DNA of 64,000 nucleotides from Serinicoccus marinus DSM 15273 (lineage in GTDB: Bacteria > Actinomycetota > Actinomycetes > Actinomycetales > Dermatophilaceae). The translations under genes and the position numbers were made by a program. This document shows positions 1 to 64,000 of this stretch, piece by piece; position 1 is the first letter of the stretch, and the number at the start of each line of letters is the position of its first letter. The notes under the pieces are model-generated. The model searched no databases. It saw only the letters and a list, made by a program, of their open reading frames with translations, and was not told the DNA's origin. The stretch is from the NCBI RefSeq assembly GCF_008386315.1, contig NZ_CP043808.1, positions 62,001 through 126,000 on the forward strand, written 5' to 3'.

Positions 1-51
1 CGACGGACGCAAACCAAGCGGCCGGTCGGCGCAGACCGTGCGGCCGGTCCG

Positions 52-57
52 TAGCAT
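52..57 (+). promoter_or_regulatory. Leaderless -10 element of the exonuclease III gene
   Basis: TAGCAT lies exactly six bases before the GTG at 64. That is the spacing expected when transcription begins at the first base of the start codon. It supports the GTG start and a leaderless mRNA, a common arrangement in actinobacteria. No clear -35 hexamer is visible. Confidence 0.5.
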
Positions 58-63
58 CGTGGG

Positions 64-996
64 GTGCTCCGCGTCGCCTCGGTCAACGTCAACGGCATCC
101 GGGCCGCGCGGCGGCGCGGGTTCGGCGACTGGCTGGCGCAGCGCGACTGCGACGTCGTGACGCTGCAGGAGGTCCGGTGCCGGGTCGAGGACCTGCCCGA
201 GGACGCCTTCGGCGGCTACCACGTCGCCTACGACCCGGGGTCGATCCCCGGTCGCAACGGGGTCGCCGTCCTCACCCGCAGCCGCCCCGCCGCGGTCCGC
301 ACCTGGGGAGCCGAGGTGCTCCTGCGCGGACCCGGCGACCGACATACCGGCCTCGTCGCCGCCGACGCACCCGGCACCCTCGCGCGCGGGATCTCCCGGT
401 ATGCCGGTGAGGGCCGCTACGTCGAGGTCGACGTCGACCTGGCCGACGCGGCGGTGACGGTGGCCAGCCTCTACCTGCCCAAGGGAGGCCTGCCCGCCGA
501 GCTGCAGCAGCCGGGGAGGATGCGGGACGAGCCCGACGGCGGCGCGAGGTATGCCCGCAAGATGCACTTCCTCGACGCCTTCGCCCGGCAGCTCTCGCGC
601 TCGCGCCGGGCGGCCCGCGCCCGCGGCCGGGAGTTCCTGCTCACCGGCGACCTCAACCTCGCGCACACCCGGCTCGACGTGGCCTCCTGGCGCCGCAACC
701 AGCAGTCCGAGGGCTTCCTCCCGCAGGAGCGGGCGTGGCTGGACGCCCAGCTCTCGCCGCGCACCCTCGTCGACGTCGTCCGCCGCCTGCACCCGGGCGT
801 CGAGGGGCCCTACACCTGGTGGTCCTGGCTCGGGCAGGCGTATGCCCGGGACGCCGGGTGGCGGATCGACCACCAGCTCGCGACGCCCGGCCTGGCGCGC
901 CGCGCCGTCTCGGCGGTCGTCGACCGGGAGCACCGAGGGGTCCGGCTCAGCGACCACGCTCCGGTCGTGGTCGACTACGCCCGGCCTCTCGGCTGA
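64..996 (+). CDS. xthA: Exodeoxyribonuclease III / AP endonuclease family
   Basis: Encodes 310 residues of the endonuclease/exonuclease/phosphatase fold. The product is expected to cut abasic sites and act as a 3'-5' exonuclease in base excision repair in the cytoplasm. Family motifs are visible in order: the N-terminal SVNVNGIRA with metal-binding Asn, LQEVR with the metal-binding Glu at about residue 36, GDLNLAH near residue 196, WRIDHQL, and the C-terminal SDHAPVVVDY containing the catalytic Asp-His pair. Length suits the ExoA/XthA family. The GTG start is supported by a TAGCAT box six bases upstream. It is followed by an unrelated transporter remnant, so it appears to be monocistronic. 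Confidence 0.88.
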   Translation: MLRVASVNVNGIRAARRRGFGDWLAQRDCDVVTLQEVRCRVEDLPEDAFGGYHVAYDPGSIPGRNGVAVLTRSRPAAVRTWGAEVLLRGPGDRHTGLVAADAPGTLARGISRYAGEGRYVEVDVDLADAAVTVASLYLPKGGLPAELQQPGRMRDEPDGGARYARKMHFLDAFARQLSRSRRAARARGREFLLTGDLNLAHTRLDVASWRRNQQSEGFLPQERAWLDAQLSPRTLVDVVRRLHPGVEGPYTWWSWLGQAYARDAGWRIDHQLATPGLARRAVSAVVDREHRGVRLSDHAPVVVDYARPLG

Positions 997-1054
997 GCGC
1001 CAGGCCGCCAGCCGCCAGCGCGAGCGCGGCCGTGGCGACGACGGCGACGGACAT
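947..1054 (-). CDS. Possible 35-residue single-span membrane peptide
   Basis: A short open frame begins with ATG at 1054, behind a purine-rich GGGAG about 6 bases upstream. It encodes a 35-residue peptide with one hydrophobic Ala/Leu/Val helix (about residues 3-20) and a basic Arg-rich tail. It overlaps the last 50 bases of the exonuclease gene in antisense. I do not recognise a family. The hydrophobic-then-basic layout is what a small tail-anchored protein would show, but in GC-rich DNA such frames also arise by chance. Confidence 0.2.
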   Translation of the reverse strand: MSVAVVATAALALAAGGLALSREAGRSRPRPERGR

Positions 1055-1144
1055 GGTGGCTCCCTGCCGCGCCACCGGCCGGTCCCGGTGCGCTGCCCGA
1101 GTCGTGCGGGTCGGGGTGTCTCACGTCAGGAGGAGCCTGCACCG

Positions 1145-1560
1145 GTGAGTTCGCCCGCTCCCGATGGTCGACACGACATGACCACGACCGCCACGACGGC
1201 AGACCGGACCTTCCACCACCTGCTGGTGAACACCGCGCTGGCCGGCCTGACCACGTCATACCTCTGGTTCGGGCTCACCTTCTGGGCCTACCTGCAGACC
1301 CGGTCGGACCTCGCGACCGGCATCATCGGTGGCGCCTACATGCTGCTCGTCGCCTTCAGCAGCGTCTTCTTCGGCACCCTGGTCGACCACCACCGCCAGC
1401 TGCCTGTCATGCGGGTCTCGAGCACGCTGAGCCTGGTGGCGTTCACGGTGGCCGGGCTGCTCTACCTCGTCGTCCCGCAGCAGGACACGACCGACCTGAC
1501 CCAGCCGTGGTTCTGGACCCTGTCGGTCATCATCATCGCGGGCGCGGTGGTCGAGCACCC
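1145..1560 (+). pseudogene. Truncated MFS transporter (N-terminal third)
   Basis: Starts at GTG 1145 with AGGAGG 11 bases upstream; an in-frame ATG at 1178 is also possible. The translation matches the first four transmembrane helices of a major facilitator superfamily permease: hydrophobic spans around GLTTSYLWFGLTFWAYL, GGAYMLLVAFSSVFFGTLVDH with the helix 2-3 loop, and two further helices ending at IIIAGAVVE. Membrane similarity stops at about 1550. The frame then runs on to 1954 as antisense of the neighbouring reductase gene, which is not meaningful protein. A normal family member has about 400-450 residues and 12 helices, so about two thirds of the gene is missing. The neighbouring reductase stop codon lies only about 17 bases beyond the break, which points to a deletion junction. 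Confidence 0.7.
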
Positions 1561-1576
1561 CGGACGACGGCGTGCC

Positions 1577-3240
1577 TCAGCGCCGCTGCTCGTCCAGGTA
1601 GCCGTGGACCAGCGAGACGACCGAGGCGCCTTCGCCGGTGGCGGAGGCGACCCGCTTCATGCTGCCGGCCCGGACGTCCCCGGCGGCGAAGATCCCGGGC
1701 ACGCTGGTTGTCTGCGGCGCCGGTGGCAGGTCCTCGAGCCACTGCTCCTGCGGCACCTGTCGCCCGGTGAGCACGAAGCCGCGCTCGTCGAGGGCCAGCT
1801 CCGGCGGCAGCCAGTGGCAGTGCGGCTCGGCGCCGATGAGCAGGAAGAGCCCGTCGACCTCGATCCGCTGGCGGTGCTCGTTGTCCTTGTGCTCGAACTC
1901 CAGCCACTCCAACCGGTCATCGCCCCTCCGTCGACGACCTGTGCCCGGCCGTAGACGGTGATCCGGGGGTTCGCGTCCAGCTCCTGGATCAGGTATGCCG
2001 ACATCGTCGAGCTGAGGTCGTCGCGCCGGACCACGACGCTCACCGACCGGGCGAAGCGGGTCAGGTGCACGGCCGCCTGCCCGGCCGAGTTGCCGCCGCC
2101 CACGACCACGCCGTCCCCCTTCCATCTCGCGGGAGGCCGCCATGGCCGCCCCGTAGTGGACCCCGCGACCGACGAGCTCCTCCAGCGACTCGATGCCGAG
2201 GCGGCGGTACTCCACCCCGGTCGCGATGACGACGGCCCGCGCGAGGACGTCGCCGCCCTCGGTGACCACCCGGTGCGGCGCCCCGTCGGCGCCCGGCACC
2301 AGCTCGACGGCCGGCCACCCGGTGTAGAACTGCGTGCCGAAGCGGATCGCCTGCAGCCGCGCGCGCTGGCCGAGGCGCATACCGGAGATGCCCCGGGGGA
2401 AGCCGAGGTAGTTGCGGATCATCGAGCTCGTCCCCGCCTGGCCGCCGATGGCCTCGGACTCCAGCACCACGGTCCGCAGCCCCTCGCTGGAGGCGTAGAC
2501 CGCCGCCGCGAGCCCGGCGGGTCCGGCGCCCACGACCACGACATCGGCGACCTGGTCCTGCTCGATCTCGTCGGGGCGGCCGTAGAGCCGGGTCGCCATG
2601 TCGCGGACGGAGGAGACCGGGCCGACCTGGTCGAAGGTCGCGACGACGGGCCATGCCGGGGTCCCGTCGGACCCCATACGGGCGAGCACCTGCTGCCCGA
2701 CCTCGCTGTCCGGCGCGTGCACCCCGGTCGGTGCCCCGACCCGGTGAGGTACTCCAGCAGCTGGTTGGTGAGCGCGTCCCGCTCGGGGGTGATGATCTGC
2801 GTCGACTCCACCTCGGGCGTCGCGACCGTGGCGTTCCAGTCGTTGAGCAGCTCGCCGACGGCGACGTGGAACTCCTCGTCCCGCTTGCCCCGCGGCAGCA
2901 GCATGAAGGCGTCGATGGCCCCGGTGGCGACCGGAGTCCGCATCTCCACCGCGCCCTGCCGGAAGTGGTCCCAGTGCGAGACGGCCATCCGCCGCGCGGT
3001 GGGCACCAGGAGGCGCAGCTTGGCCAGCACGTGCTCGGTCTCGACCCCGGACACCGGGTGGTCGACGACGAGCAGCGCGACCGGTATGCCGTCGGCCACC
3101 ATCGTGCCGAGCAGCTGCTTCGCGGCGAGCGGGGTGCTGGTGGGGATGACGGCGTACTCGCCGCTGTAGCGCGCGAACTGCGACAGCAGCGTGTCGAGGT
3201 GGCTCTCCGAGAGCACGACGATGGCGGGAGTGTGGGTCAC
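1577..3240 (-). CDS. Fused response-regulator-like / thioredoxin-disulfide-reductase-like protein, frameshifted
   Basis: The intact family has about 550 residues: an N-terminal receiver-like domain, then an FAD/NAD(P)H reductase. Here the N-terminal domain reads from GTG 3240 ([20 protein letters not shown]) to about 2735. A frame change leads into the FAD-binding half ([44 protein letters not shown]). A second change near 2115 gives the NADPH site [15 protein letters not shown], and a third near 1925 gives the C-terminal [20 protein letters not shown]. The active-site CxxC of true thioredoxin reductases is absent at the expected place ([11 protein letters not shown]), as is usual in this subfamily. 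The start is supported by TAGTCT six bases upstream. Three indels suggest either a decaying gene or local sequence error. The gene abuts a truncated transporter. Confidence 0.75.
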
Positions 3241-3246
3241 CCGGCC

Positions 3247-3252
3247 AGACTA
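3247..3252 (-). promoter_or_regulatory. Leaderless -10 element of the fused reductase gene
   Basis: On the minus strand TAGTCT sits six bases before the GTG at 3240. This gives the same TANNNT-N6-start geometry as several other genes here. It fixes the start codon and implies a transcript without a leader. Confidence 0.5.
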
Positions 3253-3253
3253 G

Positions 3254-5102
3254 TCAGGTCGCGAGGTGGTGCACGTAGCACCAGCGCCAGCTCTCGCCCG
3301 GCTCGGCGGACTGCATGACCGGGTGCCCGGTCTCGTGGAAGTGGGCGCTGGCGTGCTGGCCGGCGGAGCTGTCGCAGCAGCCGACGTGGCCGCACTCCCG
3401 GCACTGACGCAGGGCCACGACCTCCCGCCCCTCCTGCGCGCAGAGCTCGCAGCGCGGCTCCGGGGCGGCCGGTCCGATCGGGTAGGCCCGCAGCTCGGGA
3501 CACTGCAGGTGCCCGTCGCTGCCGGTGGCCCGGATGTCCTCCCGGGCGCTGGCCGAGGAGTCGATCATCGACTCCTCCAGGTCGAGCATGCCCAGCACCT
3601 GACGCACCACGGGCGAGGGGACCTTCCCCTTGGCGCGGATGTGCAGGATGCGCTCGCGCTCCGCCTCGATCATCGCCCGGCGCAGCTCGGCGTAGGCGTC
3701 CGAGGGCGTCTGCCGACCCTCGGTCGTCGAGAGCTGCTCCCAGGCCGCGAAGGTGCGCTGGTCCAGGCGCTGGCGGATCGTGCGGGCCACCTCCACGGTG
3801 TCCGTCGTCTCCAGCTCCTCCAGCCGCGCCAGCCCGGCGGTCGCCGCCTGCTGCAGCAGCGTGGCCCGGGCCAGGGCATCGTCGGCCGGGTCCGGCGGGC
3901 GCACCCCGAGCAGGCGGGTCAGGGCCGGCAGGGTCAGCCCCTGCAGCAGCAGCGTGCCCGCCACCACGGTGAGGGCGACGAGCAGCAACAGGTCGCGGTA
4001 GGGCGTGTCGACGGGGAGGATGAAGGCCGCCGCCAAGGTGACGACGCCACGCATACCGGCCCAGCCGATGAGCGTGGTCTGCGCCGCGCCGGCGGGCTCG
4101 CGCCGGTCCCCGAGCCGGCTGCCCAGCAGCGGCCGGGTGAGGTGCACCCAGGCGAGCCGCACCGCGATCACCGTGGCGAGCACCGCGACCGGCACGAGGA
4201 CGATCGTCCCGACGGACAGGTCGCTGCCCGAGAGGTCCTCCACGATCCACCGCGCCTGGAGCCCGATGAGGAGGAAGACGACGTTCTCCAGCAGGAAGGA
4301 GATGGTGCGCCAGGTCGTGCTCTCGGTGATGCGCCCCTGCGCGCTCTGCAGGGTCGAGGACCGGTGGCTCAGCAGCAGCCCGGCGACGACGACGCCGATG
4401 ACGCCGGAGGCGTGGATGGCCTCGGCCAGCAGGTAGGCCGCGAACGGGGTGACGAAGGAGACCGCCGTGTCGAGCAGCGGGTCGTGCAGCCGTCGCCGCA
4501 CCCAGGCGACGACCCGGTAGACGAGCAGCCCGACGAGCACGCCGCCCCCGGCCGCCAGCAGGAAGTCGCCGGCGACCCCGCCGGCGCTCACGCCTCCGGC
4601 CATCGCGGCGATCGAGGTGCGCAGGGCCACGAGGGCGGTCGCGTCGTTGAGCAGCGACTCGCCCTCGAGCACCGAGACGACCCGGCGGGGCAGGCCGATC
4701 CGTCGGCCCACGGCGGTCGCCGCCACGGCGTCGGGGGGCGCGACGACCGCGCCGATCGCGAGCGCGACCGGCCAGCCGACGTCCGGCAGCAGCGCCCGGA
4801 CGACGACGGCGACCGCCACCATCGTCACCAGCACGGCGGCGACCGAGAGCAGCATGATCGGTCGAAGGTTGGCCTTCATGTCGACCAGCGAGGTCGACAG
4901 CGAGGCGGTGTAGAGCAGCGGCGGCAGCAGCCCGATGAGCACGATCTCAGGCTCGAGGTGGATCTCCGGCACCCCCGGCACGAAGGACAGCGCGATCCCG
5001 ACGACGGTCAGCAGCAGCGGCCGGGGCGCCCAGGCGCTCGGACAACGCCTCGCCCGCGATCACGACGACCGCGAGCAGCACGAGCAGGATGGCGATCTCC
5101 AC
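3254..5102 (-). CDS. CPA1-family Na+/H+ antiporter with C-terminal UBP zinc finger (one frameshift)
   Basis: A membrane Na+(K+)/H+ exchanger of the NhaP/CPA1 type. Translation from GTG 5102, behind a GGGGGAG ribosome site, gives the first helix (EIAILLVLLAVVVIAGEAL). A one-base deletion near 5022 shifts the frame, and the remainder continues through about eleven more helices. These include the LEGESLLNDATALVALR core with the Asn-Asp ion-binding pair. A cytoplasmic helical segment follows, then a Cys/His-rich tail (CELCAQEG, CRECGHVGCCDSS, HFHETGHPV) that matches a UBP-type zinc finger. This fusion is recurrent in actinobacteria. Repaired length is about 615 residues. The promoter is probably the 190-bp gap shared with prpD. 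Confidence 0.8.
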
Positions 5103-5202
5103 CGGCTCATTCTCCCCCACGCCCGGCGGGCGGCCCCCGTCGAGGTCGGTGCCGCGCCGGCCGTCCTGCTGCCTTGACCCCACGGCACCGACTGCGGGTG
5201 GC

Positions 5203-5208
5203 TAGCCT
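5203..5208 (+). promoter_or_regulatory. Candidate -10 box for the prpDBC operon
   Basis: TAGCCT within GGCTAGCCTGGGG resembles the other -10 boxes in this window. Transcription from about 5215 would leave an untranslated leader of about 78 bases ending in CGGAGGAG before the prpD ATG. A TTGACC at 5174-5179 is too far away (23-bp spacer) to be a convincing -35. Confidence 0.35.
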
Positions 5209-5292
5209 GGGGACCGATCCACCGGCCGTGCGGTCGCACGCCCGCGCCGCGCCCGGTCCGACACCGACGTCCAGCCCCACGGAGGAGACCCG

Positions 5293-6798
5293 ATGATCAC
5301 GCACGACGTGCGCGTCCACCCCAGCGCCGACGAGCTGGCCCGCGAGGACCAGCTCGCCTGGAAGATCGCGGAGGTCGCCGCCGACCCGGTCGCCGTCGAG
5401 GCCGAGGTCGCCGACATGGTGATCAACCGGGTCATCGACAACGCCTCGGTCGCGCTCGCCTCGGTCAACCGGCGCCCCGCGGTCGTGGCGCGAGACCAGG
5501 CGCTCGCCCACCGGCACACCCCTGCCGACGGCGCGCAGGGTGCGGCGATCTTCGGGGACCCGGAGGCGCGGGTCTCCCCGGAGTGGGCGGCCTGGGCCAA
5601 CGGCACCGCGGTCCGCGAGCTGGACTACCACGACACCTTCCTCGCCGCGGAGTACTCCCATCCCGGCGACAACATCCCGCCGATCCTGGCGGTCGCCCAG
5701 CACGTCGGCGCCGACGGTGCGAGCCTGCTGCGGGCGCTCGCGACCGGATACGAGATCCAGGTCGACCTGGTCCGCGCGATCAGCTTGCACGCGCACAAGA
5801 TCGACCACGTCGCCCACCTCGGCCCGTCCGCCGCGGCCGGCCTCGGGACCCTGCTCGGGGCGCCGACCGAGGTGACCTACCAGGCGATCGGCCAGGCGCT
5901 GCACACGACGACCGCGACCCGGCAGTCGCGCAAGGGCGAGATCTCCAGCTGGAAGGCGTATGCCCCGGCCTACGCCGGCAAGGCCGCGATCGAGGCCTTC
6001 GACCGGGCGGTGCGGGGTGAGGGTGCGCCGGCGCCGATCTACGAGGGCGAGGACGGCGTCATCGCCTGGATGCTGGACGGCAAGGACGCGCACTACCAGG
6101 TGCCGCTGCCCGGCCCGGGCGAGGCCAAGCGGGCGATCCTGCGGACCTACACCAAGGAGTACTCCGCGGAGTACCAGAGCCAGGCGCTCATCGACCTCGC
6201 GGTGCGGCTGCGCGAGCAGGTGCCGGACCTGTCGCAGGTCGAGTCGGTCCTCATCCAGACCAGCCACCACACGCACTACGTCATCGGCACCGGCGCCAAC
6301 GACCCGCAGAAGATGGACCCGAAGGCGTCGCGGGAGACCCTGGACCACTCGATCATGTACATCTTCGCGGTGGCCCTCGAGGACGGGAGCTGGCACCACG
6401 TCGACTCCTACACCCCCGAGCGCGCCGGCCGGCCCTCGACCGTCGAGCTGTGGCACAAGATCAGCACGGTGGAGGACCCCCGCTGGACCGAGGCCTACCA
6501 CGCGGCCGAGCCGGCCTTCGGCGGTCGGGTCGAGATCACGCTCCAGGACGGCACGGTGGTCGCCGACGAGCTCGCGGTCGCGGACGCGCACCCGGCGGGG
6601 GCACGGCCCTTCGCCCGGGACCAGTACGTCGCGAAGTTCCGCACCCTCGCCGAGGGCGTGGCCAGCAAGGCCGAGCAGGACCGCTTCCTCGAGGTCGTCT
6701 CCGGGCTGGCGGACCTGCCCGCGGGCCGGCTGCACGAGCTCAACGTCGTCGCCGACGCCCTCACCCTCGAGGTCGGGCCGCAGGGGATCTTCCGGTGA
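5293..6798 (+). CDS. prpD: 2-methylcitrate dehydratase (MmgE/PrpD family)
   Basis: Encodes 501 residues of the MmgE/PrpD fold, which converts 2-methylcitrate to 2-methyl-cis-aconitate in the methylcitrate cycle used to detoxify or consume propionyl-CoA. Recognisable segments include [13 protein letters not shown], the substrate-loop region [37 protein letters not shown] and [19 protein letters not shown]. Length is typical. ATG 5293 follows a strong GGAGGAG site. The stop codon overlaps the GTG start of prpB by four bases, so the two are translationally coupled. This gene leads the prpD-prpB-prpC operon. Confidence 0.92.
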
Positions 6799-7715
6799 GC
6801 GGCGACCAGGCCACCGAGGGCGTGCTCGCCCCGACCCGGCGCCGCCAGGCCTTCCGTGCCGGTCTCTCCTCCGGGCGGATCCAGCGGTATGTCGGCGCGT
6901 TCACGCCGCTGTCCGTGCCGCTCATCGAGCAAGCCGGCTTCGAGGGCGTCTACATCTCTGGCTCGGTCCTCGCGGCCGAGCGCGGGCTGCCCGACATCGG
7001 GCTGACCACGGCCAGCGAGGTGATCGGCCGCGGCCAGGAGATCGCGGGCATGACCTCGCTGCCGGCCATGATCGACGCCGACACCGGCTTCGGCGAGCCC
7101 AGCAACGTCGCCCGCACCATCACCGGCCTGGAGCGCGCGGGCCTGGCCGGGGCGCACCTGGAGGACCAGGTCAACCCCAAGCGCTGCGGCCACCTCGACG
7201 GCAAGCAGGTCGTGAGCACCGAGGAGATGCTCCGGCGCGTCCGGGCCGCCGTGGTGGCGCGCACCGACCCGGAGTTCGTCCTGTGCGCCCGCACCGACGC
7301 CCGCGCGGTCGAGGGCTTCGACGCCGCGCTGGATCGGGCGAGGGCCTACGCCGACGCCGGGGCCGACCTCATCTTCCCCGAGGCCCTCAAGGACCTCTCG
7401 GAGTTCGAGGCCTTCGCCCAGGCCCTGGACGTGCCCATCCTGGCCAACATGACCGAGTTCGGGCAGAGCGAGCTGTTCACCACGACTCAGCTCGCGGACG
7501 CCGGCGTGTCCATGGTCATCTACCCGGTGACCCTGCAGCGCCTGGCGATGGGGGCGATCGAGGCCTCGCTGGCCACGATCGCGCAGGAGGGCAGCCAGAG
7601 CGACCTCGTCCCGCAGATGCAGACCCGCGCGCGCCTCTACGAGGTGCTGCGGTATGCCGACTACAGCAGCTTCGACGCCGACATCTTCGACTTCGCCGTC
7701 CCCGGCGAGCAGTGA
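6795..7715 (+). CDS. prpB: Methylisocitrate lyase
   Basis: Encodes 306 residues of the isocitrate lyase/PEP mutase superfamily. It cleaves 2-methylisocitrate into pyruvate and succinate, the last step of the methylcitrate cycle. Key stretches are visible: [17 protein letters not shown], the metal-binding [26 protein letters not shown] with the KRCGH active-site loop, and [22 protein letters not shown] at 6795 overlaps the prpD stop as GTGA. The longer upstream frame is prpD read out of phase and was discarded. The gene is followed after 13 bases by prpC. Confidence 0.93.
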
Positions 7716-7728
7716 GGAAGGACCCACC

Positions 7729-8844
7729 ATGACCGAGACCACCATCCACCGCGGCCTCGCCGGCGTCGTCGTCGACGAGACCTCCGTCTCCAAGGTCGAC
7801 GCCGAGACCAGCACCCTCATCTACCGCGGCTACCCGGTCCAGGACCTCGCCGCGCAGTGCTCCTTCGAGGAGGTGGCCTGGCTGCTGTGGCACGGCGAGC
7901 TGCCGACCGAGGACGAGCTGGCCACCTTCACCCAGAACGAGCGCGGCCTGCGCGCCGTCCCGGACGAGCTGGTCGAGGTCCTGCGCGGGCTCCCCGAGGA
8001 CTGCCACCCGATGGACACGGTGCGCACGGCCGTGAGCTGGCTCGGGGCGCGTGACCCGCGCTCGGAGTCCGACGACCCGGAGGACACCCTGGCGGTGTCC
8101 GTGGCGCTCTTCGCCCAGCTCCCCACCATCGTCGCGATCGAGCAGCGCCGCCGCCGGGGTCAGGAGCCGATCGCGCCCGACCCGTCGCTGGGCTACTCGG
8201 AGAACTTCCTGGCGATGACCTTCGGTGAGGCCCCCGACGAGGCCACGGTCACCGCCTTCGAGACCTCGATGACGCTGTATGCCGAGCACTCCTTCAACGC
8301 CTCGACGTTCACCGCGCGGGTCGTCACCTCGACCCTCTCCGACGTCTACAGCGCCGTCACCGCGGCCATCGGCGCGCTCAAGGGTCCGTTGCACGGCGGC
8401 GCCAACGAGGCGGTCATGCACATGCTCGCCGAGGTCGGGGACGCGGACAACGCCGAGCCGTGGCTGGACACCGCGCTCGCCGAGAAGCGCAAGATCATGG
8501 GCTTCGGCCACCGGGTCTACAAGACCGGCGACTCGCGGGTGCCGACGATGGACGCCGCGCTGCGCACCTTCGCCGGGGAGGACCACCCGGACCTGCTCGC
8601 GACCTACGACCGGCTCAAGGACGCCATGATCGAGCGCAAGGGCATCCACCCCAACCTCGACTACCCCGCGGGTCCGACCTACCACCTCATGGGCTTCGAC
8701 ATCGCGATGTTCACGCCGCTGTTCGTCATGGCCCGCATCACCGGGTGGACCGCCCACATCCGGGAGCAGCAGGCCGCCAACGCCCTCATCCGCCCGCTGA
8801 GCGAGTACGTCGGCGCGGAGAAGCGTGAGCTCCCGCAGCGCTGA
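7729..8844 (+). CDS. prpC: 2-methylcitrate synthase / citrate synthase
   Basis: Encodes 371 residues of the citrate synthase family; position in the prp operon points to propionyl-CoA plus oxaloacetate condensation. The family motifs are intact: LHGGANEAVMHML with the first catalytic His, MGFGHRVYK with the second His, and a NALIRPLSEYVG C-terminus with a substrate-binding Arg. ATG 7729 follows a good GAGGAAGG site. The length is that of short methylcitrate synthases rather than the 430-residue hexameric GltA. Many PrpC enzymes also accept acetyl-CoA, so citrate synthase activity cannot be excluded. Confidence 0.9.
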   Translation: MTETTIHRGLAGVVVDETSVSKVDAETSTLIYRGYPVQDLAAQCSFEEVAWLLWHGELPTEDELATFTQNERGLRAVPDELVEVLRGLPEDCHPMDTVRTAVSWLGARDPRSESDDPEDTLAVSVALFAQLPTIVAIEQRRRRGQEPIAPDPSLGYSENFLAMTFGEAPDEATVTAFETSMTLYAEHSFNASTFTARVVTSTLSDVYSAVTAAIGALKGPLHGGANEAVMHMLAEVGDADNAEPWLDTALAEKRKIMGFGHRVYKTGDSRVPTMDAALRTFAGEDHPDLLATYDRLKDAMIERKGIHPNLDYPAGPTYHLMGFDIAMFTPLFVMARITGWTAHIREQQAANALIRPLSEYVGAEKRELPQR

Positions 8845-8945
8845 GCCACCGCGGCGACCGTCCGCCGAGACATGAATCACCTTTCAGTTGGGATCGATGA
8901 CGGGCCCGAGTGGACCCACGACGCGCGCCCGGAGGAGGCGCCGTT

Positions 8946-8951
8946 TACGCT
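8946..8951 (+). promoter_or_regulatory. Candidate -10 box of the carotenoid operon
   Basis: TACGCT in the 143-bp gap before the idi::crtE start is the best match to the -10 pattern seen elsewhere. It would give a short leader of about 30 bases that includes the AAGGGAG ribosome site. No recognisable regulator site was found. Confidence 0.3.
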
Positions 8952-8987
8952 TGTCCTCTGGGATTCACCGACCGCAAGGGAGCTCAG

Positions 8988-10643
8988 ATGACCGATGTGG
9001 TCCAGGATCTGGTCGTCCTCGTGGACGAGGACGGCCGCGCCCTCGGCACGGCCCCGCGGCAGGGCGTCCACACCGCGTCGACCCCACGGCACCGCGCCTT
9101 CTCGCTCTATCTCTTCGACGAGCAGGGGCGGGTGCTGCTCACCCGGCGGGCGCTGTCCAAGCGGACCTGGCCGGGCGTCTGGACCAACGCCTGCTGCGGC
9201 CACCCCCGGCCGGACGAGTCCGACGGGGCCGCGGTGCGCCGGCGGCTGCAGGAGGAGCTGGGCGTCGACGTCACCGACCTCCAGCTCGCCCTGCCCACGT
9301 TCGCCTACCGCGCGACGGACGCGAGCGGGATCGTCGAGAACGAGGTCTGCCCGGTCTTCGCCGGACGGGTGAGCGGCGAGCTCCTCCCCGACCCGGCGGA
9401 GGTGGCCGAGCACCTCTGGGTCGAGTGGGACGACCTGGTCGCGGGCGTGCGCGCCCTCCCCGGGGTCTACAGCCCGTGGGCGGCCGAGCAGGTGCCCCTG
9501 CTGGAGTCCGAGCGCCTCCGGCTGCCGCTGCGACCGGGCTCCCCGGCGGATGCTCGGGCCACGGGTGGCGCGGAGCCGCGCGGCACCCTCGACCGGGTCG
9601 AGGCGCTCATCGGGGATGAGTGCTCCTGGACCGACCAGATGTGGTCGACCCTCGCCCCGAGCGGGCCGGTCGACCTGATCGCCGACGAGCCGGGCGACCT
9701 GCCGAGCTGGCTGCGCGCCGTGCTCACCCACGGCGGCAAGCGACTGCGGCCGCGCATGGGCCATTGGGGCTTCGTCGCCGCCGGGGGGCGCCTCGGCTCC
9801 CGCTCCCACGACGACCTCGTGCGGGCGGCCGCCGCCCTGGAGATGCTCCACGCCTTCGCGCTCATCCACGACGACGTCATGGACCAGTCGTCCACCCGGC
9901 GGGGCGCGCCTGCCGCCCACGTCGTGGCGGCGAAGAGGCACCGGCAGGGCGGTGGTCAGGGGCGCGCGGAGCGGTTCGGCGAGAACATCGCGATCCTCCT
10001 CGGTGACCTCGCGCACTCCCTGGCCGACCGCCTCGTGAACCCCCTCCCGAGCACGATGCGCGACTACTGGTACGAGCTGAACCTGGAGCTCATCGCCGGG
10101 CAGCGCGGCGACCTGACCGGCTCCGCGGCGGGCCGGCGGGACCTGGCCCACGCCGAGGCCGTCGCGGCCCTGAAGTCCGGCGCCTACACCATCGAGCGAC
10201 CGCTGCAGCTCGGCTCGCTGGCCGCCGTCGCCGACGGGGAGCAGCGCGAGGCGCTCTCGGCCTACGGTCGGCACCTGGGCCGCGCCTTCGCCTGGCGCGA
10301 CGACATCCTCGGGGTGTGGGGCGAGCCGGAGCGGACGGGCAAGCCCAGCGGCGACGACCTGCGCGAGGGCAAGACCACGCTCATCTGGGTGCTGGGGTCC
10401 GAGCGGCTGACCGGTGCGGCGGCCGACGCGATGGCCCGGGTCGGCACCGACCAGGCCCGCGCCGAGGACGTCGCGGTGCTGCAGGACGCCCTGGAGTCGG
10501 CCGGCGTCCGGCAGGACCTGGAGACGAGGATCCGCGAGGAGGTCGAGGCCGCCGAGGCGGCGCTCCGGCCGGGCCTGCTCACCGAGGAGGGCATCGCCGG
10601 TCTGCGCGACGAGGCCCGCGCGATCGCCTGGAGGGACGCATGA
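8988..10643 (+). CDS. Isopentenyl-diphosphate isomerase fused to a geranylgeranyl-diphosphate synthase
   Basis: A single uninterrupted frame of 551 residues with two enzymes. Residues 1-180 are a type I IPP isomerase: TNACCGHP with the catalytic Cys near residue 69, a Nudix-like RRRLQEELG at 85-93, and NEVCPVF with the catalytic Glu near 119. A short linker rich in Pro, Ala and Gly (about 181-200) leads to a trans-prenyltransferase of the CrtE/IdsA type. That half has GGKRLRP (249-255), the first Asp-rich motif IHDDVMD (about 293-299), and the second Asp motif RDDILG (about 437-442) followed by TGKPSGDDLREGK. The fusion would make DMAPP and elongate it to GGPP on one chain. ATG 8988 has a GGGAG site; the stop overlaps crtI as ATGA. 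Most relatives encode these as separate neighbouring genes. Confidence 0.88.
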   Translation: MTDVVQDLVVLVDEDGRALGTAPRQGVHTASTPRHRAFSLYLFDEQGRVLLTRRALSKRTWPGVWTNACCGHPRPDESDGAAVRRRLQEELGVDVTDLQLALPTFAYRATDASGIVENEVCPVFAGRVSGELLPDPAEVAEHLWVEWDDLVAGVRALPGVYSPWAAEQVPLLESERLRLPLRPGSPADARATGGAEPRGTLDRVEALIGDECSWTDQMWSTLAPSGPVDLIADEPGDLPSWLRAVLTHGGKRLRPRMGHWGFVAAGGRLGSRSHDDLVRAAAALEMLHAFALIHDDVMDQSSTRRGAPAAHVVAAKRHRQGGGQGRAERFGENIAILLGDLAHSLADRLVNPLPSTMRDYWYELNLELIAGQRGDLTGSAAGRRDLAHAEAVAALKSGAYTIERPLQLGSLAAVADGEQREALSAYGRHLGRAFAWRDDILGVWGEPERTGKPSGDDLREGKTTLIWVLGSERLTGAAADAMARVGTDQARAEDVAVLQDALESAGVRQDLETRIREEVEAAEAALRPGLLTEEGIAGLRDEARAIAWRDA

Positions 10644-12124
10644 GCCACATCGTCGTCGTCGGGGCAGGCCTCGCCGGTCTGGCCGCAGCCTGCCACCTGG
10701 TCGGGGACGGGCACCGGGTCACCGTCGTCGAGCGCGAGGACGTCCCGGGCGGGCGGGCCGGCCGGCTCACCCAGGACGGCTTCACCTTCGACACCGGGCC
10801 GACCGTGCTGACGATGCCGGACCTCATCGACCGACCCCTGCGTGCCGCCGGGTCGAGCCTCGCGGAGCGGCTGGAGCTGAGGCTCCTGGACCCGGCATAC
10901 CGCGGCTTCTTCGCCGACGGGTCCACGCTCGACGTCCGCCACGGCCACGCCGGGATGCGCGAGGAGATCCACCGCGAGTGCGGCAGCGTCGACGCCGCGG
11001 CCTTCGACGAGTTCGTCGGCTGGCTGCGCCGGCTCTACCTCGCCGAGATGCCGCACTTCATCGACCGCAACTTCGACCGCCCCACCGACCTGCTGGCCCG
11101 CCCCCGCGCCGCCGCGCAGCTGCTGGGCATGGGTGGCTTCGGCCGGCTCGGCCCGATGATCCGCCGCCGCTTCTCCGACGAGCGGCTGCACCGGCTCTTC
11201 TCCTTCCAGGCGATGTATGCCGGGCTCGCCCCGGACGAGGCGCTGTCGATCTACGCGGTCATCACCTACATGGACTCCATCGAGGGCGTCTTCTTCCCGC
11301 GCGGCGGGATGCGCGCGGTCCCCGACGCGCTCGCCGGGGCCGCGGCCGACGCCGGTGCGCAGTTCCGCTACGGCACCTCGGTGACCTCGCTGCTGCGCGA
11401 CTCGGCGGGTCGGGTGCGCGGCGTGGCCACCGACGACGGCGAGCACGTCGCCGCCGACGCGGTGGTGGCCACCGTGGACCTGCCCAGCGTCTACCGCTGG
11501 TGGCTCCCGGACGTGCGCCCACCGCGTGCCGTGAGCGGGCTGCTGGGCGGGCGCTACTCGCCCTCCTGCGTGGTGTGGCACGTCGGGGTCGAGGGCGTGC
11601 CCGAGGGCAAGGGGCACCACAACATCCACTTCGGGCATGAGTGGTCCGGCGCCTTCGACGACCTGCTGAAGCGGGGCACCCTCATGGGCGACCCCTCCCG
11701 GCTGGTGACCGTGCACTCGCTCGACGACGAGGAGGCCGCCCCGGAGGGCCACAGCACGCTCTACGTCCTGGAGCCGACGCCCAACCTCGAGGTCGGCTCG
11801 GTCGACTGGGAGCGGGAGTCTACCCGCGACATGATGCGCGAGCGGCTGCTGACCTTCCTCGACGAGGCGGGCTACCCCACCGGTGTCGTCACCGAGCAGC
11901 TCGTCACCCCGGCGGACTGGCAGGCGCAGGGCATGGCCGCCGGCACGCCGTTCGCGCTGGCCCACACCTTCCCGCAGACCGGACCGTTCCGGCCGAACAA
12001 CATCGACCGGCGGGTGCCCGGCCTCGTCTTCGCCGGCTCCGGCACGGTGCCGGGTGTCGGGGTGCCGATGGTCCTCCCCTCCGGCCGGCTCGCGGCCGAG
12101 CGGGTGCGTCAGCTCGTCGGCTGA
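10640..12124 (+). CDS. crtI: Phytoene desaturase
   Basis: Encodes 494 residues of the CrtI-type FAD desaturase family. It is expected to convert colourless phytoene stepwise to lycopene at the membrane surface. It has the N-terminal dinucleotide fold VVVGAGLAGLAAACHL, the family stretch GFTFDTGPTVLTMP, a central RGGMRAVPDALA, and the C-terminal FAD motif GLVFAGSGTVPGVGVPMVLPSG. ATG overlaps the stop of the idi::crtE fusion by four bases, so translation is coupled. The desaturation step number cannot be read from sequence, but the cyclase next door implies lycopene as product. Confidence 0.93.
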   Translation: MSHIVVVGAGLAGLAAACHLVGDGHRVTVVEREDVPGGRAGRLTQDGFTFDTGPTVLTMPDLIDRPLRAAGSSLAERLELRLLDPAYRGFFADGSTLDVRHGHAGMREEIHRECGSVDAAAFDEFVGWLRRLYLAEMPHFIDRNFDRPTDLLARPRAAAQLLGMGGFGRLGPMIRRRFSDERLHRLFSFQAMYAGLAPDEALSIYAVITYMDSIEGVFFPRGGMRAVPDALAGAAADAGAQFRYGTSVTSLLRDSAGRVRGVATDDGEHVAADAVVATVDLPSVYRWWLPDVRPPRAVSGLLGGRYSPSCVVWHVGVEGVPEGKGHHNIHFGHEWSGAFDDLLKRGTLMGDPSRLVTVHSLDDEEAAPEGHSTLYVLEPTPNLEVGSVDWERESTRDMMRERLLTFLDEAGYPTGVVTEQLVTPADWQAQGMAAGTPFALAHTFPQTGPFRPNNIDRRVPGLVFAGSGTVPGVGVPMVLPSGRLAAERVRQLVG

Positions 12125-12133
12125 CAGCAGTCG

Positions 12134-13273
12134 TCACCGGCCGAGCCGCAGGCCCTCCCACGGGGCGCCGAAGGTGGCGCGCACCAGCTCGACGCGGCCG
12201 TGCCCGGGCATCGCGGAGAACATCTGCCACATCGCGCCCAGCAGCTCCGGGGCACCGCTGGTGCGGGACATGAAGGCGCGCTGCCGGTGCGGCCCGAGCC
12301 GGCCGAAGGCCTCGAAGAGCTCGAGCGTGCCGTCGGTGTCCAACCGCAGTAGTGCCCGCAACCCCAGCTCGCGCACCACGTCGGCCGGCCCGGCCACGTC
12401 GACCTGGTGCGCTCGCTCCCCGGCTGCGAGCTGCGCGGCGAGGGTGCGGGCGCGGGCCAGCGAGGACGCGACCGAGTAGCCGGTGACCGGGTGCCCCCCG
12501 CGTCCCGCCACGCCCAGGGCCACCGTGCCCTCGGGGGCTGGCGCGTCGCGTCCGCGCATCGGGATGCGCACCACCTCGCGGCTCCGCGGTTCGTCCAGGG
12601 CGTCCATCGCGACGCCCCGGGCCCGCAGCCGGTGCTGCAGCCGGTCCCGGAGCTGGGCGACGGGCATACCGGGTGCTGCCGCCAGGCAGGTCTCCTCCAT
12701 CAGCACCTCCTGCGGCCCGAGCGGGATGGCGTAGAGGAAGGTCGGGACCCCGCCGGGGCTGGGGTGGGGCGACCAGTCGGTGCGCCAGTCCATGAGCAGC
12801 GCCTCGGCCCCGTCCAGGGCCGGGACGGCCACCTCGCTCGGGACCACGACGCCGTAGGCCGTCTGCGCGGCGGCGGGGTCGTCCGGCACGTGACCCGCGG
12901 GGCGGGCGCCCCGGGCGTCGACCACCACCCGGGCCCGCCCGCGCAGGCCCGTCATCTCCACATCCGTCAGACGGGCCCGCTCGACGGTGGCTCCTTCCAG
13001 CGGCAGGGTCCGCTGCAGCTCGGCGTTGTCCAGCACCACGTAGGCCCGGTCCAACCGGTGCCGGCCCCGGCTGCGCAGCTCGGGCTGCGCGACGCGGTGC
13101 CGGACGACCGCCGTTGGGAGGTGGCTCAGCTCGTCCTCCCAGACGCCGTAGGTCGGACGCCACACCGCATCGGGGCGGGGGTCGACCGCCAGCACGTCCA
13201 GCCCCCGGTCCACGCAGTGGGACGCGAGGGCGCGCCCGGCCGGCCCCAGGCCGACGATCGCGACGTCGTGCAC
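12134..13273 (-). CDS. crtY: Lycopene cyclase (CrtY/CrtL type)
   Basis: Encodes 379 residues. The flavoprotein fold starts with VAIVGLGPAGRALASHC, followed by the cyclase-typical PTYGVWEDEL. Further on come FLYAIPLG and GRGGHPVTGYSVASSLARA, both conserved in lycopene beta-cyclases. It should close the ends of lycopene to beta-ionone rings, giving beta-carotene, the substrate needed for CrtU aromatisation. GTG 13273 was chosen because GGAGGTGA lies directly upstream and the fold begins at residue 4. It is transcribed convergently with crtI (9-bp gap) and divergently from crtB (45-bp gap). This is a single-chain cyclase rather than the split CrtYc/CrtYd pair of Brevibacterium. Confidence 0.85.
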   Translation of the reverse strand: MHDVAIVGLGPAGRALASHCVDRGLDVLAVDPRPDAVWRPTYGVWEDELSHLPTAVVRHRVAQPELRSRGRHRLDRAYVVLDNAELQRTLPLEGATVERARLTDVEMTGLRGRARVVVDARGARPAGHVPDDPAAAQTAYGVVVPSEVAVPALDGAEALLMDWRTDWSPHPSPGGVPTFLYAIPLGPQEVLMEETCLAAAPGMPVAQLRDRLQHRLRARGVAMDALDEPRSREVVRIPMRGRDAPAPEGTVALGVAGRGGHPVTGYSVASSLARARTLAAQLAAGERAHQVDVAGPADVVRELGLRALLRLDTDGTLELFEAFGRLGPHRQRAFMSRTSGAPELLGAMWQMFSAMPGHGRVELVRATFGAPWEGLRLGR

Positions 13274-13306
13274 CGCCTCACCTCCGTCCCCGAGCCTATC
13301 CGCCGG

Positions 13307-13312
13307 TAGGCT
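13307..13312 (+). promoter_or_regulatory. Leaderless -10 element of crtB
   Basis: TAGGCT ends six bases before the crtB ATG at 13319, predicting a leaderless transcript. The same 45-bp gap must also hold the crtY ribosome site on the other strand, so the divergent promoters are tightly packed. Confidence 0.5.
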
Positions 13313-13318
13313 GGGGAC

Positions 13319-14242
13319 ATGGCGCGACGGGGCACGGAGGCTGCGGACCCGGTCCTGGCGGAGGGCTACGCGGAGTGCGAGCGGCTGACCCGTCGCCACG
13401 GCACGACCTACTACTGGGGTGCCCGCCTGCTGCCGCCCGGGCAACGCGTCGACGTCTACGCCGTGTATGCCCTGTGCCGGCTGGCCGACGACATCGTCGA
13501 CGAGCCCGAGACGGTCCGGGTCCCGGTGCCACCCGACCCCGACCCGGGGGTCAGGCTGCGCCGCTTCGAGGAGCTGTTCACCTCGGCGCTGGCGCAGGGG
13601 GGATCGAGCGACCCGGTGATGGCGGCCGTGGCGGACAGCCTGCGCCGGCGCGGCACCGACCCCGAGTGCTTCGACCGTTTCTTCCGGGCGATGGAGCTCG
13701 ACCTCACCCGCGAGACGTGGGCCAGCTGGGAGGAGCTGCGGGACGGCTACATGGAGGGCTCGGCCGCGGTCATCGGCGAGATGATGCTGCCGGTCCTCGA
13801 GCCCACCACCCCGGCCGCGAAGGCCCCCGCGCGCTCCCTGGGGCTCGCCTTCCAGCTCACCAACTTCCTGCGCGACGTCGGCGAGGACCTCGACCGGGGG
13901 AGGGTCTACCTCCCCCAGGACGATCTCGCGCGGCACGGCGCCGACCCGCACCAGCGAGCCGTGACGCCGGCCTGGCGGGCGATGATGGCCGAGCAGATCG
14001 CCCGCAACCGGGAGCTCTACGCCGACGCCTCCCGCGGCGTCGCCATGCTGCCGCCCCGGGGCGCCCGGTGCGTGGCCACCGCGCTGCGGATGTACTCCCT
14101 CATCCTGGACCGGATCGAGGCGGCCGACTACGACGTCTTCACCGCGCGCCGCCGGGTGCCCCGGCGGACGAAGGTGGCGATCCTGACCGACGTGCTGGGA
14201 CGCGGTCCGCTGCACCGCCTCCCCGGCCCGGTGGGGGCGTGA
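13319..14242 (+). CDS. crtB: Phytoene synthase
   Basis: Encodes 307 residues of the squalene/phytoene synthase family. It joins two GGPP molecules to phytoene, the first committed carotenoid step. Visible signatures are YYWGARLLP, the first Asp motif CRLADDIVDEP, GYMEGSAAVIGEMML, and QLTNFLRDVGEDLDRGRVYLP, which holds the second Asp motif. ATG 13319 is fixed by the leaderless promoter. Its stop overlaps the next small membrane gene as GTGA. Confidence 0.93.
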   Translation: MARRGTEAADPVLAEGYAECERLTRRHGTTYYWGARLLPPGQRVDVYAVYALCRLADDIVDEPETVRVPVPPDPDPGVRLRRFEELFTSALAQGGSSDPVMAAVADSLRRRGTDPECFDRFFRAMELDLTRETWASWEELRDGYMEGSAAVIGEMMLPVLEPTTPAAKAPARSLGLAFQLTNFLRDVGEDLDRGRVYLPQDDLARHGADPHQRAVTPAWRAMMAEQIARNRELYADASRGVAMLPPRGARCVATALRMYSLILDRIEAADYDVFTARRRVPRRTKVAILTDVLGRGPLHRLPGPVGA

Positions 14243-14679
14243 GCCGGATGGCGCTGCGCCTGCCCGCAGGGATGCCGCACCCGCACCTCGTCGTGCTGCG
14301 CACGCTCGCGACGCTGGCGCTGAGCGCCGTCGTCGCCCAGGCCGGCTGGGCAGCGGCCTTCCTCGGCGGGCAGGGCCAGTACGTCGGCTACCACCGCGTC
14401 GGGGCCTGGGTGACCGCAGGCGTCGTGGTGCTGACGGCGGTCGGCTACCTGGTGCTGCGGCGGTCAGCCGGTCCGGTCAACCTCTCCCTCGCCCTGCTCC
14501 TGGCGCTCGCGGTCGTCGTGCAGGTCACGCTGGGACGTGCCGGGGCCGCCTCGGCGCACATCTTCCTGGGGGTGCTCATCGCCATGGTGGCGACCGCGCT
14601 CACCTCCTGGACGTATCGTCACTCGCTGTCGGACGGTGAGGACGACCCGGTCGACAGGTCGAGACCGCGCAGCCAGTAG
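14239..14679 (+). CDS. Four-helix membrane protein downstream of crtB
   Basis: Encodes 146 residues from GTG 14239, which overlaps the crtB stop; ATG 14248 is an alternative. Four hydrophobic helices are evident at about residues 18-38, 52-72, 79-97 and 104-124. A His follows the first helix (GYHRVGAW) and another sits in SAHIFLGV. The layout resembles small integral membrane proteins of the DUF6220 type, with helix-bound His, but I am not sure of the family. Coupling to crtB suggests a supporting role in the membrane part of carotenoid synthesis. Its 3' end overlaps the P450 gene on the other strand by about 60 bases. It ends in TAG, showing that TAG works as a normal stop in this genome. 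Confidence 0.6.
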   Translation: MSRMALRLPAGMPHPHLVVLRTLATLALSAVVAQAGWAAAFLGGQGQYVGYHRVGAWVTAGVVVLTAVGYLVLRRSAGPVNLSLALLLALAVVVQVTLGRAGAASAHIFLGVLIAMVATALTSWTYRHSLSDGEDDPVDRSRPRSQ

Positions 14680-15863
14680 CCCTCGATGAGGTGGTCCCAG
14701 CCGAGCTCGGGCTGCTGCGCGACGCGGGGCCGGTGCGCCAGGAGCCGCACCAGCAGCGCGTCCGTCTCGAGCAGGGCCAGCGGCTGACCAGGGCACTTGT
14801 GCTCGCCGTCACCGAAGGCCAGTCCCGACCCGCCCGTGCCGCGGGGCATCGCCCGGCCCGGGCACAGGCCCATCGGTGCCGCACCGACGGCCTCTTCGTC
14901 GGTGTTGGTGGCGCGGACGCAGACGTCGACGAGGTCGCCGGCCGGGATCGTCCAGGTGTCGTCCCCGTCACGGATCTCGACCGGCTCCTGCACCCGGCGG
15001 TAGAGGTGGCCCACCACCGGCTCCAGCCGGATGATCTCCTCGAGCATCTCGAGCCGGGCGGGCTGGTCCGCGGCGAGATAGGTCTCCAGCAGGTCGGGGT
15101 CCTCCAGCAGGTGCCAGGCGGCCATGACGATGAACTCCCGCGTGGTGACCATCCCCGCCGTCCCGTAGGTGACGCACTCCACGAGGATGCTGGCGGGGCT
15201 GTAGCCCTCCGCCAGCAGGTGGCTGACGATGTCGGTCCGGGGGGTGCGGCGCCGGGACCGCACGGCCGGCCGCACGTCGGACCACCAGAAGCGCAGCACG
15301 GGCCACAACCCGTTGCGCGCGGCCCGGGCCCAGGCCCGGCGGGAGCGGCCCAGGTCGGCCCGGGTGATGTCGAAGGGCGGCTGGTTGAAGAAGCTCACCA
15401 GGCGGCGTGACATCGCGGGGACCGGGGACTCGGTCAGGCCGACCAGCTCGGCCGTCACCTCGACGGTGTAGTGCAGCGCGGCCTCGTCCAGCCGCACCCG
15501 ACCCTCCTCGAGGAAGGTCGCCACGAGCCGGTCGGCGCACCGGGCCATCGTGGCGCCGTAGCGGTCGGCGACCACCGCAGGGGCCAGGAACCGGGCGACC
15601 TTGCGGCGTTGCTCGTCGTGCTGCGGCCCGTCGGAGACGAGGATCGGGTGGTGCTCCAGGCGGCCGCGCGGGATCGCCTCGGCCGTGAAGCCCGCCTGCG
15701 TGGTGCGGTGGCGTGCCCGCAGCAGCTGGCGGGCCGGCGCCAGCGCGCGCAGCCGCCAGACGGTGCTGACACCCTGCTGTCCGCCGGCGTCGACCCGCTC
15801 GACCCGCGGGCGGGTGGCCTCGTCGGGCCGCTGCGCCCGGCGGGCGTCCGGCCCCGGGCTCAC
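14619..15863 (-). CDS. Cytochrome P450, probable carotenoid ring hydroxylase
   Basis: Encodes 414 residues with the P450 landmarks: the I-helix region GTAGMVTTREF, the K-helix ExxR in EEIIRLEPVVG, and the heme-binding loop FGDGEHKCPGQPLAL with the axial Cys. GTG 15863 lies one base after the crtU stop, so P450, crtU and crtT form one operon (crtT first). Linkage to an aromatic-carotene enzyme suggests it hydroxylates the aryl ring. In Brevibacterium a P450-dependent step makes 3,3'-dihydroxyisorenieratene. The substrate is inference from context; the P450 assignment itself is secure. Confidence 0.85.
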   Translation of the reverse strand: MSPGPDARRAQRPDEATRPRVERVDAGGQQGVSTVWRLRALAPARQLLRARHRTTQAGFTAEAIPRGRLEHHPILVSDGPQHDEQRRKVARFLAPAVVADRYGATMARCADRLVATFLEEGRVRLDEAALHYTVEVTAELVGLTESPVPAMSRRLVSFFNQPPFDITRADLGRSRRAWARAARNGLWPVLRFWWSDVRPAVRSRRRTPRTDIVSHLLAEGYSPASILVECVTYGTAGMVTTREFIVMAAWHLLEDPDLLETYLAADQPARLEMLEEIIRLEPVVGHLYRRVQEPVEIRDGDDTWTIPAGDLVDVCVRATNTDEEAVGAAPMGLCPGRAMPRGTGGSGLAFGDGEHKCPGQPLALLETDALLVRLLAHRPRVAQQPELGWDHLIEGYWLRGLDLSTGSSSPSDSE

Positions 15864-15864
15864 C

Positions 15865-17448
15865 TCACGCCACCGTCCGGCCCGGCCGGCGTCTCAGCAG
15901 TCCCTGGAGCGGCACGGTCCAGAGGTCCTCGCCCCGGACGCCCCACCCGGAGAGCAGCTCGTTCGCCGCCAGCACCCCGGTGACCGCCGCGCGCTCCATG
16001 AGGGCGATGGGCCACGCGGTGCGCAGGCCGTCACCGGCGAGCACGAGCCCGGGGTAGGGGGTGTCCACCGTGAGCCGGTCCCGCCACGGCCCGGTGCTGA
16101 CCAGCCCGCAGTCGTCCTCGACCAGGAGCTCCTCGTGCAGCACGACCGCGTCCGCGGTCTCGGGGTAGACCTGGTGCAGGGAGCTGACCAGCCGCTCCCG
16201 GACGGCCTGCTCGTCCAGCCCGCAGCGTCCCTGCCCGGCGACACCCTCGTCCCGAGCCGGGTCGACGGCATACCCGTGCAGCTCCACGACCGAACCGGCG
16301 TGCTCCTGCGCCCAGACCTCCGCGCCGCGCTCGAAACGCTCCAGGACCGTGATGTTGTCCAGCAGGTCGTAGCCGCTGGTCCCGAGGAAGGCCTCGCGAC
16401 CGGCCTCGACCGGGCGGTCCAGCCACAGCCGCAGCACGGCGAAGGGTGGCGCGTTGCGCCCGGCCGCGACGCGCTCGTGCCAGGAACGGGTCGCCTCGTC
16501 CGTCGTCGCCGCCGACGCGGCCCACGGCTGCACCAGGTGCCGGGTCGCGCGGGGGTCGGTCGCGAGCACGACCGCGTCGGCGGTATGCCGCTCGCCCGCC
16601 ACCTCGACGTCCCAGCCGCCTTCCGGCCGCTGCTCCAGCGCCTCCACCCGCTCGCCGGTCCGCACCTGCGCACCGTGCTGCTCGAGGTAGCGGCACAGGG
16701 GGGCCCAGAGGGCGGTGTCGTAGTCGTCGTCGGGCACGTCGAAGATCAGGCCCTCGGAGGAGCCGGTGAAGTAGGTGTGGAACATCCCGACGAGCTCGCC
16801 GGCGCCGAACTCCGAGGGGTGGGCGAAGAAGGACCGCGCGAAGACCTCCAGCGCGAGGTGGCGGGCGCCCTCCGGGAAGCGCAGCCGGTCCAGGAAGTCG
16901 GCCGCGGACTCACCGTCGTAGCGCTCGTGGCTCTCCGGGTAGGACGTGCTGATGAGCTCCAGCGCGCTCGGCAGGTGGGTGCACGTCGGCGAGCCGGTGA
17001 CGGGGAAGGTGGGGCTGCGCAGCACGAAGGCCGCCAGGTTGGCGGGGGGTGAGGCCGGCAGGGCGGCGAAGCTGTCGGTGAGCCCGTCGCCGCGGCGCAG
17101 CGGGTAGTCGGGTACGGGCACGAGCCGCTCACCCCGCGGGTCGACCCGCCGCAGCAGCGCCCGCAGGGTGTAGTACTGCCGGAAGAAGGCGTGGAAGCCG
17201 CGCGACATGGTGCGCCCGTCGCCCACCGGCCAGGACCTGACCCGTCCGCCGAGGCTCTCCTGCGCCTCGACCAGGGTGACCCGCGCGCCGCGCTCGACGA
17301 GCGTCACGGCGGCGGCGATCCCGGCGATGCCGCCTCCCACGACGACCACGTCCTGGTCCGTCGTCAGCCGGGCTGCTCCCGGGGCGGCGCGGTGCAGCTG
17401 AGCGCGGCGGTCCCGTCCCGGCACGAGGCCCGGGCGCGTGCCGCTCAC
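15865..17448 (-). CDS. crtU: Isorenieratene synthase-like desaturase/methyltransferase
   Basis: Encodes 527 residues. The FAD fold VVVVGGGIAGIAAAVTLVERG begins at about residue 38, followed by LGGRVRSWPV and RGFHAFFRQYY, which is characteristic of CrtU-type enzymes. The C-terminus has the second FAD motif GLVLAGDGLRTAWPIALMERA. CrtU converts beta-ionone rings to aromatic chi/phi rings by desaturation with a methyl shift, turning beta-carotene into isorenieratene. GTG 17448 overlaps the crtT stop as GTGA. The FAD-dependent family is certain; the aromatase assignment rests on the crtT-crtU linkage and on overall resemblance. Confidence 0.8.
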   Translation of the reverse strand: MSGTRPGLVPGRDRRAQLHRAAPGAARLTTDQDVVVVGGGIAGIAAAVTLVERGARVTLVEAQESLGGRVRSWPVGDGRTMSRGFHAFFRQYYTLRALLRRVDPRGERLVPVPDYPLRRGDGLTDSFAALPASPPANLAAFVLRSPTFPVTGSPTCTHLPSALELISTSYPESHERYDGESAADFLDRLRFPEGARHLALEVFARSFFAHPSEFGAGELVGMFHTYFTGSSEGLIFDVPDDDYDTALWAPLCRYLEQHGAQVRTGERVEALEQRPEGGWDVEVAGERHTADAVVLATDPRATRHLVQPWAASAATTDEATRSWHERVAAGRNAPPFAVLRLWLDRPVEAGREAFLGTSGYDLLDNITVLERFERGAEVWAQEHAGSVVELHGYAVDPARDEGVAGQGRCGLDEQAVRERLVSSLHQVYPETADAVVLHEELLVEDDCGLVSTGPWRDRLTVDTPYPGLVLAGDGLRTAWPIALMERAAVTGVLAANELLSGWGVRGEDLWTVPLQGLLRRRPGRTVA

Positions 17449-18278
17449 GAGAGCCCTCCCTCCTGCTGCGGGCGACGGGCCAGCAGGGTGTGCAGGATCC
17501 CGCGCTGCCAGCCACCGGCCGTGCTCCAGGACAGGTCCACGAAGCCCGCCCGCCGGACCCGGTCCTCCAGGACGGCGGTGCTGTCGTTGTCGAGCACGCT
17601 GCGCCACAGGTAGCGGTAGATGGCCGGATGACCACCGGTCACGGTGGCGAGCGGCGTCACCATCCCACGGCAGACAGCGGTCCAGGTGCGTTCGGCCCGG
17701 GCGTCCCCGGTCACGTGGTAGTCCTGCAGCGCGACCCATCCGCCGGGACGCACCTGCTCCAGGACCGAGCGCAGCACCGCGTCCCGCTGCTCCTCGGGCA
17801 CGTTGCGCAGGAGGTATGCCGCGAAGGCGCCGTCCGCCGGGCGACCGAGCTCCTCGGCGGCGATGGCGGGCAGCTGCTGCGCGGTGGCGTGCACGAAGCT
17901 CACCCCGGCGGGCCAGTCTTTCTCCCGCGCCTGCCGCAGCATGCCGGCCGAGGCGTCCAGCCCGACGATCCTGACCTGCGGGCCGGTGGAGCGAAGGAGG
18001 GCCTGCGTGGACAGGCCCGAGCCGCAGCCGAGGTCCCAGAGGGTCAGGGGCGCCTGGTCGGCGCTGCTGAGCGCGGCGCCGGGGACCTCGAGCCGCGAGA
18101 CGAGCCCACGGGCCGCGAGCCGTAGGGCACGGTGGTAGCCCGGGTTGAGCCGGGTCAGCAGGTCGTAGCGCGGGGCCGCCCGGTCGAAGGCCTCGTCGAG
18201 CTGGTCGACCTCATCCTCCTGCGGTGACGTCGGGCTGCCGGTGAGGCTGGGCGAGGGCGGGTCGTTGAGGCGGTCCAC
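17445..18278 (-). CDS. crtT: SAM-dependent methyltransferase of the carotenoid cluster
   Basis: Encodes 277 residues of a class I methyltransferase. The SAM-binding motif LWDLGCGSGLSTQALL is at about residue 80. Downstream are VGLDASAGML and the UbiE-like LLRNVPEEQRDAVL. Streptomyces aryl-carotenoid clusters pair crtT (methylase) with crtU, and the same order is seen here. An ATG at 18329 would add 17 residues, but GTG 18278 has a TACGCT box exactly six bases upstream and is preferred. It is the first gene of the crtT-crtU-P450 operon. Its methyl acceptor is unknown. Confidence 0.75.
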   Translation of the reverse strand: MDRLNDPPSPSLTGSPTSPQEDEVDQLDEAFDRAAPRYDLLTRLNPGYHRALRLAARGLVSRLEVPGAALSSADQAPLTLWDLGCGSGLSTQALLRSTGPQVRIVGLDASAGMLRQAREKDWPAGVSFVHATAQQLPAIAAEELGRPADGAFAAYLLRNVPEEQRDAVLRSVLEQVRPGGWVALQDYHVTGDARAERTWTAVCRGMVTPLATVTGGHPAIYRYLWRSVLDNDSTAVLEDRVRRAGFVDLSWSTAGGWQRGILHTLLARRPQQEGGLS

Positions 18279-18284
18279 AGCACC

Positions 18285-18290
18285 AGCGTA
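18285..18290 (-). promoter_or_regulatory. Leaderless -10 element of crtT
   Basis: On the minus strand TACGCT precedes GTG 18278 by six bases. A divergent leaderless box for the ABC transporter begins about 60 bases away, so the two operons share one compact regulatory gap. Confidence 0.45.
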
Positions 18291-18352
18291 GGTGAGGGTA
18301 TGTCCTGACCAGCAGGGGACAGATGTCATGGCGCCTCCGGAGGGTCGCGCCC

Positions 18353-18358
18353 TAGCGT
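18353..18358 (+). promoter_or_regulatory. Leaderless -10 element of the ABC-2 transporter operon
   Basis: TAGCGT is followed by six bases and the ATG at 18365. This supports that start and a leaderless transcript. Confidence 0.5.
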
Positions 18359-18364
18359 GGCCCC

Positions 18365-19306
18365 ATGATCGATCCCGTGCTCCGCGTGACCGGCCTGCGA
18401 CGCTGCTTCGGCACGCACGTCGCGGTCGACGACATCAGCCTCGACATCAGGCCCGGTGAGACGTTGGGGTTGCTCGGCCCGAACGGCGCCGGCAAGACGA
18501 CCACCATCTCGATGATCGTCGGGCTCCTCGTCCCGGACGCGGGTTCGGTCGAGGTGGCCGGCGTGAGCATGGGCGGGCACCCCATCCGGGCCAAGCGGAG
18601 CATCGGGTTGGTGCCCCAGGACCTGGCGATCTATCCCGAGCTGTCCGCGCGCGACAACCTGCTCTACTTCGGTCGGCTCCAGGGGTTGTCCGGCGCCCGC
18701 CTCAAGGAGCGTGTGGCCCACGTCCTGGAGGTGGTGGGTCTCGGCGACCGCTCGCGGGGGCCGAGCAAGACCTTCTCCGGGGGCATGAAGCGCCGGCTCA
18801 ACATCGCCGTCGGGCTCCTGCACGAGCCGGCGCTGCTCGTGCTGGACGAGCCGACCGTGGGCGTCGACCCGCAGTCGCGGCACGCGATCCTCACCTCCGT
18901 GGAGCAGCTGTCCACCGCGGGGATGGCGGTCCTGTACACGACGCACTACATGGAGGAGGCAGAGCGGCTCTGCGACCGGATCGCGATCGTCGACGACGGT
19001 GCGGTGCGGGCCGAGGGCACGCGGGAGGAGCTGGTCGACCTGGTCGGCGGAACCGACACGGTGATCTTGACCGGGAGCGGGCAGCTCGGGGAGGCCGCGC
19101 TCGCGCTCGCCTCGCTGCCCGTCGTCGACCAGGTGCACGAGAGCCCCACCGCGCTGCGTCTCGTGGTGCGGCGGGAGCCGGGGTCGATCAGCGACATCGT
19201 GGCCGCGGGGAGCGAGGCGGGGATGACGCTGTCCGACGTCGAGATCACCCGTCCCGACCTCGAGTCGGTCTTCCTCCACCTCACCGGCAAGGCCCTGCGG
19301 GACTGA
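18365..19306 (+). CDS. ABC-2 type exporter, ATP-binding subunit
   Basis: Encodes 313 residues of a DrrA/NodI-type nucleotide-binding protein. Walker A is GPNGAGKTTT (about residues 39-48), the signature is FSGGMKRRL, and Walker B is LLVLDEPTVGVD with the switch His in YTTHYMEEAE. The C-terminal 80 residues form the usual regulatory extension of this class. The operon continues two bases downstream with two membrane subunits, so the complex likely exports a hydrophobic compound or lipid. Its substrate cannot be read from sequence. It is divergent from the carotenoid operon. Confidence 0.9.
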   Translation: MIDPVLRVTGLRRCFGTHVAVDDISLDIRPGETLGLLGPNGAGKTTTISMIVGLLVPDAGSVEVAGVSMGGHPIRAKRSIGLVPQDLAIYPELSARDNLLYFGRLQGLSGARLKERVAHVLEVVGLGDRSRGPSKTFSGGMKRRLNIAVGLLHEPALLVLDEPTVGVDPQSRHAILTSVEQLSTAGMAVLYTTHYMEEAERLCDRIAIVDDGAVRAEGTREELVDLVGGTDTVILTGSGQLGEAALALASLPVVDQVHESPTALRLVVRREPGSISDIVAAGSEAGMTLSDVEITRPDLESVFLHLTGKALRD

Positions 19307-19308
19307 CC

Positions 19309-20476
19309 ATGCGCCGACTCCTCGTCATGGTCGCGAGCGACCTGCGGCAGCAGGTGCTCGACAAGTCCTTCTTCATCTTCGGTCTAGCGGTCCCGCTGGC
19401 CCTCATGTGGGTGTTCTCCCTGATCTTCACCCCGCTCGCCGACGACCTCGACCCCGTCAGGGTGGCGGTCAGCGCGCCCGCTGGTGACGACCTGGCCGCG
19501 GTCGTCTCGAGGACGCTAAAGGGGATCGACCCCGAGCAGCTGGAGGTGACGGTGCGTGACGTCGGCCCCGAGGAGGCCACCGAGCTCGTGGCCGACGGGC
19601 AGGCGGGTGCGGCCGTCGTCCTGCCGGACGGTTTCGGCCGGTCCCTCCGGGAGGGTCGGGCGCCGGAGGTGGTGGTGCACCGGCCGTCGGGCGCCGGCCT
19701 CGAGGCAGACGTCGTCACCAGCGTCGTCGACGGGGTGCTGGACCAGCTCACCGCCACCGCCCGGTCGGCGCGGGCCGCGGACGAGCTCGGGGTCGACCCG
19801 GAGCGTCTGGGCGGCCGAGCTGCGGGACACGAGCGGTCCCGCGGTGGTCTGGACCCCCGGCCGCACGGCCGACGAGCAGCTCAGCCCGGGAGGCTCGATC
19901 GTGGCGGGGCAGGCCGGCTTCTTCCTGCTCTTCACCGTCGGCTTCGGCGTGCTCGGGATCGTCGTGGAGCGGGAGTGGGGGACGCTGGCGCGTGTCCTCT
20001 CGACGCCGATACCCCGCTGGTGGGTGCCGCTCTCCAAGGGGTTGTCGAGCTGGGTGCTCGGGGTGGTCGCCACGCTCGCCCTCCTCACGGCCGGGTCGCT
20101 GCTCCTCGACGACGTGGACCTCGGCTCACCGCCCGTCGTGGCCGTGCTCGTGGCGGCGGTGGTGGCCGCCGCCACCTCGATCAGCTTCGTCGTGGTCCGG
20201 GTCGCCGGCACCGCGGAGCAGGCCGGGATCGCGCAGACCATCGTCGCGATCACGCTGGGAATGAGCGGTGGCGCCTTCTTCCGGGTGCCCTCGACCGGCA
20301 CCCTCGGGCAGCTGCTCCAGCTCAACCCGGTGGCCGCGCTGGGGCGGGGTCTGGGGATCACGGCCGGCGGCGGTGGGGTGACGGCGCTCGGGCCCACCCT
20401 GCTCACGCTGCTCGTGTTCACCGTGGTGATGCTGCTGCTCGCGCGGGTCCTGCCCGGACGGAGGGAGCTGGTATGA
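19309..20476 (+). CDS. ABC-2 transporter permease 1 (frameshifted)
   Basis: The N-terminal half reads from ATG 19309: one helix (FFIFGLAVPLALMWVFSLIF), then a soluble extracytoplasmic domain to about residue 165. A one-base indel between about 19800 and 19815 shifts the frame. The remaining half then encodes AAELRDTSGPAVVW followed by five helices (AGFFLLFTVGFGVLGIVVE through LLTLLVFTVVMLLLARVL). The combined product of about 389 residues matches ABC-2 permeases with a large loop after helix 1. The gene lies two bases after the ATPase and overlaps permease 2 as ATGA. Confidence 0.8.
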
Positions 20477-21638
20477 GGGTGCTCACGATCGCGGCCGTCG
20501 AGCTCCGGCGGTTCTTCGCCGACCGCTCCAACCTCTTCTTCGTCTTCATCTTCCCGCTCGCGATGGTGGCTGTCATCGGCTGGCAGTTCGGCGGCGAGAG
20601 CGGTGGCGGGGCGGTCGCGGTGCACGCCGGGGACACCCCCGCCCGCGCGGCCCTGGTCGACCGGTGGGAGGAGGGCGAGCTCGAGGTCACGCTGCTGGAC
20701 GACGGCGCGCAGCTGCGGCAGCAGGTGGCGGCCGGTGACGTCGAGGTCGGTGTGCTCGTCCCGGCCGCGGCGGCCGAGGCCTACGACCGGGGAGAGCCGA
20801 TGTCCCTGGAGATCGTGCAGGGCACGTCGTCCGGGGCCCCGGCCGTCGCCGAGGTGGTGCGCACTCAGGCGGAGACGGTGGCGGTCGAGGCGGCCCAGGT
20901 CGCCCTCGTCTCCCGGGTCGCCGAGCGCGACGCGGCGCAGGAGGCGCTGCGGGTTGCGACCCGGGCGCTGCCGGCGCCACGGCTGCTGGTGCAGGAGCCG
21001 GAGGACCCGCTGGCCCAGGAGTTCGCCGGAGCGGGACGCTTCGGCACCGGGGCGGCGGGACAGCTGCTGCTCTCTTCGTCTTCCTCAGCACGCTCAGCGC
21101 GTCGGCCACCCTCATCAAGGCGCGACGCGACGGCGTCGTCCGCCGCACGATGAGCGCTCCGCTGACCGGGACGGAGGTGGTCGCCGGCCTGGCCCTCGGG
21201 CGGGTGGCGATCGCGCTGACGCAGGGCGGCTACATCATGGTCGCCAGCTCGCTCCTCTTCGGCGTGGACTGGGGACACCTCTGGTCCGCCCTGCTGGTCA
21301 TGCTCGTCTTCGCCGTGGTCGCAGCGGGGGTGGCCCTCGTCATCGGCGTCCTGGTCGACTCCGAGGGTGCGGCCAGCGGGCTGTCGGTCGGTGCCGGGCT
21401 GGTGATCGGCGCGATCGGTGGGTGCATGGTGCCCCTCGAGCTCTACCCCGACCGGTTGCGCGCGCTGGCGCACCTCACCCCGCACGCGTGGGCCTACGAC
21501 GCGCTCGCCGACATCCAGCGGCGCGGGGCGGCCGTGCCGGACGTCCTCCTCGAGCTGGGCGTCCTGGTCGCCATGGCCCTCCTCGTGCTCAGCCTGGCCA
21601 CGCTCCTGCTGCGCCGCAGCCTGGCCCGGGCGATGTGA
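20473..21638 (+). CDS. ABC-2 transporter permease 2 (frameshifted)
   Basis: Same architecture as permease 1: an N-terminal helix (LFFVFIFPLAMVAVIGW), an extracytoplasmic domain to about residue 195, and five C-terminal helices. A two-base insertion within a CTCTCTT stretch at about 21070 breaks the frame just at helix 2. The downstream part (SAPLTGTEVVAGLALGR onward to LARAM) continues in the other frame to 21638. Without the insertion the product has about 388 residues. ATG 20473 overlaps the permease 1 stop. The two permeases presumably form a heterodimer with the ATPase at 18365. Confidence 0.78.
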
Positions 21639-21774
21639 GGCGCGCGAGGGCCCGGGGCCGGCGGTCGAGCCCTGTAGGGTGGCGGTGCGCCACGGACGAG
21701 CACGAGGGGTCCGTCCGCCGGGTCACGGCCGAGTGGGGCAAGGGCGCGGATCATCGACGAGAGGGAGCACCATC

Positions 21775-22626
21775 ATGGCCAGGCACCGCCACATCACCAC
21801 GCTCGCGCTCTCCGGCCTCCTGGTCGGCGGCCTGACCGCCTGCGGTGGTGGGGACGAGCCGGCCGCCACCGAGACGGAGTCGGCGCAGGAGAGCAGCGCG
21901 CAGGAGACCGGGTCCTCGGAGGAGGAGTCCGCCACCGAGGAGACGACGGAGGAGAGCTCGCAGGAGGAGACGAGCGAGGAGTCCGGCGGCGAGGCCTCCG
22001 GCGTCCCGCCGCTGGAGGAGCTGTGGCCGACCGTCATCGACAACGCCAACTCGGCCGAGTCTATGACGACGACCATCGCGGGCTCCGACGGGGAGATGAC
22101 GATCGACGCCACCCTCACCGGGCAGCTCGACGACTCCAACTTCCAGGTGGAGGCCACCATCGACGGCGGCGAGGTGTCGATCATCGCCGTGGAGGAGACC
22201 TACTACCTCAACGGTGACGAGTCCTTCTGGACGATGGCCGGTGGCGAGGCCCAGGCGGGCACCCTGGCCGGGCAGTGGATCGAGGCACCGCCGGAGATGG
22301 GAATCGGTGACAGCTTCTCGCTGTCGACCCTGTGGGAGGAGTTCTTCGGGGAGGTCCCGACGGACGCCAGCGACCTGCAGACCTCGACCGCCGAGATGGG
22401 CGAGGTCGACGGGATGGAGGCCTACCACTACGTCGTCGAGAGCGACGAGGCCGAGATCTGGGTGTCCGCCGACGGGGAGGACAACCTGCTCCGCGTCGTC
22501 ATCGCCGATGGCGCCGAAGCCGGCGACGACCTCGAGATGAACATCCGCGACTGGAACGACGCGCCGCAGGTCGAGGCCCCGCAGGACGCGGTCCCGATCG
22601 AGGAGCTCATGGGCTCGCAGGGCTGA
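21775..22626 (+). CDS. Secreted lipoprotein with acidic linker, LppX/LprG-like fold
   Basis: Encodes 283 residues. It has a signal peptide with lipobox LTAC (Cys23), so it is predicted to be lipid-anchored outside the membrane. Residues 26-75 are an extreme Glu/Ser/Thr-rich linker. The rest is a beta-rich domain typical of the LolA/LppX/LprAFG superfamily, which carries lipids. ATG 21775 follows GAGGGAG. Its 3' end overlaps the convergent ABC exporter gene by 20 bases. The fold assignment is by pattern and is tentative; the lipoprotein call is firm. Confidence 0.7.
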   Translation: MARHRHITTLALSGLLVGGLTACGGGDEPAATETESAQESSAQETGSSEEESATEETTEESSQEETSEESGGEASGVPPLEELWPTVIDNANSAESMTTTIAGSDGEMTIDATLTGQLDDSNFQVEATIDGGEVSIIAVEETYYLNGDESFWTMAGGEAQAGTLAGQWIEAPPEMGIGDSFSLSTLWEEFFGEVPTDASDLQTSTAEMGEVDGMEAYHYVVESDEAEIWVSADGEDNLLRVVIADGAEAGDDLEMNIRDWNDAPQVEAPQDAVPIEELMGSQG

Positions 22627-24601
22627 CGTCCAGGTCCTCACCCGCCACCGCGGCCCCGCTGAACTGGGCCGCGTGCAGCCGGGCGTAGGGCCCGCCCGCG
22701 TCCACCAGCTCGTCATGGGTGCCCTGCTCCACGATCTGGCCCGACTCCATCACGAGGATGAGGTCGGCGTCACGGATCGTCGAGAGCCGGTGCGCGATGA
22801 CGAAGCTGGTACGGTCCGCCCGCAGCCGGGCCATCGCCTCCTGCACCAGCAGCTCGGTGCGGGTGTCGACCGAGCTGGTCGCCTCGTCGAGGATGAGCAG
22901 CGAGGGCTGGGCGACGAAGGCCCGGGCGATGGTGATGAGCTGCTTTTCCCCGACGGACACGGCACCGGCGTCGTCGTCGAGCACGGTGTCGTAGCCGTCG
23001 GGCAGGTGCTGCACGAACCGGTCGACGTAGGCCGCCTCGGCGGCCGCGCGGATCTCTTCCTCCTTCGCCCCCGGTCGGCCGTAGGCGATGTTGTCGCGGA
23101 TGCTGCCCTCGAAGAGCCAGGTGTCCTGGAGGACCATCCCGACCCGGGAGCGCAGGTCGGCCCGCGTCATGGTCGTGATGTCCTGCCCGTCGAGGGTGAT
23201 GCGTCCGGCGTCCAGCTCGTAGAAGCGCAGCACCAGGTTGACCAGCGTGGTCTTGCCCGCGCCGGTGGGTCCCACGATGGCCACCGTCTGCCCCGGCTCG
23301 GCGACGAGCGACAGGTCCTCGATGAGCGGCTCCGACCCGTAGGAGAAGCTCACGTCCTCGAAGGCGATGCGCCCACCGCGGTCCTGCGGAGGGGATGCCG
23401 GGTCGGGGGTCTCGGGCACCTGTCGCTGCGCGTCGAGGAGCTCGAAGGTGCGCTCGGCCGACGCCACCCCGGACTGCAGCAGGTTGGCCATCGAGGCGAC
23501 CTGGGTCACCGGCTGGGTGAACTGGCGCGAGTACTGGATGAACGCCTGCACGCCCCCCAGCGAGAGCGTCCCGGAGGTGACCCGGAGGGCCCCGACGACG
23601 GCGACGAGGACGTAGCCGAGGTTCCCGATGAGGAACATCGCCGGCATGATGACGCCGCTGAGGAACTGCGCCCGCCAGGTGACGTCGTAGAGCTGCTCGT
23701 TGATCTCCCGCACCCGCTGCCCGACCTGCTCGCGGCGGCCGAACACGGTGACCAGCTCGTGGCCGGTGAAAGTCTCCTCGATCTGCCCGTTGAGCGTCCC
23801 GGTGTGGGCCCACTGGGCCTTGAAGAGCTTCTGGCTGCGCCGCGCGATGAGCACCGTGACCAGCACCGACACCGGGACGGACAGGACCGCGATGAGGGTC
23901 AGCGCGGGCGAGATCCACAGCATCATCGCCAGGATCGCCACGACGGTGACCAGCGCGTTGAGCAGCTGGCCGAAGGTCTGCTGCAGGGTCTGCTGGAGGT
24001 TGTCCAGGTCGTTGGTGACCCGGGAGAGGATCTCCCCGCGGGGGCGACCGTCGAAGTAGGCCAGCGGCAGCTCGTGCAGCTGGTCCTCGGCGTCCGAGCG
24101 CAGGTCGCGGACCGTCCGCATGGAGATGCGGTTGACCAGCCGGGTCGAGACCCACATGAGCAGAGCGGAGCCGACGTAGAGCGCGACGACCAGGGCGACC
24201 GTCCGCCCCACCGCACCGAAATCGATGCCCTGGCCCGGCACGAGGTACGGCGTGCCCGCCACCAGGTCGGCCATGGTGTCCTGCCCGTCGGCGCGCAGCC
24301 CGCGGACCACCGAGTCCACGCTGGCGCCCTCCGGCAGCCGGGCGCCGAGGAACCCGGCGAAGATGTAGTTCGTGGCCCGGCCGAGCACCCGCGGCCCGAG
24401 CGTGCTGAGCACGACCGCGACCAGGGTGAGCAGCACGGACAGGGCGACGTAGGCCCGGTAGGGCGCCAGGCGGCCGGCGAGCCGCCGGGCCGAGCCGGCG
24501 AAGTCGCTGGCCTTCTCCACGGGGACGGCCGCCCCGTGCGCACCACCCGGTCCGCGACGCGGCGGTGGTGTCGGCTGCCGCTCCTCGGTCTCCTCGCTCA
24601 C
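22607..24601 (-). CDS. Heterodimeric ABC exporter, subunit with canonical Walker B
   Basis: Encodes 664 residues: an N-terminal Pro/Arg-rich cytoplasmic tail, six transmembrane helices (about residues 45-370) with an insertion between helices 1 and 2, then a nucleotide-binding domain. Walker A is GPTGAGKTTL, the signature is the altered VSVGEKQL, and Walker B is LLILDEATSSVD with the catalytic Glu. The H-loop is IAHRLSTI. GTG 24601 overlaps the stop of the partner gene as GTGA. Together with the partner, whose catalytic Glu is replaced, it fits asymmetric exporters such as TM287/288 or LmrCD with one degenerate ATP site. Likely multidrug or lipid export. Confidence 0.88.
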   Translation of the reverse strand: MSEETEERQPTPPPRRGPGGAHGAAVPVEKASDFAGSARRLAGRLAPYRAYVALSVLLTLVAVVLSTLGPRVLGRATNYIFAGFLGARLPEGASVDSVVRGLRADGQDTMADLVAGTPYLVPGQGIDFGAVGRTVALVVALYVGSALLMWVSTRLVNRISMRTVRDLRSDAEDQLHELPLAYFDGRPRGEILSRVTNDLDNLQQTLQQTFGQLLNALVTVVAILAMMLWISPALTLIAVLSVPVSVLVTVLIARRSQKLFKAQWAHTGTLNGQIEETFTGHELVTVFGRREQVGQRVREINEQLYDVTWRAQFLSGVIMPAMFLIGNLGYVLVAVVGALRVTSGTLSLGGVQAFIQYSRQFTQPVTQVASMANLLQSGVASAERTFELLDAQRQVPETPDPASPPQDRGGRIAFEDVSFSYGSEPLIEDLSLVAEPGQTVAIVGPTGAGKTTLVNLVLRFYELDAGRITLDGQDITTMTRADLRSRVGMVLQDTWLFEGSIRDNIAYGRPGAKEEEIRAAAEAAYVDRFVQHLPDGYDTVLDDDAGAVSVGEKQLITIARAFVAQPSLLILDEATSSVDTRTELLVQEAMARLRADRTSFVIAHRLSTIRDADLILVMESGQIVEQGTHDELVDAGGPYARLHAAQFSGAAVAGEDLDVSPASP

Positions 24602-26336
24602 GCCCGCACCTCCCCGCGCTCCTGCGACCGGACGATCTCGGCATACGTCGGGCAGGTGTCGAGCAGCTCGGTATGCGTCCCGAGACCGACCACCCGGCCC
24701 TCCTCGAGGACGACGATCTGGTCGGCGTCGGCGATGGTGGACACGCGCTGCGCCACGACGACGACCGTCGCGTCCCGGGTATGCGGGCGCAGGGCGGAGC
24801 GCAGCCGTGCGTCGGTCGCGAGGTCGAGCGCCGAGAAGGAGTCGTCGAAGAGGTACACGGAGGGCCGGGCCACGAGCGCCCGCGCGATGCACAGCCGCTG
24901 GCGCTGGCCACCGGAGACGTTGCCGCCGCCCTGCGCGATCGGGTGCTCCAGCCCCTCCGGGAAGGCACGGACGAAGTCCTCGGCCTGCGCGACCCGCAAC
25001 GCCTGCCACAGCTCGTCGTCGGTGGCGTCGGGGTCGCCGAAGCGCAGGTTGCTGGCGACCGTGCCGGAGAAGAGGTAGGGCCGCTGCGGCACCAGGCCCA
25101 CGCGGGACCACAGCTGCTCCGGCGCGAGGTCGCGGACGTCCACCCCGTCCACCAGCACGGCGCCGCCGCTGACGTCGGCCAGCCGCGGCACGAGCCGAAC
25201 CAGGGTGGTCTTGCCCGACCCCGTCGCGCCGACGACCGCGGTGGTGGTGCCGGGGCGCGCGACGAGGTCGACGTCGCGCAGGACCGGGTGCTCGGCGCCG
25301 GGGTAGGTGAAGGTGACCCCGCGCAGCTCGACCACCCCGCGGGCGTCGTCCCGGGGAGCCTGCGGCCGGGCGGGGGCGACCACGGTCGTGGTGGTGTCCA
25401 GCACCGCGCCGATGCGCTCGGCGGACACGGTGGCCCGCGGGATCATCGTGGCCACCATCGTCGCCATCATGATCGACATGAGGATCTGGATGAGGTAGCT
25501 GATGTAGGCCGTGAGCCCCCGACCTCCATGGCGCCGGAGGACACCCGCTGGGCCCCGAACCAGATGACGCCCACGCTGGAGAGGTTCATGACGAGCATGA
25601 CGAACGGGAACATCAGGGCCATGAGGTCGCCGAGGCGCAGCCCGATCCCCGTGAGCTCCTCGTTGGTGCGGGCGAAGCGCTCGCGCTCCTGCGGCTCGCG
25701 GGTGAAGGCGCGGATGACCCGGATGCCGGTGATCTGCTCGCGCATGATTCGGTTGACCGCGTCGAGCTGACGCTGGTTGGCCCGGAAGAGCGGCACCATC
25801 CGGGTGATGATGACGCCCATCCCCGCGAGCAGCACCGTCACGGCCACCGCGATGAGCGGGGAGAGGCCGACGTCCTGGCGGACCGCCATGACGACCCCGC
25901 CGACCGCGGTGATGGGGGCGGCGACCAGCATGACGAGGGTCATGAAGGTCACCTGCTGGACCTGCTGGACGTCGTTGGTGCTGCGGGTGATGAGCGAGGG
26001 TGCGCCGAACTCCCCGAGCTCGCGGGAGGAGAAGGTCAGGACCCGCTCCACCACGGCCGCCCGCACGTCGCGGCCGACCCCCATCGCCGTCCTCGCCGCC
26101 GCCCAGGTGGCCGCGACCTGCGCGGTCGCCTGCACGGCGCTGACCGCGAGCATGATCCCGCCGACCCGCCAGATGTAGGGCAGGTCGGTCTGCACGATGC
26201 CCCGGTCGATGATGTCCGCGTTGAGGCTGGGCAGGTAGAGGCTGGCCAGGGTCGCGACCAGCTGGAGGACCAGCACCGCCACCACCAGTCCGGCGAAGGG
26301 CCTCAGGTGCTGGCGCAGGAGACGGATGAGCACCAT
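24598..26336 (-). CDS. Heterodimeric ABC exporter, degenerate-site subunit (frameshifted)
   Basis: Reads from ATG 26336 through the membrane domain (LRPFAGLVVAVLVLQLV onward) to about 25520. There an extra base in a G5 run (C5 on the plus strand) shifts the frame. The nucleotide-binding domain continues to 24598 with Walker A GATGSGKTTL, signature VSGGQRQRL and Walker B VYLFDDSFSALD. Asp replaces the catalytic Glu in Walker B, so this ATP site is degenerate by design, as in heterodimeric exporters. Repaired length is about 579 residues. An upstream perfect palindrome may be its operator. The frameshift is in a homopolymer and could be a sequence error. Confidence 0.83.
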
Positions 26337-26371
26337 CTGATTGTGCACCCTGCCGCTGGGCGCGCGCCGTG

Positions 26372-26393
26372 ACCTCACCTGCGGAGGTGAGGT
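26372..26393. promoter_or_regulatory. Perfect 9-bp inverted repeat upstream of the ABC exporter
   Basis: ACCTCACCT and AGGTGAGGT flank the four bases GCGG, a perfect palindrome 36 bases before the exporter start codon. Its size and position suit a dimeric repressor of the MarR/PadR/TetR kind controlling a drug exporter. A second, shorter palindrome ACCTGCAGGT lies at 26403-26412. No regulator gene is adjacent, so the binding protein is unknown. Confidence 0.5.
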
Positions 26394-26567
26394 AAAGAGC
26401 ATACCTGCAGGTCAGAGACCGTTTCCGCAACGTCGGGTATGCCGTCGCCGTGACCACAACGTGACCTGATCGTGACTCTCCACCCCTGGCCAACGGCCGC
26501 TGGCGACCTAGGGTCGAAGACGGTCCTCGCGACCTGTCGGGGGCCGGACCATCGAAGGAGACCATTC

Positions 26568-29500
26568 GTGAGCAGTGCCAGGCCTGGGGGATCTCCCCGC
26601 CGCGCTCTCTCCGCGATCGCCGTCCTGTCGCTGACCGGTGCCGTGCTGGCACCGCTGTCGGCCGCAGCCGACGACGACGCATTCGTCGCACCGGGTTCCC
26701 CGGCGCCGGAGAGCAAGATCCAGGACGACGGAGTCACCGGCGCAGAGCTGGTGCCCGACTCCTACTTCGTCCAGCTCGCTGGACCCAGCACGAGCGCCGG
26801 CGGTTCGCTGGCCTCGATCGAGTCCCAGCGCGACCGCTTCCTCGCGGACGTGGACGCCACCGGCGTGGAGCTGGAGGTGCGCTCGGAGTTCGGCACCCTG
26901 TGGAACGGCCTGTCGGTCAAGGCCGACGAGGAGTCGCTGCTCGAGCTGGCCGCCTCCGACGCGGTCGAGGCGATCTTCCCGGTCGGGGTCATCGACGCCC
27001 CCGAGCGGCCGGAGGACACCCAGATCGACCCCGAGCTGTTCACCGCCATCTCGATGACCGGCGCCGACATCGTGCAGAGCGAGCTCGGCTACGACGGCAC
27101 CGGCGTCAAGGTCGGCATCATCGACACCGGCATCGACTACGACCACCCTGACTTCGGCGGCAACGGCAGCCCCGGGAGCACCACCTTCCCGACCGAGAAG
27201 GTCGCCTTCGGTCACGACTTCGTCGGCGACGACTACAACGCCGACCCCGGCGCTGGCGACGCTTACCAGCCCAAGCCGTTCCCGGACGCGGACCCTGACG
27301 ACTGCCAGGGCCACGGCACCCACGTCGCCGGCATCACCGGTGCCGACGGCGAGGTGACCGGTGTCGCCCCCGGTGTGACGCTGGGCGCATACCGCGTCTT
27401 CGGTTGTGACGGCTCGACCGACGCCGACATCATGCTGCACGCGATGGAGCAGACGCTGACCGACGAGATGGACGTCGTCAACCTGTCCATCGGCTCGGCC
27501 TTCTCCGCGTGGAAGGAGTACCCGACCGCCCAGGCCACCGACGCGCTCGCCCGCGAGGGTGTCGTCGTCGTCGCCTCCATCGGCAACTCCGGTGCCAGCG
27601 GCCTGCACTCGATCGGCGCCCCCGGCGTCGGTGAGGACACCATCGGTGTCGGCTCGGTGGACAACACGTCCTACGAGGCCAACTTCTTCCTCGACGAGGA
27701 GGACAACGAGGTCCCCTACACCGTCGGCTCGCCGGCCCCCGAGCCGCCGACCTCCGGTGAGGACACCGTCGTGGCCGTCCACGCGCCCGGCACGACCGAG
27801 GCCCAGGCCTGCGGCACCGACCCCTTCAGCGCGGAGGAGCAGGCCGTCATCGAGGGCAACTGGGTGATGATCCAGCGCGGCAGCTGCAGCTTCTACGAGA
27901 AGGCGCTCAACGGCCAGGAGGCCGGCGCGACCGGTGTCATGCTCTACAACAACGTCGGTGGCAGCATCAACCCCAGCCTCGCCGGTGAGGAAGACATCGA
28001 GGTCCCCGTCGTGATGGTGACCCAGGCCGACGGTGAGCGGCTGGCCGCCGACGCTCTCGCGACCGAGGGCCACGTCGTCACCTGGACCGAGGGTTCGACC
28101 TCGGTGCCGAACCCGACCGGTGGGCTCATCAGCTCGTTCAGCTCCATCGGCACGATGGCGAACACCACCGTCAAGCCGGACCTGTCCGCCCCGGGTGGCC
28201 AGATCTACTCCACCTACCCGCTGGAGACCCAGCCCTACGCCACCCTGTCCGGCACCTCGATGGCGTCCCCGCACGTCGCGGGGGCGGCCGCCCTCATGCT
28301 CGAGGCCGACCCGGACCTCGGCGTCGAGGAGGTCAAGCTCAAGCTGCAGAACAGCTCGATGCAGTTGCCGCTGAACATCGCGCCGGCGGCCGGCCTGGAG
28401 CTCGTGCACCGGCAGGGCGCCGGCATGATCCAGGTCGACGACTCGATCCTCGCCCAGGCGACGATCGAGCCCGGTCTGGTCCAGCTGGGCCAGCAGCTCG
28501 CCGGCGAGACCAGCACCCAGACGGTGACGCTGACCAACACCAGCGACGCCGAGCAGGTCTACGCGGTGGAGCACACCCCGGCCGTGGCGACCTCCGGCAC
28601 GGCGAACGACTTCGGCTACTACCTGGCCCCGGCCGACGTCGCCGTCGCGCCGAGCGTGGTGGTGCCCGCAGGCGCCAGCGTGGAGGTCCCCATGACCATC
28701 ACGTCGCCGTCGATCGACGGCGAGATGGGTCCGATCTTCGGCGGCTACGTCACCTTCAGCACCGGTGAGGGCGAGGAGGCCGACAGCTACTCGGTCGCGT
28801 ACGGCGGTCACGCGGCCGACCTGCAGGAGACCGAGGTGCTCGCCGACATGGTCGACGCGGAGGGCAACGTCACCCAGGAGCTGCCGGCCCTGGGCGCCAT
28901 CGCCCAGTGCGGCCTCTACCTCGGCTACCAGTGCGTCGAGGACGGTGGCACCTACGGCTTCGTCGACGAGGGCTACACCTTCTCCATGGAGCAGGACGAC
29001 GCCCCGCAGTTCCTCGTTCACTTCGAGCACCAGGCGCGGCGTATGGAGTGGGAGGTCTTCGCGGCCGAGGACGACGGCAGCAAGGGTGAGTCCCTGGGCA
29101 CCGTCGCCGAGCTCGACTACCTCGCCCGGTCCGCCAGCCGGAACGGCTTCACGGCATACCCGTGGGACGGCATGATGATCGACGAGAACGGCGCCAAGGT
29201 CCGGGTCCCGGACGGCGACTACATCCTCGAGCTGACGGTCACGAAGGCCTCGGCGTGGAACGACGACCGTGAGGCGCAGACCGAGACGTGGGACAGCCCG
29301 GTCTTCGGGATCGCCTTCGACGGCTCGGACTACGGCGACGTGGACCGTCCCGAGGTCCAGCGCACGATCGGCCAGGACCGCTGGTCCACCGCCTCCGAGC
29401 TGGCCGTCGAGGCCTTCCCGCAGGGTGCGGACACGGTCTACGTCGCCAGCGGTCTCGCCTTCCCGGACGCCCTGGCCGGCGGTGCCCTCGCGGGCTCCGA

Positions 29501-30251
29501 CGAGGCGCCCGTCCTGCTGACCCAGCCGGACAGCCTGCCGGCGGCGACGCGGATGGCCCTGCAGCAGCTCGGCCCGGACAGCATCGTCGTCCTCGGTGGC
29601 GAGGGTGCGGTGAACGGCGACGTCATGACGGCGCTCGCCGAGTACGCCGACGTCGAGCGGCTCGCCGGTGACAACCGGTACGAGACGGCGGTCGAGGTCA
29701 GCCAGACCCAGACCGACGACGCCGACGTCGTGTTCCTCGCCAGCGGCAAGGACTACCCGGACGCCCTCGCGGCGGCCGCGGCCGCCGGGATGGAGGACGC
29801 CTCCGTCCTGCTGACCCGTCCGGACCTGCTGCCGAACGCGACGGCCGCGGAGCTGGAGCGCCTGTCGCCGGAGACGGTCTACGTCATCGGTGGTGAGGGT
29901 GCCGTCTCCTCGACGGTCGCGACCGCGGCCGGTGCGGCCGCCGGTGAGGTCGTCCGTCTGGGTGGCACGAACCGCTACGGCACCGCTGCGGCGGTGGCTG
30001 AGGAGTTCTTCCCGACCCCCGCGCCCGGCGTCTTCCTGGCGACCGGCGTGGAGTTCCCGGACGCCCTCGCGGCGGCCCCGGTGGCGGCGATGAACACCAT
30101 GCCCGTGCTGCTCACGCGGCCGGACATGCTGCCCAGCCCGACCGTCGACGTGATGACCTCTCTGCGGGCGCAGATGGTCCACATCGTCGGTGGCTACGGC
30201 GCGGTCGAGCTCGGGGTCCAGGAGACCCTGGAGGACGTCGTCTACCCGTGA
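26568..30251 (+). CDS. Secreted S8 subtilase with PA insert and three cell-wall-binding repeats
   Basis: Encodes 1227 residues. It has a Sec signal peptide (hydrophobic core about 12-33) and a propeptide-like region. The peptidase domain has catalytic Asp186 (GIIDTGID), His249 (GHGTHVAG) and Ser563 (SGTSMASPHVAG). A protease-associated domain is inserted at about 400-505 (VMIQRGSCSFYEKA). Fn3-like beta domains follow. From about residue 930 to the end are three cell-wall-binding type 2 repeats, each with a motif of the form GxxRYxTA, xFPDALAA and a xVxIVGG element. It is thus a large wall-associated exoprotease. GTG 26568 follows GAAGGAG. A strong terminator follows the gene. Confidence 0.92.
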   Translation: MSSARPGGSPRRALSAIAVLSLTGAVLAPLSAAADDDAFVAPGSPAPESKIQDDGVTGAELVPDSYFVQLAGPSTSAGGSLASIESQRDRFLADVDATGVELEVRSEFGTLWNGLSVKADEESLLELAASDAVEAIFPVGVIDAPERPEDTQIDPELFTAISMTGADIVQSELGYDGTGVKVGIIDTGIDYDHPDFGGNGSPGSTTFPTEKVAFGHDFVGDDYNADPGAGDAYQPKPFPDADPDDCQGHGTHVAGITGADGEVTGVAPGVTLGAYRVFGCDGSTDADIMLHAMEQTLTDEMDVVNLSIGSAFSAWKEYPTAQATDALAREGVVVVASIGNSGASGLHSIGAPGVGEDTIGVGSVDNTSYEANFFLDEEDNEVPYTVGSPAPEPPTSGEDTVVAVHAPGTTEAQACGTDPFSAEEQAVIEGNWVMIQRGSCSFYEKALNGQEAGATGVMLYNNVGGSINPSLAGEEDIEVPVVMVTQADGERLAADALATEGHVVTWTEGSTSVPNPTGGLISSFSSIGTMANTTVKPDLSAPGGQIYSTYPLETQPYATLSGTSMASPHVAGAAALMLEADPDLGVEEVKLKLQNSSMQLPLNIAPAAGLELVHRQGAGMIQVDDSILAQATIEPGLVQLGQQLAGETSTQTVTLTNTSDAEQVYAVEHTPAVATSGTANDFGYYLAPADVAVAPSVVVPAGASVEVPMTITSPSIDGEMGPIFGGYVTFSTGEGEEADSYSVAYGGHAADLQETEVLADMVDAEGNVTQELPALGAIAQCGLYLGYQCVEDGGTYGFVDEGYTFSMEQDDAPQFLVHFEHQARRMEWEVFAAEDDGSKGESLGTVAELDYLARSASRNGFTAYPWDGMMIDENGAKVRVPDGDYILELTVTKASAWNDDREAQTETWDSPVFGIAFDGSDYGDVDRPEVQRTIGQDRWSTASELAVEAFPQGADTVYVASGLAFPDALAGGALAGSDEAPVLLTQPDSLPAATRMALQQLGPDSIVVLGGEGAVNGDVMTALAEYADVERLAGDNRYETAVEVSQTQTDDADVVFLASGKDYPDALAAAAAAGMEDASVLLTRPDLLPNATAAELERLSPETVYVIGGEGAVSSTVATAAGAAAGEVVRLGGTNRYGTAAAVAEEFFPTPAPGVFLATGVEFPDALAAAPVAAMNTMPVLLTRPDMLPSPTVDVMTSLRAQMVHIVGGYGAVELGVQETLEDVVYP

Positions 30252-30279
30252 GGTCACCGACCTGACGGACGACACCGGA

Positions 30280-30313
30280 AGGCCCCCGTCGCGCCTCGGC
30301 GCGGCGGGGGCCT
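30280..30313 (+). terminator. Intrinsic terminator hairpin after the subtilase
   Basis: A 16-bp stem with a single G-T wobble (AGGCCCCCG outer arm paired with CGGGGGCCT) and a tiny loop lies 28 bases after the stop. There is no long T tract, as is common for actinobacterial terminators. Confidence 0.75.
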
Positions 30314-30411
30314 CCTGCGTCCTCGGGACACCGTGGACGCGGAACTGCCGACCGTGGATGTGTTGCCGGGGGCAGCAGGGTCGGGGTCGGGGTGGGGTGC
30401 GCTCCCGCGCC

Positions 30412-31431
30412 TCAGAGGTGTGCCGCGAGCCGCTCCAGCCCGTCCGCGCCGAGGACCTCCTCGGGCAGCAGCGGCACCTGGGTCACCGGGAGGTGGGGCA
30501 GGGCGTCGGCGAGCTGCCCGACATACCCCTCCTCGAGCTCGCGGCGGGCGGCGAGCAGGTCACCGGCGCCGGCGGGGGAGCGCTTGTTGACCACGAGGGC
30601 GCCGACGCTCATGCCGGCCCCGGTGAGCTGCTCGTGCAGCTCCACGGTCTCCAGCACCGGCAGGCGCTCGGCCGCGAGCACGATGACGAAGGCGCTGCGC
30701 GCCGGGTCCTGCAGCACCGCCCGCAGCTCGGCGAAGCGCGCCTGCCGCCGGTCCAGGATGCGCCGGATCTCGGCGTCCCGGCGCGAGCGCCGGTCGGGTG
30801 CCGCCGCCTGCCGGCCACCGGGGGAGCTGCCGAGGATGTCGGCCGCCGCCCGCTCACCGGCGTCCTGCCGGGGCCGTCCCTGCAGCCCGCGCAGCGCCGC
30901 GCCGAAGCGGGCCGAACGGTCCTGCCGGCGCAGCAGCCCCTCGGTCCACGCCTGCATGAGCTCGGGCAGCGCGACGAGGCGCGAGGTGTGCCCGGACGGC
31001 GCCGTGTCGAAGACGACCAGCTCGTCGGGGTGCCGTCCCTCGAGCACCTCCGCGATCCGCTCCAGCACCGCCGCCTCGTGGGTGCCGGGGGCGTCGCGGG
31101 CCAGCTCGAGGTGGCGGGTCACCTCCCCCTGCAGGTGCTCGGGCATGAGCCGGTGCATCGTGGCGCGCACGGCGCGCAGGTGCTCGTCGGTGGTGCGCGC
31201 CGGGTCGATCTCCAGGCCCCGCAGCAGGGGGGCCAGCTCGACGGTCTCGTCGCCGACCGGCCGCCCCCACAGGTGGCCCAGGTTGTGCGCCGGGTCGGTG
31301 GAGACGACGAGCACCCGCCGGCCGCCCCGGGCGAGCGCGAGGCCCAGCGCCGAGGCCACCGCGGTCTTCCCGACCCCGCCCTTGCCGCCGACGAAGAGCA
31401 CCTCCCGACCGTCGGCGAGCCCGCTCAGCAC
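30412..31431 (-). CDS. ArsA/GET3-like ATPase
   Basis: Encodes 339 residues of the deviant-Walker ATPase family. The P-loop GGKGGVGKTAVA (about residues 15-26) has the signature Lys, then STDPAHNLG (switch I region) and DTAPSGHTSRL (switch II) follow. Members include arsenite-export and tail-anchored-protein targeting ATPases. No arsenite pump or metal-binding Cys triad is evident, so a role in arsenic resistance is unlikely. It lies 13 bases after the small CC-terminal protein gene, and that pairing recurs in actinobacteria. GTG 31431 is the only reasonable start before the P-loop. Confidence 0.82.
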   Translation of the reverse strand: MLSGLADGREVLFVGGKGGVGKTAVASALGLALARGGRRVLVVSTDPAHNLGHLWGRPVGDETVELAPLLRGLEIDPARTTDEHLRAVRATMHRLMPEHLQGEVTRHLELARDAPGTHEAAVLERIAEVLEGRHPDELVVFDTAPSGHTSRLVALPELMQAWTEGLLRRQDRSARFGAALRGLQGRPRQDAGERAAADILGSSPGGRQAAAPDRRSRRDAEIRRILDRRQARFAELRAVLQDPARSAFVIVLAAERLPVLETVELHEQLTGAGMSVGALVVNKRSPAGAGDLLAARRELEEGYVGQLADALPHLPVTQVPLLPEEVLGADGLERLAAHL

Positions 31432-31444
31432 GCCGGGCCCCCGG

Positions 31445-31729
31445 TCAGCAGCACGAGAAGTGGTCCAGGGGGCTGCGGTCCAGGCCCATCCGCCGGTGCC
31501 AGTCGTGCACCTGGTCGTAGACCACCGGCAGCAGCTCCACGGTGTAGTAGCTCGCCGGGTTGGGCACCCCGAGCGCCTCGGCCATGACGACGACCATGAA
31601 GAGGTCGTCCTCGTCCTGCTGCGCCCGCGCGAAGGTGCGGGCGTAGGGCCCGGAAAAGACGTCCCGCAGCACGCCGGCCGCCGTCCGGAGACGCCCGGCC
31701 GGCGTGGGGTGCTGCGCGCCGTCGCTCAT
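31445..31729 (-). CDS. Small C-terminal Cys-Cys protein (cory-CC-star type)
   Basis: Encodes 94 residues ending in DHFSCC directly before the stop. The invariant terminal Cys-Cys is the defining feature of a small actinobacterial family annotated as cory-CC-star proteins. The remainder is helical (FMVVVMAEALGVPNP, YYTVELLPVVYDQVHDWH). ATG 31729 is backed by TACGGT six bases upstream. It is followed by the ArsA-like ATPase, so the two may act together. The terminal Cys pair suggests metal or thiol chemistry, or lipid/protein modification, but the function is unknown. Confidence 0.72.
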   Translation of the reverse strand: MSDGAQHPTPAGRLRTAAGVLRDVFSGPYARTFARAQQDEDDLFMVVVMAEALGVPNPASYYTVELLPVVYDQVHDWHRRMGLDRSPLDHFSCC

Positions 31730-31735
31730 CGCCCC

Positions 31736-31741
31736 ACCGTA
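31736..31741 (-). promoter_or_regulatory. Leaderless -10 element of the CC-protein/ATPase operon
   Basis: On the minus strand TACGGT lies six bases before ATG 31729, matching the leaderless geometry used by other operons here. Confidence 0.5.
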
Positions 31742-31748
31742 TGCCGGG

Positions 31749-33488
31749 TCAGCTCTCGTCGTCGCGGGTGCGGCCGGGCCCCCCGGGGGCGGCCACCTCG
31801 GCGGTGGAGAGCTGCTCGAGCTCGGCGTCGTCGTCACCCTGGTACTCGCGGGCCTTGCGCATGGCGCCGAGCGCCTCGACCATCACCCAGAGCGAGGCGA
31901 CGAGGATGACGATGTCGAGGACGAGCAGCAGCCAGTTGCCCTCCGACCAGAAGGTGCCGAGCTGGATGAAGAGGGCGTAGAGCGTCATGACGCCGACGAA
32001 GGCCAGCGGGATGAGCGCCGGCAGGGCGGTCCGGCCGCGACGCAGCAGCATGATCGCCACGATCGACAGGGTCAGCCCGGCGAGCAGCTGGTTGGTGGTG
32101 CCGAAGAGCGGCCAGATGAGCATGCCGCCGGAGCCGTCCACACCGGCGCCGAAGGTCAGCGCCAGCGCGACCCCGACGGCGACCAGGGTCGCGACGCCCT
32201 TGCCCAGCCGGACGCCGGCGATCTCGCCGATCTCCTGGACGACGAAGCGCTGCAGCCGGACGCCGGTGTCCATCGTCGTCGCGGCGAAGAGGATCGCCGT
32301 CGTCGCGAGGATGGTCGCCGACAGCGACTGCGGCAGGCCGAGCCCGCTCTCGACGATAGCCCCGCCGCCGGAGACGAAGGCCCCGACGCTGCCCTGGCCG
32401 AAGGCCGAGTAGACCTCCTCCCAGGCGGCGAGCGTCTGGAAGCCCGCGGTGGCCGCGATGATGGCACCGAGCGCCAGCAGGCCCTCGCCGACGGCACCGA
32501 AGTAGCCGACGAACCGGGCGTCGCTCTCCTTGTCCAACTGCTTGGAGCTGGTGCCGGAGCTGACCATGCCGTGGAAGCCGGAGATGGCGCCGCAGGCGAT
32601 GGTGACGAAGAGCAGCGGCACGATCGAGGGGGTGCCCTCCGGGACGTTGCCGTTGACGGCCGGCGCGACGATCTCCGGGCGGGCGATCAGCACCGAGCCG
32701 TAGAGGATGCCCAGGGCGATGAACAGCTGCAGGCCGTTGATGTAGTCACGCGGCTGCAGCAGGACCCAGACGGGCAGCATCGAGGCGATGCCGGCGTAGA
32801 CGAAGAGCAGGACGATCCAGATTGCGTTGGCCGGCAGCCCGGCGACCGTCTCCGGGAGCGCGAGCGGCACCTGGTCGCCGATCCAGATGAGCGCGTACAG
32901 CGCGACGACGCCGACGACCGAGACCAGCGGCAGGCTCCAGCGCAGCCGGTAGATCGCCTGCCCGACGAGGAGCGCCACGAGCAGCGCGCCCCAGGTCGGG
33001 ATGACGGCGGTCGGGGTGCTGACGAGCAGGCCGGCGATGACGACCGCGAAGGCCGCGTTGACCATGAGCAGCAGCAGGAAGATGACGACGAGGAAGAGGT
33101 TGCGGCCGCGGCTGCCGATGTAGCGGCCGGACAGCGCCCCCATCGACTGGCCCTTGTTGCGGACCGAGGCCCACAGCGCGCCGAGGTCGTGCATGCCGGC
33201 GAAGAAGACGGTGCCGATGGTGACCCAGAGGAAGGCCGGCAGCCAGCCCCAGATCACCGCGATGGCCGGCCCGACGATCGGGGCGGCCCCGGCGACCGAG
33301 GTGAAGTGGTGCCCCCACAGCACGTACTTGTTGGTGGGGACGTAGTCGACCCCGTCCTCGAGCTGGTGCGCCGGGGTGGTGCGCGAGTCGTCCAGGGCGT
33401 AGATCTTGCTCGCCAGGAAGCGTGAGTAGAGGAAGTAGCCCGCGAGGATCATCGCAACCCCGACGAGGGCGAGCACGAGCGAGTTCAT
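31749..33488 (-). CDS. cstA: CstA-family carbon starvation / pyruvate-type transporter
   Basis: Encodes 579 residues with about 14-16 hydrophobic helices. It has the conserved family segments YVPTNKYVLWGHHFTSVAG near residue 50, GPAIAVIWGWLPAFLW, GAISGFHGMVSSGTSSKQ and FAATTMDTGVRLQRF. CstA/BtsT proteins import pyruvate or peptides during starvation. The acidic, Gly/Pro-rich C-terminal tail is cytoplasmic. ATG 33488 has a GGAG site. The 134-bp upstream gap contains a TAGGCT -10-like box on the minus strand at about 33538. Substrate is inferred from the family only. Confidence 0.9.
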   Translation of the reverse strand: MNSLVLALVGVAMILAGYFLYSRFLASKIYALDDSRTTPAHQLEDGVDYVPTNKYVLWGHHFTSVAGAAPIVGPAIAVIWGWLPAFLWVTIGTVFFAGMHDLGALWASVRNKGQSMGALSGRYIGSRGRNLFLVVIFLLLLMVNAAFAVVIAGLLVSTPTAVIPTWGALLVALLVGQAIYRLRWSLPLVSVVGVVALYALIWIGDQVPLALPETVAGLPANAIWIVLLFVYAGIASMLPVWVLLQPRDYINGLQLFIALGILYGSVLIARPEIVAPAVNGNVPEGTPSIVPLLFVTIACGAISGFHGMVSSGTSSKQLDKESDARFVGYFGAVGEGLLALGAIIAATAGFQTLAAWEEVYSAFGQGSVGAFVSGGGAIVESGLGLPQSLSATILATTAILFAATTMDTGVRLQRFVVQEIGEIAGVRLGKGVATLVAVGVALALTFGAGVDGSGGMLIWPLFGTTNQLLAGLTLSIVAIMLLRRGRTALPALIPLAFVGVMTLYALFIQLGTFWSEGNWLLLVLDIVILVASLWVMVEALGAMRKAREYQGDDDAELEQLSTAEVAAPGGPGRTRDDES

Positions 33489-33622
33489 GACGGTCTCCGT
33501 TGACGGTGAGCCCTGGGCAGGGTGGTGACGACCCTGAGCCTAGCCTCCCCACGCCAGCCCCACCAGCCCCATGCGTCACGTATTGCGCTTCCGAGCACCC
33601 GGGTACGGGCGATCCCGCCCGA

Positions 33623-34408
33623 TCAGCCGGAGCTCGCCGACTCCGGGGTGAGGACCTCGATGCTGCCCATCGTCGTCTCGAGGTCCACGATGTAGGGGGA
33701 GTCGCTGGCGCGGTCGACGGTGACCCGGGGGTCGGCGCCCATGTCGGTGCTCGTGGTCACGGCGTAGGACACCTCTCCGGGCAGGGTCACCGTGACATCG
33801 CCCATGGTGCTGGTCACCCGGACGAGCTCCGGCGGCTCGCCGAGGCCCTCGATCGTGACGTCCCCCATCGTGGAGTCCAGCTCGACCCGGGACGGCTCGC
33901 CGTTGATCGTCATGTCGCCGCCGGTGCCGCTCGCCGACACGGCGCCGGTGGTGGTGACGTCGATGTCGCCGAAGCCGCCGGTCACCTCGACGTCGGTGCC
34001 GGGCGGGACGGTGACCGAGAAGCCGGCCGCGCACTGCCCCAGGTTGCCGCCGCTGCACGGAGCCTGCACCACGACCGACCCGTCGTCCGGGGAGTCCCGG
34101 AGCAGGCCGAGCTCGGGCTTGGCGAGGGACCAGTGGAGGTCGGCCTCGACCCGGGCCTGCTCGCCCTCGCGCGCCTCCCGCACGTCGACGTCACCGCGGG
34201 GCGACTGGATGATCACGCGGTCCAGGCCGTGCGGCAGGGTCAGCGCAGCGGTGTCGGACTGACGGAGCATGCTCGGCACCGAGCCGACCGTCGCGCCCCC
34301 GACCAGCACGGCGGTGACGACGCCGCCCACGACCCGCAGGCCGGTGTAGCCGCCGCGGCTGGTGCGGATGCCTCGTGCCGACGTGCGGGCCGGCTGCTGC
34401 CCGGTCAT
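33623..34408 (-). CDS. DUF4097-type beta-helical membrane-anchored protein
   Basis: Encodes 261 residues. A short basic cytoplasmic tail precedes one transmembrane helix (about 25-45), then a repetitive beta-rich domain with recurring elements such as GDIDVTTT, GDMTIN, GDVTIEG and GDVTVTLP. This right-handed beta repeat pattern is typical of DUF4097/adhesin-like proteins often co-encoded with two-component systems. ATG 34408 overlaps the response regulator stop as ATGA, making a three-gene operon with the kinase. It is likely a sensor accessory or target of the system; its role is unknown. Confidence 0.75.
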   Translation of the reverse strand: MTGQQPARTSARGIRTSRGGYTGLRVVGGVVTAVLVGGATVGSVPSMLRQSDTAALTLPHGLDRVIIQSPRGDVDVREAREGEQARVEADLHWSLAKPELGLLRDSPDDGSVVVQAPCSGGNLGQCAAGFSVTVPPGTDVEVTGGFGDIDVTTTGAVSASGTGGDMTINGEPSRVELDSTMGDVTIEGLGEPPELVRVTSTMGDVTVTLPGEVSYAVTTSTDMGADPRVTVDRASDSPYIVDLETTMGSIEVLTPESASSG

Positions 34409-35100
34409 CCCGCGTGCTCCCCGTGCTCGAGCCACTGGAGCACGGCGAGCACGCGGCGGTGGTCGTCGTCGGTCGGCGGGAGGTCGAGCTTGCCGAAGAT
34501 CGAGGAGACGTTCTTCTCCACCGCGCCCTCGCCGATGAACAGCTCGCGGCTGATCGCGCTGTTGGTGCGGCCCTGCGCCATGAGCCGCATGACGTCGCGC
34601 TCGCGCGCGGTGAGCCGCTCCAACGGGTCGATGTTGCGGGCGCGGGACATCAGCTGGGAGACGACCTCCGGGTCGAGCGCGGTGCCGCCGGCGGCCACGG
34701 TGTGCAGGGCGGCGACGAAGTCGCTGGTGTCGGCGACCCGGTCCTTGAGGAGGTAGCCCACCCCGCGCGGGCGACCGGCCAGCAGCTCGGTGGCGTAGCG
34801 CTCCTCGACGTACTGGCTCAGCACGACGACGGCCACGTCGGGCAGCTCGGAGCGCACCTCCAGCGCCGCCATGAGGCCCTCGGCGGTGAAGGTCGGGGGC
34901 ATCCGCACGTCGACGACCACGAGGTCGGGCCGGTGCTCGCGGACGGCGGTGAGGAAGCTCTTGGCGTCCGGGCAGGCGTCGACGACCTCGAAGCCGGTGG
35001 CGGTCAGCAGGCGCACGATGCCGTCGCGCAGGAGCACCGAGTCCTCGGCGAGGACGACCCGCAGGGGGGTGTCGGAGGCGCGCTCGGTGCTGGTGCTCAT
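34405..35100 (-). CDS. NarL/LuxR-family response regulator
   Basis: Encodes 231 residues. The receiver domain has the acidic pair at 19-20 (LAEDSVLL), phospho-acceptor Asp near residue 64 (LVVVDVRMPP) and the conserved Lys in GYLLKDRV. The C-terminal LuxR helix-turn-helix reads LTARERDVMRLMAQGRTNSAI. ATG 35100 overlaps the kinase stop by four bases. It is partner of the adjacent histidine kinase. Confidence 0.92.
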   Translation of the reverse strand: MSTSTERASDTPLRVVLAEDSVLLRDGIVRLLTATGFEVVDACPDAKSFLTAVREHRPDLVVVDVRMPPTFTAEGLMAALEVRSELPDVAVVVLSQYVEERYATELLAGRPRGVGYLLKDRVADTSDFVAALHTVAAGGTALDPEVVSQLMSRARNIDPLERLTARERDVMRLMAQGRTNSAISRELFIGEGAVEKNVSSIFGKLDLPPTDDDHRRVLAVLQWLEHGEHAG

Positions 35101-36526
35101 CGGGTGGTCCTCTCGCGCAGGGGGAGGGTGATGGCGACCGTGGTGCCGGAGCCCACGGGCGAGTGCACGTGGAGCTGCCCGTCCACCGCGCCGACGCGTT
35201 GCCGTAGACCGGTGAGGCCGCTGCCGCCGCCGACGACGGCACCTCCGTCCCCATCATCGGTCACGGTGATGGCCAGCAGGTCGCCGGTGAGGCCGCGGGC
35301 GGTGCCCAGCTCGACGGTGGCCCGGTCCGCCCGCGCGTGCTTGGCGATGTTGGTCAGGGCCCCGAGACCGAGAAGTAGGCGATGGCCTCGACCGTCGGGT
35401 CGAGCCGACCGGCCGGCAGCCGGCTGCTGACCGTGACCGGCACCGGGCTCCGGGCCGCCAGGGCCGACACGGCGGCGTCCAGCCCGCGGTCGGTGAGGAT
35501 CGGCGGCACGATGCCGCGTGCGACCTGCCGCATCTCGGTGATGGCGTCCTTGCTGGAGGAGTGCGCCTCGTCGAGCAGCTCGCGCACCCGTCGGGCCGCT
35601 TCCGGGTCGTCTGGGTCACGGTCCAGCGCGTCCCGGGCCAGACCCAGGCTCATGGCGATGGAGACCAGGCGCTGCTGGGGTCCGTCGTGCAGGTCGCGCT
35701 CGATCCGTCGTCGCTCGGCCTCGACCGAGTCGAGGGTGTCCTCACGGGTGGTCGTCAGGGTGTCGACGCGCTCGCTCATCTCGCGCAGCCGGGCCTGCGC
35801 GTCCTCGCCGATGAGCCAGCGGGCCAGCACGACGTCGACGCTGGCCAGGCCTCGCGCGATCCACGGCATACCCAGGACGAGCGCGACCCCGATGAGCCAG
35901 GCCACCGTCAGCTCCAGGGTCGAGCCGACCCGGAGCAGGCCCATGATCGAGACGCCGTCGCCGAGCCACGCCCACAGCGGCATCGTCGCCAGGAGCACCC
36001 CGGTGACGAGGAGCACGAGCCCCAGCGAGCTGGAGATGAGCCCCCACAGACCGTGCAGCCCGGCCCATCCGAGGGCCCGGAGCCGGGCCTCGTCCAGGCC
36101 GAGCACGCGGCGCCAGGCGGGGGCGGTCGACGGGCCCCGCTCGCCGATGTCGACCCCCAGGAAGGCGGCGATGCGGTGCCGCTCCAGCCGGGACAGGGCG
36201 AACGAGCCCCAGAGCGCGGGGACGAGGATGAGCACCCCCGCGCCCATGCCGAGGAGCGCGGCGAAGCCGCCGATGGCGACGCCGGCCAGGGTGAGCGCGA
36301 AGACCGCGGTGAACAGGCCGGTGACGACGTAGCAGATGGTCCACCAGGCCTCGAGCAACCAGCCGACCGGTCCGCCCTCTCGGGCGCGGGGGAGCACGGG
36401 CGCCGTGGCCGGCGTGTCCTCGACGGGTGCGACCCTCGGATCGTCCCCCGGGCTGCGCACGAGGCGGGCCATGCCGACGGGCTCGAGGTCCGGGGGCCCG
36501 TCCGGGTGGGCGGTGTCTGCGCTCAT
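35097..36526 (-). CDS. NarL-type sensor histidine kinase (frameshifted near its ATPase domain)
   Basis: From ATG 36526 the protein has a cytoplasmic N-terminus, then about four to six membrane helices in two groups with a DUF-like sensor arrangement. Next comes the HisKA_3 dimerisation motif (RRRIERDLHDGPQQRL) with the phospho-His near residue 270. At about 35364 a one-base deletion in GGGCCC brings a premature stop. The HATPase domain then continues in the next frame (LTNIAKHARA, TVTDDGDGG, GSGLTGLRQRV) to 35097. Repaired length is about 476 residues. Overlap with the regulator start argues the full protein is normally made, so the deletion may be an error. Confidence 0.8.
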
Positions 36527-36976
36527 ACCACCCCAACGTAGTCAGGACGCGGAGCGTCGGGCAGGGTGTGCTCCCCCGATCCGGTGGGGGGTTAGCCCCC
36601 GTGCCAGCGCGGAGAGCGCATCCCGGACGTGGCTCGGCGATGGTGGCGTCAAGGGGAATGAGGGAGGGCGCGTCGGTCCCGTGACAGCCGACGCGCCCTC
36701 CTCGACGGACACATCACCCACCCCGACGGTCTGGGACCGGGGCGGACGCGCAGGGGGTGAAGCCCGCGTCCGGTCCACATCGTCGTGGACGTGTCCGGCC
36801 GATCGCAGCAGGTGCGTAACCAGAGCGACGCCCCACGTCGATCGACAACACCTACGCTAGGCCCGGATCGGCAAAGGGTGGGTATAAGCCGGGTAAGGAG
36901 TTGGTCAAATCTCGACGGGCTGCGTGCCGGGTTGCTGACCGCGACGTCTGTCACCGGCGTGCGTCAGACTGCCGGT
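36527..36976. other. 450-bp non-coding gap with two strong hairpins
   Basis: No convincing protein is encoded here. A perfect 13-bp stem (GAGGGCGCGTCGG and CCGACGCGCCCTC) with an 11-base loop occupies 36664-36700. A second hairpin with an 8-bp core (CGGACGCG and CGCGTCCG) lies at 36743-36772. The flanking genes diverge, so neither hairpin is needed as a terminator for them. They could bound a small RNA or be remnants. A less GC-rich stretch at 36868-36910 (GGGTATAAGCC, GGGTAAGG) may hold the ligase promoter. Confidence 0.5.
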
Positions 36977-38515
36977 ATGCAGCTGGCCCGGGTCACCGAG
37001 ACGTCCGCGGCGGTGGCGGCGACGCGGTCGCGCACCGCGAAGACCGCCCTGCTCGCCGAGGCCCTGGCCGAGGCGGCCCAGGGCGGTGACGAGCGCGAGG
37101 TCGAGGTCGTGGCGGACTACCTCGCCGGGACCCTCCCGCAGCGCACCGTCGGGGTGGGGTGGCGCAGCCTGCGCGACCGGCCCGCGCCGGCGGACGACGC
37201 GTCGCTGTCCGTGCTGGAGGTGGACGAGGCGCTGAGCGAGCTCAAGGCGCTGTCCGGAGCCGGGTCGACCGCGGCCCGGGCGACCGCGCTGGCCGACCTG
37301 CTCGGTCGGGCCACCGCACAGCAGCAGCAGTGGCTCGTCGGGCTGCTCACCGGGGAGCTGCGCCAGGGTGCCGGCGACGGGGTGCTGCTCCCGGCCGTCG
37401 CGCAGGCCGCCGACGTGCCGGAGCCGCTGGTGCGGCGGGCGGTCATGCTCGCCGGCTTCCCCGGGCCCGTGGCGCGGGCCGCGCTGGCCGGTGGCGCGGC
37501 TGCGCTGGAGCAGGTGCGGCTCGAGGTGGGTCGACCGCTGCGGCCCATGCTCGCCGGCTCCGAGCCGGACATCGCCTCCGCGGTGGACGGCTCGCGCGAG
37601 GTGGCGCTGGACCTCAAGCTCGACGGCATACGGCTGCAGGCCCATCTCGACCGGGAGGGCGAGCGCGGCGACGGCGGCGCGACCGTGCGGCTGTTCACCC
37701 GGAGCCTGGAGGAGATCACCGACCGGCTGCCCGAGGTCGTCGCGGCGATCGAGGCGCTCCCGGTCCGCTCGGCGGTGCTGGACGGCGAGGTGATCGCGCT
37801 CGACGCCGAGGGTCGACCTGAGCCGTTCCAGGTCACCGGGGCCCGCACCGCCTCCCGCACCGACCCGACCGAGCTCGCGCGCACGACCCCGGTGACGACC
37901 TACCTCTTCGACCTGCTGCACCTCGACGGCCGGGACCTCGTCGACGAGCCGGCGCGCGAGCGCTGGGCGGCGCTGGCCGATCTCGCCCCCGACCTCGTGG
38001 TGGAGCGGCTGAGCACCAGCGACGTCGGCGCGGCGCAGGACTTCTTCGACCGGGTGGTGGCGCAGGGGCACGAGGGCGTCGTGGTCAAGGACCCCCAGGC
38101 GCCCTACGCGGCGGGGCGCCGGGGCGCGGGCTGGGTCAAGGTCAAGCCGAGGCGCACCGCCGACCTGGTCGTCACCGGGGTCGAGTGGGGCAGCGGCCGG
38201 CGGGAGGGCTGGTTGTCCAACATCCACCTGGCGGCGCGCGGCGCCGACGGCGAGCTCGTCATGGTGGGCAAGACCTTCAAGGGCATGACTGACGAGCTGC
38301 TGGCCTGGCAGACCGAGCGGTTCCTGGGGCTGGAGACCTCGCGCGAGGGGCACGTGGTGCACGTCCGGCCCGAGCAGGTCGTCGAGATCGCCTACGACGC
38401 GGTGCAGACGTCGCGACGCTATCCCGGTGGCGTCGCGCTGCGCTTCGCCCGGGTGCTGCGCTACCGCGACGACAAGCAGGTCGAGGAGATCGACACGGTG
38501 GACTCGCTGCGCTGA
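36977..38515 (+). CDS. ligB: ATP-dependent DNA ligase (LigB type)
   Basis: Encodes 512 residues. It has an N-terminal helical DNA-binding domain (about 1-190), then the nucleotidyltransferase domain with motif I LDLKLDGIR, whose adenylated Lys is residue 214. Motif III (LPVRSAVLDGEVIAL), motif IV (GHEGVVVKDP) and motif V (GWVKVKP) follow, then an OB domain. The length matches mycobacterial LigB, a non-essential repair ligase separate from NAD-dependent LigA. ATG 36977 starts the conserved N-terminus; a CAGACT six bases upstream is a weak leaderless box. Monocistronic. Confidence 0.9.
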   Translation: MQLARVTETSAAVAATRSRTAKTALLAEALAEAAQGGDEREVEVVADYLAGTLPQRTVGVGWRSLRDRPAPADDASLSVLEVDEALSELKALSGAGSTAARATALADLLGRATAQQQQWLVGLLTGELRQGAGDGVLLPAVAQAADVPEPLVRRAVMLAGFPGPVARAALAGGAAALEQVRLEVGRPLRPMLAGSEPDIASAVDGSREVALDLKLDGIRLQAHLDREGERGDGGATVRLFTRSLEEITDRLPEVVAAIEALPVRSAVLDGEVIALDAEGRPEPFQVTGARTASRTDPTELARTTPVTTYLFDLLHLDGRDLVDEPARERWAALADLAPDLVVERLSTSDVGAAQDFFDRVVAQGHEGVVVKDPQAPYAAGRRGAGWVKVKPRRTADLVVTGVEWGSGRREGWLSNIHLAARGADGELVMVGKTFKGMTDELLAWQTERFLGLETSREGHVVHVRPEQVVEIAYDAVQTSRRYPGGVALRFARVLRYRDDKQVEEIDTVDSLR

Positions 38516-38576
38516 CCACCGCCGGCGGGCGCCGCAAGTGGTCGCTCGTGCCCCGCCGAGCATGACCAGGGGTTGC

Positions 38577-39164
38577 TCAGGAGACCCGCTGCCCCCGGTC
38601 GTCGAAGCAGGGAGACCGGACGTCCACCTGAACTCGTGCATCCATCCAGGGCGTGATCGTCACCTCGAACCCATCCGTGTTGCGGTGATGGGTGACCGGA
38701 TCACCCTCAGGGGCGGGGTCGTCGAGGCGTTCCCAGCCGTGGTCGTCCAGCCATGAGCGGACCAGTTCGGCTTGCTCGGCCTCCAGCCGGGGGTCCTCCT
38801 CCTCCGACACCCGCAGTCGAACCGTCTCGGCCCAGGCCGAGATCTCGGACATCGTGTCGAAGGTGCAGGCCCTGAGACCACCCGGCGCCATCTGCTCCTC
38901 GAGCTTCGGTTTGTCCGGCAGGTCGAACTGGTCCCACAGATCCTGCAGGATCTCCCGCACGCGGGGCTGCTGCTCCCCCGCCGCTGCCTCGGCGGCGCGG
39001 GACGTCACCACGGCGCCGCCGGGGGTGGTGATGCGGGTATCGTCCTCGGCCAGCAGCGAACAGCCACCGAGAGCGGTGAGCGCCAGTGCACCGACCAGCG
39101 CGGCACCCCGGCGTGACCGAGGTGATGGTGCCCTCGCGGAGCACCCCGCTCCGGCCGGCCTCAT
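38577..39164 (-). CDS. Lipoprotein B of the WXG100/DUF1023 cassette
   Basis: Encodes 195 residues with a long signal peptide and lipobox LGGC (Cys35). It shares its fold with two paralogues upstream (39161-39703, 40710-41255): a helical start REILQDLWDQFDLPDKP, an AETVRLRVSEEEDP segment, ELVRSWLDDHGWERLDDPAPEG, and a beta end with PCFDDRGQRV. A Cys pair (one near the middle, one in SPCF) is conserved in all three and could form a disulfide. ATG overlaps the preceding stop as ATGA. It is last in the operon. The family is not known to me; an immunity or chaperone lipoprotein is a guess from context. Confidence 0.65.
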   Translation of the reverse strand: MRPAGAGCSARAPSPRSRRGAALVGALALTALGGCSLLAEDDTRITTPGGAVVTSRAAEAAAGEQQPRVREILQDLWDQFDLPDKPKLEEQMAPGGLRACTFDTMSEISAWAETVRLRVSEEEDPRLEAEQAELVRSWLDDHGWERLDDPAPEGDPVTHHRNTDGFEVTITPWMDARVQVDVRSPCFDDRGQRVS

Positions 39165-40474
39165 CCCACCTGTCGGCCCTGGTCGTCGAAGCACGGCGAC
39201 TCCACATCCAGGATGACGCGGGCGTCGAGCTGGGGTGCCACGGTGACCGTGAAGCCGTCGTCGTTGCGGTGGTAGGTGACCGGGCTCGACTCGGGGGCGG
39301 GGTTGTCGATGCGTTCCCAGCCGTTGTCGTCCAGCCAGGCACGCACGAGCTCTGCCTGCTCGGCCTCGAGCTCGGGGTTCTCCTCCTCCGCGACGCGCAA
39401 CCGGGCAGTCTCGGCCCAGGAGCTGCTCTGAGCGGTCGTGTCGAAGGAGCAGGCCACAAGGTCTCCCTCCCCGGGCTTGTCCTCCAGCGGTGGCTTGTCC
39501 TCGAGGTCGAACTGGTCCCACAGGTCCCGCAGAATCTCGCGTACGCGGGGTTGCTGCTCCCGCGCCGCTGCCTCGTCGGCGCGTCGGCTCACGCTCGTTC
39601 CCTCCGTCGTCGTGGATCCCTCGGGGCTCGTCGCACCGTCGATGGTCTGACATCCGGCCAGTGCCACCGCGGCGAGCGCGAGTGCAGAGGTCAGGAGCCT
39701 CACGCGGGCTCGCCTCCCTGCCCGAAGCTGCCGTCGAGCGGACCGGTTGCCATGATCTCGGGCTGGGACTGCTCCCACGGGGACTCCAGATCGTCGATGG
39801 GCACGGGGGTGTGCCAGGGTAGTCCGGGTCGTCGTAGACGTTGTCGGGGCCGATCCAGTCGCCGTCCTCGCGGTACGGAATGACGTCGCCGCCGGTGATG
39901 ATGCCCACCGTGTTGGCCCAGGCATCGGTCCCGGGCTTGACCACGTGTCTGTGCGACTCGCGACCCTCCAGCCGCTGACCGGCATCCGCACCCTCGGTCC
40001 ACCGGCCCGTCTCGAGACGGATGAACTGGTCCGAGGAGTTCGGGTCGTCGCCGTGCCCCCAGTCCTCGGGCAGACCCACCCACCAGCGCACGTCCTCCGA
40101 GGCCTGGGCCACGGCGATGCTGTCGCCGGGCGCGGTCTGGGTGAAGCGCTGGACGTCCCGGTCGTGGCCGTCCCAGGTCTGCGGTGGGTACTCGTCGGGA
40201 GTCGACGGCTGCGCGCCCCACGGGTCGAGCGGCCAGGGCAGCGGCCGGTGCAGCCCCAGCCCGGAGCCGGAGGGGGCGACGAGCAGGGTGCGATCGACAT
40301 CGATGCCGTAGACGTCGGCGAAACCGACGATGCCACCGCCGGCGGAGTGGCCGACCGCTGTCACCGTCCGTTCCGACATGCCCAGGCCCTCGACGAAGCG
40401 CAGCAACGCTTGCCCGCCGTCCTCGGAGTAGCGGGTCTGGGTGGCCTCGGAGGCGACCGAGTTCGGCAGGTCGA
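38927..40474 (-). repeat. Tandem duplication unit 2 (hydrolase 3' part, lipoprotein A, lipoprotein B 5' part)
   Basis: This 1548-base unit has the same order of gene pieces as 40475-42054. Both units are bounded by GGCAGGTCGA (38917-38926, 40465-40474, 42045-42054). In one boundary gene the 10-mer encodes the DLP of lipoprotein B; in the other it encodes DLP of the hydrolase. The layout is what an unequal exchange at this 10-bp microhomology would produce. The two copies have since diverged unevenly. Confidence 0.75.
39161..39703 (-). CDS. Lipoprotein A2 of the WXG100/DUF1023 cassette
   Basis: Encodes 180 residues with lipobox LAGC (Cys18) and a Ser/Thr-rich linker. It is a paralogue of the protein at 40710-41255 and of lipoprotein B. 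Shared blocks include VREILRDLWDQFDL, SSWAETARLRVAEEENPEL, LVRAWLDDNGWERIDNPAPE and a C-terminal ESPCFDDQGRQVG. GTG 39703 overlaps the stop of the chimeric remnant as GTGA, just as its paralogue overlaps the intact hydrolase. This position repeats the ancestral hydrolase-lipoprotein junction. Confidence 0.68.
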   Translation of the reverse strand: MRLLTSALALAAVALAGCQTIDGATSPEGSTTTEGTSVSRRADEAAAREQQPRVREILRDLWDQFDLEDKPPLEDKPGEGDLVACSFDTTAQSSSWAETARLRVAEEENPELEAEQAELVRAWLDDNGWERIDNPAPESSPVTYHRNDDGFTVTVAPQLDARVILDVESPCFDDQGRQVG

Positions 40475-40673
40475 ACTGATCCCACAGATCCTGCAGGATC
40501 TCCCGCACGCGGGGCTGCTGCTCCCCCGCCGCTGCCTCGGCGGCGTGGGCCGTCACCACGGCGCCACCGGGGGTGGTGATGCGGGTATCGTCCTCGGCCA
40601 GCAGCGAACAGCCACCGAGAGCGGTGAGCGCCAGTGCACCGACCAGCGCGCACCCCGGTGTGACCGACAGGTG
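39700..40673 (-). pseudogene. Chimeric remnant: lipoprotein B 5' end joined to DUF1023 hydrolase 3' end
   Basis: The first 200 bases are nearly identical to the lipoprotein B gene (lipobox region ALGGCSLLAEDDTR, then REILQDLWDQFDLP). At GGCAGGTCGA the sequence switches to the C-terminal part of the hydrolase (NSVASEATQTRYSEDGG, AVGHSAGGGIVGFADVYG). A one-base deletion relative to lipoprotein B removes any in-frame start before the lipobox. A further indel near 39815 shifts the last 38 codons (PIDDLESPWEQSQPEIMA). With no start, no secretion signal in frame and half a hydrolase, it is most likely non-functional, though a truncated product from GTG 40559 cannot be excluded. Confidence 0.78.
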
Positions 40674-42054
40674 GATGGATTCCCGTGCATCGCGACCACT
40701 CAGGCAGCGTCATCCCACCTGACGACCCTGTTCGTCGAAGCAGGGCGACTGCACGTCCACCTGCACACGGGCATCTCCCCACGGAGTGAGAGTGACGGTG
40801 AACCCTTCGGCGTTCCGGTGGTAGCTCACCAGGTCTCCCTCAGGTGCGGGGTTGTCGAGTTCCTCCCACCCATTCTCCTCCAACCAGTCGCGGGCGAGCT
40901 GAGCCTGCCGCGCCTCGAGTGCCGGGTCCTTGACCTCAGATACCCGAAGTCGTGCTGTCTCAGCCCATGACGTGCTGTCGGAGGACGCGGTGAAGAGGCA
41001 AGCGCGGAGGCCACCTGGATCCTTGTGCTCGTCGAGGCCGGGCTTGTTCGGCAGCTCGAACTGGTCCCACAAAGCCTGCAGGATCTCCCGCACCGGGGGT
41101 TGCTGCGCGCGTGCGGCATCCTCAGCGGTTCCGCTCATGGTGGTTCCTTCTGTCGTGGGGACCGGCGAGGAGGTGGAGGGATCGTCGCCGCGATCGACCG
41201 CGCACCCCGTGACTATGGTTGCCAGGAGGGCCAATCCGGTGCCCGCCCGCCTCACGTCGAGCCGCCACCGCTGCCGAAGCTCCCGTCGACAGGGCCCGGG
41301 GCCATGATCTCGGGCTGGCTCTGCTCCCACGGAGACTCCAGATCGTCGATGGGCACTGGGTCGGTGCCAGGGTAGCCGGGGTCGTCGTAGAGGTTGTCCG
41401 GGTTGATCCAGTCTCCGTCCTCGCGGTAGGGGATGACCTCACCCCCAGTCATCACCCCGACGAGGTTGGTCCAGGAATCTGTGAAGGGGGTCACGACCCA
41501 AGTGTGGGCGTCCGCCCCTTCGAGCCGGTCACCGACCTCGATCCCCTCCGGTAGTCGGAGCGTGGGAGGGGGCTCGAGCCACCGTCCCGTCTCCAGACGG
41601 GTGAACTGGTCGGTGTCGATCGGGTCGTTGCCGTGCCCCCAGTCCTCCGGCAGGCCCACCCACCAGCGGACGTTCTCGGACTCTTGCGCAAGGCGGACGG
41701 TGTCGCCCGGGGCGGTCATGGTGAACCGCTGCACGTCGCGGGCCTCATCGTCCCAGGTGTGCGCCGGGTAAGACTCAGGGGTGCTCGGCTTCGCGCCCCG
41801 CGGGTCGAGCGGCCAGGGCAGAGGGCGGTGCAGCCCCAGCCCCGATCCCGAGGGCGCGATGAGGAGAGTGCGGTCGACGTCCATGCCGTAGACGTCGGCG
41901 AAGCCGACGATGCCACCCCCCGCCGAGTGGCCCACCGCTGTGATGGCCCGCTCGGGCATGCCTAGCCCTTCCACGAAGCGGAGCAGCGCCTGACCACCAT
42001 CCTCGGAGTAGCGCGTCTGCGTCGCGTCAGAGGCCACCGAGTTGGGCAGGTCGA
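40475..42054 (-). repeat. Tandem duplication unit 1 (hydrolase 3' part, lipoprotein A, lipoprotein B 5' part)
   Basis: This is the partner of unit 2 at 38927-40474 and has a length of 1580 bases. It carries the intact hydrolase C-terminus, lipoprotein A1 and the truncated copy of lipoprotein B. The difference in length is partly an insertion in the intact hydrolase (PPPTLRLPEGIEVGD) that the duplicate lacks. Confidence 0.75.
40710..41255 (-). CDS. Lipoprotein A1 of the WXG100/DUF1023 cassette
   Basis: Encodes 181 residues with lipobox IVTGC (Cys18), then a Ser/Pro/Thr linker and the same domain as its two paralogues. Blocks are VREILQALWDQFELPNKP, TSWAETARLRVSEVKDP, LARDWLEENGWEELDNPAPEG and SPCFDEQGRQVG. 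GTG 41255 overlaps the hydrolase stop by four bases, so lipoprotein and hydrolase are translationally coupled. It is clearly more diverged from A2 than the lipoprotein B fragments are from each other. An outside-facing anchored partner of a secreted hydrolase is plausible. Confidence 0.7.
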   Translation of the reverse strand: MRRAGTGLALLATIVTGCAVDRGDDPSTSSPVPTTEGTTMSGTAEDAARAQQPPVREILQALWDQFELPNKPGLDEHKDPGGLRACLFTASSDSTSWAETARLRVSEVKDPALEARQAQLARDWLEENGWEELDNPAPEGDLVSYHRNAEGFTVTLTPWGDARVQVDVQSPCFDEQGRQVG

Positions 42055-43183
42055 TGCCCATCCAGGTGATGGTGCTCGTCCCACGTCGTGCGACCGTCAC
42101 CATGTTGTCGCGGTACTTAGCGATGTTCGACATGTCCGTCGTCGTCCCCGGCACGAAGATCCCGACGTTCTCGCTGTCGAACTCGCCGTGCCACTCGGCA
42201 TATCGTCCGTCTCCCCGTGGATCGAAGAGGAGGATCGCGCGGTGGTCGCCGGACAGCACGAGCCCAGAGTCGTCCGTGACATCGGAGAAACGCAGCTCGG
42301 ACTTCGGCGCGAGGAGGTTGTTGTAGAACGCCAGCCGCTTCCGGGACCGCTCCACCTCTTGGTCCCGCAGCCGGAAGTCGTGGAGCAGCCTCTGCGCCTT
42401 GTCGTGCATGAGGCCGTCCACGATCTTCTCGGCGACCCAGTCCGGATACCACCCGGGCACGGTCTGCAGCACGTCCTCGCGGGTGGCGGCGTTGTCCGGC
42501 ATCGCCTGCAGGATCGCCAGCCGCTGCTGCTCGATGTCGATCGCGCTCTCGACGAGCAACCGGTTGGCGGCCGCTCGGTGCTCCACCGGTATGCCGTCGA
42601 GGCTGCCGATCAGGGTCGGGTAGAGCAGCCGCATGCGCTGCTGCTCCTGCGGGGTGAGCCCGGCCCAGTAGTCGCGGATGTCCGCGATCGCGCGGGGGTC
42701 GGTCACCTGACCGTTCTCGAGCTCACCGATGGCGTCCCAGAGCCCGGAGAGCACGGCGTCGTCGGCGTTGCGCGGTTCGTAGTCCGTGGCCAGCGCCGCC
42801 ATCACGTGCGGGTTGCGCTGCAGGAAGCCGGCCAGCCGCTCCTGGTCGAGCTCGTCCAGCAGGGCGCGCACGGCGTTCGGGTCCTCCGCCTGCGTGATCC
42901 GGGCGAGCAGGGCCTCGTCGGCGCGCGTGTTGGCCAGGCCGTGATCCCGGAAGACCTGCCACGCCCCCTCGGGTGCCTGCGACCGGGTGAAGCTGGCGGT
43001 GGAGGAGCCGGGCTGCAGACCGGCCAGCGAGGACCGGACCTGCGCGAGGGTGTCCCGACAGCCCCGGTCGGCGGTGCGCAGCATCTCCTTCGGGTGCTCG
43101 GTGCGGTCACGCAGGGCGTCCTCCCGACGTCGCACCTCGGCCCAGTCGATGACGCTCACGTCCTCGCCCACGTCGCCACGCAC
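41252..43183 (-). CDS. DUF1023 alpha/beta hydrolase of a WXG100 cassette
   Basis: Encodes up to 643 residues from GTG 43183. The first 330 residues are helical and charged. The C-terminal DUF1023 domain is an alpha/beta hydrolase with nucleophile elbow AVGHSAGGG (Ser near residue 414), preceded by NVGIFVPGTTTDMSN and followed by LIAPSGSGLGLH. No signal peptide is visible, so export would need WXG100 partners. There is no ribosome site before GTG 43183. The frame continues upstream in phase through a TAG at 43226-43228 into the preceding WXG100-like protein. The natural gene may therefore be one long WXG100::DUF1023 protein interrupted by an amber codon. Substrate is unknown; DUF1023 is annotated as a possible lipase/esterase. 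Confidence 0.78.
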   Translation of the reverse strand: MRGDVGEDVSVIDWAEVRRREDALRDRTEHPKEMLRTADRGCRDTLAQVRSSLAGLQPGSSTASFTRSQAPEGAWQVFRDHGLANTRADEALLARITQAEDPNAVRALLDELDQERLAGFLQRNPHVMAALATDYEPRNADDAVLSGLWDAIGELENGQVTDPRAIADIRDYWAGLTPQEQQRMRLLYPTLIGSLDGIPVEHRAAANRLLVESAIDIEQQRLAILQAMPDNAATREDVLQTVPGWYPDWVAEKIVDGLMHDKAQRLLHDFRLRDQEVERSRKRLAFYNNLLAPKSELRFSDVTDDSGLVLSGDHRAILLFDPRGDGRYAEWHGEFDSENVGIFVPGTTTDMSNIAKYRDNMVTVARRGTSTITWMGIDLPNSVASDATQTRYSEDGGQALLRFVEGLGMPERAITAVGHSAGGGIVGFADVYGMDVDRTLLIAPSGSGLGLHRPLPWPLDPRGAKPSTPESYPAHTWDDEARDVQRFTMTAPGDTVRLAQESENVRWWVGLPEDWGHGNDPIDTDQFTRLETGRWLEPPPTLRLPEGIEVGDRLEGADAHTWVVTPFTDSWTNLVGVMTGGEVIPYREDGDWINPDNLYDDPGYPGTDPVPIDDLESPWEQSQPEIMAPGPVDGSFGSGGGST

Positions 43184-43225
43184 CTCGGTGCGCGGCCGGT
43201 CGGCGTGGAGGGCGTCCCAGTCCCG

Positions 43226-43228
43226 CTA
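43226..43228 (-). other. In-frame amber codon between WXG100-like and DUF1023 segments
   Basis: The TAG lies in the context ACATCTAGCGGGACTGG (minus strand). Codons upstream encode TPTLRDI and codons downstream in the same phase encode RDWDALHADRPRTEV, which reads as continued helical protein. The two segments share one reading phase with no other stop for more than 2 kb. Confidence 0.6.
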
Positions 43229-43528
43229 GATGTCGCGCAGCGTCGGCGTGTGCTGGTCCAGCGCGCCGGCCAGGCCGTCCAGGGCGTCACCGGCGGCACG
43301 CAGGTCCTCCTGCATGACCCGCAGCCCGTCCTGCGCCGGGTCGGCCGCCTCGTCGGCGCGGTCGGTGATCTGGCCCTCCCACCCGAGCGCCGCAGCCGCC
43401 GCGCCGAGCGTGCGGCGCAGGCCGGTGCGCTCGTCGTCGACGACGTCGGCCGCATCGCGCAGGCCTCGTGCGGCGGTCCGGACGCGACCGTCGTCGCTGA
43501 CCATCCAGTCGGGGATGTCGAGGCTCAT
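43226..43528 (-). CDS. WXG100-like helical protein
   Basis: Encodes 100 residues, predicted as two long helices around LGWEGQITDRADEA, whose Trp-Glu-Gly is the WXG turn of ESAT-6-like proteins. ATG 43528 overlaps the preceding stop as ATGA. It may be a free partner protein or, if the terminal TAG is an artefact or is read through, the N-terminal secretion domain of the DUF1023 hydrolase. Such N-terminal fusions are common for type VII substrates. Confidence 0.7.
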   Translation of the reverse strand: MSLDIPDWMVSDDGRVRTAARGLRDAADVVDDERTGLRRTLGAAAAALGWEGQITDRADEAADPAQDGLRVMQEDLRAAGDALDGLAGALDQHTPTLRDI

Positions 43529-43788
43529 CGCTCACCCGTGGCGTCGCCGGTGTTGTCGGCCAAGGTCGTCATGCCCTCGGCCAGCGTCGCGAGCTCCCGC
43601 CCGGCGTCCGACAACCGCAGGCGCCCGGTGCTCTGCAGGTCGGCGAGCACCCCGGCCGTGGACGACCCGCGCAGCTGACCCGTGAGGTCGGCGACGGCGA
43701 CGGAGCCGGCGGCGCCGTCCAGCGCGTCGCCGCCCTCGCTCAAGTCCTTCGCGGCCGCCTTCGTGGCGGCGATGTCGATCTGTGGCAC
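43525..43788 (-). CDS. Small WXG100-superfamily-like protein, first gene of the cassette
   Basis: Encodes 87 residues that are helical and small-residue-rich (AATKAAAKDLSEGGDALDGAA, LSDAGRELATLAEGMTTLAD), with a central loop. It lacks a classical WXG but has the length and helix-turn-helix pattern of ESX partner proteins. GTG 43788 follows a strong GGAGGGAGG site, and a TAGGCT -10 box lies about 25 bases further upstream on the minus strand (43811-43816). It probably heterodimerises with the next protein. Confidence 0.6.
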   Translation of the reverse strand: MPQIDIAATKAAAKDLSEGGDALDGAAGSVAVADLTGQLRGSSTAGVLADLQSTGRLRLSDAGRELATLAEGMTTLADNTGDATGER

Positions 43789-43878
43789 GGTCCTCCCTCC
43801 CGCGGCGGCCAGCCTAGCGGGGGGTGCCGACCTTTGGCAGGATCGGGGCACGCATACCGCTCGCAGGGAGGGTCACCG

Positions 43879-45401
43879 ATGACCAGCGCCAACCTCGCCC
43901 ACAACCTCGCCGCCACGGCGCAGGCCCACCCGACGCGCGGGCGGTGATCCTCGACGACACGGTCCTCACGTATGCCGACGTCGAGGAGTCCGTCGGGCGG
44001 CTGGCGGGATGGTTGCGGGCGCAGGGCGTGGGCGAGGGTGACCGGGTGGCGCTGATGCTGCCCAACGTCCCCGCCTTCCCGGTCCTCTACTACGCGACGC
44101 TCCGGCTCGGCGGGGTCGTGGTGCCGATGAACCCGCTCTTCAAGAAGCGGGAGATCCAGTTCTACCTCGAGGACTCCGGTGCAGCGCTGCTCGCGGCCAT
44201 GCCGGGCGAGGACGCCACCGCGGCGGCCGAGGCGACGGGCACCCGGTTGCTCACCGTCGGCCCGGAGGGGCTGAGCCCCTACGTGGACGGCGAGGAGGCG
44301 GTGGATCCGGTGGAGGAGATCGTCCCCCGCGACGGCGGCGACACCGCCGTGATCCTCTACACCTCCGGCACCACGGGGCGTCCCAAGGGCGCCGAGCTCA
44401 CGTGCGACAACCTCCAGACTAACCAGCTCGCGACCACCGAGACGCTCATCCACCTCGACGGTGACGACGTCGTCATGGGCTGCCTGCCGCTCTTCCACGT
44501 CTTCGGCATGACCTGCGGCATGAACACCGCCTTCCACGCCGGCGCGGCGCTGACGATGATCCCGCGCTTCGACCCGGCCAAGGCGCTGGAGGTCATCGCC
44601 CGGGACAAGGTCACCGTCTTCGAGGGCGTCCCGACGATGTACGGCGCGATGCTCGCCGCCGCGGCCGCCGCCGACACGGCCCCGGACCTCACGACGCTGC
44701 GCACCGCGATCTCCGGCGGCGCCAGCCTGCCGCTGGAGGTGATGAAGAAGTTCGAGGAGACCTTCGACGCCACCATCCTCGAGGGGTACGGCCTGTCCGA
44801 GACCTCACCGGTCGCCTCCTTCAACCACCCGGATCGCGAGCGCAAGGCGGGCTCGATCGGTATACCGATCCGTGGGGTGGAGATGAAGCTCGCTGGGCCG
44901 GACGGAACGGACGTCGGGGTGGCCGATTCGGGCGACCCCGACGCGGTGGGGGAGATCTGCATCCGTGGCGAAAACATCATGAAGGGCTACTGGAACCGGC
45001 CGGACGCCACGGCCGAGGCCATCGACGCCGACGGCTGGTTCCACTCCGGCGACCTCGCCCGCGTCGACGAGGACGGCTTCTTCTTCATCGTCGACCGCAA
45101 GAAGGACATGATCATCCGCGGCGGGCTCAACATCTACCCGCGCGAGATCGAGGAGCTGCTCTACGAGCACCCGGCGGTCGCCGAGGCAGCGGTCATCGGC
45201 GTCCCGCACGAGGAGCTCGGTGAGGAGGTCGCCGCCTACGTCGTGCTGGCGCCGGACGCCGAGGCGACCGAGGCCGAGCTGATCGAGCACGTCAAGAGCC
45301 AGGTGGCGCCCTACAAGTACCCCCGCACGGTCACGACGATCGAGGAGCTGCCCAAGGGCGCGACCGGCAAGATCCTCAAGCGAGCGCTGCGCGACGCCTG
45401 A
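43879..45401 (+). CDS. Long-chain fatty-acid-CoA ligase family (frameshifted near N-terminus)
   Basis: An AMP-forming acyl-CoA synthetase of about 508 residues once repaired. ATG 43879 begins SANLAHNLAATAQAHP. A missing C near 43930 then shifts the frame and gives a TGA within 23 codons, and the rest continues in the next frame (AVILDDTVLTYADV). Adenylation motifs are clear: ILYTSGTTGRPKGAE, LEGYGLSETSP, GWFHSGDLARVDEDGFF, and the catalytic Lys in PKGATGKILKRALR. It activates fatty acids or related carboxylates to CoA esters. The deletion is in a C run, so an error is likely. Confidence 0.85.
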
Positions 45402-45409
45402 CGCCGGCT

Positions 45410-45426
45410 CCGCGGCTCTCCCGCGG
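45410..45426. terminator. Short hairpin between converging genes
   Basis: CCGCGG repeats on both sides of a five-base CTCTC loop in the 35-bp gap between the CoA ligase and the WXG-like gene. The position suits a bidirectional terminator but the stem is only 6 bp. Confidence 0.3.
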
Positions 45427-45436
45427 CGGGACGCGC

Positions 45437-45742
45437 TCAGTCAGCCGACTGAGCCGCTTCCTGTGCGTCCGCCTCTTCCTCCAGCTCCCGTGCCCGGGTG
45501 CGGCACCGCTCTGCGTAGCCGAGGACGTCGTCCCGCAGCGTGCGGACCTCGCGCCGCACGTCGCGGACCCCGTCGTAGAAGTCCGTCGCGGCGCTGCCCC
45601 ACCACACACCGTCGGGTGACTCCGGGTAGCGCTGCAGCAGCGTGTCGAGGTCGTCGTCCAGCAACCCACCCTTGGTGGTGATCGTGCCGGCCACCTCACG
45701 CATCAGCCCTGCGCGCCTGCGCTTCTCCTCCGGTGTGGTCAC
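45437..45742 (-). CDS. WXG100-like protein, last gene of the second cassette
   Basis: Encodes 101 residues with a helix, a loop containing WWGSAATDFYDG (Trp-x-Gly turn), and a second long charged helix (VRREVRTLRDDVLGYAERCR). The acidic C-terminal tail is coiled-coil-like. GTG 45742 overlaps the preceding stop as GTGA. The layout is that of an ESAT-6-like protein. It probably pairs with the large effector-like protein encoded first in the operon. Confidence 0.62.
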   Translation of the reverse strand: MTTPEEKRRRAGLMREVAGTITTKGGLLDDDLDTLLQRYPESPDGVWWGSAATDFYDGVRDVRREVRTLRDDVLGYAERCRTRARELEEEADAQEAAQSAD

Positions 45743-46536
45743 AGCAGGCTCATCCCGACGAGGATGGAGAAGAAGGCCTCGGACGGGAGGGCGCCGAGGG
45801 TCACCAAGGAGCTGCCGTGGTCCTGGAGCCGGAGATGACCGTGCCGGCCGGCGTGGATGCCGCCGAGCCGGTGCTCGGTGTCCGTGGTGATGGTCCAGGT
45901 GAACCATGGCTGGGCCCACACCTCACGCAGGAACTCGCCGGCGCCGTCTGGTGCCGGGGCACGGGGGTCGTCCATCCGGGCGGTGACCAGGTCGGTCGCG
46001 ATCGCGTCGGGGGGCAGGTCCATCGGCCAGGAGGGTCCGACCTGCAGCCAGGCCGCCAGGTCCGTCGGCAGCTGCATCGTGGGCAACCAGAGCAGCGTCC
46101 CGGACGTCGCCGAGGCCAGCCGGTCGCGCCCCAGCGTCGTCCGCCCGTCCCACGACGCCGGGGAATCCGTGGCCCAGACCACAACCGCTCCCTGGCGCCG
46201 TGCGGCCTCGTAGGTGCCGGGCACGCCGGACGCGGCGCTCTCCACCCGGATACGCCTGTCAGCGGTGCTCAGCACCGCATGGGTGGTCATGCCGTCGTCG
46301 GTCAGCCGCCCTGCTCCGTCCACCAGCCCGACGGACTCCAGCTCGGTCGCGGCTGCCTCGTCCTTGACGCGCGCCGCCCCGACCCGCCGGCGGCCGACCT
46401 GGGCCAGGGCGACGAAGGCGTCGCGGGACAGCCGCACGCCGTCCGGCTCCCAGTGCTGCGAGCCGTGCAGCCGGGACAGGTCCTCCAGGGCCTCTCCCCT
46501 GGCACGCCAGAAGTCGTCGAGTCGCGGTTCAGGCAT
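45739..46536 (-). CDS. Uncharacterised 265-residue protein, possibly EspG-like chaperone
   Basis: A soluble alpha/beta protein with no signal peptide. After an N-terminal helical part comes a winged-helix-like segment (ATELESVGLVDGAGRLTDDG). Beta strands follow (HAVLSTADRRIRVESAA, AVVVWATDS), and then repeated strands to the end. The pattern recalls the EspG chaperones that bind type VII substrates, but I see no diagnostic motif, so this is a weak suggestion. ATG 46536 overlaps the previous gene by 8 bases. Confidence 0.4.
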   Translation of the reverse strand: MPEPRLDDFWRARGEALEDLSRLHGSQHWEPDGVRLSRDAFVALAQVGRRRVGAARVKDEAAATELESVGLVDGAGRLTDDGMTTHAVLSTADRRIRVESAASGVPGTYEAARRQGAVVVWATDSPASWDGRTTLGRDRLASATSGTLLWLPTMQLPTDLAAWLQVGPSWPMDLPPDAIATDLVTARMDDPRAPAPDGAGEFLREVWAQPWFTWTITTDTEHRLGGIHAGRHGHLRLQDHGSSLVTLGALPSEAFFSILVGMSLL

Positions 46537-47002
46537 TCTTGGCCTCGGGGGACGGAGGGCGCTGCACGCGCAGGCTGTCGACGCAGGCGGAGATCAGCGG
46601 CATGACCCGGAGGTAGCGGTCGGAGTCGACCGTGGCGGTGAGGGACAGCGGCCGGTCTCCCTCCAGTCGCAGCCACGTCGTCGTGCAGACCAGGGCATCA
46701 CCGCTGGGCCAGGTCGACAGCAACCGGCGACCGGCGTCGTCCTGCCACAGGTCCCAGGCGATCATCCGGTGCCCGGGCCCCATGGCGAGCAGGGTGGCGG
46801 CGGTCTGCGTGGCGACCGCCCGGACGCTCTCCTGCGTCGGTGCGCCCAGGCCGATCACGAGGTTGGGCCGCAGACCCAGTTCCTCGGCCCAGCTCTGCGG
46901 GGCGATGGCCAGGAGCACGGATCCGTCGTCGTCCGGCTCCTGCTGGATCTGTGCCCAGCCGGGCGGCGGCTCGACGTGGATGTCTAGGTCGGGCGGCGTC
47001 AT
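46529..47002 (-). CDS. Uncharacterised 157-residue protein, Mog1/LpqN-like fold suggested
   Basis: No signal peptide. It starts with DIHVEPPPGWAQIQ, a typical opening of the alpha/beta sandwich proteins of the PsbP/Mog1/LpqN type. The sequence continues NLVIGLGAPTQESVRAVATQ, WQDDAGRRLLSTW and a closing helix VMPLISACVDSLRV. Homologues with this fold often accompany secretion systems. ATG 47002 overlaps the previous stop as ATGA. Function unknown. Confidence 0.42.
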   Translation of the reverse strand: MTPPDLDIHVEPPPGWAQIQQEPDDDGSVLLAIAPQSWAEELGLRPNLVIGLGAPTQESVRAVATQTAATLLAMGPGHRMIAWDLWQDDAGRRLLSTWPSGDALVCTTTWLRLEGDRPLSLTATVDSDRYLRVMPLISACVDSLRVQRPPSPEAKNA

Positions 47003-47328
47003 ACCGGGTCCTTCCATCGAGGGGCCTCCTGCAGCCACCGGGGTGTCAGCGGTCGGGGGAGCCAGAGCACCGCCAGGACGCCCAGGGCGAAGGACACCAG
47101 CGCCAGGACGAGGAGCACGGCACCGAGCGCGAGCGGGGCGAGGGCCGCGAGCTGGGTCAAGAGCAGGGCGGCGCCGAGGTAGAGCGGGGCGAGGTGCAGG
47201 GTCTGGCTGGGCCATGACCGCAGCATGACGGCGCGGATCCGACCCGACCAGGCGTGGAGACCGATGGCCAGCAGCCCGAGCGCCAGCAGCAGCAGCGGCC
47301 AGGAGAAGGTGAGGTCCTCGATGCTCAT
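46999..47328 (-). CDS. Small membrane protein of the second cassette
   Basis: Encodes 109 residues with three hydrophobic helices at about 9-27, 43-65 and 68-88 (LTFSWPLLLLALGLLAIGL, LGAALLLTQLAALAPLALG, VLLVLALVSFALGVLAVLW). The third ends in a Pro/Arg/Trp-rich C-terminal tail. ATG 47328 overlaps the large protein's stop. A membrane protein encoded next to a protein with a membrane-active tail could act as immunity or export partner. That is inference only. Confidence 0.5.
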   Translation of the reverse strand: MSIEDLTFSWPLLLLALGLLAIGLHAWSGRIRAVMLRSWPSQTLHLAPLYLGAALLLTQLAALAPLALGAVLLVLALVSFALGVLAVLWLPRPLTPRWLQEAPRWKDPV

Positions 47329-48362
47329 CCGAACAGCGACCCCCACACCTTCTTGGCACCGTCGGCCACGGCGCTGCTGGCCTCCTTGAGAGCCGTCCCG
47401 GCGGCCTTGCCGGCCTTTGAGCCGACGAAGGCACCGATCGCGCCACCGATGAGGGCGCCGCCCACGGTGCCGACGACGGGGATGGGGACGAAGCTGCCGG
47501 CGATCGCACCGTAGTGTGCGCCGACGAGCCCTCCCGCGACCGCGCCGCCGCCCTCCGTCACGACGTTGTAGCCCGCGGACGCCACTCGTTGCCCGGTGCT
47601 GTACTCCGGGTGGTAGCGCTGGTCATGCTCCCACTGGCTGGCGGCGGAGTCCCAGACGGTGAGACCCACCCCGGCGGCCCCCAGCGCCCGGCCTCCGGTC
47701 CGGGCCCATGTCGGGGGTCGCCCCAGGTCGGGGCTGGTGGTGACGTTGGGGCCGGGGCGGTAGGTCGCTTCGTCGGTCAGGGTGGAGATGCGGGAGAGGC
47801 GCGGGTCGGCGCTGCCTCCCTGCGGCACGAGCACTCCGCTCGAACGGCGGACGAAGGCCTGGCCGTCGTGCACGTCGTCAGCCGTTGAGAGCAGGGAGTT
47901 CAGCTCCTGCAGGGCCGGTGCGGCGCTCACGCTGTCCGCGCGAGGGACGTAGAGGTGAAAGTTGCGATACCGCTCCAGCAGGCCCTGACCGACGCCGAGG
48001 GGGATCGCGCCGAACTCGTCGCTGCGCGCGATGCGCTCTAGGTTCTCCCGGATGGTCTCGTCCTCACGGGGCAGGAGGTTGCCGAAGTCGGGAAGCCAGT
48101 ACCCGGCCTCACGCAGCTCCTGGATCGGTCTCTCATGGTCGACGTAGCGGACGGCGTGGTCCTGCGCGGCACCGGCGAGGAGCGAGAGCGTCTCCGCGGC
48201 GACCGAGGCGCGGCGCCGCGCGGAGGGGGCGCCGCTCACCCATTGGTCGACCTTCTCGATCTGGGTGGTGATGTCACCACCGATCTCGGACACCGTGGTG
48301 CCGACACCGAGGGTGGCAGCGCTCATGGCCAAGACCCCGTCGGGGTCGATCCTCACGGTCAC
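47325..48362 (-). CDS. WXG-like protein with glycine-zipper C-terminus, candidate effector
   Basis: Encodes 345 residues. Residues 1-90 form an ESX-like helical pair (GTTVSEIGGDITTQIEKVDQ, SVAAETLSLLAGAAQDHAVR). A middle region of about 150 residues follows. From about 250 to 335 there is a glycine-zipper hydrophobic segment (GGGAVAGGLVGAHYGAIAG, VVGTVGGALIGGAIGAFVG) and an amphipathic end KKVWGSLFG. Glycine zippers insert into membranes and occur in pore-forming toxins and bacteriocins. GTG 48362 has a GGAGGG site, and a TAGGGT -10 box lies about 40 bases upstream. It heads a five-gene operon. A secreted pore-forming effector is a hypothesis. Confidence 0.55.
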   Translation of the reverse strand: MTVRIDPDGVLAMSAATLGVGTTVSEIGGDITTQIEKVDQWVSGAPSARRRASVAAETLSLLAGAAQDHAVRYVDHERPIQELREAGYWLPDFGNLLPREDETIRENLERIARSDEFGAIPLGVGQGLLERYRNFHLYVPRADSVSAAPALQELNSLLSTADDVHDGQAFVRRSSGVLVPQGGSADPRLSRISTLTDEATYRPGPNVTTSPDLGRPPTWARTGGRALGAAGVGLTVWDSAASQWEHDQRYHPEYSTGQRVASAGYNVVTEGGGAVAGGLVGAHYGAIAGSFVPIPVVGTVGGALIGGAIGAFVGSKAGKAAGTALKEASSAVADGAKKVWGSLFG

Positions 48363-48464
48363 CGACGTCCCTCCCTCACCTGCTGTCGACCCCTCACCCT
48401 AGGTGATCCGGAGAGCCCCGGGCGCGACGACCTGAGCAGCACCAACCCGGATCTGCGGGCAGGA

Positions 48465-49709
48465 TCAGGCGCAGCGACGCTGCAGGTAGCCCTCGGCGGC
48501 CCGCTGCCCGCTCACCATGGCGCCCTGGATGGACCCGGTGTCCACGTGGTCCCCGGCCAGGATGAGGCCCGGCTCGACCTCCAGCGCCGTGCGCTCCTGC
48601 AGCGGCGCCGGCTGGGCCGGCAGGGCATACCGGATGTCGTCGCGCCGCAGCAGCTCCCAGTCCCCGGTCGGGACGCCGTAGATGCCGCCGACCTGGGTGA
48701 GGACCGTCTGGTCGGACACCGGCTCCTGCCCCTGGCGCAGCAGGCTGCTGGCCTGCACGAGATGACGACCGGGCGGGGCGTAGGAAGGTGCCGCGTTGCT
48801 CATCACCGCGGTGTTGATGACCGGCCCGCGCGCCTCGCGCTGGTCGATGACGAGCAGCGCCTGGTCCATGGGTGCCTCGGGCACGGCAAACCAGTGGGTG
48901 GTGACGCCCTTGGCCGCCGGTGCGGTATGCCCGGTGAGCTCGGCAGCCGCCGAGGGGCCCGTGGCGACGACGACGAGCTCGGCCGAGATCTCCTCCCCGC
49001 CCGCGGTGCGCACGCTGCGCGGTCCGACCGAGGTGACCTCGGTGCCGAGCTCGACCGGCGTGCGCAGCCCGGCGGCGAGCTGCTCGGGGAGCGCCTGCAT
49101 CCCGCGCTCCGGCAGTGCCGGACGACCGAGCGCGAACATGCGGCTCAGCAGATGGGTGAAGGCGGTGGAGGTGCTGCCGTCGTCTTCCAGCAGCACCCCG
49201 CTGAGGAAGGTGTCGACCACCCGGCGCAGCGGCCCGTGCAGGCCGGCGGCGTCCATCGACTCGCGGCGCGACACGTCGTCCTGCCCGCTCGCCAGGGCCC
49301 ACTCGGCGCGCATCGCGGGAGCCGCCCAGCGGGCCAGGGAGGCCAGGCTGGAGGGGTGCAGCTTGCCCGAGCGCATGGTCTGGCCGATGAGCTGGGGCTC
49401 GCGCCGGGGGTCGGCCATGACCAGGAGGGTGTCGGTGCGGTCCGACCGCGCGGCCAGGCCGGCGCGGAAGGGTTGCAGCCCGAGGGCGGCCACGTCGACG
49501 TGCGCCTGGACCATGGGGTAGGCCGGGTTGAGCAGCTGGAAGCCGCGGTCGAGCAGGAAGCCGTCCACCTCGTCGGTGCGCACGCGACCACCGACGGCGT
49601 CGGCGGCCTCCAGGACCCGCACCTCGACGCCCGCATCCTGCAGGGTGCGGGCACAGGTGAGGCCGGCCAGCCCGGCCCCGACGACGACGACATCGGCTGA
49701 GGTGGACAT
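48465..49709 (-). CDS. FAD-dependent oxidoreductase (amine oxidase / protoporphyrinogen-oxidase-like)
   Basis: Encodes 414 residues with the dinucleotide-binding motif VVVVGAGLAGLTCARTL at the N-terminus, AVGGRVRTDEVDGF and a C-terminal FAD motif LILAGDHVDTGSIQGAMVSG. These are typical of the flavin amine oxidase superfamily, which includes carotenoid desaturase-like enzymes. ATG 49709 is preceded by TAGGGT at a 7-base spacing. Its substrate is unknown. It is not part of the carotenoid cluster 30 kb away, although a related role is possible. Confidence 0.8.
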   Translation of the reverse strand: MSTSADVVVVGAGLAGLTCARTLQDAGVEVRVLEAADAVGGRVRTDEVDGFLLDRGFQLLNPAYPMVQAHVDVAALGLQPFRAGLAARSDRTDTLLVMADPRREPQLIGQTMRSGKLHPSSLASLARWAAPAMRAEWALASGQDDVSRRESMDAAGLHGPLRRVVDTFLSGVLLEDDGSTSTAFTHLLSRMFALGRPALPERGMQALPEQLAAGLRTPVELGTEVTSVGPRSVRTAGGEEISAELVVVATGPSAAAELTGHTAPAAKGVTTHWFAVPEAPMDQALLVIDQREARGPVINTAVMSNAAPSYAPPGRHLVQASSLLRQGQEPVSDQTVLTQVGGIYGVPTGDWELLRRDDIRYALPAQPAPLQERTALEVEPGLILAGDHVDTGSIQGAMVSGQRAAEGYLQRRCA

Positions 49710-49716
49710 GCTCTTC

Positions 49717-49722
49717 ACCCTA
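49717..49722 (-). promoter_or_regulatory. Near-leaderless -10 element of the FAD oxidoreductase
   Basis: TAGGGT on the minus strand ends seven bases before ATG 49709, so the transcript would have at most a base or two of leader. Confidence 0.4.
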
Positions 49723-49774
49723 GGACCAGGAAGGGCGGACGTCCTGTTGTGGCGAGGACCGTCTCCGGGCCGCG

Positions 49775-51148
49775 TCAGCGACGCTCCAGCGCGTGCAGGA
49801 CGCGCAGCACCCCGCGGTCGTCGAAGGGGCGCCCGACCACCTGCACCCCGATCGGCCGACCGTCGGCGGTCCGGCCCGCGTCGACGGTCCCGGCGGGGTG
49901 GCCGGTCATGTTCCACGGCATCGTGAAGTTGATGTGCCACAGGCCGCGCCCGTCGTCCGGGTAGGGCATGGGCTGCACGGCCGGGAAGGCGACTCCCGGG
50001 GCGACGGGGGAGAGGAGCACCTCGGGGTCGCCGGCGGCGGCCCACGCCGCGCTCGTGCGCGCCTGGACCTGCCCGAAGGCGTGGTAGGCGTCCATCACCT
50101 CGGTGCCGGTGAGGTCGGCTGCTCGGGACACCCACTCCGCGATGTAGGGGAGCACCCGGGCCTGCTGCGCCGGCGCGAGCCGCGAGTAGTCGGCCCACGA
50201 GCGGGCCTGCCAGAACCGGTCGATCCCGTCGAGCAGGTCCTGGGTGAGCCAGGGTCCGACCGGCTCGACCCGCGCGCCAGCGCGCTCGAGCTCCGCCGCG
50301 GCGGCCTCGACCGCGGCGACGACGTCGGGGTCCGGCTCGACGCCATACCCCGCCTCGGTCCACAGGCCGACCCGCATCCCGGTGAGATCGAGGTCGAGGT
50401 CGGTCCAGTCGATCCGTTGGTCGGGCAGCGAGGTCCAGTCCACCGGGTCCGGTCCGGCGAGCACCGACATGAGCAGGGCGCAGTCGGCGGCGGTGCGGGC
50501 CATCGGCCCGGCGACGCGGCCGAGGTATGGCGCATGCAGGGGTATGCGCCCCGCGCTCGGCTTCAGCGTGGCCAGACCCAGCCAGGTGCCCGGCAGCCGG
50601 ATCGAGCCACCGATGTCGGTGCCGACGTGGAGCGGTCCGTAGCCGCCTGCGGCCGCGGCGCCGGCGCCGGAGCTGGAGCCGCCCGTGGTCCAGGCCGGGT
50701 CCAGTGGCGAGCGGGTGATGCCGTGGCGGCTGGACACGCCGGAGGAGAGCATGCCCCAGTCGGGCATGACCGTGGAGCCGAGCACGACGAGACCGGCCTC
50801 GCGGCAGCGTCGGGCGACGGGGGAGTCGACCTCGGGCACGACCGGCTCGACGCCCGCGCAGCCCATCGTCATCGGCACGCCGGCCCGCGCGACGTTCTCC
50901 TTGAGCGTCACCGTCAGCCCGTCGACCGGGCTCAGCGGTCGCCCTTGCTCCCAGCGATGCGCCGAGGCGCGCGCCTGGTCCAGCGTGCCCTCGACGTCGT
51001 CGCGGAAGGACAGGGCGTTGAGCTCGGGCTCCCGCGCGTCGATGACCGCCTGGATCTCGGCGACGACCTCGGGCGGGGCGAGCGAGCCGTCGGCGAAGCC
51101 GCGCGCGGTCGCGACGGCGTCAAGGTGCCGGGGTGCGTGCTGGGTCAC
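49775..51148 (-). CDS. Amidase (amidase signature family)
   Basis: Encodes 457 residues. The Ser-cisSer-Lys catalytic triad motifs are present: the Lys in LTVTLKENVARAG near residue 77, and the Ser-rich loop TTGGSSSGAGAAAAGG with nucleophile and cis-Ser, followed by GTDIGGSIRLPG. Such enzymes hydrolyse amides ranging from small aliphatic amides to Glu-tRNA. The neighbourhood does not indicate GatA, so a general amide hydrolase is likelier. GTG 51148 was chosen because the conserved N-terminal helix begins right after. The upstream gap is shared with a LexA-boxed gene on the other strand. Confidence 0.85.
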   Translation of the reverse strand: MTQHAPRHLDAVATARGFADGSLAPPEVVAEIQAVIDAREPELNALSFRDDVEGTLDQARASAHRWEQGRPLSPVDGLTVTLKENVARAGVPMTMGCAGVEPVVPEVDSPVARRCREAGLVVLGSTVMPDWGMLSSGVSSRHGITRSPLDPAWTTGGSSSGAGAAAAGGYGPLHVGTDIGGSIRLPGTWLGLATLKPSAGRIPLHAPYLGRVAGPMARTAADCALLMSVLAGPDPVDWTSLPDQRIDWTDLDLDLTGMRVGLWTEAGYGVEPDPDVVAAVEAAAAELERAGARVEPVGPWLTQDLLDGIDRFWQARSWADYSRLAPAQQARVLPYIAEWVSRAADLTGTEVMDAYHAFGQVQARTSAAWAAAGDPEVLLSPVAPGVAFPAVQPMPYPDDGRGLWHINFTMPWNMTGHPAGTVDAGRTADGRPIGVQVVGRPFDDRGVLRVLHALERR

Positions 51149-51186
51149 GGGAGTCCCGTCTGCTGGGGTGTGGATGAGCCTTGCAC

Positions 51187-51202
51187 TCGAACACATGTTC
51201 GA
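51187..51202. promoter_or_regulatory. Perfect LexA (SOS) box
   Basis: TCGAACACATGTTCGA fits exactly the actinobacterial SOS consensus TCGAAC-N4-GTTCGA. It is followed by GAGTATGCT, a likely -10, and by the HNH gene start 57 bases later, so LexA binding would block that promoter. It may also affect the divergent amidase. Confidence 0.88.
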
Positions 51203-51258
51203 GTATGCTGGGGGACGGCACCAGATCCTGGCGCCGGATCTCCAGGGGGAGGCAGGGC

Positions 51259-53342
51259 ATGGCGACAGCGGCGATGGAGCAGCGGGCGACGCCGGAGTCC
51301 GCTGCGCTGGACGCGCTCGGCACGATCGCCGCGGCGCGGGCGGGCCTCGACAGAAAGGGTTCACCAGCGTCGAGGAGCTGACGCAGGGGCAGCGGGCGAA
51401 GTGGCGCACCGAGACCAAGCGGGCCGCCTGCGCCGAGGTGGAGCTCAAGCTCGGGATGGGGGTGACGGAAGCGAGACACCTCGTGGCCCTCGCCTGTGCC
51501 CCGGCCGGGGTGCGCTCGGCGGTGCTGGGGGCCCTGGACCGGGGAGAGGTGACCTGGCCCATGGTGCGCTCCTTCTGGCGGCGGTGCGGCAGCCTGCCCG
51601 CGGAGCGCGCCGGGCTCGTGGTCGAGGGGCTCTTCGGCGACGACCCGGAGACGGCGGTCTCCGAACGCCTCGACGCCGATGGTGCGGTGCGCGAGCGTCC
51701 CTGGCACGCGGCGGACTACGCGGCCGCGCTGGAGCGTGAGGCGCGGCGGGCCGACGGCGAGGACGTCGTGGCCGAGCGAGAGCGGCGGCGCGCCGCCTAC
51801 CGTGCCCGCCGAGCCAGCGTGCAGGTCGACGACGACGGGACGGCCACGCTGTCGGTGACCAGCTCGGTGGTGTCGATCGTCGCGGCGCACACCCGGATCG
51901 AGCGGGCCGCGCGACTGCTGCGCAAGCAGGGCGATCCACGCACGCTGGACCAGCTGCGGGCCGACGTGGCCGCGTCCTTGCTCGTGCATGGCCAGGTGCC
52001 CGAGCCCGACCGCAGGGACGACGAGGATCGCCTGGTGACGCCCGATCGCGCCTCGATCGCTCGGGTCGTCACCGGTATGCCGGCGGTCGAGCTCCAGGTC
52101 GTGGTGCCCTGGGACGCCCTGGCGGGGCAGGCTGCCTGCGCGGGGTGCATGCCCCGAACCCGGGGTCGAGATGCAAGCAGCCGGGTCAGCCCATCGGACA
52201 GCCGAGGCGCTGCTGGCCGCCCGGGTCCCTCGAGTCACACCCCCGCAGGCGCGGTTGAGGACGTGACCCGACGGGCCCCCGGTGGGGATCGACGAGGCAC
52301 CGGTCAGGTCGGGGGTGGCGAGGTCGGGATGCTCCTCGGTCGCCAACCTGCCTACCTGGCGCCGGGGCACCTGCGTGAGCTCGCGCTGACCCCGGGGACG
52401 ACTCTGTCCCGGCTCCTGATCGACCCGGCCGACGGTCGGCTGGTCGAGCGGAGCACGGCCTCCTACCGGCCGGACGCGGCGATGCGGCGCCAGGTGCTGG
52501 CCGCCGACCTGCACTCGCGGTCCCCGGGCTCTCGACAACCGGGGGCGGTCTGCGAGCTGGACCATGTGCAGCCCTGGTCCGAGGACAGCACCGGCGGCGC
52601 GACCGCGGAGATCAACCTCGTGGCGCTCGCGAAGCGGCCGCACGAGCTCAAGACCCGCGGGTGGGCGCTCAGCGAGATCAACGACGTGCGGGACCTGACG
52701 TGGATGTCACTGCTCGGTCAGGTCGAGACGACCAGGGTCCACGACTACCGTCAGTACGCCCAGCAGTCACGTGGAGCACGCCCAGCCGACGCAGCCGTGG
52801 GCGACGGGTCCGGATCCGAGTCGGCTCAGGGCGGAGGCTTCAGATCCGGGCAGGCGCAGGGCATCGGCGCAGCCACGGGGGACGGCACGGCGTGTGACCC
52901 ACGCGCCGGTGCTGACCGGTCCGGCCGTGGTGGAGTGGGATCGCCGGCTTCTCGACACGAGGAGCTGCTGGCGGCGGTGGACCGCCGGGCGCCGCTCGAC
53001 CCCGCCCTCGTCGGAGAGCCTCTCGGGGAGCGCGCCGACCTGGAGGATCGACGCGACCTGCTCGCCCGGGCCTTCTACGCGGCCCTCGCCCACCGTGGTC
53101 CCGGCGCCTTCCTCGAGGATCGTGACGACCATCCGGGCTCCGGCGAGCACGGCGGCCCGCTCGCCGGCTGGATGTGGGCCACCCGGACGACCTCCTCGGG
53201 GCAGCGCCGCAGCGGCGCGGACCCGGGCACCCCGACCGTGGACCGGGTGTTGGGTCTCGACGAGGACAGCGACACTGATCGAGACGGCTCTCTCCGTGAC
53301 GAGGTCGACACCCCGCCCGAGGGCGACGCACCGCCGTTCTGA
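51259..53342 (+). CDS. DUF222/13E12-family HNH endonuclease, SOS-controlled (frameshifted)
   Basis: ATG 51259 follows a GGGGGAGG site and opens a helical DUF222 region. A deletion in an AAAGGG run near 51352 shifts the frame, and the main body continues in the next frame (GFTSVEELTQGQRAK). The C-terminal HNH nuclease motif is CELDHVQPWSEDSTGG followed by NLVALAKRPHELK. A low-complexity Gly/Ser-rich tail extends about 230 residues further, longer than usual. 13E12-type genes in mycobacteria often carry LexA boxes, as here. The role is probably a mobile or DNA-damage-linked nuclease. Repaired length is about 694 residues. Confidence 0.82.
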
Positions 53343-53361
53343 GGGCTCCCCGATGGTGCCG

Positions 53362-54213
53362 TCAGCCGTGAAGGACCTGGCAGCCGGGGCACCAGTAGGC
53401 CGTCTGCAGGCCCATCCGTTCGGCCTCGACAGCGGCGCCGCAGCGCGGGCACGGTCGGCCGCGGCGCAGGTAGACCGCGTAGTTCTTGCGCTAGCGCGGG
53501 ACCGGCTCCTCCCGGACCAGCAGGTCCCGTGCGGCGACGAGCTGGTCCGGGTGGGTGAGGATCCACCCGGCCCCCAGCCCAACGGTCATGAGGTCGATGG
53601 TGTCCTGCCAGAGCGCGCGCAGCGCGTCCACCGGGACGGCGCTGCCAGGAGAGTGGGGGTCGATCCGCGCCCGCCAGAGCAGCTCGGCGCGATAGACGTT
53701 GCCGATCCCGGACACGACGGACTGGTCGAGCAGCAGCAGCCCGATCGCGCGGCGCGACCGGTGCAGCCGCGCGACCGCCACCTCGGGGTCGGCGTCGTCC
53801 CGGAGCGGGTCCGGGCCGAGCCGCTGGTGCAGGGCGGAGACACCCGCGGGATCGAGCAGCTCGCAGATCGTCGGCCGGGTGATTTGGAGCAGGTAGGCCG
53901 CAGTGAGGAAGCGCCACGCCAGCCCGGCCGGGACCGGCGGATCGGTGCGCGGCAGCCCGTCCTCGCCCAAGGCGCGCCGGTGGCGGCGCACGGACACGGC
54001 CCCGTGCATGCCCAGGTGGAAGTGCCCGGACCACGCGGTGCCCTCGAGGTGCACCAGCAGGTGCTTGCCGTGGGCCTCGGCGTCGTGGACGACCAGACCG
54101 TCCAGCAGGCCAGGGTCGAAGTCCTCGACGACGGGCCCGCTGGAGCGGCCCGGCTGTCCCCGCAGCCGACGCACCCGCCCGGCCATCCCGTGGACGGCGT
54201 GACCCTCAGCCAT
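53362..54213 (-). CDS. Fpg/Nei-family DNA glycosylase with Pro2 replaced and an in-frame amber
   Basis: ATG 54213 gives MAEGHAVHGMAGRV. Fpg/Nei enzymes need Pro2 as nucleophile in MPEGH; here it is Ala. The start is firm because TAGGGT lies six bases upstream. The H2TH region is recognisable (LLLLDQSVVSGIGNVYRAELL). After REEPVPR comes TAG (53491-53493), and the same phase continues RKNYAVYLRRGRP into a complete zinc finger (CPRCG, then CPGC after 16 residues) to 53362. If translation ends at TAG the product has 240 residues and no zinc finger. Both defects suggest a decaying or repurposed gene; resequencing is needed to exclude error at the TAG. Confidence 0.78.
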
Positions 54214-54219
54214 GGTCCG

Positions 54220-54225
54220 ACCCTA
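54220..54225 (-). promoter_or_regulatory. Leaderless -10 element of the glycosylase
   Basis: TAGGGT on the minus strand lies six bases before ATG 54213. It fixes the start and therefore the Ala at position 2. Confidence 0.5.
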
Positions 54226-54360
54226 CGGAGCCGGGGCCCGCCGCGCCCTCGGGTGATCGGGGTAGGCGTCTGGCCCAGGAGGCGCAGCCGGTACAGAGCG
54301 CCGTCAGACCGGGAGACCGGGAGGCCGTGAGACAGCGGTCGTCGGCCTGCGGCGACGAGG

Positions 54361-55167
54361 TCAGCCGTCCAGCGGAGTGACGTAGGCCGAGCTGATCCCA
54401 CCGTCGACGAGGAACTCCGCCGCCGTCATGAACGAGCTGTCGTCGCTGGCCAGGAAGGCCACCGCCGCCGCCATCTCCTCCGGCTCACCGAAACGCCCCA
54501 TCGGCACGTGCACCAGACGGCGCTGCGCCCGCTCCGGGTCGGAGGCGAAGAGCTCCTGCAGCAGCGGGGTGTTCACCGGCCCGGGGCACAGGGCGTTGAC
54601 CCGGATGCCCTGCCGCGCGAACTGCACCCCCAGCTCGCGCGTCATCGACAGCACCCCGCCCTTGGACGCGGAGTAGGAGATCTGCGAGGTCGCCGCTCCC
54701 ATGACCGCCACGAAGGATGCGGTGTTGATGATCGAGCCGCGGCCCTGCCCGATCATGTGCGGCAGCGCCGCCTTGCAGCAGAGGTAGACGCTGGTGAGGT
54801 TGACCTCCTGCACCCGGCGCCACGCCTCCAACCCGGTCTCCAGGATGGAGTCGTCGTCCGGCGGGGAGATCCCGGCGTTGTTGAAGGCGACGTCCACGCT
54901 GCCGTAGGTCTGCCTCGCCGTGCCGAAGAGCCGCTCCACCTGGTCCGGGTCGGTGACGTCGGTGCGCACGAACATCCCGTCCAGCTCCTCCGCGAGCGCG
55001 CTGCCCACGGCCTCCTCGCAGATGTCCGCGAGCACCACCGTGGCTCCTTCCGCGGCGAGCCGCCGGGCGCTGGCCAGCCCGATGCCGCTCGCCGCCCCGG
55101 TCACGACGGCGACACGGCCCGCGAGCCGCTGCGTGAGGTCCGTCCTCGGTGCGCTGCCTGTGGTCAC
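54361..55167 (-). CDS. Short-chain dehydrogenase/reductase, last gene of the gamma-glutamyl amine operon
   Basis: Encodes 268 residues of a classical SDR. It has the NAD(P)-binding TGAASGIGLASARRL, NNAGISPPDD, the catalytic Ser of INTASFVAVMG and YSASKGGV with Tyr and Lys. GTG 55167 lies 15 bases after the aldehyde dehydrogenase gene, so it is probably co-transcribed. In an ethanolamine pathway it would oxidise the alcohol of gamma-glutamylethanolamide to the aldehyde used by the neighbouring dehydrogenase. That substrate is inference. Confidence 0.85.
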   Translation of the reverse strand: MTTGSAPRTDLTQRLAGRVAVVTGAASGIGLASARRLAAEGATVVLADICEEAVGSALAEELDGMFVRTDVTDPDQVERLFGTARQTYGSVDVAFNNAGISPPDDDSILETGLEAWRRVQEVNLTSVYLCCKAALPHMIGQGRGSIINTASFVAVMGAATSQISYSASKGGVLSMTRELGVQFARQGIRVNALCPGPVNTPLLQELFASDPERAQRRLVHVPMGRFGEPEEMAAAVAFLASDDSSFMTAAEFLVDGGISSAYVTPLDG

Positions 55168-55182
55168 ATCAGTCCTCTCAGG

Positions 55183-56559
55183 TCACTCGCCGGTGGCGAT
55201 GAAGATGGTCTTGGTCTCGGAGAAGGCGTCCAGCGCGTGCGGCCCGAGCTCGCGCCCGAGGCCGGACTGCTTGAACCCGCCGAAGGGGGTGTTGTAGCGC
55301 ACCGAGCTGTGGCTGTTGACGGCGAGGTTGCCCGCCTCCAGCCGCCGCGCCACCCGCAGCGCCCGGCCCACGTCCCGGGTCCAGATCGACCCCGACAGCC
55401 CGTAGGCCGTGTCGTTGGCGATCCGTAGCGCGTCCGCCTCGTCGCGGAACGGCAGCACCGAGATCACCGGCCCGAAGATCTCGTCGGTGAAGGCCGGGTC
55501 CTGCTCCGACCGGGTATGCAGCACCGTCGGCGGGTGCCAGAAGCCGGGTCCCTGCGGGGCGTCACCGGCGAGGAGCACCTCCGCGTCGGCGACGTATCCC
55601 GCCACCACGTCTCGCTGCGCCGCGGAGATCAGCGGCCCCATACCGCTGCTCTCCTCGGCCGGGTCGCCGCACACGAAGCCGCGCACCACCGGCTCCAGCC
55701 GCTCCAGGAAGGCGTCGAGCACGTCCGACTGCACCAGCAACCGGGACCGGGCGCAGCAGTCCTGCCCCGCGTTGTCGAAGGCCCCGCCCGGGGCCGCCGC
55801 AGCCGCCGCGTCGAGGTCGGCGTCGGCGAAGACGATGCTGGCGTTCTTGCCGCCGAGCTCGAGGGTCACCCGCTTGACCTGGTCGGCGCACCCGGTCATC
55901 ACCCGCTTGCCGACCGCGGTGGAGCCGGTGAAGACCACCTTGCGCACCAGCGGGTGGGTGACGAATCGCTCGCCGACGACCGACCCGGCGCCAGGAACGA
56001 CCTGCAGCACCCCCTCGGGGATCCCTGCCTCCAGCGCCAGGTCGGCCAGCCGCAGCGCGGTGAGCGGGGTCAGCTCGGCCGGCTTGAGCACGACGGTGTT
56101 GCCGGCCGCCAGCGCCGGGCCGATCGCCCACCCGGCGATGGGCATCGGGAAGTTCCACGGGACGATGACACCCACCACGCCCAGCGGCTCGGCGAAGGTC
56201 ATCGCGACGCCCCCGTCGACCGGGATCGTCTCGCCACCGGGCCGCTCCGGCGCACCGGCGTAGTAGTTGAGGACGTCCCGGACGTTGCCCGCCTCCCAGC
56301 GGGCGTTGCCGATCGTGTGCCCGGCATTCGCGACCTCGAGCTGCGCCAGCTCCTCGACGTGCTCGTCGACCACCGCCGCGAAGCGCCGCAGCAGTCGCGC
56401 ACGGTCGGCGGGGGAGACCTCGCGCCAGCCCTGGAAGGCCCGCTGGGCGGTCTCGATCGCGCGGTCGGTCTCGGCCACGTCGGCGAGCCTGAGGGTGGTG
56501 ATGACCTCCTCGGTCGCCGGGTTGATGACGTCGGTGGTGCTGGGGGTGGTGGTGCTCAT
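55183..56559 (-). CDS. Aldehyde dehydrogenase of the gamma-glutamyl amine operon
   Basis: Encodes 458 residues of the NAD(P)-dependent aldehyde dehydrogenase superfamily. Motifs are PWNFPMPIAGWAIGPALAAG, the cofactor Lys in VVLKPAELTP, FTGSTAVGKRV, the catalytic Glu in VTLELGGKNASIV, and the catalytic Cys in DNAGQDCCARSRL. It is likely to oxidise a gamma-glutamyl aminoaldehyde to the acid (PuuC-like). ATG 56559 overlaps the hydrolase stop as ATGA. A Cys-Cys at the active site is less common than a single Cys but seen in this subfamily. Confidence 0.88.
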   Translation of the reverse strand: MSTTTPSTTDVINPATEEVITTLRLADVAETDRAIETAQRAFQGWREVSPADRARLLRRFAAVVDEHVEELAQLEVANAGHTIGNARWEAGNVRDVLNYYAGAPERPGGETIPVDGGVAMTFAEPLGVVGVIVPWNFPMPIAGWAIGPALAAGNTVVLKPAELTPLTALRLADLALEAGIPEGVLQVVPGAGSVVGERFVTHPLVRKVVFTGSTAVGKRVMTGCADQVKRVTLELGGKNASIVFADADLDAAAAAAPGGAFDNAGQDCCARSRLLVQSDVLDAFLERLEPVVRGFVCGDPAEESSGMGPLISAAQRDVVAGYVADAEVLLAGDAPQGPGFWHPPTVLHTRSEQDPAFTDEIFGPVISVLPFRDEADALRIANDTAYGLSGSIWTRDVGRALRVARRLEAGNLAVNSHSSVRYNTPFGGFKQSGLGRELGPHALDAFSETKTIFIATGE

Positions 56560-57272
56560 CCGGTTGGTCTCTCCTCTCCTGTGGCGGCCTGGTGGACCAG
56601 TGCGTGGAAGAGCCGCCGGTCGGCGGGGTTCTCCTCCGGGTGGAATTGCACGCCGATCGCCCACCCCGCGTGGTCCGCCGGCTCGAGCGCCTGGACCACG
56701 CCGTCCGCGGATCGGGCGGTGACGACCAGCCCGTCGGCGACCCGGTCGATGCCCTGGTGGTGGTAGCACGGCGAGCCGGCCTCCGCCCCGAGCACCGCAG
56801 CGATCCGTGACCCCGGCTCGGTGCGGAAGGTCACCTCGCCGAAGACCCCCGGGCTCGGCTGGTATGCCGTGTGCCCCAGTCGGTCGGGCAGGTGCTGCTC
56901 CAGCGTGCCGCCCAGGGCGACGTTGAGCACCTGCACCCCGCGGCAGATCGCCAGCAGCGGGACCTCGCGCTCCAGCGCCGCCCGGGCCAGCGCCAGCTCC
57001 GGGGCGTCGCGCACCGGCTCCGGCGCGGTGCTCGGGTGGGGGGCGGCGGCATACTGCGCCGCGTCGACGTCCGCCCCCCCGACGAGCACGAGGGCGTCCA
57101 GGACGTCGAGGACGGCGGGGTCCAGCCCCACCGGTGGCAGCAGCAGCGGCGCCCCTCCTGCCGCGGAGACTGCCTCGACGTAGACGCCGGGCACGACGGC
57201 TGCCTCCCGTCGCCAGACTCCCCAGGCCGCCTCCTTGTAGTAGGTGGTCAGCCCGATCCGCGGTCGGCTCAC
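56556..57272 (-). CDS. puuD: Gamma-glutamyl hydrolase (PuuD type)
   Basis: Encodes 238 residues of the class I glutamine amidotransferase-like peptidase C26 fold. The nucleophile Cys sits in LLAICRGVQVLNVALGG, and the His-Glu pair in IGVQFHPEENPAD. It releases glutamate from gamma-glutamyl amino acids such as gamma-glutamyl-GABA or gamma-glutamylglycine. GTG 57272 overlaps the synthetase stop as GTGA. Confidence 0.88.
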   Translation of the reverse strand: MSRPRIGLTTYYKEAAWGVWRREAAVVPGVYVEAVSAAGGAPLLLPPVGLDPAVLDVLDALVLVGGADVDAAQYAAAPHPSTAPEPVRDAPELALARAALEREVPLLAICRGVQVLNVALGGTLEQHLPDRLGHTAYQPSPGVFGEVTFRTEPGSRIAAVLGAEAGSPCYHHQGIDRVADGLVVTARSADGVVQALEPADHAGWAIGVQFHPEENPADRRLFHALVHQAATGEERPTG

Positions 57273-58633
57273 AGACGCTCGAACCCCCGCCTCAGCTCCC
57301 AGTCGGTCACGGCCGCGTCGAAGGCGGTGATCTCCACGTCCGCCATGTTGACGTAGTGGTCCACGACGTCCTCCCCGAAGGCCTGCCGCGCGACCTCGGA
57401 GGCCGCGAAGAGATCCCGGGCCTCGCGCAGGGTGTGTGGCACCAGCGGGGCGTCGGACTCGTAGGCGTTGCCGGTCATCATGGGTTCCAGCTCGAGCTCC
57501 TGCTCGATGCCGTGCAGGCCACCGGCCATCATCGCGGCCACCGCGAGGTAGGGGTTGCAGTCACCGCCGGGCACCCGGTTCTCCATCCGCGCCGACGAGC
57601 CCTCCCCGACGGTGCGCACCGAGCAGGTCCGGTTGTCCTGGCCCCAGGCGACGGCGGTCGGGGCGAAAGAGCCCTGCGCGAAGCGCTTGTAGGAGTTGAT
57701 GTTGGGAGCGTAGAAGAGGGTGAACTCGCGCATCGTCGCCAGCACCCCGGCGATGAAGTGGTCGTAGAGCGCGGTGCGTCCGCCGTCCTCCCAGAAGATC
57801 GTCGACCCGTCCAGGCCGCGCAGCGACAGGTGGATGTGACAGGAGTTGCCCTCTCGCTCGTTGGGCTTGGCCATGAAGGTCAGCGACTGGCCCATGTCGG
57901 CCGCGATCATCTTCGCGCCGGTCTTGTAGACGCTGTGGTTGTCGCAGGTGGTCACGACGTCGTCGAAGAGGAAGCCGATCTCGTGCTGGCCGAGGTTGCA
58001 CTCGCCCTTGGCCGACTCCACCGTCATGCCGGCCGTCCACATGTCCGACCGGATCCGGCGCAGCAGCGGCTCGACCCGGCCCGAGCCCACGATCGAGTAG
58101 TCCACGTTGTACTGGTTCGCGGGGGTGAGACCGGTATACCCCTTGGTCCAGGCCTCCTCGAAGGAGTCGCGGTAAACGACGAACTCCAGCTCGGTGCCGG
58201 CGACCGCGGACCAGCCGTGCCCCGCCGCCCGCTCGACCTGCGAGGCGAGCATGGCGCGCGGCGACATCGGCACCGGGGTGCCGTCGGTGAGCGCCAGGTC
58301 GCACTGGATCATCACCGTGCGCTCCAGCCACGGGACCCAGCGGATCGTGTCCAGGTCCAGGGTGAACTCCATGTCGCCGTAGCCCGCCTCCCAGGAGGAG
58401 ATGGCGTAGCCGTCGACGGTGTTCATCTCGGTGTCCACGGCGAGCAGGTAGTTGCACCCCTCGACGCCGTGCCCGAGCGCGTGCTCGACGAAGTAGGCGG
58501 CGTGGAGGTACTTGCCCTGCAGCCGGCCCTGCATGTCGGTGAAGGCGACGACGACGGTCTCGATGCTGGCGTCGGCCACCCCCGCCCGGAGCTGGTCGAC
58601 GGTGAGCATCCGCTCGCTGCGCGGGTGGGTCAT
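57269..58633 (-). CDS. Glutamine-synthetase-like gamma-glutamylamine ligase
   Basis: Encodes 454 residues of the glutamine synthetase fold. It has an N-terminal beta-grasp, then the metal-binding GTELEFVVY, the nucleotide and glutamate sites HEIGFLFDD, GNSCHIHLSLRG and the Arg-rich MENRVPGGDCNPYLAVAAMM. Place and partners fit ligases that join glutamate to amines: PuuA for putrescine, or GlnA4 for ethanolamine in Streptomyces. The adenylylation-site Tyr pattern of GlnA is not evident. ATG 58633 overlaps the permease stop as ATGA. The adjacent permease resembles ethanolamine transporters, which favours a GlnA4-like role. Confidence 0.85.
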   Translation of the reverse strand: MTHPRSERMLTVDQLRAGVADASIETVVVAFTDMQGRLQGKYLHAAYFVEHALGHGVEGCNYLLAVDTEMNTVDGYAISSWEAGYGDMEFTLDLDTIRWVPWLERTVMIQCDLALTDGTPVPMSPRAMLASQVERAAGHGWSAVAGTELEFVVYRDSFEEAWTKGYTGLTPANQYNVDYSIVGSGRVEPLLRRIRSDMWTAGMTVESAKGECNLGQHEIGFLFDDVVTTCDNHSVYKTGAKMIAADMGQSLTFMAKPNEREGNSCHIHLSLRGLDGSTIFWEDGGRTALYDHFIAGVLATMREFTLFYAPNINSYKRFAQGSFAPTAVAWGQDNRTCSVRTVGEGSSARMENRVPGGDCNPYLAVAAMMAGGLHGIEQELELEPMMTGNAYESDAPLVPHTLREARDLFAASEVARQAFGEDVVDHYVNMADVEITAFDAAVTDWELRRGFERL

Positions 58634-60060
58634 CGCAGGCCCCCTTCTGCCTCGGTGAGCTGGTCGAACTCCTCCTCCGGGGCGGAGGAGACCAGGTGGT
58701 GACGGCTGTAGAACCAGAAGTAGGCAACGAAGGCACCGAAGACACCCGCGGTGATCCAGGCGGCGGTCGTGTCGACGAAGAACGTGGCGATGACCGCCAC
58801 GACGCTGAGCACGAGCGCGATGCCCGTCGTGACGACCCCGCCGGGCGTGCGGTAGCCGCGCTCCAGGTCGGGCTCGCGACGGCGCAGCACGATGTGGGAG
58901 AGGTTGAGCAGGACGTAGGACACGGTGGCACCGAAGACGGCGATGTTGATGAGCAGCGCGCCGTTCTGGGTGAGCGCCGCCAGCAGGAAGCCGATCGTGC
59001 CGGGGACGACGAGCGCCACCCACGGCGTCTGCCGGGAGCCGGTCAGGGACAGGAAGCGTGGCAGGTAGCCGGCCCGCGACAGCGCGAACAGCTGCCGGGA
59101 GTAGGCGTAGATGATCGAGAAGAAGCTGGCGACGAGGCCGGCCAGGCCGGCGTAGTTGACGAAGCCCGCGATCCAGTCGTCGTCGCCGCGGGCCGCGCGC
59201 AGCGCCTCGGGGAGGGGGTTGTCGGAGGTGCGGACGGTCTCGGCGCCGGCCGAGCCGGGGACGAGCAGCAGCATGAGCGCGGCGAAGACGAGCAGCACGC
59301 CCATCGCGACGATGATGCCGCGCGGCATGTCGCGCTGGGGGTCGGCGGTCTCCTCGGCAGCCAGCGGCACGCCCTCGACGGCGAGGAAGAACCAGATGCC
59401 GTAGACCAGCGCCGCGACTGCTCCCGCGAAGCCGTAGGGCAGCAGGGCGCTGGCGCCCGCGGCGTCGCTGACCGCGATGTCGGTGAGGTTCGCGGGGTCG
59501 AAGTGCGGCACCAGCCCGACGACGGTGGCGACGAGAGCCACGACGGCGACGGCGGTGATCGCGAACATCACCTTGAGCGCCTCGCCCACGCCCCAGATGT
59601 GCAGGCCGATGAAGACGAGGTAGGCGACGAGGTAGACCGGCCAGGAGTTCGTCAGCCCGAACAGGCCCAGCGCCTCGACGTAGCCGCCGATGAAGACCGC
59701 GATCGCGGCGGGGGCGGCGGCATACTCGATGAGCACCGCGACCCCGGTCGCGTAGCCGCCCAGCGGACCCAGCGCCCGGCGGGCGAAACCGTAGCCCGCC
59801 CCGGCGGTCGGGAGGGTGGAGGACATCTCGGCCAGGCCGAGCACCATGCAGGTGTACATGACCGCCATGAGCACGGTGGCGATGAGCAGACCTCCCCAGC
59901 CACCCTCGTCGAGACCGAAGTTCCAGCCCGCGAAGTCGCCGGAGATGACGTAGCTGACGCCGAGCCCGGCGAGCAGCACCCACCCCGCGGCGCCCTTCTT
60001 GAGCTGTCGGTGCTGGTGGTAGTCGTCCGTGACCTGCTGGTAGTCGACCCTGCGCGCCAT
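58630..60060 (-). CDS. APC-family amine permease, ethanolamine permease-like
   Basis: Encodes 476 residues with 12 transmembrane helices. It opens with a charged tail and GAAGWVLLAGLGVSYVISGD, then FAGWNFGLDEGGWGG, AEMSSTLPTAGAGYGFARRA and AVEGVPLAAEETADPQRDMP. These segments look most like the ethanolamine permease branch of the amino acid-polyamine-organocation superfamily. It is the first gene of the operon, so uptake leads directly into glutamylation. A GntR-type operator candidate overlaps its promoter. Confidence 0.83.
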   Translation of the reverse strand: MARRVDYQQVTDDYHQHRQLKKGAAGWVLLAGLGVSYVISGDFAGWNFGLDEGGWGGLLIATVLMAVMYTCMVLGLAEMSSTLPTAGAGYGFARRALGPLGGYATGVAVLIEYAAAPAAIAVFIGGYVEALGLFGLTNSWPVYLVAYLVFIGLHIWGVGEALKVMFAITAVAVVALVATVVGLVPHFDPANLTDIAVSDAAGASALLPYGFAGAVAALVYGIWFFLAVEGVPLAAEETADPQRDMPRGIIVAMGVLLVFAALMLLLVPGSAGAETVRTSDNPLPEALRAARGDDDWIAGFVNYAGLAGLVASFFSIIYAYSRQLFALSRAGYLPRFLSLTGSRQTPWVALVVPGTIGFLLAALTQNGALLINIAVFGATVSYVLLNLSHIVLRRREPDLERGYRTPGGVVTTGIALVLSVVAVIATFFVDTTAAWITAGVFGAFVAYFWFYSRHHLVSSAPEEEFDQLTEAEGGLR

Positions 60061-60077
60061 GTCGTCCCTTCCTCGTC

Positions 60078-60099
60078 AATGGATCACTATTGGTCCATT
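60078..60099. promoter_or_regulatory. GntR/FadR-type operator upstream of the permease
   Basis: An inverted repeat AATGGATCA and TGGTCCATT flanks CTAT, matching at 8 of 9 pairs. It lies 18 bases before the permease start and 72 bases before the divergent GntR regulator. That is the expected location for repression of both operons by the neighbouring regulator. Confidence 0.6.
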
Positions 60100-60170
60100 G
60101 AGCGTCAGGGGCGAGTCTGGCGCGGTTGCCGGAAGCCGTCAAGGCCCGACCAGGGCCTACGGTGTCGGGT

Positions 60171-60872
60171 ATGCAGGAGGGTCGCGATCCACGGGTGGTG
60201 CCGGTCCGGCGCGGCAACGCCTTCGAGGAGACGATGGAGCGGCTGCTGCGCCTGCTGCGCCTCGGGACCTTCCCGCCCGGGTCCAAGCTGCCCCCGGAGC
60301 GTGAGCTGGCGACCTCGCTCCAGGTCTCCCGGACGACGCTGCGGGAGGTCATCGGCGAGCTGCGTGCGGCGGGCTACGTCAGCGTGCGCCGGGGCCGCTA
60401 CGGCGGCACCTACGTCTGGGGACCGGTGCCGGCGAGCGGGGCCGAGGGCGGCCTGGTGGCGGCGCAGGTGGAGGACCTGCTGACGTTGCGGAGGATCGTC
60501 GAACCGGCTGCTGCGGCGCTCGCGGCCGCCCGCGAGCTGTCACCGGCGGAGCAGGGGCGGCTGCGTCAGGCCTCGCAGGACTGCGCGGCAGCGGGGGTGG
60601 AGCAGTACCGCCCGTTCGACGCCCGGCTGCACCTCGCGCTCGCCGAGCTGAGCGGCTCACCCAGCCTGGCGGGCGTCGTGGCCGACGTGCGCGACCGGAC
60701 GAATGCCATGCTCGACCGCATCCCGCTCATCCCGCCCAACCTCGCGCACTCGACCCGGCAGCACGAGGCCGTGGTCGCGGCGGTGCTCGGGGGCGCGCCG
60801 GGGCCGGCTGAGGAAGCCATGCGCGACCACCTCGAGGGCACCGCCGCACTGCTGCGCGGCTTCTCGGTCTGA
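60171..60872 (+). CDS. FadR-subfamily GntR transcription regulator
   Basis: Encodes 233 residues. The N-terminal winged helix reads FPPGSKLPPERELATSLQVS and RTTLREVIGELRAAGYV. The C-terminal FCD domain has the metal-binding pattern (RLHLALAEL, STRQHEAVVAAV). ATG 60171 has TACGGT seven bases upstream. It is divergent from the gamma-glutamyl amine operon and probably represses it, with an operon substrate or intermediate as effector. Confidence 0.9.
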   Translation: MQEGRDPRVVPVRRGNAFEETMERLLRLLRLGTFPPGSKLPPERELATSLQVSRTTLREVIGELRAAGYVSVRRGRYGGTYVWGPVPASGAEGGLVAAQVEDLLTLRRIVEPAAAALAAARELSPAEQGRLRQASQDCAAAGVEQYRPFDARLHLALAELSGSPSLAGVVADVRDRTNAMLDRIPLIPPNLAHSTRQHEAVVAAVLGGAPGPAEEAMRDHLEGTAALLRGFSV

Positions 60873-60926
60873 CCACCGGACGTCGCGGACACGAGCCCCG
60901 CGCTCTGGGTCCGCGACGCCCGGTGG
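60873..60926. terminator. Bidirectional terminator hairpin
   Basis: CCACCGG, one base, then CGTCGCGGAC pair perfectly with GTCCGCGACG, one base, and CCGGTGG. This gives a 17-bp stem broken by one mismatch around an 18-base loop. It sits directly after the GntR stop between converging genes, so it can serve both strands. Confidence 0.7.
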
Positions 60927-60964
60927 GGTCTGTCGCAGCCGTCCTCGACGGCCAGGTCTGCGCC

Positions 60965-61849
60965 TCAGCGCTGGTAGTGCCGCGGTGGGCGCTGCGGTCG
61001 CTGGCGGCTGAACTCGCCGCCCTCGCGACCGCCGTAGGGTCGCCCGTGGTCGGCATACTCCTCGCGCTGGTAGACGAAGGTCTGGTCGCCGCAGACCACC
61101 GTCGCGCCGGTGCGCAGCACGGTCCCGTCGGCGTCGGCGGGCTGCCCACCGACCCCGGCGTGGCTGCCCGGCGAGGCGTGCAGGAGGTACTCGTCGGTGG
61201 TCGGGTCGCGCCGGATCTCGGCGTGCTGCGGATCGAGCCCGGGGACGACGATGTCGCACTCCTCTTCGGAGCCGATGGTGGTCGTCCCGCGCCGCAGCGG
61301 TGCCACCAGCCGCGGCGCCCCCTGCTCCGGACCGGGGGCGGGGTAATAGACGAGCCGCGGGTTGCCGCCGCCCAGCGGGTCGTGGGTCGTCGTGACCCGG
61401 CGCCGCCGCGGACGGGCGCCCGTCGGGACGATCGGCCACGGGGTCGCCGGCGGCGCCAGGTCGGCCAGCGAGGGACCGCCCGCCCGGGCGTCCCGCAACA
61501 TGCGCAGCGCACCACGCCGGTCGCGCACCTCGACATGACGCGACCCGGTCACGACCCGGTCGAGGAAGCGCGAGCGCACCTGGCCCGGGGCGAGCACCGG
61601 CCCGTCGGGACCGGCCACCGAGATGGTCAGGCCGGCGTCCGCGGCCGCGCTCCCGACGTCGGAGACGAGGTCCGAGGCAGCGCGACGCCCCAGGCCGAGC
61701 GGGATGCCGCCGAGCTGATCGAGCTGGACCTCGATCTGCGTGCCCGAGCCCCGGACGGTCGCCGTCACCTGCTCGTCCGACCCGTCCCCCTTCGACGGGA
61801 CCGTGATCGTCAACCGCAGGTCGGCGTCGATGTGCAGCTGCTGCGTCAT
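60965..61849 (-). CDS. FHA-domain protein
   Basis: Encodes 294 residues. An N-terminal beta-rich domain (about 1-95) and a basic linker precede a forkhead-associated domain at about 190-265. The signature positions are GSEEECDIVVPGLDPQHAEI and a later ending strand. FHA domains bind phosphothreonine and often connect to Ser/Thr kinases or wall synthesis. A Gly/Arg/Gln-rich tail ends the protein. It has no signal peptide. ATG 61849 is 7 bases from the preceding small gene's stop, so the pair is likely an operon. Confidence 0.82.
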   Translation of the reverse strand: MTQQLHIDADLRLTITVPSKGDGSDEQVTATVRGSGTQIEVQLDQLGGIPLGLGRRAASDLVSDVGSAAADAGLTISVAGPDGPVLAPGQVRSRFLDRVVTGSRHVEVRDRRGALRMLRDARAGGPSLADLAPPATPWPIVPTGARPRRRRVTTTHDPLGGGNPRLVYYPAPGPEQGAPRLVAPLRRGTTTIGSEEECDIVVPGLDPQHAEIRRDPTTDEYLLHASPGSHAGVGGQPADADGTVLRTGATVVCGDQTFVYQREEYADHGRPYGGREGGEFSRQRPQRPPRHYQR

Positions 61850-61856
61850 CCCGCGC

Positions 61857-62093
61857 TCAGCTCGCGCCGTGCTCGCGGTCCTCGGTGGTGATCCGCAGCG
61901 TGCCGTCCAGCTTCCACGTCGCGCGCGGTGCGTCCGCGCCGGTGTCGCGCGGCACCTCCACGGCCATGTCCTGGAAGGTGTAGTTGATCGCCGCGCCCTG
62001 GCCGGTGAGGTAGTTCCACATCTCCTTGCCGAGGTCGGTCCACGACACCTGCTGCCCGTCCGTGCCGGTCATCTGTCCCTGGTGCTCGCTCAT
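61857..62093 (-). CDS. 78-residue uncharacterised protein upstream of the FHA gene
   Basis: A small acidic soluble protein (helix DLGKEMWNYLTGQ, strands INYTFQDMAVEVP and TWKLDGTLRIT). ATG 62093 follows GGAGGGTGACG, a strong ribosome site. It seems to accompany the FHA protein. I do not recognise the family. Its single Trp-rich helix and following beta hairpin suggest a small binding module. Confidence 0.55.
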   Translation of the reverse strand: MSEHQGQMTGTDGQQVSWTDLGKEMWNYLTGQGAAINYTFQDMAVEVPRDTGADAPRATWKLDGTLRITTEDREHGAS

Positions 62094-62313
62094 CGTCACC
62101 CTCCTGGTGCTCGTCAGGGCCGGACCGGTGTGTCCAACCCTTGTCCTATGTAGGGCAGTCTCCTCCTTCGAACCGCGCGGCACAAGGGGAAGTGGGTGAG
62201 ACATACTCGACAAAAACTTTTGACAAAGGATGAATCCGCCCGGGGTTGTCGGCTCGTAATGGTGAGTGAGGGTGGAACCAGTCCACCCCAGCTGCGATGA
62301 AGGAGCACCCCTC
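62094..62313. promoter_or_regulatory. Divergent promoter region with AT-rich direct repeat
   Basis: This 220-bp gap separates the FHA operon from the DUF4397-sortase operon. It contains an unusually AT-rich stretch at about 62199-62230 with the hexamer GACAAA repeated 13 bases apart (within CGACAAAAAC and TTGACAAAGG). TTGACA at 62220-62225 resembles a -35 box, but no clear -10 follows at 16-18 bases. The repeats could be an activator site. Confidence 0.3.
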
Positions 62314-63126
62314 ATGCGGAAGATCACAGCCACGGGCGCCGTCGCCCTGCTGGCCGGCGCCAGCACGGTCGCCCTCGCCGGTCCGGCGATGGCCGACAAC
62401 CACGAGGCCACGGTCTCGGTCCTGCACGGTGTCCCCGGTCTCACCGTCGACGTCTACGTCAACGGTGAGGAGACCGTCCCCGACTTCGAGCCCGGCACGC
62501 TGACCGACCCGATGATGCTCCCCGAGGGCAGCTACGACATCGAGGTGTATGCCGACGGCGACGACCCCGAGTCGGCCGAGCCGGCCATCTCCGCCGAGGG
62601 CGTCGAGGTGCCGGGAGGCGCCAACGTCACCCTCGCCGCGCACCTGATGGAGGACGGCACCCCGACGCTGTCCGCCTTCGCCAACGACACCTCCGCGCTC
62701 GACGCCGGCCAGGCCCGGCTGACCGTCCGGCACGCGGCAGCGGCCCCGGCGGTCGACGTGCGCGCCGGGGGCAGCCCCGTGGTGGAGGGGCTCACCAACC
62801 CCAACGAGGGGATCCTCAACCTCGAGGCCGCCATGGTGTCGGCCGACGTGGTGCTCGCGGGCACCGAGGACGTCGTGATCGGCCCGGCCGACCTCGACCT
62901 CGCCGAGGGCACCAACACCATCGTCTACGCGTGGGGCTCCGCCGAGGACGGCACGCTCGACCTCGCGGTGCAGACCATCGACGGCCTGCACGGTGACCCG
63001 GGCGGCGTCCCCTCGGGCCAGGGTGGCCTGGCCACCTCGGGGCCGGTCCTCGCGGTGCTCCTCATGGCCGGCGCTGCCGGTGCGGTGCTCGCCGGCAGCC
63101 GCCTGGTCCGTCGCGAGGTCGCCTGA
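62314..63126 (+). CDS. DUF4397 surface protein with C-terminal anchor
   Basis: Encodes 270 residues. A Sec signal peptide with cleavage near AMA-DN is followed by two DUF4397 beta domains (VSVLHGVPGLTVDVYVNG, then RLTVRHAAAAPAVDVRAGG). The end has a Gly-rich spacer, LATSG, a hydrophobic helix LAVLLMAGAAGAVLAGS and a basic tail RLVRREVA. That order is a sortase-type sorting signal, with LATSG resembling the LAXTG motif of class E sortases. The next gene encodes a sortase, so the pair probably anchors this protein to the wall. ATG 62314 has an AAGGAG site. Confidence 0.75.
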   Translation: MRKITATGAVALLAGASTVALAGPAMADNHEATVSVLHGVPGLTVDVYVNGEETVPDFEPGTLTDPMMLPEGSYDIEVYADGDDPESAEPAISAEGVEVPGGANVTLAAHLMEDGTPTLSAFANDTSALDAGQARLTVRHAAAAPAVDVRAGGSPVVEGLTNPNEGILNLEAAMVSADVVLAGTEDVVIGPADLDLAEGTNTIVYAWGSAEDGTLDLAVQTIDGLHGDPGGVPSGQGGLATSGPVLAVLLMAGAAGAVLAGSRLVRREVA

Positions 63127-63129
63127 CCC

Positions 63130-63872
63130 TTGCCCCGGACCCAGCCCCGCCGCGGCCGGTTCTCGCCGGTCGCGGCGGTGGCCCTGCTCAGCAGTCTCGC
63201 GGTCGTCGCACTCGCCCTCTGGGGCTTGCAGCGCGATCCGCTCCCCGCTGCCGCCGACTTCGGGTCGCCCACCCCTGCGGCCCCCTCACCGGCGGGTGGG
63301 TCGGAGGCAGCAGGCGCCGCGGTGGACCCTGTCCCCACCGCGGCGCCCCCGCAGGACGGTGGCGCGGTCGTGGAGCAGCGACCGGGCACCAGGGACGCCT
63401 CGATCCCCGACGAGCCCGACGCCACGACGTCCCCGCCCGTCCGGCTCCTCGTCCCCGACCTCGGGCTGGACGTCCCGCTCGACGCCGTCGGCGTCACGGA
63501 TGACGGCCTCATGGAGGTCCCGAGGACGCCGACCGGGCGGGCTGGTACCGCTTCGGCCCCTCGCCGGGTGACGACACGGGGTCCGCCGTCCTCGCGGGCC
63601 ACGTCGACGACCGGGAGGGCCCCGGTGCCTTCATGGCGCTGACCGAGGCGCAGGAGGACATGCGGGTCGTCGTCGAGCACGATGACGGCTCGCGCACCGA
63701 CTACACCGTCACCGCCCGCCGCACCACCGACAAGAAGGAGCTGCCCGTCGATGATCTCTTCGACCGCGACGGTCCGCCCCTGCTGCAGCTCGTCACCTGC
63801 ACCGGCCCCTGGTCGGAGCGCGCAGGAAGCTACCGTGACAACCTCGTCGTCACCGCGACACCCGTCGGGTGA
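63130..63872 (+). CDS. Class E/F-type sortase (frameshifted)
   Basis: TTG 63130 begins a basic N-terminus and one transmembrane helix (VAAVALLSSLAVVALALWG), then a Pro/Ala-rich stem. The catalytic domain starts with RLLVPDLGLDVPLDAVGV. A missing C near 63522 shifts the frame; the rest has the catalytic His in VLAGHVDD, the Cys in LVTCTGPW and the Arg in GSYRDNL. Repaired length is about 248 residues. TTG is supported by tight spacing, three bases after the substrate gene's stop. It most likely anchors the adjacent DUF4397 protein. Confidence 0.8.
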
Positions 63873-63888
63873 CGGCGCTCCCTCACTC

Positions 63889-64000
63889 TCAGGAGGGCCG
63901 GCGCAGCAGGAGCTGGTCGACGCCCATCCGCCCGGCGGCAAAGGTCCACGCCCCGGCGGCGAGGTAGAGCTCCCAGACCCGGGTGACCTCCTCGCCGCCC
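63889..64000 (-). CDS. C-terminus of a cyclopropane-fatty-acid-synthase-like methyltransferase (cut by window end)
   Basis: Only the last 36 codons are in the window. They read RVWELYLAAGAWTFAAGRMGVDQLLL and end RRPS, which matches the C-terminal end of SAM-dependent cyclopropane fatty acid synthase family enzymes, where a Trp/Tyr-rich helix ends in a GRMGVxQ motif. The gene continues beyond 64000. Confidence 0.6.
   Translation of the reverse strand, partial: GGEEVTRVWELYLAAGAWTFAAGRMGVDQLLLRRPS

Follow-up and report, generated by a model that had tools for sequence, protein, structure and literature searches.

Which function is served by an actinobacterial hydrolase of the DUF1023 family whose gene lies in one operon with several lipoprotein genes? 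The question is raised by a 64,000-nucleotide stretch of Serinicoccus marinus DSM 15273 (hereafter the window). In the accessible text of the literature searched, no biological role is given for PF06259 (DUF1023, Abhydrolase_8), whose mentions comprise a mutation table and a note on lids with a 2005 fold assignment. No report on type VII secretion in Serinicoccus was found in the literature searched (mostly without subscription papers, and without bioRxiv). From sequence comparisons, we propose that the locus probably encodes a polymorphic, type VII-exported antibacterial toxin with a lipase-like alpha/beta-hydrolase domain, together with its lipoprotein immunity proteins.

Gene layout and the interrupted hydrolase

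All genes of the locus are on the minus strand and, as the first-pass annotation had described, form an operon with 4-nt overlaps (43525/43528, 41252/41255, and 39161/39164). W1 (43525..43788), a small protein of 87 aa encoded 5' of the hydrolase, is the putative secretion partner of the WXG domain. The WXG100-like N-terminal domain of the hydrolase is here a separate 100-aa ORF, W2 (43226..43528), which ends at an in-frame TAG (43226-43228). The remainder of the hydrolase (41252..43159; start codon uncertain) consists of a helical middle part and a C-terminal alpha/beta-hydrolase domain with the motif GHSAGGG. It is followed, with a 4-nt overlap, by LipA1 (40710..41255; lipobox VTGC), and then by the 5' fragment of a LipB-type gene (about 40461..40667), which retains its lipobox and is fused in frame to an orphan, displaced hydrolase C-terminus (about 39700..40474) that has its own GHSAGGG and a frameshift near its end. 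LipA2 (39161..39703) comes after the orphan, and LipB (38577..39164), which overlaps LipA2 by 4 nt, is the last gene. The lipoproteins noted earlier are present and carry a lipobox; they amount to three intact genes plus the fused 5' fragment, and the orphan had gone unreported.

A second module lies next door, outside the hydrolase unit (45437..48362, minus strand). It comprises a WXG100-like ORF (45437-45856) and a glycine-zipper protein (47325-48362), each with a family match under the cut-off, and three genes between them that match no family. Perhaps this is another type VII cargo module. L113, O. cerasi L021, and the pair L020 and L110 (of one species and probably from a single genome) also carry it close to the locus; it is absent from the examined locus stretches of L108, L109, L111, and L112.

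The two small WXG100-like proteins of the first-pass annotation have to be reinterpreted. In the relatives P0001-P0010, W2 and the hydrolase are a single protein of 678-759 aa, and one TAG is the sole break in the window frame that spans both parts; W2 is therefore the N-terminal domain of the hydrolase, and the reading as two separate WXG100 proteins was rejected. Neither small ORF qualifies as a stand-alone WXG100 protein of about 100 residues, as the window copy of W2 scores 20.6 bits for WXG100 in Pfam (PF06013; cut-off 27.3) and is fused in relatives, and W1 matches no Pfam or NCBIfam family. A W1 counterpart precedes the hydrolase in all nine hydrolase-bearing loci of the genus that were compared (L108-L116), with 39-74 per cent identity and a match of only 49 aa in L114. 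In the predicted structure of P0001, two long helices (residues 14-47 and 53-109) are joined by a turn that carries W-x-G, in a region where pLDDT drops to 54-65 (around residues 41-70). W-x-G is present at the helix turn in 23 of 26 hydrolase relatives, and model and motif together point to an N-terminal helical-hairpin export domain. A profile of the hydrolase, compared with solved structures, picked up mostly coiled coils; S. aureus EsxA was among the matches (E = 0.26, residues 13-99).

The description of the catalytic part as a DUF1023 hydrolase with an intact GHSAGGG nucleophile elbow holds (PF06259; 30.0 bits against a curated cut-off of 20.5). S536, D610, H633, and H667 (P0001 numbering) are invariant in all 26 sequences; in what is a predicted fold, either H633 or H667 would be the catalytic histidine. 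This strain does not, on the other hand, have a clearly working toxin gene, as its frame is broken by the TAG, and the gene may be inactive here.

The lipoproteins and the hydrolase C-terminus

LipA1 and LipA2 belong to no Pfam family, LipB has one match, under the cut-off and to an unrelated family, and a Foldseek search with a lipoprotein model returned no structure with E up to 0.001. Values of dN/dS were 0.19-0.41 in the 12 lipoprotein pairs tested. LipA2 is 77-80 per cent identical to the first lipoprotein in L108-L112, which stands beside a hydrolase of the same type as the orphan. The G119 lipoprotein, which stops a few residues early, stands beside a hydrolase of the type of the main window copy: the two genomes share 85 per cent identity in the hydrolase C-terminal part and 81 per cent in the lipoprotein (LipA1 in the window), against 69-77 per cent and 55-60 per cent, respectively, when they are compared with the other five genomes. 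Across these seven genomes of the genus, which represent two types only, correlation with the lipoprotein is r = 0.91 for the hydrolase C-terminal part and r = 0.75 for the N-terminus; the two hydrolase parts correlate with each other at r = 0.82. Lipoprotein type thus appears to track the type of the hydrolase C-terminus. A LipB counterpart is also the last gene in G127, G167, and G168 (L108, L109, and L111), and LipB shows no clear grouping with hydrolase type in the four genomes compared.

A hydrolase match was found in only 10 of the 31 genomes of the genus, and the lipoprotein family in 11, including all 10 hydrolase carriers. The eleventh, G080, has two open lipoprotein genes at the same site and no hydrolase match; it is the single case of its kind. 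Within the genus, 15 of 18 places where the lipoprotein family occurs are beside a hydrolase; a family located mostly away from the hydrolase, which the first-pass annotation had named as evidence against its reading, is thus not what the genus shows.

Lipase foldases help lipases fold in Gram-negative bacteria, and the lipoproteins might likewise be dedicated chaperones, foldases, or docking factors for an exported hydrolase whose task is nutrition or remodelling of the envelope. Such a role would likewise account for adjacent and overlapping genes and for a lipoprotein that covaries with the C-terminus. We nevertheless consider chaperone or docking roles less likely than immunity, and indeed unlikely: G080 keeps two lipoproteins without a hydrolase match, and the hydrolase frame is broken in the window, G119, and G155, whereas the adjoining lipoprotein frame is open in all three. 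Immunity is also the better fit for loci that hold several lipoproteins differing in sequence, and for a displaced C-terminus of the hydrolase that has a lipoprotein of its own.

Export machinery and distribution

The first-pass annotation correctly stated that the window holds no EccC-type ATPase and placed the machinery elsewhere. An ATPase gene is indeed found in the same genome, about 56 kb from the locus (G000:C1:161041-165885). Its product, which has FtsK/SpoIIIE domains, is EssC-like: its best NCBIfam match is EssC, at 586.6 bits and under the cut-off of 778.4. A gene with a WXG100 match under the cut-off adjoins it, and YukD was not found. EssC orthologues (at least 74 per cent identity) are present in 12 of the 31 genomes, including all 10 hydrolase carriers (Fisher test, 1.5e-6, uncorrected for relatedness). 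Apparent breaks in the orthologues were discounted, as these stops fall within the first 42 residues of an over-long ORF, before the likely start.

In several other genera, too, lipoprotein genes abut DUF1023 genes. Altogether, a lipoprotein gene abuts the hydrolase on its 3' side in 24 of 47 loci (21 outside the genus), compared to 3 of 330 control genes; the other 23 loci have no abutting gene that passes the lipobox rule, with L042 a near miss. In five loci of Micromonospora, Actinocatenispora, and Solihabitans, the hydrolase is followed by a small protein without a signal peptide, which fits poorly with immunity outside the cell; four of these five proteins align weakly (22-30 per cent) with Aeromicrobium lipoproteins. 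The taxonomic family supplied another 26 loci, of which only six have a lipoprotein, six have a gatC-like gene instead, and three are unreadable. In a Pfam scan, none of nine proteins encoded downstream in other genera scored above a cut-off. In profile comparisons, all of them with thin alignments, Serinicoccus lipoproteins reached 95.5 per cent with the Aeromicrobium/Micromonospora group (over 78 columns); no usable link to mycobacterial lipoproteins emerged (2.7 per cent for Serinicoccus, and 71.6 per cent between the Aeromicrobium group and a mycobacterial lipoprotein pair). The two-sequence mycobacterial profile had three matches among solved structures (E = 0.5-0.6), of which two fell at the signal peptide.

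Alternatively, the hydrolase might be a cytoplasmic housekeeping enzyme with a helical hairpin that resembles WXG only by chance, and the lipoproteins might be unrelated passengers. The WXG100 score below the cut-off would agree with this, as would the many PF06259 genes that have no lipoprotein gene next to them. We regard it as highly improbable, given the recurrence of W-x-G at the helix turn, the one EssC orthologue that accompanies every hydrolase carrier, a frequency of abutting lipoprotein genes far above the control, and a presence within the genus too patchy for a housekeeping gene.

The displaced C-terminus

The locus retains a module swap together with its fossil. Aligned with the C-terminus of P0001 (S. 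marinus), the orphan shows 97.3 per cent identity (219 aa) and the current C-terminus 80.0 per cent (250 aa). In blocks of 40 aa, the window hydrolase is 92-100 per cent identical to P0001 in the first 11 blocks and 61-90 per cent in the next seven. This profile, that against P0003, and the comparison of the orphan with the current C-terminus reveal a conserved N-terminus with an exchanged C-terminal, putatively toxic part, the exchanged parts being variants of one fold rather than distinct toxin folds. It appears that the hydrolase C-terminus and the adjoining lipoprotein were swapped together and that the old pair was left behind. The LipB-type fragment is 96.6 per cent identical to LipB in DNA over 208 columns, and a shared string, TCGACCTGCC, sits at its fusion point with the orphan. 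No in-frame ATG, GTG, or TTG precedes the lipobox of this chimera; P0051 is a similar lipoprotein-hydrolase chimera, with an open frame. The least probable explanation, in which a tandem duplication within a single strain left the orphan and the additional lipoproteins behind and no toxin was exchanged between strains, draws on the short shared sequence at the fusion point and on the 97 per cent identity of the LipB 5' end to the fragment, but was set aside because the main and orphan C-termini are 68 per cent identical in the compared part, far more divergent than the LipB copies, and because a recent simple duplication would have left both about equally alike, not the orphan so much closer to S. 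marinus.

Proposed mechanism and known systems

Among the roles that the first-pass annotation had offered, type VII export with lipoprotein immunity is favoured by the EssC co-occurrence, the adjacency, the joint module swap, and G080. Under this proposal, the WXG domain and W1 would pair to form an export signal, and the EssC-type ATPase, whose gene is at another place on the chromosome, would recognize it. Once exported, the alpha/beta-hydrolase domain would cut acyl esters of neighbouring related bacteria, most likely membrane phospholipids, and lipoproteins anchored to the outside of the membrane would bind the hydrolase domain made by the cell itself or its kin and block it. The C-terminus and its adjoining lipoprotein would move together because recognition is type-specific, and the lipoprotein array would retain members against toxin types that are no longer made.

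A toxin-immunity signature in Actinomycetota, made up of a swap with its fossil, immunity retained after toxin loss, and covariation, would give a function to some DUF1023 hydrolases and to an unnamed lipoprotein family. To our knowledge, Serinicoccus is not a pathogen genus, and the locus opens a direct test of whether actinobacterial type VII systems kill competitors. More tentatively, and with somewhat less than even confidence, we suggest that DUF1023 hydrolases with small lipoproteins may form a widespread class of actinobacterial type VII antibacterial lipase toxins and immunity proteins, found in Aeromicrobium, Mycolicibacterium, and others. A set of actinobacterial lipoproteins without an assigned role, perhaps including LppA-like ones, would then confer immunity, and type VII systems of actinobacteria would serve bacterial warfare as in Bacillota.

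The type VII interbacterial toxins in the accessible literature compared here are from Bacillota. Streptococcal LXG toxins resemble the locus in having an N-terminal export domain and a variable C-terminus, and TipC-type immunity, which has a predicted lipoprotein signal sequence, in its tandem, recombining gene arrays; the toxin and immunity proteins are different, however, and the export domain is LXG, not WXG (accessible parts of PMC5555719 and PMC9484751). As far as the accessible text of a polymorphic-toxin survey goes, its Tox-ABhydrolase-1 to 3 resemble the locus in having a toxin domain of the alpha/beta-hydrolase kind that may act on lipids, and immunity proteins in the system, Imm65 is apparently the only lipoprotein in its collection of immunity proteins, and DUF1023 is not mentioned (PMC3482391). 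LppA of M. tuberculosis (PDB 2v7s), whose fold the locus lipoproteins may share, is a further known protein considered for comparison.

TslA/TilA of Staphylococcus aureus is a type VII-linked lipase-like toxin with an immunity lipoprotein, and its accessible description shares with the locus the lipase-like toxin, the candidate immunity lipoprotein, the small helical partner or partners, and the type VII link, as well as a variable number of lipoprotein paralogues and a toxin domain that differs between strains (PMC10730906). In TslA, though, the lipase precedes the helical domain, and the toxin gene has the immunity gene ahead of it and the partners behind it, whereas the locus has the WXG domain N-terminal, the hydrolase C-terminal, the partner before, and the lipoproteins after (PMC10730906, accessible text). 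The locus lacks the reverse domain order of TslA, its hydrolase is a PF06259 protein, and its lipoproteins belong to no Pfam family rather than to DUF576, as TilA does according to the accessible text; the host, moreover, is of another phylum. The logic of a lipase toxin with lipoprotein immunity is already known from TslA/TilA, and here it would rely on different protein families, with the domains arranged the other way round.

Organization of the locus and of the hydrolase gene

In the single-contig, 3.42-Mb genome of S. marinus DSM 15273 (window at G000:C1:62001–126000), the locus is flanked by an acyl-CoA ligase-like gene (43824–45401) and an ATP-dependent DNA ligase-like gene (36785–38515), both named from sequence motifs rather than by a family search. 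Between them, the minus strand encodes W1 (87 aa), W2 (100 aa), the DUF1023 (PF06259) hydrolase, the lipoprotein LipA1, an orphan hydrolase fragment, and the lipoproteins LipA2 and LipB, with 4-nt overlaps between several of these genes. Nine genus loci that carry the hydrolase were fetched (L108–L116): six of them (L108–L113) share both flanks, and all nine have a W1 match 5' of the hydrolase (over 49 aa only in L114). W1 has no family match in Pfam or NCBIfam.

The nearest relatives of the hydrolase are Serinicoccus proteins, such as P0001 of S. marinus (88 per cent over the whole query) and P0004 of Serinicoccus sp. CNJ-927 (97 per cent over 84 per cent). The first-pass annotation took W2 for a second, separate WXG100 protein. 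In P0001–P0010, W2 and the hydrolase form a single protein of 678–759 aa (the 678-aa P0004 ends in a diverging tail), and the window's frame is open through both except for one TAG; W2 is therefore a domain of the hydrolase, split here by that codon. Because the 634-aa frame after the TAG is open to its end and is still evolving as a protein (dN/dS of 0.26 versus genome G127), the TAG is either a recent mutation or a sequencing error. A structure model of P0001 places the W-x-G position at a predicted turn joining two long helices. Further proteins in G161 (L117) and G169 (L118) resemble the hydrolase in its N-terminal part only (28–31 per cent identity) and may be other cargo whose export domain is related.

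A second minus-strand cassette (45437–48362), perhaps another type VII cargo module, combines a WXG100-like ORF and a glycine-zipper protein with three more genes, two of them unnamed and one for a small hydrophobic protein. It recurs close to the hydrolase locus in L113 and in L020 and L110, which belong to the same species and probably represent one genome; in O. cerasi (L021) it immediately precedes W1. It is absent from the stretches fetched for L108, L109, L111, and L112.

Lipoprotein types and a displaced module

Across seven genus genomes, identity in the C-terminal part of the hydrolase correlates with that of the neighboring lipoprotein (r = 0.91; 16 of 5040 permutations as high), compared with r = 0.75 for the N-terminus and the lipoprotein (54 of 5040) and r = 0.82 for the two hydrolase parts (111 of 5040), a modest contrast that mainly sets two genomes of one type (the window's own and G119) against five of the other. 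Adding the orphan as a further, eighth unit gives r = 0.90 (28 of 40320). LipB, compared in four genomes, showed no clear grouping by hydrolase type.

The orphan (minus strand, about 40474–39700) is 97.3 per cent identical to the P0001 C-terminus over 219 aa, versus 80.0 per cent over 250 aa for the current C-terminus. In 40-aa blocks, identity between the window and P0001 is 92–100 per cent in blocks 1–11 and 61–90 per cent in the next seven; against P0003 the break comes earlier. Since the orphan, and not the current C-terminus, resembles P0001, module replacement is the simplest reading: the current C-terminus and LipA1 would have taken the place of an S. marinus-like C-terminus, now displaced downstream together with its LipA2. 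The DNA of the orphan plus LipA2 aligns as one 1.3-kb piece with the hydrolase–lipoprotein stretch of the five other-type genomes (L108–L112; 84–86 per cent), versus 72 per cent with its own main copy and G119. The orphan's start is joined to a LipB 5' end, with the common TCGACCTGCC at the fusion point. P0051 of Serinicoccus sp. CUA-874 is a closely similar chimera (lipoprotein start with lipobox plus hydrolase C-terminus) in an open 330-aa frame, 98.2 per cent identical to the orphan over 219 aa; it may be either an inert relic or a piece of hydrolase anchored at the surface. By eye, the lipoprotein genes appear mosaic (e.g. P0035 and P0043).

A hydrolase match is present in 10 of the 31 genus genomes and the lipoprotein family in 11, the extra one being G080. 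The family lies beside the hydrolase in 15 of its 18 places (the window accounts for four, counting the fused fragment), with two of the others in G080 and one in G161; within the genus, the co-occurrence check proposed in the first-pass annotation thus finds it not mostly away from the hydrolase. The lone G161 member (L140:6673–7092) lies ~12 kb away from essC and a long way from that genome's hydrolase, which is followed by a different lipoprotein (L100). In G080 (L139:7600–8930), framed by the same ligase-like genes, the hydrolase is gone: a start that looks by eye like that of W1 is joined in frame to the final 16 hydrolase residues, and two open lipoprotein genes follow. This single case would represent immunity kept without its toxin, and it weakens the main rival explanation, that the lipoprotein is a chaperone for the hydrolase. 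A TAG in the window and frame changes in G119 and G155 also break the hydrolase frame, and some of these breaks may be assembly errors; a neighboring lipoprotein frame is open in each, ending a few residues early in G119. Lipoprotein dN/dS is 0.19–0.41 in the 12 pairs tested.

Hydrolase relatives beyond the genus

In 24 of 47 loci with a hydrolase relative, a gene with a lipobox abuts or overlaps the hydrolase gene on its downstream side; these 24 include Aeromicrobium, Saccharopolyspora oryzae, Serinibacter, Microbacterium, Cryobacterium, Mycolicibacterium, Mycobacteroides, and three Serinicoccus loci. Such a gene follows 3 of 330 other long gene-like ORFs of the same loci; under the control's own gene filter, it follows 23 rather than 24 of the hydrolases. 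The Fisher value (P = 7e-22) overstates independence because many loci are mutually related. The other 23 loci lack it: L042 narrowly fails the lipobox rule, an overlapping downstream gene without a signal peptide is present in four (L030, L032, L037, and L055), and 18 have neither type, among them L036 with a signal-peptide-less protein 26 nt away. These five small proteins, from Micromonospora, Solihabitans, and Actinocatenispora, do not suit immunity acting outside the cell; four align weakly (22–30 per cent) with an Aeromicrobium lipoprotein. Among 26 loci from the taxonomic family, the next gene is a lipoprotein in six (gap of at most 1 nt), a gatC-like gene (named from sequence) in six, and something else or nothing in 11; three were unreadable (L077, L084, and L091). 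Only part of the PF06259 family therefore has a lipoprotein partner.

Export machinery and known systems

The first-pass annotation, finding no EccC-type ATPase in the window, placed the machinery elsewhere, and an EssC-type ATPase gene with FtsK/SpoIIIE domains is indeed located outside it, ~56 kb from the hydrolase (G000:C1:161041–165885). Its best NCBIfam match, EssC, is under the cut-off (586.6 versus 778.4 bits), and the WXG100-like gene directly after it also scores below its own cut-off (25.4 versus 27.3 bits). All 31 genus genomes give some match, because FtsK genes and less closely related EssC genes also respond; an orthologue (at least 74 per cent identity) is present in 12, including all 10 with the hydrolase, and shares a contig with it at 12–83 kb in nine of these 10, the two being far apart in G161. 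A second, more distant EssC-like gene (39 per cent) lies at 2.217 Mb, and YukD was not found. Just upstream of the essC region is a Tad/Flp pilus-like cluster, named by eye (G000:C1:150000–157000; L013).

We propose that the locus probably encodes a toxin with lipoprotein immunity that uses type VII export. W1 and the WXG domain together would form the export signal, EssC would drive export, and the hydrolase would attack lipid outside the cell, where the lipoproteins would block it on the outer membrane face; that the substrate is a phospholipid is a less secure part of the proposal. In the largely open-access literature searched, no description of such a locus was found, and its predicted roles would make it a polymorphic type VII toxin–immunity locus in Actinomycetota, pairing unnamed lipoproteins with a DUF1023 toxin domain. 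Type VII immunity genes in recombining arrays are described in PMC9484751. For the S. aureus lipase toxin TslA and its immunity lipoprotein TilA, PMC10730906 reports the same scheme of export, lipid attack, and lipoprotein blockade; the parts here are different, and the domain order is opposite.
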